Below, one piece after another: positions 1 to 32,365 of a stretch of 32,365 nucleotides of DNA. The position numbers were made by a program, and so were the translations under genes. The notes below the pieces were generated by a model. The model saw only the letters and a program-made list of their open reading frames with translations, was not told where the DNA came from and ran no database searches. Location of the stretch: the IMG/VR virus record IMGVR_UViG_3300049479_000104, positions 1 through 32,365 of that record; one strand, written 5' to 3'. Within the stretch, counting starts at the first letter, position 1; each line of letters begins with the position of its first letter. This DNA is from a virus.

Positions 1-122
1 CTGAAAAGCGCGCCCGCATCAAAGCCGGATCAGGCGAAAAGATGCGGAAGCCCGGAGCCAAGGGCGCGCCGACTGCGGCTGCATTCAAGGCTTCGGCCAA
101 GACAGCAAAGAAGGCCAAGTGA
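1..122 (+). CDS. C-terminal end of a Lys/Ala-rich phage protein (partial)
   Basis: Only the last 39 codons are present; the reading frame starts at base 3 and ends at TGA 120-122. The visible peptide is very basic, rich in Lys and Ala, and ends in AKTAKKAK. The TGA overlaps the ATG of the next gene (TGATG), so it belongs to the same late operon. Short basic tails of this kind occur on phage proteins encoded near adaptor genes, but the N-terminal part lies outside the window and I do not assign a function. That the frame is real is supported by the translational coupling and by the absence of any other plausible reading. Confidence 0.6.
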   Translation, partial: EKRARIKAGSGEKMRKPGAKGAPTAAAFKASAKTAKKAK

Positions 123-427
123 TGGCAAAAACCCCGGCTTGGCAGCGCGCTGAAGGAAAAAACCCAAAAGGCGGATTAAACGCTAAGGGCCGCGCGTCTG
201 CCAAGGCTGAGGGAATGAACCTGAAGGCCCCGGTAAAGGCGGGCGACAACCCGCGCCGGGCGTCCTTCTTGGCTCGGATGGGCGGGATGCCCGGCCCAGA
301 GCGTGACGAGGATGGAAAACCCACGCGGCTTCTGTTATCACTGAACGCATGGGGCGCAAGCAGCAAGGCGGACGCCAAGGCTAAAGCCAAGGCCATTTCG
401 GCCCGCAACGAGGCAAAGAAGAAATGA
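122..427 (+). CDS. Small basic phage protein, DUF6321-like
   Basis: A 101-residue protein starting at ATG 122; the GTG at 119 is possible but the TGATG overlap with the upstream stop favours 122. It is Lys/Arg/Ala rich. The N-terminal half carries the pattern NPKGGLNAKGR, then NLKAPVKAGDNPRR and SFLARMGGMPG, which I recognise as the signature of small uncharacterised proteins (DUF6321-type) found in many marine and cyanobacterial phages. The C-terminus is an Ala/Lys helix. The role is unknown; its position next to the adaptor gene suggests a virion or packaging-related job. The family call is from memory of the motif, so the function remains open. Confidence 0.75.
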   Translation: MAKTPAWQRAEGKNPKGGLNAKGRASAKAEGMNLKAPVKAGDNPRRASFLARMGGMPGPERDEDGKPTRLLLSLNAWGASSKADAKAKAKAISARNEAKKK

Positions 428-1047
428 CCATCACGACCTATGCCACGCTCAAGACAGCCGTCGCGGATTTTCTGAACCGCGACGATCTTACGTCTGTCGT
501 TCCGACCTTCATCGCGTTGGCCGAGGCTGACATGCAGCGCAAGGTGCGTCACTGGCGGATGGAAACCAGATCGACCGCCCAGCTTGACACGCAATTCAGC
601 GCCATTCCGTCCGATTGGGCTGAGACAATCCGCTTCTACCTGACATCAGGCGAAACCGCGCGGCTTGAGTTGCTCAGCCATGCCGAACTCTTGGACCGCA
701 AGCAGCGTGCCGGTGCCGTCAATGGTCAGCCCTACTACTACGCCATGACGGGTTCGCAGTTTGAACTCTACCCGGTGCCGGATGGGGTCTACACGGGCGA
801 ACTGCTTTACTTCGCCAAAATCCCGGCCCTGTCGGATGCTGCCACGACCAACTGGCTCCTGACAGACAGCCCAGATGCCTACCTCTACGGCGCTTTGGTT
901 CATGCCGCGCCATACCTGAAGGACGACGCCCGCATTCAAGTTTGGGCTGCGCTCTATCAATCCGCTATCGACAACCTCAACGCAGCCTCGGACAGCGCCC
1001 GCTACAGTGGCACGGGCCTCCGCATGAAGATTAGGAACGTGTCATGA
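424..1047 (+). CDS. Head-tail adaptor protein (SU10 adaptor-like)
   Basis: A 207-residue protein whose ATG overlaps the upstream TGA by 4 nt. The N-terminal helix pattern VVPTFIALAEADMQRKVR, the central YYAMTGSQFELYPVPDG followed by GELLYFAKIPAL, and the later TNWLLTDSPDAYLYGALV and APYLKDDARIQVW are the hallmarks of the phage adaptor family typified by phage SU10. In podoviruses this protein forms the ring between the portal and the tail nozzle. Length matches the family (about 200 residues). Unusually, it lies about 11 kb upstream of the portal gene, at the start of the tail gene block, not directly after portal and capsid. Confidence 0.85.
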   Translation: MTITTYATLKTAVADFLNRDDLTSVVPTFIALAEADMQRKVRHWRMETRSTAQLDTQFSAIPSDWAETIRFYLTSGETARLELLSHAELLDRKQRAGAVNGQPYYYAMTGSQFELYPVPDGVYTGELLYFAKIPALSDAATTNWLLTDSPDAYLYGALVHAAPYLKDDARIQVWAALYQSAIDNLNAASDSARYSGTGLRMKIRNVS

Positions 1048-1430
1048 GCCTCACAAACTCGTTCGAAACCAGCGTCCTGACATGGCTGCTGACCAACGGG
1101 ACGCCTTCTCCCGCACGCCCGACCGCTTGGTATCTGGGCCTGTTTACGGCTGCACCGGGCGAAAGCGGTGGCGGCACCGAGATTTCGGGCAGCGGATATA
1201 CCCGCGAGGCCGTGACCTTCACTGTGTCCGGCAACACCGCTTCGAATGACGCGGCAATCGAGTTTCCGACTGCATCGGGAAGCTGGGGAACTGTCACGCA
1301 CGCGGCCATCTTTGACGCCGAAACCTCGGGCAACATGATCGCCTACGCCTCGCTGACGGCTTCCAAGGCCATCGACACGGGCGATGTCTTGCGTATCCCC
1401 ACGGGCGATCTGGACGTGACGCTCGACTAA
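1044..1430 (+). CDS. Gp80-like phage tail fibre/structural protein
   Basis: 128 residues; the ATG overlaps the adaptor stop (ATGA). Key features are WYLGLFTAAPGE, a Gly-rich GGGTEISGSGYTRE segment, then alternating beta-strand sequence ending in a short Asp-rich tail. This arrangement is typical of small proteins annotated as phage tail fibre or Gp80-like in many phages. It is probably a beta-sandwich capsid decoration or tail-associated protein. The next gene follows after 12 nt with its own strong Shine-Dalgarno. The family assignment is fairly good, the precise virion location is not known. Confidence 0.7.
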   Translation: MSLTNSFETSVLTWLLTNGTPSPARPTAWYLGLFTAAPGESGGGTEISGSGYTREAVTFTVSGNTASNDAAIEFPTASGSWGTVTHAAIFDAETSGNMIAYASLTASKAIDTGDVLRIPTGDLDVTLD

Positions 1431-1442
1431 GGAGGGCCAGCC

Positions 1443-2162
1443 GTGACGACCTATTCGCCGGGATATGGCCGGGGCAGTTACGGCATCCGCCTCTATGGCT
1501 ACGATGGAAGCATCAAGGACGCGGCGGCAACGGCTTCCGCGTCTGTTGCTGTTTCGGCATCAGCGGTTCGAATAAAGGACGCATCGGCCACCGTCTCGAT
1601 TGCTGCAAGTGCATCCGCCGCATCGCAGCGTGTCAGGGAGGTTACCGCCACGGTTTCTGTGGCCGCCAGCGTCTCGGCATCAGGCCAGCGTTTCCGTGAG
1701 GTTTCGGCTGCTGTGTCGGCATCGGCCAGCCTGTCCCTTGACGCGCAAAGGGTTAGACAGGCTTCTGCGGCGGCCTCTGCGGCTGCATCCGTCTCCGTTG
1801 CTGGCGAGCGGGTTCGAGAGGTTCGTGCAGTCATTTCTGCGGCTTTGTCGGCCACGGCGGCCAGCGAGGCGGTCATCAATGCGTCTGCGTCTGCATCCTG
1901 TGCCGCCAGCGTAACATCAGCTTGCGAGCGTGTGCGTCTTGCTAGTGCGTTGGCTGCAATTTCGTGTATAGTGTCGGCAACGGCGATCAAGAAGTGGGAG
2001 CCGGGCCAGAATACTTCTGAGACGTGGACGCCGCAGGGCAACACATCCGAGACGTGGACGGCTCAATCAGACACGGCGGAAACGTGGTCTCCGCAATCTG
2101 ACACAAGTGAAACATGGGTTCCGGCTGGTGATACGGCTGAAACTTGGACCCAAGCGGCATAA
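1443..2162 (+). CDS. Ala/Ser-rich tandem-repeat structural protein
   Basis: 239 residues from GTG 1443, preceded by AAGGAGGG at good spacing. Three parts are visible: a short Gly/Tyr-rich head (residues 1-23), eight copies of an exactly 20-residue repeat (about 24-183), and five copies of a 10-residue repeat (190-239). The 20-residue unit has a basic/acidic cap (R-E-V or I-K-D) followed by alternating small residues (Ala, Ser, Val), compatible with a beta-solenoid or a regular fibrous rod. The 10-residue unit is (N/D)T(S/A)ETWxxxx, with an invariant Thr-Trp pair. I do not recognise a family. Its place between Gp80-like and S74-fibre genes suggests a tail-fibre or virion-surface component. Two Cys residues occur only in the later repeats. 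Confidence 0.7.
1512..1991 (+). repeat. Eight 60-nt coding repeats (20-residue unit)
   Basis: The repeat is precise in protein length but diverged in DNA, so it has been kept by selection on the protein and is not a recent DNA duplication. Each unit runs from one (R/K)-x-V/A cap to the next, for example [20 protein letters not shown]. Confidence 0.8.
2010..2159 (+). repeat. Five 30-nt coding repeats (10-residue SETW unit)
   Basis: Five back-to-back units of (N/D)-T-(S/A)-E-T-W plus four variable residues form the C-terminus of the repeat protein. Codons for the same residues vary between copies (acgtgg, acatgg, acttgg), again pointing to older, protein-level conservation. Confidence 0.85.
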
Positions 2163-2173
2163 GGGCGGCGAAA

Positions 2174-3382
2174 ATGGCAGATACAACCACAACTACTTTT
2201 GGCCTCGTTAAGCCCGAGGTTGGCGCGTCCGAAGATACTTGGGGCGGCAAGATCAACGACAACCTCGACGATCTGGACGATCTGCTCGACGGCACGACGG
2301 CGATCAAGCCGAACTTGTCCGAGGGGCTGTGGAAGGTGGGCGGCACGGCTGTCACATCGACGGCTGCCGAATTGAATATTCTTGATGGTGTGACGGCGTC
2401 CACTGCTGAATTGAACATTTTGGACGGTGTCACTGCGTCCACTGCCGAATTGAACCAGCTTGACACCAACACCTTCACGGCTGATATCACCATCCCCGAC
2501 AAAATCATCCATTCTGGCGACACCAACACCGCCATTCGCTTCCCTGCGGCTGATACCGTGACGGTGGAGACGGCTGGGGCTGAGCGGCTTCGGGTGGATA
2601 GTTCGGGCAACCTCGGTTTGGGGGTTACGCCGAGTGCTTGGGCCGCATCGTTTCGCGCTTTACAGATGGGTAGCCGCTCAGCGGTATACCAAGACAGCAG
2701 CGCTGCAACAGCGGTTGCAAACAATATCTACAACGATGGCACGAACAAATACATAGCTTCTGCTGCTGCAACTGTAGCATTGCAGGAAGAAGGTGCTCAC
2801 AAATGGTTCACCGCCCCCTCCGGCACCGCAGGCAACGCGATTACGTTTACCGAACGCGCCCGCATCGACAGCAGCGGGAACCTGCTGGTGGGGACGACTT
2901 CGCTAACAGGCGGCGGCTCTGTTCGCATGGCGGTCGAAAGTGACGGAGCAGCTCTTGCGCCTCTAGGCATCGGCAACAATGCCGCTGGAACGGGCAGCAG
3001 CGGTAGCGTTATCTTCCGCCGTAACGGCTCTGGGACTGGGAGTATCAGCGTTACCGGGACGGCCACCGCCTACAACACCTCCTCCGACTACCGCCTGAAA
3101 GAGAACGTCCAGCCCATGCAGGATGCTCTGGCGGTTATCGCCCAGTTGAACCCTGTGACCTACACATGGAAGGCTGACGGCTCGGACGGCCAAGGCTTCA
3201 TCGCGCATGAACTGCAAGCTGTGGTTCCTGACTGCGTGACGGGTGAGAAGGACGCTGTAGATGCCGAGGGCAACCCGCAGTATCAGGGCGTAGACACCTC
3301 GTTCTTGGTCGCCACTCTCGTTAAGGCCGTTCAGGAACTCAAAGCAGAGGTTGATAGCCTCCGCGCACAACTTAACCCCTAA
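2174..3382 (+). CDS. Tail fibre with C-terminal S74 intramolecular chaperone domain
   Basis: 402 residues from ATG 2174, which has AAGGGCGG upstream and avoids overlap with the previous stop; a longer in-frame form from 2144 would lack such a site. N-terminus: [19 protein letters not shown], a common anchor of short tail fibres. Residues about 63-97 hold tandem [13 protein letters not shown] repeats. A beta-rich shaft follows, with the recurrent signature [13 protein letters not shown]. The C-terminal region from about residue 303 begins [12 protein letters not shown] and contains [13 protein letters not shown] and a final coiled coil: the peptidase S74/intramolecular chaperone domain, which trimerises the fibre and cuts itself off just before the Ser of S-D. 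Likely a host-recognition fibre. Confidence 0.9.
2360..2464 (+). repeat. Tandem 39-nt repeats encoding [13 protein letters not shown]
   Basis: Two full and one partial copy in the fibre gene. The unit is a widely seen fibre-shaft repeat; copies differ at several synonymous sites. Confidence 0.75.
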
Positions 3383-3401
3383 CCCCGAAAGGAGGATCAC
3401 G

Positions 3402-3614
3402 ATGGCCGAGAAAAAACCAAACGTCATCACGATCAACGACAAAGACTACACCGAAGACCAACTGACGGACGAGCAGAAGATGCTTATCAATCACGTTGCT
3501 GATCTGGACCGCAAAATCGGTTCGACACGGTTCAACCTTGACCAGCTTCAGGTTGGCCGTGATGCCTTCGTCAACATGCTCACCGCCTCGCTGGCACAAG
3601 GAGAAACCGAATGA
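3402..3614 (+). CDS. Small phage protein, DUF6447-like
   Basis: 70 residues from ATG 3402, which follows a perfect AAAGGAGG; longer in-frame starts upstream lie inside the fibre gene. The sequence starts with a charged lead, then TINDKDYTEDQLTDEQKML, a predicted helical pair with LDRKIGSTRFNLDQLQVGRD and an Ala/Leu end. This matches small helical DUF6447-type proteins common in marine phages. Function unknown. It overlaps the next gene by 4 nt, and the pair also occurs next to tail fibre genes in T4-like cyanophages (from memory), so a role in fibre assembly is conceivable but not shown. Confidence 0.75.
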   Translation: MAEKKPNVITINDKDYTEDQLTDEQKMLINHVADLDRKIGSTRFNLDQLQVGRDAFVNMLTASLAQGETE

Positions 3615-3913
3615 CCGCCGTCATCACTTGGAAGATTTCCCAACTCGACCGCAATGCCGCTGATGGTGGTGTGACGACCGCCCACTGGACCGTGACTGCC
3701 ATCGATGGTGACCACAGCGCCTCCGCATATAGCACCGCAGGCTTCACCCCTGACGCCACCGCAGCGGGCTTCAAGCCTTACGACAGCCTCACCGAAGCCG
3801 ACGTTCTGGCATGGGTCTGGGGTTCTGTGGACAAGGACGCCGCAGAGGCATCGCTGGAAGCCCAGATCGAAGCTCAGAAGAACCCGGTAACCCTGAACGG
3901 CTTGCCTTGGTGA
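3611..3913 (+). CDS. Conserved phage protein, DUF7936-like
   Basis: 100 residues, ATG overlapping the upstream TGA. The pattern ITWKISQLDRNAADGGV, TAHWTVTAIDGDHSAS and a C-terminal half with LTEADVLAWVWG, an Ala/Glu helix (EASLEAQIEAQKNP) and a terminal GLPW is shared with a small family found in cyanophages and other marine phages (DUF7936-type). It probably forms a beta-sandwich followed by a helix. The biochemical role is unknown. The neighbour before it is the DUF6447-like gene, and this pairing supports both calls. Confidence 0.75.
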   Translation: MTAVITWKISQLDRNAADGGVTTAHWTVTAIDGDHSASAYSTAGFTPDATAAGFKPYDSLTEADVLAWVWGSVDKDAAEASLEAQIEAQKNPVTLNGLPW

Positions 3914-3917
3914 TCTG

Positions 3918-4142
3918 ATGTTCGCGCTGGATAAGCAGGCGCACTTCTGGGCTGGCATGGCCATCGCTTGCTTCTGCGTGGCTTACGGCACGGCTCCATG
4001 GGCGGCTTTCGTGTTCACGGCCATTGTTGCTGCGGGCAAAGAAGTCTGGGATAAAGTAAGCGGCACTGGCACGTTGGACTTCTGGGACTTTGTGGCCACG
4101 TCGGTTGGTGCTATGGTTGTGCTTCCACTTGAGGTGATCTGA
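3918..4142 (+). CDS. Small two-helix membrane protein (DKxxH type)
   Basis: 74 residues. It begins with LDKQAHFWAG, followed by one hydrophobic segment (about 11-37), then GKEVWDKVSGTGTLDFWD and a second hydrophobic stretch (about 58-72). The D-K-x-x-H start, the central GKE-x-x-D and the D-F-x-D motif resemble the DUF2279/YfiM-like group of small membrane or lipoprotein-like proteins. In phages such proteins are seen among late genes and have been guessed to act as holins; here it is far from the endolysin, so that is uncertain. The start follows the previous stop by 4 nt and the stop overlaps the next ATG. Confidence 0.65.
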   Translation: MFALDKQAHFWAGMAIACFCVAYGTAPWAAFVFTAIVAAGKEVWDKVSGTGTLDFWDFVATSVGAMVVLPLEVI

Positions 4143-5617
4143 TGCCCCTAGTCCCGCTCGCCATTCCACCGGGTGTCTACCGCAACGGGACCGACTATCA
4201 GTCGTCGGGCCGTTGGCGTGACGCCAGCCTCATCCGCTGGACGGAAGGCACCATGCAGCCAATCGGCGGGTGGGCGGCGCGTGCTACCATCGAGACCAAC
4301 AAGAAGGTGCGCGGGTCTATTGCGTGGCGTCAAAACAACGGCACGCGCTGGATCGCTGCGGGAACCTATCAAAAGCTGTTTGTCGTGTCGCCAACGGCTA
4401 CAGTTGACATCACGCCGACCGGCTTTACCGCAGGCCAAGAGAGCGCCACGCAAAACCTCGGCTTCGGCGGTGGGGCCTATGGCAATTACCTCTACGGAAC
4501 GCCCCGCCAAGACGAAGGGGCCTACGATGAAGCCACCTCTTGGAGCCTCGACACTTGGGGCGAATACCTCGTGGCCTGCTCGGGCTCGGACGGCAAGATT
4601 TACGAGTGGCAACTGAACGTCGCCAACGATGCGGCCATCATCGCCAATGCGCCGACCAACAATCTCGGCATTATCGTAACCGAGGAGCGTTTCCTGTTCG
4701 CCCTTGGCGCTGGCGGGAATGCTCGCAAGGTGCAGTGGTCTGACCGTGAGGACAACACCACTTGGACGCCTGCGGCCACGAACGAGGCGGGCGATCTTGA
4801 GTTGCAGACCTCGGGCCAGATCATGCTGGGCATCAAGGGGCGCGGGCAGACGCTGATCCTCACCGATCAAGACGCCCACGCGGCCACATATCAAGGCCCG
4901 CCCTTTGTCTATGGCTTCGAACGTGTGGGATCGGCCTGCGGAGCCATCTCCCGGCATTGCGCCGCGACTGTTGACCGTGGCGTGTTCTGGATGGGCAATC
5001 GCGGCTTCTTCGCGTTCGCTGGTGGTCAGGTGCAGGACGTGCCTTGCGATGTGTCGGACTACGTTTTCAACAACATCAGCGCCTCGCAAAAGAGCAAAAT
5101 CCACGCGGTGACCAACGCCAAATTCAATGAAATCTGGTGGTTTTACCCGTCAGGTCCGGGTGAGGAATGCGACAGCTATGTCGTTTTCAACTACGAGGAA
5201 AACCATTGGACCATCGGTAGCTTGGCTCGCACGTCCGGCATTGACGTTGGTGTGTTCAACACGCCGATTTGGTTTGGAACAAACGGCATCGCCTACAACC
5301 ACGAAAGCGGCTTCAACCTGAACAGTGAAACTGTCTTTGCCGAGAGCGGTCCGTTTGAAATCGGGGCTGGCGATACGACGATGATGGCGTCTATGCTGAT
5401 CCCCGACGAAAAGACGCGAGGCCAAGTCACCGTGACGTTCAAGACGCGGTTTTATCCGAACGACACTGAGCGGTCTTATGGCCCCTACAGCATGACCGCG
5501 CCGACCGATGTTCGCTTTACCGGGCGGCAGGTTGCAATGCGGGTGACGGGCGCTGCCAATGATAGCTGGCGCTGGGGTGTTCCGCGCATTGACGCCATCC
5601 CCGGAGGCCGCCGTTGA
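4142..5617 (+). CDS. Tail nozzle/stabilisation-like structural protein
   Basis: 491 residues, ATG overlapping the previous TGA. The N-terminus carries IPPGVYRNGTDYQSSGRW, then RWTEGTMQPIGGW; the body is a series of beta-strand blades with Trp/Gly turns (GTRWIAAGTYQKLFV, VQWSDREDNTTWTP, GVFWMGNRGFF, NEIWWFYPSGP, VVFNYEENHWTIG). This resembles large beta-propeller-like podovirus tail proteins that plug or extend the tail below the adaptor (P22 gp10 or nozzle type). It lies in the same operon as the adaptor. I am fairly sure of a virion role, less so of nozzle identity. Confidence 0.65.
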   Translation: MPLVPLAIPPGVYRNGTDYQSSGRWRDASLIRWTEGTMQPIGGWAARATIETNKKVRGSIAWRQNNGTRWIAAGTYQKLFVVSPTATVDITPTGFTAGQESATQNLGFGGGAYGNYLYGTPRQDEGAYDEATSWSLDTWGEYLVACSGSDGKIYEWQLNVANDAAIIANAPTNNLGIIVTEERFLFALGAGGNARKVQWSDREDNTTWTPAATNEAGDLELQTSGQIMLGIKGRGQTLILTDQDAHAATYQGPPFVYGFERVGSACGAISRHCAATVDRGVFWMGNRGFFAFAGGQVQDVPCDVSDYVFNNISASQKSKIHAVTNAKFNEIWWFYPSGPGEECDSYVVFNYEENHWTIGSLARTSGIDVGVFNTPIWFGTNGIAYNHESGFNLNSETVFAESGPFEIGAGDTTMMASMLIPDEKTRGQVTVTFKTRFYPNDTERSYGPYSMTAPTDVRFTGRQVAMRVTGAANDSWRWGVPRIDAIPGGRR

Positions 5618-6267
5618 GATTTGGCATCCCACCTATCGGACAAGACATTCGCATTTGGGGCGAGGATTTGCGGCGCTTCTTGGGTCGGTTTTGGGATAAC
5701 GTCAGCTTCAAGGTTGACGGTGCCACGCCGACATCAAACGGCGTTTTGCTGTGGGACGACGTGAACGGCTACCCGGTCATCTCGAAGAACAATGAGTGGC
5801 GGCAGATCGTGCTGGCGGACGGTTTCGCCGTCTTTGGCCAAGACGCTGACATCACGGCTGCGGCGGTAAACACGGCTTATAAAATTGCGCTAGATAACAT
5901 TTCTGCGCAAGGAATAACCTTAACCGGCTCGCCGCTGACCGAGATTACGTTTGTTGAGGGCGGGCTTTACAAGATTTCGTTCACGGCGCAGATCAGCAGC
6001 ACGTCCGCGAGCCAAGTCAATTTCCGCTTCTGGCCACGCAAGAACGGCACTGACGTGACGGGCAGCACCATCGTTGCCAGCTTGCACAACAACGGCGCGA
6101 CATTCGTGGTCAGCCGTTGCGCCATTTTCAGCTTCGCGGCTGGGGATGTCTTGAATGTCATGTGGGCGACTGACAGCACGAGCGGATACCTGCACGCGCA
6201 TGTGGCGACGGCTTACGCCCCAGCCGCGCCGTCCGTGACGCTTGCCATCACTCGGGTGCAGGCATGA
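5614..6267 (+). CDS. Virion surface protein with C-terminal C1q/TNF-like fold
   Basis: 217 residues starting at TTG 5614, with GGAGG six nt upstream and a 4-nt overlap with the previous stop (TTGA). The N-terminal third has a short helix (RIWGEDLRRFLGRFWDNV). From about residue 85 to the end the alternating strands, with ITLTGSPLTEITFVEGGLYK, FTAQISSTSASQVNFRFW, a Ser/Thr-rich loop and the final VTLAITRVQA, look like a C1q/TNF-type jelly roll, a fold used repeatedly in phage receptor-binding tips. Neighbours are the nozzle-like protein and a GNAT-like protein. Likely trimeric adhesin or head-fibre protein; inference from fold pattern only. Confidence 0.65.
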   Translation: MRFGIPPIGQDIRIWGEDLRRFLGRFWDNVSFKVDGATPTSNGVLLWDDVNGYPVISKNNEWRQIVLADGFAVFGQDADITAAAVNTAYKIALDNISAQGITLTGSPLTEITFVEGGLYKISFTAQISSTSASQVNFRFWPRKNGTDVTGSTIVASLHNNGATFVVSRCAIFSFAAGDVLNVMWATDSTSGYLHAHVATAYAPAAPSVTLAITRVQA

Positions 6268-6623
6268 CGCTCTTGGAGCATTGCCGCAAGTGGATCGAGG
6301 ACGCCTTGGAATACAGCGGCGGATCGCATGATTTCCAAGATGTCGTGGACGGGATTCTGGCTGGCCGGATGCAGTTGTGGCCTGCCGAAAAGGGGTGCGC
6401 TGTCACCGAGATTGTGCTATACCCTAAGAAAAGTGTCCTGCACGTTTTTTTAGCCGGTGGTGAGATGGAGACAATCGTGAACATGATTGATTCCGCCGTT
6501 GCTTGGGGAAAGACACAGGGCTGCACTTCAATGACAATCGCCGGGCGACGTGGCTGGGAGCGAGTTCTTGCGAAGCACGGATACAAGCCAGTGATGACGG
6601 TGTTGGAAAGGGACTTTGAATGA
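6264..6623 (+). CDS. GNAT-fold-like conserved podovirus protein
   Basis: 119 residues, ATG overlapping the upstream TGA. After an N-terminal helix, the sequence LWPAEKGCAVTEIVLYPKK, LHVFLAGGEMETIVNMID, AVAWGKTQGCTSMTI, GRRGWERVLAKHGYKP follows the strand-helix order of GNAT acetyltransferases, including the closing G-W-E-R and G-Y elements. This short family recurs in podoviruses between tail and internal-protein genes. The canonical acetyl-CoA loop (R/Q-x-x-G-x-G/A) is not evident, so it may be a structural descendant with no acetyltransferase activity. Role unknown. Confidence 0.65.
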   Translation: MTLLEHCRKWIEDALEYSGGSHDFQDVVDGILAGRMQLWPAEKGCAVTEIVLYPKKSVLHVFLAGGEMETIVNMIDSAVAWGKTQGCTSMTIAGRRGWERVLAKHGYKPVMTVLERDFE

Positions 6624-7483
6624 GCGGTGGCGGCAAGGGTGGCAAGTCCACCACGGAAGTCAAAATCCCAGAATGGCTCGAGTCTGCCGCGCGCAGCAAC
6701 ATCGGGCGCGCCGAGAACGTGGCTGGCCTTGGGTACACGCCCTATTACGGCCCGGACGTTGCTGCGATGACGCCGATGCAGACGGCGGCTGGCCAAGGCA
6801 TCAACACGGCTGCGGGCGCGTTTGGCCTTGGGACCACCGATCTGTCGATGGGAATGCCTGCGCCTCGGACATTCGCTGGCGGCGTGCAGGGCTACTCGTC
6901 TGGCGGCCTCTACGATCAGTCGCTGTCTGAATTGCAGCGCCGCGCACCGGGCCAATACAACGCCATCACGGGCATGTTCATCAACCCGCAGACGGGTGCC
7001 GCGCCTCTTAGCTTCGGTTCGTCTGTTCCGGCCATGCCGCCGATGGCAGCCGCGCCTGTGACCTATCCCCAGCCTGTCGTTGATCGTGGCGGCTCTGACC
7101 GCGCGCCTTTGGCGTTTGGTGGTGGTGGTTCGTCTGCATCGGCCCCCGCGGCTGGCGGCTTCACTGGCATTCGCGACATGTTCGACGGCGGCGGCGCTGG
7201 TCGCAGTGGTTCGACATTCTCAGGCGGCCCGCTCTCTGGCGCTGCCAACCGGGCTGGCATTTCGCCTGTTGCCGCCGCGCCCGCGCCTGCTCCTGCGCGA
7301 ACCGTTACGACAGCATCTAATACAGCCGCGAGAGAACGCGAAACGCGCGAACGTGCCGCAGCAAGCGCCGCAAACCGGGCGGCAGCAAGCAAAGCCCAGC
7401 GCGAAGCCGGAGAAGGCAAGGGCGGGAAGTCTGGTCCTAAAGGCGGCAGTTCCAGCGGCGGCAGCAATAAGGGACGGAGATAA
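6620..7483 (+). CDS. Gly/Ser/Ala-rich internal virion protein candidate
   Basis: 287 residues, ATG overlapping the previous stop. The N-terminus has KIPEWLESAARSNIGRAENV and YYGPDVAAMTPMQTAAGQGI, a pattern typical of podovirus internal or ejected proteins that begin with a helix followed by the Y-x-G-P-x-V-A-x-x-T-x-x-Q element. The middle is Pro/Gly/Ser rich and probably disordered (MPPMAAAPVTYPQP, FGGGGSS). The last 60 residues are a highly charged Arg/Ala/Glu helix followed by a Gly/Lys/Ser tail, possibly nucleic-acid binding. Next gene follows after 2 nt. Virion location is inferred from context. Confidence 0.65.
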   Translation: MSGGGKGGKSTTEVKIPEWLESAARSNIGRAENVAGLGYTPYYGPDVAAMTPMQTAAGQGINTAAGAFGLGTTDLSMGMPAPRTFAGGVQGYSSGGLYDQSLSELQRRAPGQYNAITGMFINPQTGAAPLSFGSSVPAMPPMAAAPVTYPQPVVDRGGSDRAPLAFGGGGSSASAPAAGGFTGIRDMFDGGGAGRSGSTFSGGPLSGAANRAGISPVAAAPAPAPARTVTTASNTAARERETRERAAASAANRAAASKAQREAGEGKGGKSGPKGGSSSGGSNKGRR

Positions 7484-7485
7484 TC

Positions 7486-8160
7486 ATGGCAGGCGGCGCA
7501 AACCCCCAAAACGTGCAGGCCCCCAACTTCGGCGGCAACGTGTTCCAGCAATCGCAACAGGCGCTGACCGGCGCTTTGCAAGGCACGACGGCGGCTGGCA
7601 TGAACATGCCCGACATCTCGGCCTTCCAGAACCCCTACACCCAGCAAGTCATTGACACCACGATGGCCGATCTGGAACGCCAGCGCCTGATGCAGCAAAA
7701 CCAGCTTGGCGCGCAGGCTTCGGCTGCCGGTGCCTTCGGCGGATCGCGTCAGGGCATTGCCGAGGCTGAAACTAACCGCGCCTTCGCACAACAGGGCGGC
7801 CAGCTTGCGGCCCAGCTTCGCCAGCAAGGGTTCAACACCGCTCTCGGTGCCGCTCAGGGTCAGCAGGGCCAACAGCTTGCAGCCGCAGGTCAGCTTGGCA
7901 ATCTGGCGCAGCAGGGCTTCAACATGGGCCAATCCATCAACCAGCAGCAGCAGCAGTTCGGCACGATGCAGCAGGCCATCAATCAGGCCCTGATCGACGC
8001 CGCACGCGCGCAATATGGCGGCTTCACCGGAGCGCCTATGGCTTCGTTGTCGGCACCTCTGGCGGCTGTCGGTGCGGCCAACATGGGGCAAAACACCTCA
8101 ACGCAGACCCAGCGTCCGGGCCTGTTTAACTATCTGTCGCTTGGTCTTGGGGCGCTGTAA
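7486..8160 (+). CDS. Gln/Ala-rich internal or ejection protein
   Basis: 224 residues. Contains the conserved podovirus motif FQNPYTQQVIDTTMADLERQ and GAQASAAGAFGGSRQGIAE, followed by long Gln/Ala-rich amphipathic helices (LAAQLRQQGFNTALGAAQGQ) including a run of five Gln. Such proteins are encoded between tail genes and lysozyme-type ejection proteins and are thought to be internal virion or DNA-ejection components. The stop overlaps the ATG of the glucosaminidase gene, so the two are translationally coupled. No signal peptide or transmembrane segment is evident. Confidence 0.7.
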   Translation: MAGGANPQNVQAPNFGGNVFQQSQQALTGALQGTTAAGMNMPDISAFQNPYTQQVIDTTMADLERQRLMQQNQLGAQASAAGAFGGSRQGIAEAETNRAFAQQGGQLAAQLRQQGFNTALGAAQGQQGQQLAAAGQLGNLAQQGFNMGQSINQQQQQFGTMQQAINQALIDAARAQYGGFTGAPMASLSAPLAAVGAANMGQNTSTQTQRPGLFNYLSLGLGAL

Positions 8161-8858
8161 TGACGCCAGAAGAGTTCTACAGCCGCTTCCTACCCTACGC
8201 TCAAGAGGTTTCTGAGCGCACTGGCCTTGACCCTCGCTTGGTCTTGGCTCAGGCCGCGCTTGAAACCGGGTATGGCAAAAGCGCGCCCGCTATGAACTAC
8301 TTCGGCATCAAGTCGCATGGCCGTTCCGGCGGGCAGACTTTGCAAACTTCTGAGTTTGAAGGCGGCCAGATGGTCAGCCAGCCCGCGTCCTTTCGCGGCT
8401 ACGAAAGCCCAGAGCAGTCCTTTGAGGATTATGCCGACTTCCTTCTGAGCAACCCGCGTTACGGCGGCGTGCTGTCGGCTGTCGGGATTGAGGACCAGAT
8501 CGCCGAGATGGCGAAGTCTGGCTATGCGACCGATCCGCAGTATGGCGCGAAGCTGGCGAACATTGCCGGCAAGTTTGATCCGAACGCAGCGCCTATGTCG
8601 GGGCCGACCGTCTCGGCAATGGCCACTGGCAACGCAGGCGTTTCGATGTACGACGTGCCATTTCGGCCTGCCAAGATGGACGATCCGTTCGAGGACATGG
8701 GTGTGCTGTCTCGCTTGGCTGCCAGCCGTGGCATCGCACAGGACGCGGACGCCGCGCCGATTATGAACCTGTTTAATATTCTGACGCAGAAGAAAGACCC
8801 GCGCTTGGCCGAGGCCGCAAAGGCGCGTGGTGGTTTCTTCGGGCTTTTGGGGGGCTAA
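8160..8858 (+). CDS. Virion-associated FlgJ-like glucosaminidase
   Basis: 232 residues, ATG overlapping the upstream TAA. Residues about 5-140 match the glucosaminidase fold of FlgJ/GH73: LDPRLVLAQAALETGYGKSA holds the likely catalytic Glu35, followed by NYFGIKSHG, a strand pair, FRGYESPEQSFEDYADFLL and a Y-A-T-D-P-x-Y-x-x-K-L closing motif. It would cleave the glycan strand of peptidoglycan. The C-terminal 90 residues are unrelated and helical, probably for virion attachment. Position among internal-protein genes, away from the lysis cassette, suggests it acts during DNA entry, not host lysis. Confidence 0.88.
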   Translation: MTPEEFYSRFLPYAQEVSERTGLDPRLVLAQAALETGYGKSAPAMNYFGIKSHGRSGGQTLQTSEFEGGQMVSQPASFRGYESPEQSFEDYADFLLSNPRYGGVLSAVGIEDQIAEMAKSGYATDPQYGAKLANIAGKFDPNAAPMSGPTVSAMATGNAGVSMYDVPFRPAKMDDPFEDMGVLSRLAASRGIAQDADAAPIMNLFNILTQKKDPRLAEAAKARGGFFGLLGG

Positions 8859-9959
8859 ATGGCTATCACACGCGAAGACTTGATGCGCGCGGGTATCGGG
8901 ACGGGCGGCATGAACCCAAACGTCATTCAGGTGAATGAGATGCCTGTTGGCCGCTTGCAGCCGACCGCTCCCATGCCGATGCCAGCACAGGCCGCACCGC
9001 AGCGCCAAGGGTTGCTCGGCGGCTTCTTCGGGCCGCAGGGTCGTGACGCGCGTTCGCGCCTTGCCATTGGCCTTGAGGGCCTCACGATGAACCCCAATCA
9101 GGCGCTGATCGGGCAGTTGCAGCAAGGCATCGAAAGCCGCGAGGCCGCACGCCAGCGCAACGCAACCGCTGATTGGCTTCGGTCCCGCGGGCGTGATGAT
9201 CTGGCAGCGGCCCTTGAGGCTGGCGCTTCGCCGCAGGATGTCTTGGCAGAGGCGTTGCGCCCCGCGCCTACCGTTGATCCGCAGTCTGCGATTGCAAAAC
9301 TTGCAGCGGATCTTCGGAACGGCTTGATTACGCCCCAAGAATATCAGGTTGCTTTGGCAGGTTTGGCCCCATCTCAAACCAACGTATCGATCGGGCCTGA
9401 CGGTCAGGTTCAATTCACGCAAGGCCCCGGCGCAACCGTCAAACCCTTCACCGAAGGCCAGAGCAAAGACGTCGTTTACGCGACGCGCGCTCAGGGTGCG
9501 CTTGAGGTTCTTGAGCCTGTGGCGGGCGAGTTGACGAGCCTCGGCAGCCAAATTGCGGGATATGACCCGACGGGCATGATCCGCAGCCGCGTGCAGTCTC
9601 CCAACTATCAGGTTGCGCGACAGGCGGGCGATGAGTTTTTGCAGGCCATCCTTCGCAAGGACACAGGTGCGGCAATTACAAGCCAAGAACAGGCTCTTTA
9701 CGGCGTGACCTACCTTCCGCAGCCGGGCGATGGCCCGGAGGTTCTTGAGGCTAAACGCGCAGCTCGCCAGCGTGCCGTTGCGGCTATCAACGCGGGGATG
9801 TCCCCGGCACAGATGATCGCCGCAGAAACCGCACTTGGAACGCAAGAGGCCCCCGCGCAAGGCGGCCCGGTTCGCATTTCAAGTGATGCAGAATATGAGG
9901 CGCTGCCGTCTGGCACTCAGTTTATCGGGCCTGACAACAAACTGCGGAGGAAGCCCTAA
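8859..9959 (+). CDS. Internal virion/DNA ejection protein
   Basis: 366 residues starting directly after the previous stop. The N-terminal 60 residues are Pro/Gln/Met rich and probably disordered; a helical region follows (ARSRLAIGLEGL, ADWLRSRGRDDLAAALEAGA). The C-terminal half contains GDEFLQAILRKDTGAAIT, then QEQALYGVTYLPQPGDGPEV, a signature I associate with large podovirus ejection proteins, and ends in a short strand-rich tail (DAEYEALPSGTQFIGPD) common in phage internal proteins. Its stop overlaps the next ATG. No enzymatic motif seen. Confidence 0.7.
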   Translation: MAITREDLMRAGIGTGGMNPNVIQVNEMPVGRLQPTAPMPMPAQAAPQRQGLLGGFFGPQGRDARSRLAIGLEGLTMNPNQALIGQLQQGIESREAARQRNATADWLRSRGRDDLAAALEAGASPQDVLAEALRPAPTVDPQSAIAKLAADLRNGLITPQEYQVALAGLAPSQTNVSIGPDGQVQFTQGPGATVKPFTEGQSKDVVYATRAQGALEVLEPVAGELTSLGSQIAGYDPTGMIRSRVQSPNYQVARQAGDEFLQAILRKDTGAAITSQEQALYGVTYLPQPGDGPEVLEAKRAARQRAVAAINAGMSPAQMIAAETALGTQEAPAQGGPVRISSDAEYEALPSGTQFIGPDNKLRRKP

Positions 9960-12121
9960 TGGGTTGGATGGACGCGCCAGAAGTTAACGCCGGGGCCGCT
10001 TGGGAAAAGGCGCCTGTGCAAGAAGACGTGGTTATGACCACCAAAGACGGCGGGCGGGTTGTTCGCAGCCAATCTGGTAAGTTGTCTTTCGTGTCTCCCG
10101 CGTATTCGACATCTGACCCAGAGCAAGTTCGTCGCATTATGGAAGGTGAGGGTGGCGCTCAGGTTTCGCGCGGCGGGATGCAGGAAAGCATCATCGCACA
10201 AGCACCTGCCGCGGCACGCCTTACCAAGCTGGTTGAGGGAACGCCCTTCATCGGCTCCTACCTTGATGAGGCCATTGGTGCCGTCGCCGGACCAGAAGCA
10301 ACACAGGGCGTCCGCGCTCTTTCGTCGGCGATGGAAGAAGTGCGCCCGGGTCAGTCGCTGGCTCTGAACCTTGGCGGCGCTGGGATCGGCACGGCGGCAA
10401 CCATCGCCGCAACTCCGGCACGCATTGCGGCTGCGCTGGTCCCGTCAACATCGGCAAGAATGTTGCCAAGCGTTGGGCGTGCAGCGGCGACAACCGGGCT
10501 TCTCGGCGCTGTTGAGGGCGGGATTTATGGTGCTGGCCTTGGAGAAGGCGCTGGCCGTGCAGAGACTGCCGGAACAGGCGCTCTGTTTGGTGGCCTTCTG
10601 GGTGGCGCTCTCGGTGGCGCTGCGCCTCTGGTGGCCGCAGGCGCAGAGAATGTTGCTGGCCTTTTCCGGCGCAGCGATGTGGCAAAGATTGCATCCGACC
10701 TTGGCATCTCCCGCGAAGCCGCAACGGTCATCAAAAACACTTTTGACCAAGGCGGAGACATTGCCGCCGCGCGGGCTGCAATTCAACGCGCTGGGTCTGA
10801 GGGAATGCTTGCGGATGCTGGCTTTGCGGCTCAGGCGCTGCTTGACGCATCAGCGGCAACGGGTGGCCGTGCCGGGCAGATTGCTCGTGAGGCCGTCGAA
10901 GGGCGCATGACCAGAACGGGTGAGGCTTTGGACAAGACCCTTGATACCGTTCTTGGGACCGCACCTCTCGGCCCGCGCACTGCCGTTGACGCCATTGCAG
11001 AGCGCACTGCGCCTGCGCGCGAGTTGGCGTACACGACGGCTTACCAGACCCCGATTAACTACGCTGCACCGCAGGGCATGAAGATCGAGGAAGTGCTTGG
11101 CCGCGTTGCGCCTGATGACCTGATTGCAGGCATCGTTGAGGCCAACAAGGAAATGCGCTCGCGCGGCATGGTCAATCAGCAAATCATGGCGGTTCTTGAC
11201 GCAAGCGGAAATGTGGAATTCTTGCGCGAGATGCCAAACGTCCAGCAATTGGACGAGATCAAGAAGGCCCTGCAAAAAATTGCCTATGACAACACCGACG
11301 ACTTTGGGCGTTTGACGGGAACCGGCCAGCGTTACGCGCGCTTGGCTGGTGAGTTGCGCGATGCTGTCGCTGATGCCGTGCCGGATTATCGCACAGCAGT
11401 CTCAATCGGTGGCGACAAGCTGGCCGAGGAGCGGGCGTTTATGCTTGGCCGCGATCTTCTTTCCACCAGAACGGAAATCGAAGACATCGGCTTTGAACTT
11501 GGCAAAAAGCCGTCAGCGGCGCAGGTTGAAGCGGCAAAGTCTGGGTTGCGGTCTTACATCGCAAAGGTTCTTGGCGATGTTCGTGCCGTTCCTTCGGACA
11601 TGAACCTTGACGCCCGCCAAGTGGTCAAGGCTGTCACCGACATGAGCAGCGACAACTCTCGTGCCAAAATCCGCGCGCTGATGGGTGCTGAAGCCGACGC
11701 TCTCTTGAAGCAGGTTGATGAGGCCGCGCAAAGCGCAGTGGTTCGGACTGCATTGGCGACCAACTCTAAGACGGCCATTCGGGGCAGCATCAAAGAAACC
11801 GTTAATGAGCTGACGACGCCCGGCGTTCTGGGCCAAGCAATGGCTGGCGATCCTATCAACACGTCAAAGGCCATTATCCAAGCCGTCACTGGTCAAACCG
11901 AAGAATTCACTGCACAACAACGGCAGCGCATTTTTGAGGATATTGCGAGAGCATTGACAGAAAAGAAGGGCAAGACGGCTTTGTCTGCGCTAAACTACCT
12001 TGAGCAGGCAATGCGCGGCCAACCGCTCACTGCGGCGCAGAACGAATTCCTTGCGCGCCAAATCGCAGGGACGACTATGATTGCTGGTATTCCAGCGGCG
12101 CAAGAGGTGACAGGCCGATGA
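9959..12121 (+). CDS. Large internal virion protein with glycine-zipper membrane region
   Basis: 720 residues; ATG overlaps the preceding TAA. The N-terminus repeats the D-P-E-Q-V-x-x-I-M element of ejection proteins. Residues about 120-235 are hydrophobic with dense Gly/Ala spacing (AGIGTAATIAATPARIAAAL, GGLLGGALGGAAPLVAAG), the pattern of a glycine zipper that can insert in membranes. The remainder is long alpha-helical sequence. By analogy to T7 gp16 and P22 gp16/gp20 it may form part of a trans-envelope DNA conduit. No lytic transglycosylase motif is visible; that activity may be supplied by the glucosaminidase two genes upstream. Confidence 0.7.
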   Translation: MGWMDAPEVNAGAAWEKAPVQEDVVMTTKDGGRVVRSQSGKLSFVSPAYSTSDPEQVRRIMEGEGGAQVSRGGMQESIIAQAPAAARLTKLVEGTPFIGSYLDEAIGAVAGPEATQGVRALSSAMEEVRPGQSLALNLGGAGIGTAATIAATPARIAAALVPSTSARMLPSVGRAAATTGLLGAVEGGIYGAGLGEGAGRAETAGTGALFGGLLGGALGGAAPLVAAGAENVAGLFRRSDVAKIASDLGISREAATVIKNTFDQGGDIAAARAAIQRAGSEGMLADAGFAAQALLDASAATGGRAGQIAREAVEGRMTRTGEALDKTLDTVLGTAPLGPRTAVDAIAERTAPARELAYTTAYQTPINYAAPQGMKIEEVLGRVAPDDLIAGIVEANKEMRSRGMVNQQIMAVLDASGNVEFLREMPNVQQLDEIKKALQKIAYDNTDDFGRLTGTGQRYARLAGELRDAVADAVPDYRTAVSIGGDKLAEERAFMLGRDLLSTRTEIEDIGFELGKKPSAAQVEAAKSGLRSYIAKVLGDVRAVPSDMNLDARQVVKAVTDMSSDNSRAKIRALMGAEADALLKQVDEAAQSAVVRTALATNSKTAIRGSIKETVNELTTPGVLGQAMAGDPINTSKAIIQAVTGQTEEFTAQQRQRIFEDIARALTEKKGKTALSALNYLEQAMRGQPLTAAQNEFLARQIAGTTMIAGIPAAQEVTGR

Positions 12122-14217
12122 CCCCGAAACAGCTATCCGAAGACGAAATCCAGAACACCGTGACCAGCGCGGTGCGCGAGGCTGTGGACTTCGTGGAAAC
12201 CGAAGTCTCGCCCGACCGCATCAAGGCGCAGAAGTATTTTGACGGCAAGTCTGTGGTGGACTTCGAGGAAGGCCGCTCACGGGTCGTGGCAACCAAGGTG
12301 CGCGACACGATCCGGGCCATCAAGCCCGCCCTGATGCGCGTGTTCCTGCAATCCGACAAGCCTGTGGAGTTCATCCCGAACACACCGCAGGCCGTCATGG
12401 GTGCCGATCAGGCGACCAAATACGCGAAGTATGTCTTCGAGCGCAACAACGGCTTCCGCATCCTGTCTGACGTTTTCCATGACGCCCTCATCAAAAAGGT
12501 CGGCGTGGCCAAGGTCTACTACGACGAGGTGCAGCACGTTGAGATTGACGAATACAGCGACCTGACGCCTGAGCAGCTTGCCTTCATCGAAAACGACCCG
12601 GAAAGCGAAGTCCTCTCGCAAGAGGAGACGATCATTGCCGAGGCCGTGATTGACGAGATGGGCATTGAAATCCAGCCGCGCATGGCCAGCTATAATCTGC
12701 GCGTTGCCCGCACGTCCACCAAGGGCCAAATCAAAATCCAGAGCGTGGCCCCCGAGGACTTCTTCGTGGACCGCATGGCCGTCAGCATTGACGACTGCTA
12801 CGTCTGCGGCCACACCAGCGAGGCCCGCGTCGGCGATCTGGTGGCGATGGGCTTTGACTTCGAGACTGTCTACAACCTCGGCGGCGCTGCCGATGGCACG
12901 GTTGACGACGAGGAAGAACTGGCCCGCCGTGGCTGGGACGATACCGACGACGACGAAAACGCAGCCGACCCGTCGATGCGGAAGGTGCAGTTCACCGAAG
13001 CCTACATGAAGATGGACATCGAAGGCACGGGCGTGCCGCGTCTTTACAAGTTCATCTGCGCGGGCAACGACTACGAAATCTTGGACTACGAACTGTGCGA
13101 TTACATCCCGTTCGCAATCTTTGAGGTCGATCCTGAGCCGCACACCTTCTTTGGCCGCTCGTTGGCTGAGATCGTGACCGAAGATCAGGACGCGGCAACG
13201 TCGCTCCTGCGCGGCCTTCTGGACGGGCTGGCGATGGCCAACAATCCGCGCGTGATGGCCGTTCAAAACCTTGTGAACATGGACGACCTTCTCAACAACG
13301 AGATCGGCGGTGTGGTTCGCGTTAAGGACATCAACGCTCTGCGCGAGTTCTCCATCGGCAACGCGTCCACGGCGGCCCTGCCCGCCTTGCAGTTCTACGA
13401 CGAGGCCATCCGGGCCAAGACAGGCGTGACAGGCGCGGCTATGGGCATGGATGCCGACGCCTTGCAGTCGCAGACCGCCGCTGGCGTCAATGCCGCCGTG
13501 CAGGCCGCGTCTGCGGTGTCTGAACTGATCGCCCGCAACTTGGCCGAAGGCGGGATGCGGCAGATGTTCCGGCTGATCGCCCAGATCGCCCGCGCCAACC
13601 CGAACCCGAACGAGATGATGCGTCTGGACGGCCAGTTTGTCCCGGTCGATCCGCGCTCGTGGACCAATGACCTTGATTTGGTCACCAACGTCGGCTTGGG
13701 CAACAACCGCCGCGAGGATCGGATCGCGGCCCTGCAAATGACCATGCAGACGCAGATGCAAATCTGGCAAGCCTACGGGCCGACCAACGGCATCGTGAGC
13801 ATGACGGGCATCCGCAACACGCTGGCGGACATTTTGGGCATGGCGGGCATTCATAACTCTGACCGCTACTACAACCCGATGAACCCGCAGATCGAACAGC
13901 AGTTGATGGCAATGGCGGCGCAGGCTGCACAGGGTCAGCAGCAACAGCAGCCGTCCGATCCGAATGCAGCCTTCTTGCAGGCCGAACAGATGAAGATGTC
14001 GGCCCGCGTGCAGGCGGACATGGCCAAGACGCAGCTTGACGCCGAGAAGATGCGGATGGATGATGACCTAGAGCGGGATCGCATGGCTCAAGACCTTGCG
14101 ATTAAGGCCGCAGAACTCCTCGCAAAAACTGGCGTCCAGCTTGATCTGAACGCCATTAAGCGCGAGCAACAGATGCCGAGGATGCCATTTGTCCCTAATC
14201 AAACAGCGGGCTTCTGA
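12118..14217 (+). CDS. Portal protein (P22/SU10-like)
   Basis: 699 residues, ATG overlapping the upstream TGA. The N-terminus carries LSEDEIQNTVTSAVREAVDF, a Y-F-D-G-K element, EEGRSRVVATKVRDTIRA and SDKPVEFIPNTPQA; the middle has SVAPEDFFVDRMA, FGRSLAEIVTEDQDAATSLL and a RTKTGVTGAAMG-like loop (AKTGVTGAAMG). These are typical of large podovirus portal proteins that form the dodecameric DNA channel. The C-terminal about 120 residues form a Gln/Met/Asp-rich helical barrel-like tail. Length of about 700 fits the P22-like class. It precedes the scaffold and capsid genes as expected. Confidence 0.92.
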   Translation: MTPKQLSEDEIQNTVTSAVREAVDFVETEVSPDRIKAQKYFDGKSVVDFEEGRSRVVATKVRDTIRAIKPALMRVFLQSDKPVEFIPNTPQAVMGADQATKYAKYVFERNNGFRILSDVFHDALIKKVGVAKVYYDEVQHVEIDEYSDLTPEQLAFIENDPESEVLSQEETIIAEAVIDEMGIEIQPRMASYNLRVARTSTKGQIKIQSVAPEDFFVDRMAVSIDDCYVCGHTSEARVGDLVAMGFDFETVYNLGGAADGTVDDEEELARRGWDDTDDDENAADPSMRKVQFTEAYMKMDIEGTGVPRLYKFICAGNDYEILDYELCDYIPFAIFEVDPEPHTFFGRSLAEIVTEDQDAATSLLRGLLDGLAMANNPRVMAVQNLVNMDDLLNNEIGGVVRVKDINALREFSIGNASTAALPALQFYDEAIRAKTGVTGAAMGMDADALQSQTAAGVNAAVQAASAVSELIARNLAEGGMRQMFRLIAQIARANPNPNEMMRLDGQFVPVDPRSWTNDLDLVTNVGLGNNRREDRIAALQMTMQTQMQIWQAYGPTNGIVSMTGIRNTLADILGMAGIHNSDRYYNPMNPQIEQQLMAMAAQAAQGQQQQQPSDPNAAFLQAEQMKMSARVQADMAKTQLDAEKMRMDDDLERDRMAQDLAIKAAELLAKTGVQLDLNAIKREQQMPRMPFVPNQTAGF

Positions 14218-14437
14218 AGCCAAGACCCTCCTCGCCGATCACGTTTTCCAAGCCGTGATCGGCGAAATCCGCGATGACGCGGTGGGGGTGTTTTTAAATG
14301 CAGCCTGTGATATAAACAGGGTTGCGGCGGCACATGAAAGTGTGCGCGCCGTTCAACTCATACTCGACGCCCTCCAAGCGCGACTAGACGCCGAGGCCGT
14401 TGAGATAAAACAGGATCGGGACCGTGCAAACGACTGA
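14189..14437 (+). CDS. Small helical protein between portal and scaffold
   Basis: 82 residues from TTG 14189, with GAGG seven nt upstream; it overlaps the portal end by 29 nt and the scaffold start by 14 nt. The protein is helical: ASEAKTLLADHVFQAVIGEI, then an Ala/Val/Asp helix and a charged C-terminus. Small genes of this size and type are often found in this place in podoviruses of this group, where they are unnamed. Coding is supported by the Shine-Dalgarno, the tight packing and an otherwise 200-nt hole in the operon. Function unknown. Confidence 0.7.
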   Translation: MSLIKQRASEAKTLLADHVFQAVIGEIRDDAVGVFLNAACDINRVAAAHESVRAVQLILDALQARLDAEAVEIKQDRDRAND

Positions 14438-15389
14438 TACACTCGAAGCGGCTGTTGATAGCCTGCTTGCTCCTATGAACGACGAAACCCAAGCCCAGCC
14501 CGAAACGGCGGCAGAGGAAGAAGTCGAGGACGAAACTGAAGCGGATTATGAAGGCCAAGAGGCCGATGCCGCAGAGAATTCCGAGGACGACGGCGAAGAG
14601 CCTGAAGCCGAGGATGACGAGGATGAGGAAAGCGAAGAAACCGACGCTCAAGAGACGCCAACGACGTTTTCTGTCAAAGTAGATGGCAAGGAAACGCAGG
14701 TCACCCTCGATGAGCTAAAGCGGTCCTATTCGGGAAATGCCTACATCCAGAAGGGAATGCAGGAGGCCGCTGCCATCCGCAAGGAAGCAGAGGGCCTTTA
14801 CCAAACCCTTCAAAACGAACGACAGCAGTTCCTTGCGACGTTGGAGAATGTCCAACAGCAGGGGATCATGAAGGCCCCGCAGGCTCCCGATATTCGAATG
14901 CTGGACAGTGATCCCATCGGATACATGCAGGAGAAGGCGAAATACGAAATCAAAGCGCAAGAGTTTCAGGCGCAGCAACGGCAACTTTACGAGCAGGCAC
15001 AGCGCCAAACGGCGCTTCAGGAGCAGGCTCGTCAAGTGGAACTGCAAGAGCAGGCCCGCCGGTTGACTGAGGCCATCCCTGAGTTTGCCAACCCTGAGAA
15101 GGCGGCAGCACTCAAGGCGAACCTCGTGGGTTTTGCTTCGAAATACGGGCTTTCGGCTGAAGAAGTGGCAAGCACAGTCGATGCTCGCCTCGTGCAAGTC
15201 TTGTATGACGCTTATCGCTATAATCAGCTTTCAGCGGTAAAGGGACAGGCTAAAAAGCCCGAACCCCCGCGCAACGTGAAGCCGGTGCCGCGTAAGCCTG
15301 CACCTGAGAAGATCGTTCGTGATCGACAGATGAAGGCCGCAAAGAGATCGGGGAAGCCAGAGGCTTTCATTGATCTTCTTTTCCGTTAA
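14424..15389 (+). CDS. Scaffolding protein
   Basis: 321 residues from GTG 14424. The N-terminal 80 residues are extremely acidic (ETAAEEEVEDETEADYEGQE and several more Glu/Asp runs); then TFSVKVDGKETQVTLDELKR and a YSGNAYIQKGMQEAA element, followed by long Gln/Glu coiled coils (about residues 115-230) and a basic Lys/Pro/Arg C-terminus (about 275-321). Acidic head, coiled-coil core and basic capsid-binding tail directly upstream of the major capsid gene define a scaffold that guides procapsid assembly. No protease motif is seen. Confidence 0.88.
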   Translation: MQTTDTLEAAVDSLLAPMNDETQAQPETAAEEEVEDETEADYEGQEADAAENSEDDGEEPEAEDDEDEESEETDAQETPTTFSVKVDGKETQVTLDELKRSYSGNAYIQKGMQEAAAIRKEAEGLYQTLQNERQQFLATLENVQQQGIMKAPQAPDIRMLDSDPIGYMQEKAKYEIKAQEFQAQQRQLYEQAQRQTALQEQARQVELQEQARRLTEAIPEFANPEKAAALKANLVGFASKYGLSAEEVASTVDARLVQVLYDAYRYNQLSAVKGQAKKPEPPRNVKPVPRKPAPEKIVRDRQMKAAKRSGKPEAFIDLLFR

Positions 15390-15409
15390 ACCCCTGAAAG
15401 GACGACATC

Positions 15410-16372
15410 ATGGCACAGCCAACCAATACCTTCGATTCGTATGATGCCCGTGGCATCCGCGAAGACCTGTCCGACGTGATCTACAATATCTCGCCGGAAG
15501 AAACTCCCTTCTACACCGCTTGCGCTAAGGCAAAAGCGTCCAACACGCTGCACGAGTGGCAGACCGACGCTCTGCGTTCGTCGGCTGACAACGCGCACAT
15601 CGAAGGCGACGACACCATTGCCGAAGCCCGTTCGGCAACGACCCGCCTGAACAACCGCACCCAAATCTTCAAGAACTCGGTCGTCATCCCCGGCACCGAT
15701 GAGGGCCTGAACAAAGCCGGTCGCGCCCGCGAAATGGCCTATCAGGTTCTGAAGATCGCCAAAGAGCAAAAGCTGGACATCGAAAAGGCTCTGTTCGCCA
15801 ACCAAGCAAAAGTCGCCGGTTCTTCGTCGGCTGCTCGTCGCTTGGCTGGTGCGCCCGCGTGGCTGTTCACCAACACCGTGTTCCAGACCGGCGGCACCCC
15901 TTCGGGCGCTGATCCGACCGGCGATGGCACCGATGCGCGTACCGATGACGGCACCCCGACCGCATTCTCGCAGGCGAAATTCGACAGCGTGATGCAGCAG
16001 ATTTGGGTTTCTGGCGGCAAGCCGGACTCGGTCTACCTGTCGGCGTTCCAGATGAACGTGGCTCTGGGCTTCACTGGTAACAACAACCAGCGTTCGAACA
16101 TCACGGCTGAAGCTGAGAAGGTCATCAAGCACATGGCCGTCTATGTCACGCCGTGGGGCACTGTCGAATTCAAGCCGACCCGCGAAAACCGTGGCCGGGA
16201 TGTGTTCGTCATGCAGGACGACATGTGGGCCGTTGGCGTTCTGCGCGCCACCAAGAACGAAGAACTGGCCAAGACCGGCGACAACGAGAAGCGTCAGGTT
16301 GTCACCGAACTGACCCTGGTCTGCCGCAACGAGAAGGCCTCGGGCGGTATCTTCGACAACACCACCTCGTAA
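15410..16372 (+). CDS. Major capsid protein (SU10-like, HK97 fold)
   Basis: 320 residues, preceded by GAAAGGA. N-terminus TFDSYDARGIREDLSDVIYN with IYNISPEETPFYTACAK, followed by LHEWQTDALRS, a RLNNRTQIFKNSVVIPGT element, KLDIEKALFANQAKVAG and, near the end, MQDDMWAVGVLR. This is the SU10 major-capsid family (formerly DUF5309). It assembles into the icosahedral or prolate shell. It is followed immediately by a strong stem-loop, as expected for a very highly expressed late gene. Codon choice is more uniform (GCC/CTG/AAG) than in neighbours, consistent with high expression. Confidence 0.94.
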   Translation: MAQPTNTFDSYDARGIREDLSDVIYNISPEETPFYTACAKAKASNTLHEWQTDALRSSADNAHIEGDDTIAEARSATTRLNNRTQIFKNSVVIPGTDEGLNKAGRAREMAYQVLKIAKEQKLDIEKALFANQAKVAGSSSAARRLAGAPAWLFTNTVFQTGGTPSGADPTGDGTDARTDDGTPTAFSQAKFDSVMQQIWVSGGKPDSVYLSAFQMNVALGFTGNNNQRSNITAEAEKVIKHMAVYVTPWGTVEFKPTRENRGRDVFVMQDDMWAVGVLRATKNEELAKTGDNEKRQVVTELTLVCRNEKASGGIFDNTTS

Positions 16373-16381
16373 TGAGAAAAG

Positions 16382-16409
16382 AGGGGCGGGCTTCGGCTCG
16401 CCCCTTCTT
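16382..16409 (+). terminator. Stem-loop terminator after the capsid gene
   Basis: A 10-bp stem (AGGGGCGGGC with GCTCGCCCCT, one G-T pair) closed by a TTCG tetraloop and followed by TCTTCC. The very stable stem starts 10 nt after the capsid stop. The T-tract is short, so it may only partly terminate and also protect the capsid mRNA 3' end. Confidence 0.75.
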
Positions 16410-16413
16410 CCAA

Positions 16414-16722
16414 ATGGCGGAATATCGCGTAACATGTGAGGGAATATTCCGGGGAGGCATCCGCTATCGTCGCGGGCAAATCCTACGGATGCCGCCGGAA
16501 GTGGCGGAAGTAATGCGTTTGGCTTACCCTAATCTGACCTTTGAGGACGCCCATGTCGAAAATCGCGGAGAAGATGTTCGAGGAGGACGGGAAGATAATC
16601 GTGCAGCAGAAGCACGACTTCACGCCGGTTCTGGAACGAGCGAAAGCCCTAAAAAGCGCCGGGGCGGACAGCTTCGGGGAAAGCAAGCTGGTCGGCTTGG
16701 TCCCGCTGAAAGTCTGGGCTGA
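16414..16722 (+). CDS. Small protein after capsid, overlapping the next gene
   Basis: 102 residues from ATG 16414, just past the capsid stem-loop. The first 46 residues (MAEYRVTCEGIFRGGIRYRR, then GQILRMPPEVAEVMRLAYPN) look like a genuine small strand-rich phage protein. The rest is Arg/Gly/Glu rich and overlaps the start of the next gene by 170 nt in another frame, so its composition may be constrained by that gene. Either the two genes truly overlap, or the original stop was lost by a frameshift near 16550. Start site choice has no strong Shine-Dalgarno because the hairpin lies directly upstream. Confidence 0.5.
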   Translation: MAEYRVTCEGIFRGGIRYRRGQILRMPPEVAEVMRLAYPNLTFEDAHVENRGEDVRGGREDNRAAEARLHAGSGTSESPKKRRGGQLRGKQAGRLGPAESLG

Positions 16723-16840
16723 GTGGGCAAAGAAGTGGGGCGTCAATCCCAACGACACGGCGGCTATGCGTGAAGTTGTGGCCCGTGAGATGAATAACAG
16801 CGACAACGCACATTTGCGCGTCTGGGAAGGGCGGTATTGA
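16553..16840 (+). CDS. Conserved small phage protein of the capsid region
   Basis: 95 residues from ATG 16553, with GAGGAC upstream. Contains ERAKALKSAGADSFGESKLV, GLVPLKVWAEWAKKWGV and a C-terminal NNSDNAHLRVWEGRY. This arrangement is shared by a family of small phage proteins encoded after the capsid gene in alphaproteobacterial podoviruses and siphoviruses (from memory, no name known). Predicted mixed helix; possibly a head-completion or virion protein. It is followed after one base by the membrane protein gene of the lysis cassette. Confidence 0.75.
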   Translation: MSKIAEKMFEEDGKIIVQQKHDFTPVLERAKALKSAGADSFGESKLVGLVPLKVWAEWAKKWGVNPNDTAAMREVVAREMNNSDNAHLRVWEGRY

Positions 16841-16841
16841 G

Positions 16842-17066
16842 ATGGACGTCTTGGAAGCAGTCATGAGGTGGATCGTCGCGCCGGTGGCCGGTTTTGTGTT
16901 CCTCCAATATCGAGTGCAACAATCGCACTCGACTGACATAGCAGTGTTAAAAGCGCAGGCTATAGCCAACAAAGAGGCACATGATCGAGAGTTCAAAAAC
17001 CTGCAAGATAACTTCAAAGCTGTATTTTCCAAGCTGGACGACATCGAGAGGGCTTTGAGAAAATGA
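16842..17066 (+). CDS. Membrane/coiled-coil protein, XhlA- or holin-accessory-like
   Basis: 74 residues. One N-terminal hydrophobic segment (about residues 5-21, MRWIVAPVAGFVFLQYR) followed by a coiled coil (STDIAVLKAQAIANKEAHDR to the end). The stop overlaps the endolysin ATG. A single membrane helix plus coiled coil directly before an endolysin resembles XhlA-type holin-associated proteins. It could also be an inner-membrane spanin-like protein, but a better spanin pair lies downstream. Lysis role inferred from position and topology. Confidence 0.65.
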   Translation: MDVLEAVMRWIVAPVAGFVFLQYRVQQSHSTDIAVLKAQAIANKEAHDREFKNLQDNFKAVFSKLDDIERALRK

Positions 17067-17728
17067 GGATCAATCAAGCGACCGTCGATCTGGTCAAAGA
17101 ATTCGAGGGCTTCCGCGCCAAGGCTTACAAATGCCCGGCTGGCATCTGGACTATCGGGTACGGCACCACGGCTGCGGCTGGCGTCGGCATCACACCTAAA
17201 GAGGGCATGACGATCACCAAGAGCGATGCGGAAGCATATTTGCAGGCGGCGCTGGACAAGTTTGCCGATCAAATTGCGCCGTCCATCTCTGTAGCTATCA
17301 GCGACAATGAATTTGGGGCCTTTGTCTCGCTGGCCTATAACATCGGGCCGGGTGCGTTCAAGAAGTCATCCGCGCTTCGCCTGTTTAACGCTGGCGACAA
17401 AGAGGGCGCTGCCAAGGCTATCCTGATGTGGAACAAGGCTGGCGGCAAGGTTTTGAAGGGCTTGACCCGCCGCCGCGAGGCTGAGCGCAAGCTGTTCCTT
17501 ACGCCCGCTGATGGCAAGTTTGAGGGGCGCACCAGCGTGGCGCAGTCCACCACCATGCAAGCGTCCGCCGTGCAGATCGCATCGGGCGCTGGTGCTGGGA
17601 TTGCCGCCTTAGGCGCGCTTGACGGCACGGCTCAAATCGTGGCGATGGTTTTTGCAGGCGTTGTGGTGCTGGCGGCCTTGTGGGTCATGCGAGAGCGCAT
17701 CAAACGCTGGGCGGAGGGCGACAGATGA
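17063..17728 (+). CDS. Endolysin: GH24 lysozyme with C-terminal membrane domain
   Basis: 221 residues, ATG overlapping the previous TGA. Residues 1-148 are a T4-type GH24 muramidase: VKEFEGFRAKAYKCPAGIWT gives the catalytic set Glu15, Cys24 and Thr30 with exact E-8-C-5-T spacing, then IGYGTT, FGAFVSLAYNIGPGAF and GLTRRREAERKLF. There is no N-terminal signal or SAR segment. Residues about 165-187 and 190-209 are two hydrophobic stretches separated by a short LDGTA turn, followed by a basic end. The enzyme therefore appears to carry its own two-helix membrane domain, possibly acting as anchor or holin. Preceded by a coiled-coil membrane protein and followed by spanin genes. Confidence 0.9.
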   Translation: MRINQATVDLVKEFEGFRAKAYKCPAGIWTIGYGTTAAAGVGITPKEGMTITKSDAEAYLQAALDKFADQIAPSISVAISDNEFGAFVSLAYNIGPGAFKKSSALRLFNAGDKEGAAKAILMWNKAGGKVLKGLTRRREAERKLFLTPADGKFEGRTSVAQSTTMQASAVQIASGAGAGIAALGALDGTAQIVAMVFAGVVVLAALWVMRERIKRWAEGDR

Positions 17729-17910
17729 TATGGTCTTTGGTGCTTTTGGTCTGCGACCCGTCGGAGTGCGTTGCGATGAGCGGGCCGATCACCAAGACTG
17801 AGGAGGAGTGCCTTGCGTCTCTTCCAGAGAACGCGGCGTTTGTGGAACAGCAATGGCCGTTTTCAAAAATAATATCATATCGCTGCATCGCTTGGGGAAG
17901 TGAAGCATGA
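17725..17910 (+). CDS. Small Cys-containing protein of the lysis cassette
   Basis: 61 residues from ATG 17725, overlapping the endolysin TGA (ATGA) and preceded by GGAGGG. N-terminus IWSLVLLVCDPSECVAM is hydrophobic and short, followed by a polar part with Cys residues at about 9, 14, 24 and 54. It may be a secreted or membrane-tethered protein with disulfides, as in other phages where a small Cys-rich protein of similar type lies between endolysin and spanin. Not recognised by name. Stop overlaps the inner spanin ATG. Confidence 0.65.
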   Translation: MIWSLVLLVCDPSECVAMSGPITKTEEECLASLPENAAFVEQQWPFSKIISYRCIAWGSEA

Positions 17911-18125
17911 TCTTTGCGCGTTTAAAGCTCTGGACGGCAGGCATTGGGCTTGTCATCGCCGCGCTGGCAGCAAGCTGGCTTGGCGGCAGAAAGTCGGCCC
18001 AGGCCGACGCCAAGCAAGAGGAGTTGACCGATTATGTCGAAACGCGAAAGCGGATGGACGAAGTGGGCCGCATGTCTGATGCTGATGCTGCCCGCGAGTG
18101 GCTGCGTGAGCGCGGCAAGCACTAA
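17907..18125 (+). CDS. Inner-membrane spanin candidate (Rz-like)
   Basis: 72 residues: an N-terminal transmembrane helix (LWTAGIGLVIAALAASWLGG) followed by a charged helical domain (AQADAKQEELTDYVETRKRM). This topology, location after the endolysin, and a second lipoprotein-like gene embedded in another frame fit the i-spanin that links inner to outer membrane during the last step of lysis in Gram-negative hosts. It is short compared with lambda Rz (about 150) but similar to many alphaproteobacterial phage versions. ATG overlaps the previous stop. Confidence 0.7.
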   Translation: MIFARLKLWTAGIGLVIAALAASWLGGRKSAQADAKQEELTDYVETRKRMDEVGRMSDADAAREWLRERGKH

Positions 18126-18261
18126 TGCGGTCTGCGATGGGACCGAAACGGCGCGGACGGAACATGCGGCGGACCTGGCTTACGATGGCGGGCCGCTTTC
18201 GGTGGCTTCGGGCGCGCACCTGATCCAGCTTCTTGACGCGGGCTGTGCCAATGACACCTAG
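18034..18261 (+). CDS. Outer-membrane spanin candidate (Rz1-like lipoprotein)
   Basis: 75 residues from ATG 18034, starting inside the inner-spanin gene in the +1 frame and running past its end. The N-terminus has a basic start, a hydrophobic stretch (WAACLMLMLPASGC) and a lipobox-like A-S-G-C, so Cys24 would be lipidated. The mature part has two further Cys (about 34 and 71). Overlapping i-spanin and o-spanin reading frames are the classical Rz/Rz1 arrangement. The -3 position of the lipobox is Ala and not the usual Leu, a mild deviation. The stop overlaps the next gene by 11 nt. Confidence 0.7.
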   Translation: MSKRESGWTKWAACLMLMLPASGCVSAASTNAVCDGTETARTEHAADLAYDGGPLSVASGAHLIQLLDAGCANDT

Positions 18262-19378
18262 ACAGCAAGAGGCCGTCGAGGCGTTCAAGCGATTGGGCAA
18301 CTTGACCGAGGCCGCGCGCGAGATCGGCATAAACCGTCGCGACATGCAGCGGATGCTAGATAAAGCGGGTTTTACGCCGGATGTCCGGAAAGATTACCGG
18401 ATAGACCCGGCTATCGCTGACAGCATGAAGGCCGCCGGGACAAACATGGTCCCATCGCTGGCGTGGGTGAAGGTTCCTGCGAAAGACGAGGAGCCGGGCT
18501 ATTCGGTCATGCTGCGACCCGAGGCAGAACAGCCAGAGGCCGTCGCAGAGCGCATACGCGCGGCGCTAGAGGGCATGGAGCCTGCTGAGCCTGTGCTGGC
18601 CCCTGAAAGCGTGCTTGAGAACCAAATGACAGCTTATTTGCTCAGCGACAGGCACACTGGCATGATGGCCTGGGCGAGGGAAACCGGAGAGGCTTACAAC
18701 ACTGAATTGGCTGTGAAGAGAGTGAAGGACTGGGTGGCGAGGTGCGTGGCCGCATCACCTGCATCACACACGGCTCTTATATTGGACAATGGCGACGGCC
18801 AGCACGCTGACGATCAGACAAATCAGACACCGCGTTCGAAACATGGACTTGATGTCGATACGCGTCATTTTCGCACGATTGAGGCGGATGTAGAGGCGCT
18901 GGCCACGGCCATTGAACTCGCGAAGGCAAAACATCGCCGTGTGATTGTCAGGATCTTGGCTGGCAACCACAACCCAACGACATGGATAACTCTGCTGTTT
19001 GCGCTTGCAGAAAGATATCGCAATGATGACCGAGTTGAGGTCATCCGCGACCCGTCAGAATTCTTTGTCATGGAGTGGGGCAAGGTTCTGATCGCAGCGC
19101 ATCACGGCGACAAGGCTAAAGCTGACCGCCTTGTCCATTTTATTGCGGACGAATTCGCAGAGATGTGGGGAAGGACCAAACAAAGATATCTGTTCACTGG
19201 CCACCTGCATTCCCACAAGTCACAAGACATCGGCGGCGTTACGTGGGAGCAGCTTCGCGCTGTCACTGCGAGGGACGCATATTCATACAGCAACGCATAT
19301 GTCGCCCGTTCCCAAATGCAAGCCATCACTTATGATCGTGATCTTGGGGAGATCCAGCGGGTGAAGGTTGGGGCCTAG
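18251..19378 (+). CDS. Calcineurin-like phosphoesterase with N-terminal HTH
   Basis: 375 residues from ATG 18251; an in-frame TTG at 18233 is less likely. Residues about 5-40 form a helix-turn-helix (LGNLTEAAREIGINRRDMQR). The catalytic part has the metallophosphoesterase motifs in order: D133-x-H135 (LLSDRHTG), DNGDGQHADDQ, ILAGNHN, an AHHGDK and FTGHLHSHK, enough to bind a two-metal centre. The family resembles phage T5-type phosphoesterases, often mis-annotated as oxidoreductase, and may process DNA or nucleotides. The separate DNA-binding domain suggests DNA as substrate. The last 53 nt overlap the end of a convergent HNH gene, and a hairpin follows the stop. Confidence 0.85.
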   Translation: MTPRQQEAVEAFKRLGNLTEAAREIGINRRDMQRMLDKAGFTPDVRKDYRIDPAIADSMKAAGTNMVPSLAWVKVPAKDEEPGYSVMLRPEAEQPEAVAERIRAALEGMEPAEPVLAPESVLENQMTAYLLSDRHTGMMAWARETGEAYNTELAVKRVKDWVARCVAASPASHTALILDNGDGQHADDQTNQTPRSKHGLDVDTRHFRTIEADVEALATAIELAKAKHRRVIVRILAGNHNPTTWITLLFALAERYRNDDRVEVIRDPSEFFVMEWGKVLIAAHHGDKAKADRLVHFIADEFAEMWGRTKQRYLFTGHLHSHKSQDIGGVTWEQLRAVTARDAYSYSNAYVARSQMQAITYDRDLGEIQRVKVGA

Positions 19379-19958
19379 CCCCATGTTTTATTCGGCTGAC
19401 ATGAGCCTGAGAGACGCCAGTTCGATTTGCTATTGATGCTGTTGTCTCACCAGCCTTTAACGCGTCTCTGATGTCAGAGATTAGAGCATCAGAGTATTTT
19501 GCCGCATATGCTGATTGCCCACGCGGAGAATGTTTTAGTCCAAATGCTGTTCCGTGCCTATACGCATCCCGAACATTGTCTGATCGAAGACCCCAGTAAA
19601 TATGGCGTGGGTTGACGCATCCATTATGGCCATTCCCGCATGTATGACAGGCTTCATGCTTTGGGCTTGGCTTTTCTCCATTTGCTAATATTGCTACGAC
19701 AACGTGGCTTCCCTTTTGGCTGCGCCCATACCGCATCCACCCATATCCGTCTGGGTTTCGATAAAACGGGTAGACGACGCAGTCATCGGAATTTGTCTTC
19801 GCCGCTTCCTCAATGAAGCGTTGAGCCGCACCCCATTCGGTTCCTCCACCTAAAGGGTCTCCATACTTAGACCACCGCTTGTAATGCTTGACACAATACC
19901 CGCGCCCAAAATGAGTTGCGGCGCAATTTGGGACAGTGCATACACGATTATTAGCCAT
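19326..19958 (-). CDS. HNH homing endonuclease with C-terminal HTH
   Basis: 210 residues from ATG at 19958 (Shine-Dalgarno TGGAG upstream on the minus strand). The N-terminus has a zinc-like cluster (CTVPNCAATHFGRGYCVKHY). The middle holds HEACHTCGNGHNGCVNPRHI and YWGLRSDNVRDAYRHG, the HNH_3 catalytic core with the N-V-x-D-x-x-x-H-G element. The last 55 residues (LKAGETTASIANRTGVSQAH) are a helix-turn-helix for target binding. It is a free-standing selfish gene placed convergently between late and early blocks, and it overlaps the phosphoesterase by 53 nt. Its own start lies about 225 nt from the next gene, a structured gap. Confidence 0.9.
   Translation of the reverse strand: MANNRVCTVPNCAATHFGRGYCVKHYKRWSKYGDPLGGGTEWGAAQRFIEEAAKTNSDDCVVYPFYRNPDGYGWMRYGRSQKGSHVVVAILANGEKPSPKHEACHTCGNGHNGCVNPRHIYWGLRSDNVRDAYRHGTAFGLKHSPRGQSAYAAKYSDALISDIRDALKAGETTASIANRTGVSQAHVSRIKHGARPQPSPAGSPQDHDHK
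19370..19390 (+). terminator. Short stem-loop after the phosphoesterase gene
   Basis: GGGGC-CTA-GCCCC overlaps the TAG stop and is followed by ATGTTTTATT. The 5-bp GC stem with a three-base loop and a T-run is a plausible rho-independent terminator for the whole late operon, though the stem is short and the region also codes for the HNH gene on the other strand. Confidence 0.45.
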
Positions 19959-20067
19959 GACGACGCTCCATGTCGTTTCGGTGAGGGATGGTTGAGGCGC
20001 GCCAACGCCTCCCATCCCGACAAAATACCGAGCGCCATGCCGACTGTCAAATCTAAATAGATTAATC

Positions 20068-20166
20068 GCGAGGGGCGCTAAGGTTAAACCGAGCCGTAGC
20101 GCGAACATGGTTGTCGACCAACACAAAGCAACCCGTGACGGTTTCTTGTTTGTGTGCGCCCCTCGC
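20068..20166. repeat. Perfect 11-bp inverted repeat enclosing a structured 77-nt segment
   Basis: GCGAGGGGCGC at 20068-20078 pairs perfectly with GCGCCCCTCGC at 20156-20166. Inside are smaller hairpins: GTTG-TCGAC-CAAC (20110-20122) and AACCC-GTGAC-GGTT (20130-20143). The gap has no gene. On the minus strand it would lie in the leader between the early operon and the HNH gene. It may be a structured RNA or a remnant of the mobile HNH insertion. Confidence 0.6.
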
Positions 20167-20182
20167 AGATTTTCGTATCAAA

Positions 20183-20494
20183 TCACCCCATCGCCCGCAA
20201 CCGCTTTTCGCGCTCCATGTCTTCAATGGCGCGTTGGATGGCCGCCGGGCTGGCTGACAGTTTTACCTTTGGCTTGGTTTCGCCATCTATGATGTCAACC
20301 CAGACTTTGCTCTTGGGGCTGACCCGTTGGGGCGAGAATTGGTGCATGGGCAGGACGATCCCGAACCGCTCGCAGGCGGCGGCGATGCTTGAGCGGTGCA
20401 TGTTATAGTGAGCCGCAGCAAGGGTTAAGTGCCAACCCTTGTCCTTTGCGGCTTGGATCATGTCGCGGGTGATTACTCGTCTTGGCGGTGCCAT
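20183..20494 (-). CDS. Small early protein with HTH-like helix
   Basis: 103 residues, ATG at 20494 with AAGGA nine nt upstream. The N-terminal half has TRDMIQAAKDKGWHLTLAAA and HYNMHRSSIAAACERFGIVL, a helix-turn-helix-like pattern of the kind seen in small phage DNA-binding proteins. The C-terminal half is Lys/Arg rich (KLSASPAAIQRAIEDMEREK). It is the last gene of the leftward early operon. A DNA-binding role is inferred; I do not recognise the family. Confidence 0.65.
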   Translation of the reverse strand: MAPPRRVITRDMIQAAKDKGWHLTLAAAHYNMHRSSIAAACERFGIVLPMHQFSPQRVSPKSKVWVDIIDGETKPKVKLSASPAAIQRAIEDMEREKRLRAMG

Positions 20495-20661
20495 TGATGT
20501 CGGTCCTTGATTTTAGTGATGGGTTCTAGATTTTGCTGGAGCATATACATGATAAGCTCAAGCTGCTCGGGCGTTGCCCAAAGTCCTCCCGGCACGCGCA
20601 CATAGCCGGCGGCGCGGATAGCCTGTGCGTGGGGCGATGTGTCGTGCCGGGTGCGGGTCAT
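20473..20661 (-). CDS. Small early protein of unknown function
   Basis: 62 residues, ATG at 20661 with AAGGA six nt upstream. It is polar with His/Arg/Gln rich ends (HDTSPHAQAIRAAGYVRVPG and KIKDRHQWHRQDE) and a central WATPEQLELIMYMLQQN helix. It overlaps the next gene by 22 nt. No domain recognised. Coding support: the Shine-Dalgarno, and continuity with neighbours that overlap by 4 nt at the upstream end. Confidence 0.6.
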   Translation of the reverse strand: MTRTRHDTSPHAQAIRAAGYVRVPGGLWATPEQLELIMYMLQQNLEPITKIKDRHQWHRQDE

Positions 20662-20840
20662 GTCAGTCCTTCGTCCTCATCTTCATCGGTAGGCACCACC
20701 GAAGCCCATTGATCCGGCGCGAAAGCGAGGACGGCTTCCGTTCCCGTGAAGAACACCAAAGCGCCATCAACAATGTCGAACCGATCAGCTCTTACTTTTG
20801 CCTTCCAGTCTCTGCACCTCGTCACTTCCCAAATCATCAC
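20658..20840 (-). CDS. Small acidic early protein
   Basis: 61 codons counting the stop. Start is either GTG at 20840 (AAGGAG seven nt upstream) or ATG at 20837 that overlaps the previous stop; spacing favours GTG. The product has a Trp/Arg N-terminus (IWEVTRCRDWKAKVRADRFD) and a hydrophobic core (GALVFFTGTEAVLAF) ending in a very acidic tail (TDEDEDEG). Looks like a small folded beta protein. No known family. Confidence 0.6.
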   Translation of the reverse strand: MMIWEVTRCRDWKAKVRADRFDIVDGALVFFTGTEAVLAFAPDQWASVVPTDEDEDEGLT

Positions 20841-21106
20841 GGCTTCTCTCCTTTGATCTCTGCGAGGGTGGCGAGGGCGATGTCGCGCATATCTTTGAAT
20901 GCTTCTTCCACCTCATAGTCTTCGCCCCAGATCATTTGCTCATCGCGCTTAGCAATGGCGAGCAGCCCAGCCTCCGCCTTCGCCAGTTTGGCCGTCAGGG
21001 CTTCGATGCGGTCGGCGGCTTGCTTATGCAGTGGGTCTCGCTCGTAGTGTTGAGCGTTGTATAGGTCAGCGCCCCGCAGCCGTGCGATCAGTTCTGCGTC
21101 ACTCAT
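20837..21106 (-). CDS. Small helical early protein (Eaa-like)
   Basis: 89 residues, ATG at 21106. Sequence SDAELIARLRGADLYNAQHY, then a KQAADRIEALTAKLAKAEAG coiled coil and a second acidic helix. The A-D-R-I-E-A-L-T-A-K-L motif is common in small phage early proteins (including Eaa/Ead-like types) that are otherwise unstudied. It follows the next coiled-coil gene with a slight 8-nt overlap and may derive from it by duplication, since both begin with a D-x-E-L-I-A pattern. Confidence 0.65.
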   Translation of the reverse strand: MSDAELIARLRGADLYNAQHYERDPLHKQAADRIEALTAKLAKAEAGLLAIAKRDEQMIWGEDYEVEEAFKDMRDIALATLAEIKGEKP

Positions 21107-21524
21107 GGCTCTCTCTTTCGGTCTCGGCGGGGGCGGCGCACATAGCCTCATATGCTGCACTCTGGTGGCTGTCCTCGTGGACACAGAAGGCATCCAGCAT
21201 TTTACCAGCAGCCTCCACCGCCTTCGCCAGCTTGGCCTCAAGGGCGTCCCGCTCTTTCTCAAGTTTGAGGTAGTCGTTCTCCATCATGCAGGCTTCTTGC
21301 TCCTGCATTTCCAACTCATCCTCCGCAGCCTTGGCGTCCTGACGTGCGGCGGCCAGCGCGTCCAGAAGGGCGGTCAGGTCGGAAACCGTGAGCGAGATGC
21401 CTTCGGGGTTGTCCTTGCTGACATCGTAGCCGTGGATGTGTTCGGGGTCGCATCCGCTTGCGATGGCCCTGCGGGCGAGATACGCCCTGACACGCGCCTC
21501 TGCGATCAGTTCTTCGTCAGTCAT
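21099..21524 (-). CDS. Coiled-coil early protein
   Basis: 141 residues, ATG at 21524 with GGGGAG eight nt upstream. N-terminus TDEELIAEARVRAYLARRAI, a central YDVSKDNPEGISLTVSDLTA segment, then a long coiled coil (residues about 64-105, AARQDAKAAEDELEMQEQEA) and a short end with C and H. Its start resembles that of the following gene (TDEELIA against SDAELIA), suggesting related or duplicated phage early proteins. No enzymatic motif. Function unknown. Confidence 0.65.
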   Translation of the reverse strand: MTDEELIAEARVRAYLARRAIASGCDPEHIHGYDVSKDNPEGISLTVSDLTALLDALAAARQDAKAAEDELEMQEQEACMMENDYLKLEKERDALEAKLAKAVEAAGKMLDAFCVHEDSHQSAAYEAMCAAPAETERESHE

Positions 21525-21691
21525 TTCACACAACTCCCCTGCACCCACTGCTTGTCGGCGGCGATGCACTGCTCGTAGCGCAGTTGGTTTTGTTTTAAGT
21601 CAGCGGACATCACCTGCCAGATGCCATAGATAAAGAACGCAAGGCAGGCGATGCCCGCCAGCGGCACGATGTTGTCCCAGAAGTCTCTCAT
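21521..21691 (-). CDS. Small single-helix membrane protein
   Basis: 56 residues from ATG at 21691, which overlaps the previous stop (ATGA); an in-frame ATG at 21703 is possible. One transmembrane segment (IVPLAGIACLAFFIYGIWQV) is followed by a polar part with two Cys (about 44 and 54) near the end (YEQCIAADKQWVQGSC). Early small membrane proteins of this type in phages often modify the host envelope or superinfection behaviour, but nothing here proves that. Confidence 0.6.
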   Translation of the reverse strand: MRDFWDNIVPLAGIACLAFFIYGIWQVMSADLKQNQLRYEQCIAADKQWVQGSCVK

Positions 21692-21867
21692 CTCCGCCCC
21701 CATGTTTCCATTCCCACCACGACGAGGGCCACAACCACCAGTATGGTCACCGCCACCCCAAGGTTCCACGCAGTAAGCGCGCCGGGGGTTAAAACCCCAA
21801 CAGCAATACTGATGCCAAAGGCCTCGAAGCGAGAGAGCGTATTTTTAAGGATGTAGTCGCGGATCAT
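21688..21867 (-). CDS. Small membrane protein with two predicted helices
   Basis: 59 residues from ATG at 21867 (overlap ATGA with the previous stop; GGGGGCGG upstream). Two hydrophobic stretches: FEAFGISIAVGVLTPGALTA and LGVAVTILVVVALVVVGM. It ends with a basic WGRR. The next gene downstream also codes for a membrane protein, so the two could act together. No family recognised. Confidence 0.6.
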   Translation of the reverse strand: MIRDYILKNTLSRFEAFGISIAVGVLTPGALTAWNLGVAVTILVVVALVVVGMETWGRR

Positions 21868-22082
21868 TTCCGCCCCCTGTTCCAAGCCAGCCGCGAAATC
21901 TTGTTTGCCAAGTCATCCAGTTCCGCCACGCTGATGCCGGGATTATCAAGCAGTGCGGTATAGATCGCCCCAGTCAGGCGACGAGATGGCAGGATTGCCG
22001 ATCCCTGAATGATCGCCGCCACCGCCTCGGATTGCACGTCACGCACAGGCATGGTCTTTGGTTCCTTGCGCCAGAACATCAT
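21864..22082 (-). CDS. Small early protein of unknown function
   Basis: 72 residues from ATG at 22082 (ATGATG, overlapping the previous stop; AAGGAG about 11 nt upstream). After a Met/Phe/Trp-rich start, the protein is helical: VQSEAVAAIIQGSAILPSRR, then a second helix around SVAELDDLANKISRLAWN. Compact soluble helical protein. No known family. Confidence 0.6.
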   Translation of the reverse strand: MMFWRKEPKTMPVRDVQSEAVAAIIQGSAILPSRRLTGAIYTALLDNPGISVAELDDLANKISRLAWNRGRK

Positions 22083-22267
22083 GGCTCCATCTCCTTCGTC
22101 ACGGGCAGCGTCTCGCACTGCATTTTGTGGTCGTAGTCGAGGCTGTCGCCAACGATTACCATAGCAGCCTTGCAGGCCTCGGGCGTCATGTATGGGACGC
22201 CGAAGGTGTCGCCATTAAGATGGCCGCTGTGCATTGTAATCCACAGGATCGTCATCGTTTCTAACAT
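22079..22267 (-). CDS. Small early protein of unknown function
   Basis: 62 residues from ATG at 22267, preceded by a strong GAGGAGG at good spacing; longer in-frame forms would begin inside the upstream gene. Sequence starts TMTILWITMHSGHL, then FGVPYMTPEACKAAMVIVGD with a C near the middle and another near the end. The YMTPEACKAA pattern is typical of small secreted-looking proteins with a following Cys, but no signal peptide is clear. Confidence 0.65.
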   Translation of the reverse strand: MLETMTILWITMHSGHLNGDTFGVPYMTPEACKAAMVIVGDSLDYDHKMQCETLPVTKEMEP

Positions 22268-22277
22268 GGTTTCCTCC

Positions 22278-22547
22278 TCAGTGCCGCGTTTCGGGTTGGC
22301 TGGTGTCATTCAGGTCTGCCGTCGCGCGCAGGCCGCGCGAGATGGCTTCACGGCTCAGTCCCGTGGACATGCCATAAGTGTAGATCGTGGCGATCAGTTG
22401 CGGGATGATGTCGGCCTCCCTTTCGCAATACGCGCTGAACATGGTCAGCGTCAGCGCGCACAATTCGGCCTCGTCCATTTCATCCGGCAAAGCCTCCATG
22501 ATCGCGTCAAGCCGGGCGTCTGTTATGTTGGTGGTCAGCTTGCTCAT
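22278..22547 (-). CDS. Small acidic helical early protein
   Basis: 89 residues, ATG at 22547 with GGAGGAGG upstream. Acidic first half (ITDARLDAIMEALPDEMDEA), a central helix (CALTLTMFSAYCEREADIIP) and a Ser/Arg-rich end. It overlaps the upstream OB-fold/HTH gene by 4 nt. Unknown family; perhaps a protein-protein interaction factor. Confidence 0.6.
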   Translation of the reverse strand: MSKLTTNITDARLDAIMEALPDEMDEAELCALTLTMFSAYCEREADIIPQLIATIYTYGMSTGLSREAISRGLRATADLNDTSQPETRH

Positions 22548-22945
22548 GCGTCCTCCTCCGGCAGGTCGTAGCAGGTCAGCCGCACCACGCGGCCATCTGC
22601 GACCATTTCGGCCAGCGTGGCTGCCACGACGGCGTCCGACATGTTCATGTCCTCCGCGATCTCCTCGACTGTGGCGCGGCCATCAGCTTGCAGGTTGCCC
22701 AAGATGAAGGCGGCCAGCGTATCATCCCGTGATACAGGCGCTGCCTCCAAGATGCTCACGGCAAGCCAAGGCGTGCGGTCGGGCCGGGTCATGTTCGGCA
22801 CGACGATGGCATGCACCTTCTGGCCGACACGCACGCCCTTGTCGAGCATGACCTTACTAGGGATGAACACGTTCTCGTTGTCTGCCGTCAGCGCGAAGGC
22901 ACTGCCCGTGGCGAGTTGGTTAGTTAGTAGAATGGTCTGTTGCAT
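22544..22945 (-). CDS. Protein with cold-shock-like OB fold and C-terminal winged helix
   Basis: 133 residues, ATG at 22945 with GGAAG seven nt upstream. Residues about 5-65 (GSAFALTADNENVFIPSKVM, VRVGQKVHAIVVPN, TPWLAVSIL) have the strand order of a cold-shock-like OB fold. Residues about 78-125 (TLAAFILGNLQADGRATVEE, IAEDMNMSDAVVAATLAEMV, ADGRVVRL) form a winged-helix. The combination suggests a nucleic-acid binding regulator or ssDNA/RNA chaperone expressed early. Assignment is by pattern only. Confidence 0.6.
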   Translation of the reverse strand: MQQTILLTNQLATGSAFALTADNENVFIPSKVMLDKGVRVGQKVHAIVVPNMTRPDRTPWLAVSILEAAPVSRDDTLAAFILGNLQADGRATVEEIAEDMNMSDAVVAATLAEMVADGRVVRLTCYDLPEEDA

Positions 22946-23117
22946 TGTTTGCTTCCAGTTGCTTGAGTTGGTCTTCTGCGTCTTGCTTGTAAAAGGTCAG
23001 CATCATGATTTCTTCGCTGACCCAACCCGGCCTGACGCCTTGCCCGTGTTTCTTCATGAGGTCGTCGATCTGTGCCTGTTTGTGGGCGATGTATTCGCGG
23101 AGGGTTTGGGCTGTCAT
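22920..23117 (-). CDS. Small early protein of unknown function
   Basis: 65 residues, ATG at 23117. Helical throughout (REYIAHKQAQIDDLMKKHGQ and DAEDQLKQLEANNATDH) with a W in the central VRPGWVSEEIMM stretch. It overlaps the next gene by 26 nt. No strong Shine-Dalgarno, but coupling to the previous stop (TGAAATG) is likely. No family recognised. Confidence 0.55.
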   Translation of the reverse strand: MTAQTLREYIAHKQAQIDDLMKKHGQGVRPGWVSEEIMMLTFYKQDAEDQLKQLEANNATDHSTN

Positions 23118-23118
23118 T

Positions 23119-23223
23119 TCACCACCCCATACCGAGGCCGAACATAAAGCCAGCGTACAGCAGGCCGAAGATCGAAGCTGCGCCGATCAGGTCAGCGATG
23201 ACGCCCCGAATGCGGTATTTCAT
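23119..23223 (-). CDS. 34-residue single-pass membrane protein
   Basis: A very short gene from ATG at 23223, supported by a good TAGGAG nine to ten nt upstream. Product: a basic start (MKYRIRG) followed by a hydrophobic helix (DLIGAASIFGLLYAGFMFGL) and a short Gly/Trp tail. The longer in-frame form runs through the upstream gene and is not supported. It fits the early operon spacing (15 nt to the upstream gene, 1 nt to the next). Confidence 0.6.
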   Translation of the reverse strand: MKYRIRGVIADLIGAASIFGLLYAGFMFGLGMGW

Positions 23224-23237
23224 TTTTGTTTCTCCTA

Positions 23238-23372
23238 TCAAAACGGCGGATCTTCGCCTTGGTAAGTTGGTTTCCACTGGGGCGGCGCGTAGGCTGCTGG
23301 CTGTGGGGCGGGCTTCGGCGGGGCCTGCCGGGGGATGATCCCCAGCAGGTCGAGGTGTTCGGCGAGGGTCAC
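23238..23372 (-). CDS. Small Pro-rich early protein
   Basis: 44 residues from GTG at 23372, which overlaps the preceding stop (GTGA) and has GGAAG upstream; a longer in-frame start at 23426 overlaps the neighbour heavily. Sequence TLAEHLDLLGIIPRQAPPKP, then QPAAYAPPQWKPTYQGEDPP. A short helix plus a Pro-rich tail, like peptides that bind other proteins. No family known. Confidence 0.55.
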   Translation of the reverse strand: MTLAEHLDLLGIIPRQAPPKPAPQPAAYAPPQWKPTYQGEDPPF

Positions 23373-23572
23373 TGGGGGAACTTCCAAGTAAAAACCCGCT
23401 TGCCTTCTGCATAGCTTGCAACGCACTCATGCTTGCTGATCGTTTTGCGGATGCAGCTTCCAAGCGCGTATGCGGCTTTGCGTGCTTCTTCGTAGGCTTG
23501 CTCAGGCGTTGCGCCCTTGCCGACGACTACGTTGCCGTTGAAGGTCGCTGCTTTGTGTTCGTAGGTGGTCAT
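23369..23572 (-). CDS. First gene of the leftward early operon, small alpha/beta protein
   Basis: 67 residues from ATG at 23572, with AAGGA seven nt upstream; the ATG at 23581 would have none. Sequence: TTYEHKAATFNGNVVVGKGA, TPEQAYEEARKAAYALGSCI, then a C-terminal strand (ASYAEGKRVFTWKF). It looks like a compact two-layer fold with helix AYEEARKAAYA. It lies immediately downstream of the divergent control region and is probably the first translated early gene of this operon. Unknown function. Confidence 0.65.
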   Translation of the reverse strand: MTTYEHKAATFNGNVVVGKGATPEQAYEEARKAAYALGSCIRKTISKHECVASYAEGKRVFTWKFPQ

Positions 23573-23605
23573 CTTGGTCATCCTTGTTTGCTAGTTCGTG
23601 TGATC

Positions 23606-23633
23606 ACCATACAGCCTGATACACCGCGTGCAA
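23606..23633 (-). promoter_or_regulatory. Candidate leftward early promoter
   Basis: Read on the minus strand: TTGCAC (23633-23628), a 16-nt spacer, TATGGT (23611-23606). It points into the leftward early operon about 34 nt upstream of its first ATG. The -35 lies inside the inverted repeat at 23628-23647, so the site could be repressed from there. Confidence 0.5.
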
Positions 23634-23647
23634 GAAAATAATTGCAC
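23628..23647. promoter_or_regulatory. Operator candidate GTGCAA-8-TTGCAC
   Basis: Perfect 6-bp inverted repeat with an 8-nt AT-rich spacer in the gap between divergent genes. It covers the -35 of the leftward promoter and abuts TTGACG (23648-23653), a possible -35 for the rightward gene. Its GTGCAAG half-site recurs at 29173-29179 and 29245-29251 near the second HTH gene. Confidence 0.6.
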
Positions 23648-23676
23648 TTGACGCATCTTTTTTTACACCATAAGCC
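23648..23676 (+). promoter_or_regulatory. Weak candidate rightward promoter for the HTH gene
   Basis: TTGACG, a 17-nt spacer and TAAGCC. The -35 is good but the -10 poor, which suggests it may need activation or uses another site. Confidence 0.35.
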
Positions 23677-23703
23677 TAAATGACCGAAACAAGGAGAACG
23701 CCA

Positions 23704-23910
23704 ATGATGGCTCAAACTCAAATACGGCTATGGTGCGCGCAAGACGGGCGCAAACTTGGCTGGCTCGCAAGAAAAGTGCCAGTGGCAGCGTCTAGCCTTA
23801 GCCGCTGGATGACAGGCCGCGTCGTGCCGTCCGCAGTCTACCGCCACCGCTTGGCCGACATAACCGGGATTGAAGATTTGCGCTTTGAACAGGAGTGGGT
23901 GTCGAAATGA
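23704..23910 (+). CDS. Small Cro/YdaS-like HTH regulator
   Basis: 68 residues from ATG 23704, preceded by AAGGAG at seven nt. Residues about 7-55 are a helix-turn-helix: IRLWCAQDGRKLGWLARKVP, VAASSLSRWMTGRVVPSAVY, RHRLADITGI. The pattern fits Cro/YdaS-type DNA-binding proteins of phage switches. It is transcribed away from the leftward early operon across a gap with inverted repeats, so autoregulation and control of that operon are likely. Translationally coupled to the DUF6378 gene (ATGA overlap). Confidence 0.8.
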   Translation: MMAQTQIRLWCAQDGRKLGWLARKVPVAASSLSRWMTGRVVPSAVYRHRLADITGIEDLRFEQEWVSK

Positions 23911-24176
23911 ACAGGTCGCAGATATTGGATACCGCCAAGGAACACATCAACGTGGACCGCGCCGACACGCACGGTGACGCAGCCTCAAACTTCGGGCTTG
24001 TGGCCGCGTTCTGGTCCGCGCACCTCGACACCTACGTCAGCCCGGAAGATGTCGCCGTGATGATGACCCTGTTCAAAATCGCCCGCATCAAGGCCAACCC
24101 GCAGCACATAGACTCATGGTCAGACGGTTGCGGATATCTGGCTCTCGGCGGCGAGATCGCGACGGGTGAAGGTTGA
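23907..24176 (+). CDS. DUF6378 domain protein
   Basis: 89 residues from ATG 23907 overlapping the previous TGA. Sequence ILDTAKEHINVDRADTHGDA, NFGLVAAFWSAHL, then YVSPEDVAVMMTLFKIARIK and WSDGCGYLALGGEIA, a well-conserved phage family (DUF6378) whose members are around 85-100 residues. The fold resembles nucleotide pyrophosphohydrolases of the MazG/dUTPase-like type (inference), with an E-D-V-A-x-x-M core. It may act on nucleotides during infection. Ends at the perfect terminator hairpin. Confidence 0.85.
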   Translation: MNRSQILDTAKEHINVDRADTHGDAASNFGLVAAFWSAHLDTYVSPEDVAVMMTLFKIARIKANPQHIDSWSDGCGYLALGGEIATGEG

Positions 24177-24181
24177 CCAAC

Positions 24182-24213
24182 AGACCGTCCACAAAATGGA
24201 CGGTCTTACTTTT
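24182..24213 (+). terminator. Rho-independent terminator between convergent operons
   Basis: A perfect 10-bp stem AGACCGTCCA/TGGACGGTCT (24182-24191 and 24197-24206) with a five-base CAAAA loop, followed by TACTTTTTG. It terminates the rightward HTH/DUF6378 transcript. The reverse direction lacks a T-run, so the leftward operon may read through. Confidence 0.9.
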
Positions 24214-24571
24214 TGTGCGCCTTGATCCAATCGACAACCTGCGCGCTGGCATCTTCCGCACCTTTGCCAACGATCACCTTGTGACCGATGCCCTCTAGGT
24301 GCTCAATCATCGCAACTTGCTCGGCCGATAGCTTCCCGCCCTTTACACGCTTCATCTCAACCCACAGCCGCCATGCCGGCACATGTAGGTCTGGGATGCC
24401 AGGCACAACGCCCTCGGCTTTCAGACGTTTTGCCGTGCTGATTGCGCGATGGCCGCCGTTTGGAATGGCAAAGATTAGCACGGCCGGAAACTTGGCGCGA
24501 AACCAATTCACAAAGCCCTCTTGTTCCTCGGTCTCAGAAGGGAGGTTGTTGCGTCCACTCATCGCATCCAT
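24206..24571 (-). CDS. VRR-NUC domain nuclease
   Basis: 121 residues from ATG at 24571 (an internal ATG at 24562 is possible). Motifs: ETEEQEGFVNWFRAKFP, FAIPNGGHRAISTAKRLKAE, GVVPGIPDLHVP, WVEMKRVKGGKLSAEQVAMI, GHKVIVGKGAEDA. This is the VRR-NUC fold of PD-(D/E)xK nucleases, with Asp in GIPD, Glu-x-Lys in VEMKR and Gln/Glu as likely catalytic residues. Such stand-alone phage proteins often accompany SNF2/SF2 helicases and act on branched or replicating DNA. It lies at the end of the replication operon. Confidence 0.88.
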   Translation of the reverse strand: MDAMSGRNNLPSETEEQEGFVNWFRAKFPAVLIFAIPNGGHRAISTAKRLKAEGVVPGIPDLHVPAWRLWVEMKRVKGGKLSAEQVAMIEHLEGIGHKVIVGKGAEDASAQVVDWIKAHKK

Positions 24572-24692
24572 CTTTCTGTGCCTCGTCCGGCACGATGTCT
24601 CGCCACCGCAGGCAATAGCGTTCGTCCACCAAATTCGTGCATGTCCGGCAATCAGAAGCCGTCTGCGAACATTTCTGTGGCAAGTCGTTCAA
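24534..24692 (-). CDS. Cys-rich mini-protein (zinc-ribbon-like)
   Basis: 52 residues from TTG at 24692, with AGAGGA eight nt upstream; TTG at 24683 is an alternative. It fills an 80-nt hole between helicase and VRR-NUC and overlaps both (41 and 38 nt). Cys pattern C-x6-C-x2-C-x8-C and a later C: the core CRTCTNLVDERYC with DIVPDEAQKDGCDEW resembles small zinc-binding phage proteins, and the CRTC start is also found in the nuclease encoded two genes upstream. It has no annotated family I can name. Coding is inferred from the Cys spacing, Shine-Dalgarno and placement. Confidence 0.55.
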   Translation of the reverse strand: MNDLPQKCSQTASDCRTCTNLVDERYCLRWRDIVPDEAQKDGCDEWTQQPPF

Positions 24693-26373
24693 GGCGCTTT
24701 TCCTCTTCTGTTTTTTCCTTCGGCGCGCGCGGTTTGACCGTGCTGTAATCAAGCTGCACGATCTCGTTAAACTTCGGGTTATCAGCACGCGGCTTGATCC
24801 TGATCCGGCTTGGCCAGTTCCACATGGTGCATTGCCCCAACGCAGCGGCCGTGGTCATGGCTGTGCTATCGAGTGCCTTCATGCGCGCCTGATACCGGCT
24901 GGCAGCATAGCCGCCGTGGTCTGGGCAAAGCCATTCGCTGATCCGCACCATGCCGCAGGTGTAAGTCACCTTCACGCTGTCGGGCTTGCCCTCCTTCTGA
25001 TGCAGGGCGTACTCCACGGCCTCAACGTCCAGCCATTCGGGCTCGACCTGCGTGGACAACATCGCGCCGCTGTAGCTTTTGGTTGAGTGGTTCAGCGCAG
25101 GTGCCGGAAACTCAAAACCACATTCGATGCAGTTTCTCACGGCCGCGTGATTTACCGTTTGGCAGGCATCGCACACTTTCACCGGTGCATCGCCGCCCTT
25201 GCTCTCGCCTTTCGGGCGCACCTTGATTGCGTCAATAAACCCGTGCCGCTCGACGTTCTGGCCATAGTCCAGGATCAGGCAATTCGGCTTCGGGCCATCG
25301 GCGATGTGTGCCAGCCGGCTTTCCTTGCTCTCCATGTCCACGCCCGGCGCATAGACTGGCCGCGTGCCACGGCCAACGATCTGCACATAAAGACCGGCGC
25401 TGGCCGTCGCTCGCACAAGCGCCACAAGGTCAACTGCCGGGTGGTCGAAGCCAGTGGTGAGAACCCCGCAATTGATGAGGCCTCGCCGATCACCGCGCTT
25501 AAATGCCTCAATTTTTGCCGTCCGCTCGCCCATCGGGTCTTCGCCTGACACCACCTCGATGTCGAACCCCTGCACCGCAAACGCGCGCCGGATCATGTCT
25601 GCGTGGCCAAGGCCGGATGCAAAGATCAGCCACGCCTTGCGGCTCTCGCCCAGCGTCACAATCTCTTTCACCGTAGCCTCGACCAAGGCTGGATCGCTTG
25701 CGGCCGTGGCAAGGTCGGTCTCGTTAAACTCCCCGCCGCGCATTTTGACATTGGTAAGGTCGATCTTGTTCAGGCTGCCCTTTGATATGACCGGCGACAG
25801 ATAGCCATCGTCCATCAGCATCCCGACCGGAATGTCATATGCGATGCCGTCGAAAATTGCCTCGTCGCCCTTGTGCAGGAAGCCGCTGTCCAGTCTGTAG
25901 GGTGTGGCCGTCAAGCCGACGATCTTCACAAGCGGGTTGCATTGCTTCAACTCTCCGATAAAGCGGCCGTAGCGTGTCTCGCTGTTCTTTGGGATCAGGT
26001 GCGCCTCATCGACCAACACAAGATCAGGCGGCGGGATCATGTTGGGCGCTTCACGATAGACCGACTGGATGCCGGCAAAGGTGATTGGCTTATCCAACCG
26101 CTTCTGGCCGATGCTGGCAGAATAGAAACCGATTTCGGCATGAGGCACGATCCGCAGTAATGTCTTTGCATTCTGCTCAAGCAACTCCTTCACATGGGTC
26201 AGGATCATGACCCGCGTGCCGGTATATTCCATTGCGTCCTCGACCAGCTTGGCGAGAATTGCCGACTTTCCTGCGCCGGTCGGGGCAACGATCAACGGGT
26301 TCTCCCCGCGACCGTCGGCCCAATACTGGTAAAGCGCGTCAATCGCGGCGGTCTGATAGGGTCGCAGTTTCAT
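24652..26373 (-). CDS. DEAH-box SF2 helicase
   Basis: 573 residues from ATG at 26373, which overlaps the previous TGA; the longer in-frame form lies inside the upstream gene. Motif I PTGAGKS (31-37), Ib region ILTHVKELLEQNAK, II DEAH (122-125), III TATPYR (155-160), GVLTTGFDHPAVD and VI QIVGRGTRP. A zinc knuckle CDACQTVNHAAVRNCIECGF follows the helicase core at about 410-430. The C-terminal region of about 130 residues has a Trp/Pro motif (MWNWPSRIRIKP) and a charged end. This phage type works in DNA replication or recombination, unwinding branched DNA. It is adjacent to the PD-(D/E)xK nuclease. Confidence 0.9.
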   Translation of the reverse strand: MKLRPYQTAAIDALYQYWADGRGENPLIVAPTGAGKSAILAKLVEDAMEYTGTRVMILTHVKELLEQNAKTLLRIVPHAEIGFYSASIGQKRLDKPITFAGIQSVYREAPNMIPPPDLVLVDEAHLIPKNSETRYGRFIGELKQCNPLVKIVGLTATPYRLDSGFLHKGDEAIFDGIAYDIPVGMLMDDGYLSPVISKGSLNKIDLTNVKMRGGEFNETDLATAASDPALVEATVKEIVTLGESRKAWLIFASGLGHADMIRRAFAVQGFDIEVVSGEDPMGERTAKIEAFKRGDRRGLINCGVLTTGFDHPAVDLVALVRATASAGLYVQIVGRGTRPVYAPGVDMESKESRLAHIADGPKPNCLILDYGQNVERHGFIDAIKVRPKGESKGGDAPVKVCDACQTVNHAAVRNCIECGFEFPAPALNHSTKSYSGAMLSTQVEPEWLDVEAVEYALHQKEGKPDSVKVTYTCGMVRISEWLCPDHGGYAASRYQARMKALDSTAMTTAAALGQCTMWNWPSRIRIKPRADNPKFNEIVQLDYSTVKPRAPKEKTEEEKRLERLATEMFADGF

Positions 26374-27320
26374 AGCTGTCTCCCCGCATAAAGCGCGGCG
26401 CTGTTGCACTCGTTCCGCACCACCTCTCCCGTGTCCCTGTCTATATACTCCACCCAATCCTCGCCCGTGTCGCTTACCTCAAGGTCTGGCGGCATAATGT
26501 GCGGGATGAACAGATGAGCCGTGCAGCCCGGCTTCATGTCGCGGCCTTTGGCGCAACTCCACGCGCCTTCTCCGCCGCGCTCAGGCGTTGCGTGCGCGCA
26601 GGTGCGGCAGTTGGCCTCCGGTATTTTGCAGCCGTGGCAGACAGGCATGTAGGGGCAGAACCGGCACTTGAAAAAAGACGGGTCTTCAGACAAGCGCGCC
26701 GGCGGTGTCGCTGCGAAAACAATCCTCTCCGCTTTGGCGACCAGCATCATCGCTTCGGCCGCGTCGTATTTAATCCGCTCCATGTAAAGTTCATCAGTGT
26801 TCTTGTTCACCGCCAAGAACGCGCAGCGATCAATCTCGGCCAAGTGCATCCCGATCTGGCACTGCGCCCAATAGACCGGCTTGGTTTCCTTCACGCCCTT
26901 TGCCTTCAGCGCGGCAAAATTCTTCTCGTTCATCGTCTTGAATTCAAGCGTGTGCGGCTTGCTGCTTTCGGAAAATCCTTCGCCCACCCCATCCAGCGAC
27001 AAGGCAAAGTGACCATCGCAAGCAGTGAACCTGATCTGCTTCCCCGTCTCCGGGTCGCGGTCCCAGACCGTCACGCCAACGGCGCGCAGGTTCGACACGA
27101 TCCGCTCCTCTTCGCGGTCGCCTGTCTCGAACAAGCGAAGCTGTCGGCCTTCAAAGTGTGGCGTCCAAGCCCAACGGAATTGATACCATAGCGCGCGGTC
27201 GCACTCATTCCCGATCTGGGAGCCGCCGAGATGCGGCCGATGCTCATTCTTCCGCTTGGCGATGTAGTTGTCATAAATCGCTTTGACCGTTGCCGGCGTG
27301 ACGTTTTGCGTCAGGTCCAT
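26370..27320 (-). CDS. Cas4/AddB-like PD-(D/E)xK exonuclease with Fe-S cluster motif
   Basis: 316 residues; ATG at 27320, overlapping the upstream stop (TAATG on the minus strand). N-terminus GGSQIGNECDRALWYQF holds Cys40. The nuclease core has SLDGVGEG (Asp110), LEFKT (Glu126, Lys128) and a QIGMHL helix. The C-terminal CRFCPYMPVC gives Cys219, Cys222 and Cys228; together with Cys40 this is the C-n-C-x2-C-x5-C pattern of the 4Fe-4S cluster in Cas4 and AddB nucleases. A further Cys/His set (231, 238, 241, 256, 266) forms a second metal-binding module. Probably resects DNA ends for recombination together with the ATPase downstream in the pathway. Confidence 0.85.
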   Translation of the reverse strand: MDLTQNVTPATVKAIYDNYIAKRKNEHRPHLGGSQIGNECDRALWYQFRWAWTPHFEGRQLRLFETGDREEERIVSNLRAVGVTVWDRDPETGKQIRFTACDGHFALSLDGVGEGFSESSKPHTLEFKTMNEKNFAALKAKGVKETKPVYWAQCQIGMHLAEIDRCAFLAVNKNTDELYMERIKYDAAEAMMLVAKAERIVFAATPPARLSEDPSFFKCRFCPYMPVCHGCKIPEANCRTCAHATPERGGEGAWSCAKGRDMKPGCTAHLFIPHIMPPDLEVSDTGEDWVEYIDRDTGEVVRNECNSAALYAGRQL

Positions 27321-27517
27321 TATTCTGCCTCCCCGCGTGGTGAACCTATGTTAAATCTCACGAAAGCATTAAACCCTACGCTGACCCTGTAGCTTGTCAA
27401 ATCCCCTGCACCCGTCCTTCCGGCGGACTTTTGATATACAAATGTTGCGATTGCGTCCGACCCGTGCAGATCATGCAGCGCGTCCACAATTGCTTTCAAT
27501 TCACCCATCGTCGTCAT
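27320..27517 (-). CDS. Small protein of the replication operon
   Basis: 65 residues from ATG at 27517, with GGAGG five nt upstream. N-terminal helix (MGELKAIVDALHDLHGSDAI) and a strand-rich C-terminal half with TSYRVSVGFNAFVRFNIG. The stop overlaps the nuclease start. No family recognised; a compact alpha/beta fold is likely. A stem-loop lies just upstream (27540-27561). Confidence 0.6.
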   Translation of the reverse strand: MTTMGELKAIVDALHDLHGSDAIATFVYQKSAGRTGAGDLTSYRVSVGFNAFVRFNIGSPRGEAE

Positions 27518-27539
27518 CGTCGCCTCCATCTATCCAGCA

Positions 27540-27561
27540 CTAAGCCCCCGCAGGGGCTTAG
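27540..27561. repeat. Hairpin between DUF669 and small gene
   Basis: CTAAGCCCC / GGGGCTTAG, a perfect 9-bp stem with a 4-nt loop in the 57-nt gap. No T-run follows on either strand, so it is better seen as an mRNA processing or translational element than a rho-independent terminator. Confidence 0.7.
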
Positions 27562-27574
27562 GTCTTGAAAGACG

Positions 27575-28042
27575 TTACTTGCGCTTCCAAGGCGGGGTGG
27601 CACCACCGCCAGATGCGCCGGCCGAAGCCGTCTCTTGGGCCACAGGCTTACCCGGTGCCTCATAGCCTGCAACCTCGTTAGATGCACCATATTGGCCATC
27701 AGCCGGCTTCACCTTCACCTTCACCATAAGCGGCTTGTCGTGCAGGTCGTCAGATGTGCGAGGCGTCATAACCCCGACAGCGTGGCAAATCGCCGAAAGC
27801 GTGCGATAGGCAATCTCCGAGGCGGTGGCGTTCGGGTTGTTGAGGTTCAACCGATCGGTGATCTTGCGCCCCTGGTGCTGGCCGTCAATGACCTCGAGGG
27901 TCAGTTGCAGATAGCTACCCGTCTGCGCCTTAGTGGGCTTTTCCTCAGACGTGGTGATAACCGCCTTATACCAGCCGGCGGGCAGGGGTTCCATCACGAC
28001 CGAAGGGTCAACTTGGTTGGCGTCAAAGCCGTTGAATTGCAT
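27575..28042 (-). CDS. DUF669 protein, probable ssDNA-binding role
   Basis: 155 residues, ATG at 28042 with AAGGAGAG upstream. Sequence PLPAGWYKAVITTSEEKPTK, TGSYLQLTLEVIDGQHQGRK, NLNNPNATASEIAYRTLSAI and LMVKVKVKPADGQYG define the DUF669 family, phage proteins with an OB-type fold usually next to a RecA-like ATPase. The C-terminus is Ala/Gly rich and ends in PPWKRK. It is likely the single-strand binding partner of the annealing ATPase that follows upstream in the same operon. Confidence 0.88.
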   Translation of the reverse strand: MQFNGFDANQVDPSVVMEPLPAGWYKAVITTSEEKPTKAQTGSYLQLTLEVIDGQHQGRKITDRLNLNNPNATASEIAYRTLSAICHAVGVMTPRTSDDLHDKPLMVKVKVKPADGQYGASNEVAGYEAPGKPVAQETASAGASGGGATPPWKRK

Positions 28043-28054
28043 CGTTTTCTCTCC

Positions 28055-28810
28055 TTACTTCGCTGCAAATTTTTCGAAAGGGTTCCCGGTCTCGAAAGTG
28101 AACGGCAGTGCGGCCGTGATCCCGAGGCGGTTCTTTGAGACGTTGGAGGCAACCGGGTGGCAGATGATTTCCCGCTCTCCGGTGCTGATCGCGCGCTTTT
28201 TGTCACCGTCGCCGCGCGTGAATGTCTTAAGGCGTATAAAGCCCACAAGGTCCACGTTGTCGGTGTAATGCGGCAAGGATTTCTTGTGCATCCGCACCGT
28301 ATAACGGGCATAGGCATCCATGTCCGGAAGGTCCAAAGTCTCGGTGTCGGCGTGACCGATAAACACCACGTTCATGCCCTTTTCATAGGCAAGCGCGCCG
28401 ATCCACTCACGCACCTGCCGGTGCTTTTCGGCAGCAGCCGCATAGCCTGCACCGTAACCGCCGCCGGCCTGATTGATGCTCTTTGCCTTGGCATCCGATG
28501 CAACGATCTCGGCCTCAATCATCGTGGCAAGCTGCGTGATGCTGTCCAGCACCACCGTCTTGAACCCGTGTTCCTGCGTGGCCAAAGCCTCGATCTGGTC
28601 CAGCACCTCTTTGGTGCTGGTGGCCACATCGAACAGCGCAACATCGTCATTCCCGATCAGGCTCATGGTGCCATCTTCGGTACGGATGAACACCGGGTTC
28701 GGCATCATCGCGGCAAGCGTGGTCTTCCCAAGCCCGGCCTCCCCGAAAATCGTCATGATGATTGGCCTGTCGCCCTTGGGCTTTGACAGGCTTTTCAGAT
28801 CAATTGCCAT
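28055..28810 (-). CDS. Sak4-like RecA/Rad51-type phage ATPase
   Basis: 251 residues, ATG at 28810 with a perfect AGGAGGT upstream. Walker A GEAGLGKT (23-30), Walker B VVLDS with Asp89, then a Q-rich TQL, GADGH-type VFIGHADTE and a long C-terminal strand region. The length, single P-loop and location beside DUF669 fit the Sak4-type proteins, which promote annealing of complementary DNA strands during phage recombination. It is encoded directly after the DUF7173-like gene and before DUF669, a common phage order. Confidence 0.85.
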   Translation of the reverse strand: MAIDLKSLSKPKGDRPIIMTIFGEAGLGKTTLAAMMPNPVFIRTEDGTMSLIGNDDVALFDVATSTKEVLDQIEALATQEHGFKTVVLDSITQLATMIEAEIVASDAKAKSINQAGGGYGAGYAAAAEKHRQVREWIGALAYEKGMNVVFIGHADTETLDLPDMDAYARYTVRMHKKSLPHYTDNVDLVGFIRLKTFTRGDGDKKRAISTGEREIICHPVASNVSKNRLGITAALPFTFETGNPFEKFAAK

Positions 28811-29188
28811 TTACACCTCCTCCACTTTCACGCCGACCTTGCCCGGCTTGGTTTCAAACGCTGACGCGATCTTGCGCCACGTCTTGGCATCGTTCGTCGC
28901 CAGCCATTTGCAGCCGGTGGCGTCTGCTTCCAGCTTCACCTTCACCGGAGCCATTTCCGGCGAAATGTGCTGCTTGACCTTCTCCCAGACAACGGCGTCC
29001 AGCTTGCGCGTCACCGGCTGGGTGAGCGTGACCTTAAAGCCATCAATCTTGTGGGTCTTGCTTCCTTCGTCGGGGACATCCAGCGCCTGCGCCAGTTCTT
29101 CCTCGATCTTGATGCGAGCCGCGTTGGCCGCATTTTCTGCGCGTTTGGCGTCAAGCCAGTCACGCGCAAGTGCTTGCACGTTGGTCAT
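28811..29188 (-). CDS. DUF7173-like phage protein
   Basis: 125 residues, ATG at 29188 with AGAGAGG upstream. Sequence ARDWLDAKRAENAANAARIK, a GSKTHKIDGFKVTLTQPVTR strand pair, PVKVKLEADATGCKWLATND and a final KVGVKVEEV. This matches the phage family found next to Sak4-like ATPases (DUF7173-type). Two halves: N-terminal helix, C-terminal strand. Possibly a recombination accessory. It is the first gene of the replication operon and carries an internal GTGCAAG-like palindrome right after its start. Confidence 0.75.
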   Translation of the reverse strand: MTNVQALARDWLDAKRAENAANAARIKIEEELAQALDVPDEGSKTHKIDGFKVTLTQPVTRKLDAVVWEKVKQHISPEMAPVKVKLEADATGCKWLATNDAKTWRKIASAFETKPGKVGVKVEEV

Positions 29189-29251
29189 TTTAAACCTCTC
29201 TTTTTCACATCCAACACCGACACACTTGCAGAAACTTTCAACATGTGCAAG
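29166..29251. promoter_or_regulatory. Cluster of TTGCA/TGCAA inverted repeats at the second divergent gap
   Basis: Sites: GCAAG-TG-CTTGC at 29166-29177 (inside the first codons of the leftward gene), CTTGCA at 29225-29230 and TGCAAG at 29246-29251 (6-bp inverted repeat, 15-nt spacer). The half-site GTGCAAG at 29245-29251 is identical to that in the other divergent gap. No clear -35/-10 pair could be fixed. Confidence 0.55.
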
Positions 29252-29284
29252 ATGTTTTTTACGATCTCAAAAAAGAGGGCAAAA

Positions 29285-29461
29285 ATGTTAGAACTGCACA
29301 AGATACAGGAGATGCTGAAGGATCGGCGACTAACTGTTGTGGCCGAGCGATGCGGGCTGTCTTATCCGACCGTTAAGCATGTCGCTGATGGTGGAAAAAA
29401 CGTCACGCTCGCAACTCTGACAAAGCTATCGGATTACCTGAAGGGCGAAGGCAATGAGTGA
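29285..29461 (+). CDS. Small HTH regulator (Cro/CI-like)
   Basis: 58 residues from ATG 29285, which has AGAGGG about six nt upstream; in-frame ATGs at 29243 and 29252 lack one. The sequence MLELHKIQEMLKDRRLTVVA, ERCGLSYPTVKHVADGGKNV, TLATLTKLSDYLKGEG is a classical XRE-type helix-turn-helix. It diverges from the recombination operon across a gap that carries GTGCAAG half-sites, so autoregulation and control of that operon are probable. Overlaps the primase gene by 8 nt. Confidence 0.82.
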   Translation: MLELHKIQEMLKDRRLTVVAERCGLSYPTVKHVADGGKNVTLATLTKLSDYLKGEGNE

Positions 29462-31754
29462 TGCAGCCTCTTTTGCGCGGCGCTACACGTCAGAACTTGG
29501 CTGGTTTCTGGTTGCCATGCCGGCAGGCACAAAGGGTCCAACGTCTTTCGGCTGGCAACAGCCTGAGCGCGCAATCTCTGACCCGGCGAAGGCTGACGCA
29601 TATTTTACCGCCAACCCGTCGCACAACATGGGCCTGCTGCACGGCCCGTCCGGCACCTGCGCCCTTGATGTGGACAACGTGGCGCACACGCGCCTGATCT
29701 TTGAGGCATTGGGCATTGATTATGATGCAATCATTGCCTCCGCGCCTAAGATTGTCGGCCGCCCAGATCGTGGCAAGGTTCTATTCCGCGCACCTGAAGG
29801 CCTAAAAACGCACAAGATTAGCTGGCCGGTGCAAGGTGACCCCCGCCGCACAGAGGTGGTGTTTGAATTGCGCGCTGGGGCCGTGCAGGACGTGCTTCCG
29901 CCGTCTGTCCACCCAGACACTGGCAATCCCTACACCTGGGCCGGCCCGAGCGTCTTTGACGGCCTGCCTGAGATCCCCGCGCCGCTTCTTCTTCTCTGGA
30001 CTGAGTGGGATCGCTTCCGCCCCCAGCTTCAGCAAATTTGTCCTTGGGCGCCCACCAAAGAATTCCAACCACCCCGCAAGCCTCGCGCGCCCAGCGAGCG
30101 CACCAGCGTCATTGATGCCTTCAACGATGCCCATGACATGCACGAGTTGCTTGTGCGCTATGGCTACCGCCCAACAGCGCGCGGCCGCTATTTGTCGCCC
30201 AACAGCAAGAGCAAACTTGCCGGAGTTGTTCTCTTTGACGACGGTCGGGCTTACAGCCACCACGCTTCCGATCCGTTCGACAGCGCCCACACCTTCGACG
30301 CCTTTGAACTTTGGTCCTATTATGAGCATGGCGGCGACATCACCAAAGCCGTTAAGGACGCCGCAAACTTTCTCAACGTCTCGTCCGACCCGGTGCATGA
30401 TTACGAGCCTGAGAAGATCGAGCACGGCCGAAAGGTCGCAGCCCAAATCCTCGCCAAGCCAAAAGAAGCGGCCGGCCCCTTGTCTGACATCCCGGAGCAT
30501 CTGCTTGGTATTCCCGGCGTGCTGCAAGAGGCCGTCCACTATTACAACACCACCGCCCCGAAAGAGCAGCCGCAGTTTGCAGTGCAGGCCGCCCTTGCCT
30601 TCGGATCGGTCGTCATGGGCCGCCGCTGGGTCACCGACCAATCGAACATGTCCGGGCTTTACTTCGTCAACGTCGGAAAGTCGGCCGCCGGCAAGGAGCA
30701 CGCCAAGACTGTTCTTGAGCGCCTGCTTGAGGCGGCCAAGCTGGAACACCTGATTGGCCCGAGCGGTTACACCAGCGCCAGCGGTGTATTCTCTGCCCTC
30801 GTCTCGCAGCCCACGCACCTGAGCATCATAGACGAACTCGGCCGCGTCCTTCAGACGGCACAAGCCGCCGGCAACCACCACAAGACCGACGCCCAGACGA
30901 TCCTGATGGAGGTGTTCGGTCGCCAGACCAGCACGCTTCGCCCGCAAGGCTATTCAAAGATGGGCATCACCGAAAAGCAGGCAAAGGAACTCGACAAGGT
31001 GGTGCGTTGCCCAAGCCTAACTCTCATGAGCATGACAACGCCCAGCACGCTCTATGACAACTTGTCCAGCCGCTACGTCACGGACGGCTTTCTTGGCCGC
31101 TTTGTCATCGTGGAAAGCTACATCGGCCGGCAGCCGTCCCGCATCGTGCGCAGCATTGATCCGGGCGAGCGGCTTTGTGAGTGGGCGCAAGAGTGCGCGG
31201 CCGCGTCCGATGGAAACTTCGGGCCGGGAGAGACGTTCGACATCGCTCCGTCGCCAATCACAATTCCTTTCGCGCCAGAGTGCCATGACCTGCTTCGCGC
31301 CTGCGACATCGACCTCCTTCGCAAGATGGACGAGCATGAGCGGTATGGCTTGGAAGCTATGTTCGGCCGCACAAAAGAAATCGCACAGCGCCTTGCCCTT
31401 ATCGTCGCCAGATCGCGCCGCGAAGAACAGGTGAGCGCCACAAGCCTTGAATGGGCCATAGACTACGCGACCTTCTATTCAGGTCGCGCTGTGGCCGCGC
31501 TTCGCAAGTCCCTCGCTGACGGGCCGTTTGAAGCAGCGTGCAAGGCCGTCTTTGCCAAGATCGAGGCGGCCGGCCTTCGCGGGTGTACGGCCAGCGAGTT
31601 GTCAGAAAACGTCCGGTCCTTTGCGAACCTTGAGCCGCGCAAGCGGCAAGAGGTTTTGGATGCGCTGGTGCAGGACAAAGGCATTGCGTGTCGCAATGTG
31701 AACGAAGGCCAGAAGGGGCGGCCTCGCATGGCTTGGTTCGTTCCGGCCGAATAA
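29454..31754 (+). CDS. Bifunctional primase-polymerase with DUF3987-type helicase domain
   Basis: 766 residues from ATG 29454, overlapping the HTH gene. Residues 1-170: primase-polymerase (AEP type) with TSFGWQQPERA, NMGLLHGPSGTCALDVDN holding the catalytic D72-x-D74, TEVVFELRAG and DVLPPSVHP (His152). Residues about 235-305 carry a GYRPTARGRYLSPNSKSKLA element typical of primase-linked regions. From about 340 a DUF3987-like ATPase begins with Walker A VGKSAAGKE (K413), Walker B IIDE (457-460) and FLGRF as arginine-finger region. The last 80 residues form a winged helix. The protein can prime and unwind DNA, so it is likely the core replisome enzyme. Terminator follows within 25 nt. Confidence 0.88.
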   Translation: MSDAASFARRYTSELGWFLVAMPAGTKGPTSFGWQQPERAISDPAKADAYFTANPSHNMGLLHGPSGTCALDVDNVAHTRLIFEALGIDYDAIIASAPKIVGRPDRGKVLFRAPEGLKTHKISWPVQGDPRRTEVVFELRAGAVQDVLPPSVHPDTGNPYTWAGPSVFDGLPEIPAPLLLLWTEWDRFRPQLQQICPWAPTKEFQPPRKPRAPSERTSVIDAFNDAHDMHELLVRYGYRPTARGRYLSPNSKSKLAGVVLFDDGRAYSHHASDPFDSAHTFDAFELWSYYEHGGDITKAVKDAANFLNVSSDPVHDYEPEKIEHGRKVAAQILAKPKEAAGPLSDIPEHLLGIPGVLQEAVHYYNTTAPKEQPQFAVQAALAFGSVVMGRRWVTDQSNMSGLYFVNVGKSAAGKEHAKTVLERLLEAAKLEHLIGPSGYTSASGVFSALVSQPTHLSIIDELGRVLQTAQAAGNHHKTDAQTILMEVFGRQTSTLRPQGYSKMGITEKQAKELDKVVRCPSLTLMSMTTPSTLYDNLSSRYVTDGFLGRFVIVESYIGRQPSRIVRSIDPGERLCEWAQECAAASDGNFGPGETFDIAPSPITIPFAPECHDLLRACDIDLLRKMDEHERYGLEAMFGRTKEIAQRLALIVARSRREEQVSATSLEWAIDYATFYSGRAVAALRKSLADGPFEAACKAVFAKIEAAGLRGCTASELSENVRSFANLEPRKRQEVLDALVQDKGIACRNVNEGQKGRPRMAWFVPAE

Positions 31755-31755
31755 C

Positions 31756-31772
31756 TCGGACATTTATCCGGA
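31756..31772. promoter_or_regulatory. CGGA palindrome, degenerate copy
   Basis: TCGGACATTTATCCGGA, one base short of a perfect inverted repeat; it lies right after the primase stop. Related to the perfect sites at 31840 and 31978. Confidence 0.45.
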
Positions 31773-31778
31773 AGGCTT

Positions 31779-31808
31779 AATCAGGGCTTAAGGCCCTGAT
31801 TTTTTTTG
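31779..31808 (+). terminator. Strong rho-independent terminator after the primase gene
   Basis: AATCAGGGC (31779-31787), loop TTAAG, GCCCTGATT (31793-31801), then an uninterrupted T-run to 31807. Perfect stem and a long T-tract; the best terminator in this window. Confidence 0.93.
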
Positions 31809-31839
31809 ACTTTTTGATTTATCCCATTTCTTCCTATTA

Positions 31840-31855
31840 TTCGGACACATCCGAA
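31840..31855. promoter_or_regulatory. CGGA palindrome, perfect
   Basis: TTCGGA-CACA-TCCGAA, a perfect 6-bp inverted repeat with a 4-nt spacer, next to an AT-rich stretch (31801-31840). Confidence 0.65.
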
Positions 31856-31882
31856 CAGACAAGACACCACTAAGAACAGAAT

Positions 31883-31932
31883 GGGAGGGGGTGGGGGAAG
31901 AAGTGTATATATATACCCCCCATCCCCCCCCC
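31883..31932. repeat. G-tract / TATA / C-tract symmetrical block
   Basis: GGGAGGGGGTGGGGG (31883-31897), then an AAGAAGTG linker, TATATATATA-like alternating sequence (31905-31915) and a C-rich run (31916-31932) able to pair with the G-tract. It can form a hairpin, and the G-rich strand has three adjacent G-runs compatible with a G-quadruplex. Easily melted centre flanked by G/C blocks, as in many phage origins. Confidence 0.7.
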
Positions 31933-31977
31933 TTTACTATTCTCCTAAGAAAACAAGAGGTTAACGATTGCGATTTC

Positions 31978-31998
31978 TTCGGACAGGTGGTGTCCGAA
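31978..31998. promoter_or_regulatory. CGGA palindrome, long perfect copy
   Basis: TTCGGACA-(5 nt GGTGG)-TGTCCGAA, an 8-bp perfect inverted repeat. It sits over the -35 region of the promoter that would make the structured RNA at 32031, so a protein bound here could block or activate it. Confidence 0.7.
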
Positions 31999-32018
31999 TA
32001 ATTGGGAATAAATGCCGG

Positions 32019-32024
32019 GATAAT
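32019..32024 (+). promoter_or_regulatory. -10 box candidate for the structured RNA
   Basis: GATAAT, five of six matches to TATAAT, about seven nt before the start of the predicted RNA. The -35 (17 nt upstream) falls in the right arm of the 31978 palindrome and is poor in consensus, which would fit an activator- or repressor-controlled promoter. Confidence 0.4.
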
Positions 32025-32030
32025 CTGCTG

Positions 32031-32137
32031 TTGATCGGCAAGTAGTCTTCAGCTACACTCGCCCCACAACATCTCCCTGTTGGACTACGCCTGCCCAACT
32101 TAGCCCAGCCGCCCCTCCTCGGCTGGGCCTTTCTTTT
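32031..32137 (+). ncRNA. Candidate structured small RNA or leader ending in a terminator
   Basis: A 107-nt gene-free segment with nested pairing: GGCA (32037-32040) with TGCC (32092-32095), GTAGTC (32042-32047) with GACTAC (32083-32088), and inside it CAACA-6-TGTTG (32067-32082). GTAG can alternatively pair with CTAC at 32053-32056. It ends in the terminator at 32103-32137. No known RNA family recognised and not a tRNA. It could be a free sRNA or an attenuator leader for the ParB-domain gene that starts 70 nt after the terminator. Confidence 0.45.
32103..32137 (+). terminator. Rho-independent terminator upstream of the ParB-domain gene
   Basis: GCCCAGCCG (32103-32111) pairs with CGGCTGGGC (32120-32128) across an 8-nt C/T loop, followed by CTTTCTTTT. 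Perfect 9-bp GC-rich stem with a good T-rich tail. Confidence 0.85.
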
Positions 32138-32155
32138 GCCGCGAGCCTGCGCTAT

Positions 32156-32170
32156 GATGCAGGCTGCATC
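32156..32170. promoter_or_regulatory. Operator candidate GATGCA-GGC-TGCATC
   Basis: Perfect 6-bp inverted repeat, 3-nt spacer, 36 nt upstream of the ParB-domain ATG. A TATGAT -10 candidate (32153-32158) overlaps its left arm, so it may control that gene. Confidence 0.5.
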
Positions 32171-32206
32171 CACCGGGCAAACAGCACGAGAGCGAAGGGC
32201 GACAAC

Positions 32207-32365
32207 ATGACAAGCAAGCCAGAATTTCCGATCTATAAAACAGCCCCCGTCGCAGAACTGATCCCATACGCCCGCAACAGCCGCACTCACTCGCCGCAAC
32301 AGGTGGACAAGATCGCCGCCAGCATCCGAGAATTCGGCTTTCTCAACCCCATCATCGTGGACGGC
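32207..32365 (+). CDS. ParB N-terminal domain protein (partial; possibly ParB-methyltransferase)
   Basis: 53 codons from ATG 32207 to the window edge, with GAAGGG upstream. Sequence APVAELIPYARNSRTHSPQQ, VDKIAASIREFGFLNPIIVD matches the N-terminal ParB/Srx fold at its beginning (ELIPYARN-x-R-x-H and the A-x-S-I-x-E-F-G-F-x-N-P motif). In phages this N-terminus usually precedes a DNA-methyltransferase domain, giving a DNA-modification enzyme; it could also be a stand-alone ParB-like nuclease. The rest lies outside the window, so the second domain is unknown. Confidence 0.85.
   Translation, partial: MTSKPEFPIYKTAPVAELIPYARNSRTHSPQQVDKIAASIREFGFLNPIIVDG

Follow-up and report, generated by a model that had tools for sequence, protein, structure and literature searches.

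A putative phage replication origin with facing iteron arrays that co-vary with the adjacent Prim-Pol/MCM-like protein

The gene-free region and its neighbours

The window, meaning the whole stretch of DNA analysed here, comprises 32,365 bases of a virus record. Because end repeats are absent, the record may be incomplete. Near its right end an earlier note had pointed out a gene-free control region, and there is indeed no plus-strand open reading frame of at least 60 amino acids between the stop of a Prim-Pol gene at 31754 and the start of a ParB-like gene at 32207. The gene to the right (32207–32365, plus strand) encodes a ParB domain, possibly fused to a methyltransferase (phrog_620, 9.7e-16; phrog_498, 2.4e-14), and is cut by the end of the window. 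To the left, a gene for a Cro/C1-type HTH protein of 58 amino acids (29285–29461, plus strand; Pfam HTH_26, E 1.1e-4; phrog_18104) overlaps the start of the Prim-Pol gene. The AT-richest 120-bp stretch of the window is found at 29185–29285, between this HTH gene and a divergent DUF7173 gene, and is probably the promoter region of the replication operon.

The Prim-Pol gene (29454–31754, plus strand) encodes the proposed initiator, a protein of 766 amino acids. The Prim-Pol domain lies at its N-terminal start (Pfam, 8.9e-22), and an AlphaFold model of the protein has a pLDDT of 78.8. Residues 355–682 have an MCM-like AAA+ fold even though Pfam gives no helicase match here: they align with archaeal and eukaryotic MCM AAA+ cores over 266 residues (Z 19, rmsd 3.2). 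All structure matches of this core are MCM AAA+ proteins; SF3 helicases are unlisted, which does not exclude SF3. The C-terminal residues 687–766 (31512–31751, plus strand) are the proposed iteron-binding domain, a winged helix with the topology a1-b-a2-a3-b-wing-b in two models (a1 691–709, a2 713–719, a3 728–742, wing 745–762). Foldseek also relates this domain to winged-helix proteins, but weakly (best E 0.046), and a sequence search of solved structures gave no match.

The earlier note had described three related palindromes in the gene-free region. Sites 2 and 3 are exact, while site 1 (CTCGGACATTTATCCGGA, 31755–31772, plus strand) is imperfect in the window, although its counterpart in the relatives L004 and L005 is the exact palindrome TTCGGACATTTATCCGAA. 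That such palindromes are absent elsewhere was borne out, as the pattern TTCGGA-N3..12-TCCGAA has no other match in the window (0.01 expected; two matches are reached in none of 100 shuffles). The half-site TTCGGACA alone has one further copy at 11593, so single half-sites are unremarkable and it is the pairing that counts. What the earlier note missed is that the palindromes are parts of something larger, namely 9-bp iterons repeated in tandem and arranged as two arrays that face each other. Iterons of the window type have ten matches in the whole window, and eight of these fall within 31762–32024.

Reading from the left, site 1 contains the iteron ATTTATCCG (31762–31770). It is followed by a predicted intrinsic terminator of the Prim-Pol operon (31779–31809, plus strand; predicted at 31779–31801), which had been noted before and whose stem shows a compensatory change from GGGC/GCCC to GGGG/CCCC in L004–L006. 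The left array consists of ATTTATCCC, ATTTCTTCC and ATTATTCGG (31817–31844, plus strand) and carries at its inner end site 2, the exact palindrome TTCGGACACATCCGAA (31840–31855), which is degenerate in L004–L006. The central block of G-tract, TATATATATA and C-tract, likewise recognised earlier, was located at 31883–31932; it is near-invariant in L002–L006, could form a hairpin (DNA fold z −2.1 in the window) and is the probable unwinding region. On its other side lies a head-to-head pair of iterons, ATTTCTTCG forward and ATTATTCGG reverse (31973–32002), and it is this pair that forms site 3, the exact palindrome TTCGGACAGGTGGTGTCCGAA at 31978–31998. The remainder of the right array is made up of ATTTATTCC and ATTATCCC (32005–32024, minus strand).

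Beyond the right array there is a sigma70-like promoter of the right-hand operon, TTGATC-17-TACACT (32031–32059, plus strand), which is below the prediction threshold but has similar sequences in L002 and L008. A strong terminator-like hairpin is predicted within 75 bases of it (32103–32135, plus strand) and is again present in L002 and L008. Such an arrangement at 32031–32135 could possibly be a short RNA or the leader of an antiterminated late operon. The region has no Rfam or tRNA match, and searching phage and plasmid records for sequences similar to it returned methyltransferase fragments only. Cumulative GC skew has its minimum at 32356, close to the window's right-hand end, as the earlier note's suggestion of an origin would lead one to expect; the test is nevertheless weak, because a change of gene strand at about 19 kb explains the profile equally well.

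The same layout among relatives

Relatives were collected by searching with the upstream Prim-Pol gene; a scan for the palindrome pattern returned mainly loci that were already known. In these relatives, which range from near-identical to about 58% identical, the facing iteron arrays are kept downstream of the same gene, and the layout persists even where 0.3–2.4 kb of other genes lie between Prim-Pol and the origin. The arrays flank a G/C-tract hairpin and a block that is either TATATATA or (AAT)n/AT-rich. Most relatives have the G/C hairpin, in more distant clades with G- and C-tract in the opposite order, but since its fold z-scores span about 0 to −3.8 its conservation between the arrays is suggestive only. 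Among relatives whose origin is intact, most have the palindrome corresponding to 31978. Across L002–L006 the arms of this head-to-head pair are invariant and the spacer is variable, and L010, L088, L133 and L084 have a pair at the same place with other bases. As an example of the complete arrangement, L004 has ATTTATGCC ATTTATCCC ATTTATTCCGGCA on the left side and ATTATCGGC ATTTATTCCC ATTTATTCGGACA on the opposite strand of the right side. Iterons were searched for near L081 and L083, and none were found.

The iteron consensus among the relatives is ATTTAT-b7-b8-b9, and the sequence varies between phages. In L007 and L010 the iterons contain TGCGG where the window has TTCGG, for example ATTATGCGG in L007 versus ATTATTCGG in the window; in L007 all iterons are changed, and from one phage to another the repeats change together. 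Other clades have ATTTATGGC or ATTTATTGC. In the close relative L003 (about 8300–9200), one arm of the right palindrome has TTCGG and the other TGCGG. The same genome has a gene inserted between Prim-Pol and the origin, and the left half of its origin is replaced.

Hosts appear to be alphaproteobacterial, and for the cultured relatives the host is Roseobacter. A search of genome contigs gave one relative, which sits inside a MAG bin: L134 (JAALKB010000131.1) is binned with a gammaproteobacterial MAG and carries a Roseobacter-phage-like Prim-Pol region, and it is likely a phage contig within that bin. In CRP-902 the iterons (around 2461) lie inside an annotated hypothetical gene of 85 amino acids, CRP902_gp09 (2242–2499 in L144/L145, OQ401624.1), which thus overlaps the predicted iteron origin; this gene call may be spurious.

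Iteron bases and residues of the winged helix

Iteron sequences vary from phage to phage, and they do so in step with the C-terminal winged helix of the Prim-Pol protein. This was examined with a scan of all 766 columns of the protein in 30 lineages, in which sequences more than 95% identical and with the same label were merged. Some of the base labels were judged by eye, at a time when the rule was already known; an automatic count agrees with these classes where sites are plentiful, with the exception of L082, for which the automatic doublet call is an artefact of the core pattern and the label was set by eye to GGC. Residue 714 (codon at 31593–31595, plus strand; Ser in the window) ranks first of all columns as predictor of b7, with a score of 0.50 against 0.20 for the next. 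Arg goes with G in 16 lineages and with T or C in one, while Ser, Ala or Gly goes with T or C in 13 and with G in none. The rule thus fits 29 of the 30 lineages (Fisher p 1.2e-7, uncorrected for kinship).

Contrasts were also drawn on trees from which the C-terminal domain had been left out. On these trees residue 714 and b7 each change at least 5–7 times, and among five independent pairs the change is in the same direction in 4–5 and in the opposite direction in none. Three of the pairs are on well-supported branches, which is too few for significance in a sign test limited to such contrasts. The rule was also used for prediction. Predictions for L017/L048 and L041 held in searches that left b7 and b8 free, and those for three further lineages, L161/L179/L184, L174 and L197, recorded before looking, all held as well. 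A fourth, L075 (6000–6341), contradicts its prediction: it combines Arg714 with ATTTACCGA iterons, in a contig that ends inside the origin.

Since repeat and enzyme change together across phages, the tail of the replication enzyme apparently recognises the repeats, and one residue in the winged helix probably reads b7. In winged helices recognition is usually the task of helix a3. Residue 714 sits instead at the beginning of a2, which is an uncommon position from which to read bases. In the case of b8, a first version of the code, in which residue 713 reads this base, was broken by CRP-902 and L087 (TASQ with TGC) and was abandoned. Residue 718 was substituted for it after the fact; Glu or Asp goes with C and Arg or Lys with G, again fitting 29 of 30 lineages. 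It is plausible from this comparison that residue 718 reads b8, though the pattern is inseparable from shared ancestry. In the b8 scan many columns tie, the C-type group being nearly one clade, and for this reason no predictor of b8 is claimed.

A proposed origin and its place among known systems

The earlier note had suggested a replication origin or a switch, with the primase, either HTH protein or the ParB-domain protein as candidate binders. The conserved architecture and the co-variation with the initiator strongly support an origin, and no evidence was found for a switch. The primase is the only one of these binders to gain support, given that the iterons track its C-terminal winged helix. 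The gene-free stretch is therefore best read, with a probability of about 0.84, as the phage replication origin, its iterons presumably bound by the adjacent Prim-Pol/MCM-like/winged-helix protein. At the level of sequence this is supported by the arrays, by the way their layout is kept and by residue 714 and b7 changing together.

From here we infer DNA binding, double-ring loading, melting site, priming and direction along the following lines. The protein, encoded directly upstream, would use its C-terminal winged helix to bind the 9-bp iterons. With the two arrays pointing at each other, a pair of helicase rings would be set head to head on either side of the G/C hairpin and the TATATATA block, which would then melt; the Prim-Pol domain would prime on the exposed strands, and replication would depart in both directions. 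As the right array abuts the promoter-like sequence at 32031–32059, a protein bound to the iterons may also reduce transcription of the right-hand operon. A bolder proposal, which we hold only tentatively, is that a single polypeptide could recognise the origin and position itself there as two rings that face each other, with no need of ORC, DnaA or a loader, through a code (714 reads b7, 718 reads b8) that would have been switched repeatedly in nature.

The position of the right array next to a sigma70-like promoter, and the fact that the HTH gene belongs to the same operon, could also be taken to mean that the palindromes are operators of the Cro/C1-type protein, forming a transcriptional switch on the right-hand promoter. 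This is very unlikely and was rejected, as L007 and the window share an identical HTH protein while the L007 iterons all have TGCGG instead of TTCGG; the iterons are moreover direct repeats oriented towards an AT-rich block, which is not how a simple operator looks, and the promoter region of the HTH gene itself is without such sites. A parS-like partition site for the right-hand ParB-domain protein, which the adjacent gene and the inverted repeats might suggest, can hardly be entertained at all. The site is not linked to a parB gene across relatives: in L063 the same right half precedes another gene, the near-identical origins of L004 and L005 are followed by a different gene, and in L003/L004/L005 and L008 the array is present but the ParB gene is not beside it. 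The domain itself resembles methyltransferase-linked ParB-like domains (phrog_498), and no ParA gene was noticed among the part of the open reading frames that was searched. The ParB-domain gene is thus probably not part of the origin, and neither it nor the HTH gene is likely to encode the reader of the iterons.

It could also be that the region is an origin but that its iterons are read by a host protein or another phage protein, residue 714 following b7 for some other reason. In its favour, no sequence-specific binding was seen in vitro for ORF904 of pRN1 (PMC4234260). We consider this improbable, because a single winged-helix residue tops 766 columns and changes repeatedly with the base, with Arg accompanying G every time it does so, and because a host protein would not switch along with the phage enzyme.

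Sequence comparison by itself has thus yielded a motif together with a residue that is its probable reader. The phage group is abundant in marine and freshwater environments, and its published cultured members are without an annotated origin. Because pairs in which one base and one residue are switched occur naturally, the specificity lends itself to a direct test. The MCM-like core would offer a compact model for helicase loading. Repeated switching of the code would, if true, give mutually exclusive sets of origins within one phage group.

Among published phages, the Roseobacter phages CRP-901 and CRP-902 are direct relatives with a 58% identical Prim-Pol protein, the same gene order and iterons (PMC10149686). 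Their iterons are of the type ATTTATTGC and differ from those of the window; the paper describing them does not mention an origin (PMC10149686). Among better-known systems, the initiator helicases SaPI Rep and SCCmec Cch2 recognise, through a C-terminal domain, iterons that immediately follow the genes encoding them (PMC7581432). The phage resembles them in having short tandem iterons close downstream of the initiator gene and, according to the models, an AAA+ helicase core with a C-terminal winged helix; the SCC helicase Cch, related to Cch2, is MCM-like (PMC7581432), as is the core here. It differs in that a single polypeptide carries Prim-Pol, MCM-like core and winged helix, that the 9-bp ATTTATNNN iterons lie on both sides of a G/C hairpin in arrays that face each other, and that the hosts are apparently alphaproteobacterial. 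Phage P4 alpha is likewise a multifunctional primase/helicase whose winged helix binds origin repeats, as is proposed here, but its primase is of the Toprim type and the repeats are different (PMC4234260). A small repressor-like HTH gene, a multidomain Prim-Pol replication protein and a terminator are shared with pRN1, and so may be a hairpin in the putative origin that follows them (PMC4234260), the HTH gene at 29285–29461 holding the position of orf56, and phage BIP-1/BPP-1 has been grouped with the pRN1 replicon as a comparison for the Prim-Pol/helicase/winged-helix layout (PMC4234260). Unlike pRN1 (orf56/orf904), which has no iterons and an SF3 helicase, the phage has clear iterons and a helicase model that matches MCM; for initiators of the ORF904 type the bound motif has been described as not yet identified (PMC4234260). 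The present phage would thus combine features of SaPI/SCCmec and of pRN1, and appears to add natural switches of specificity to them.
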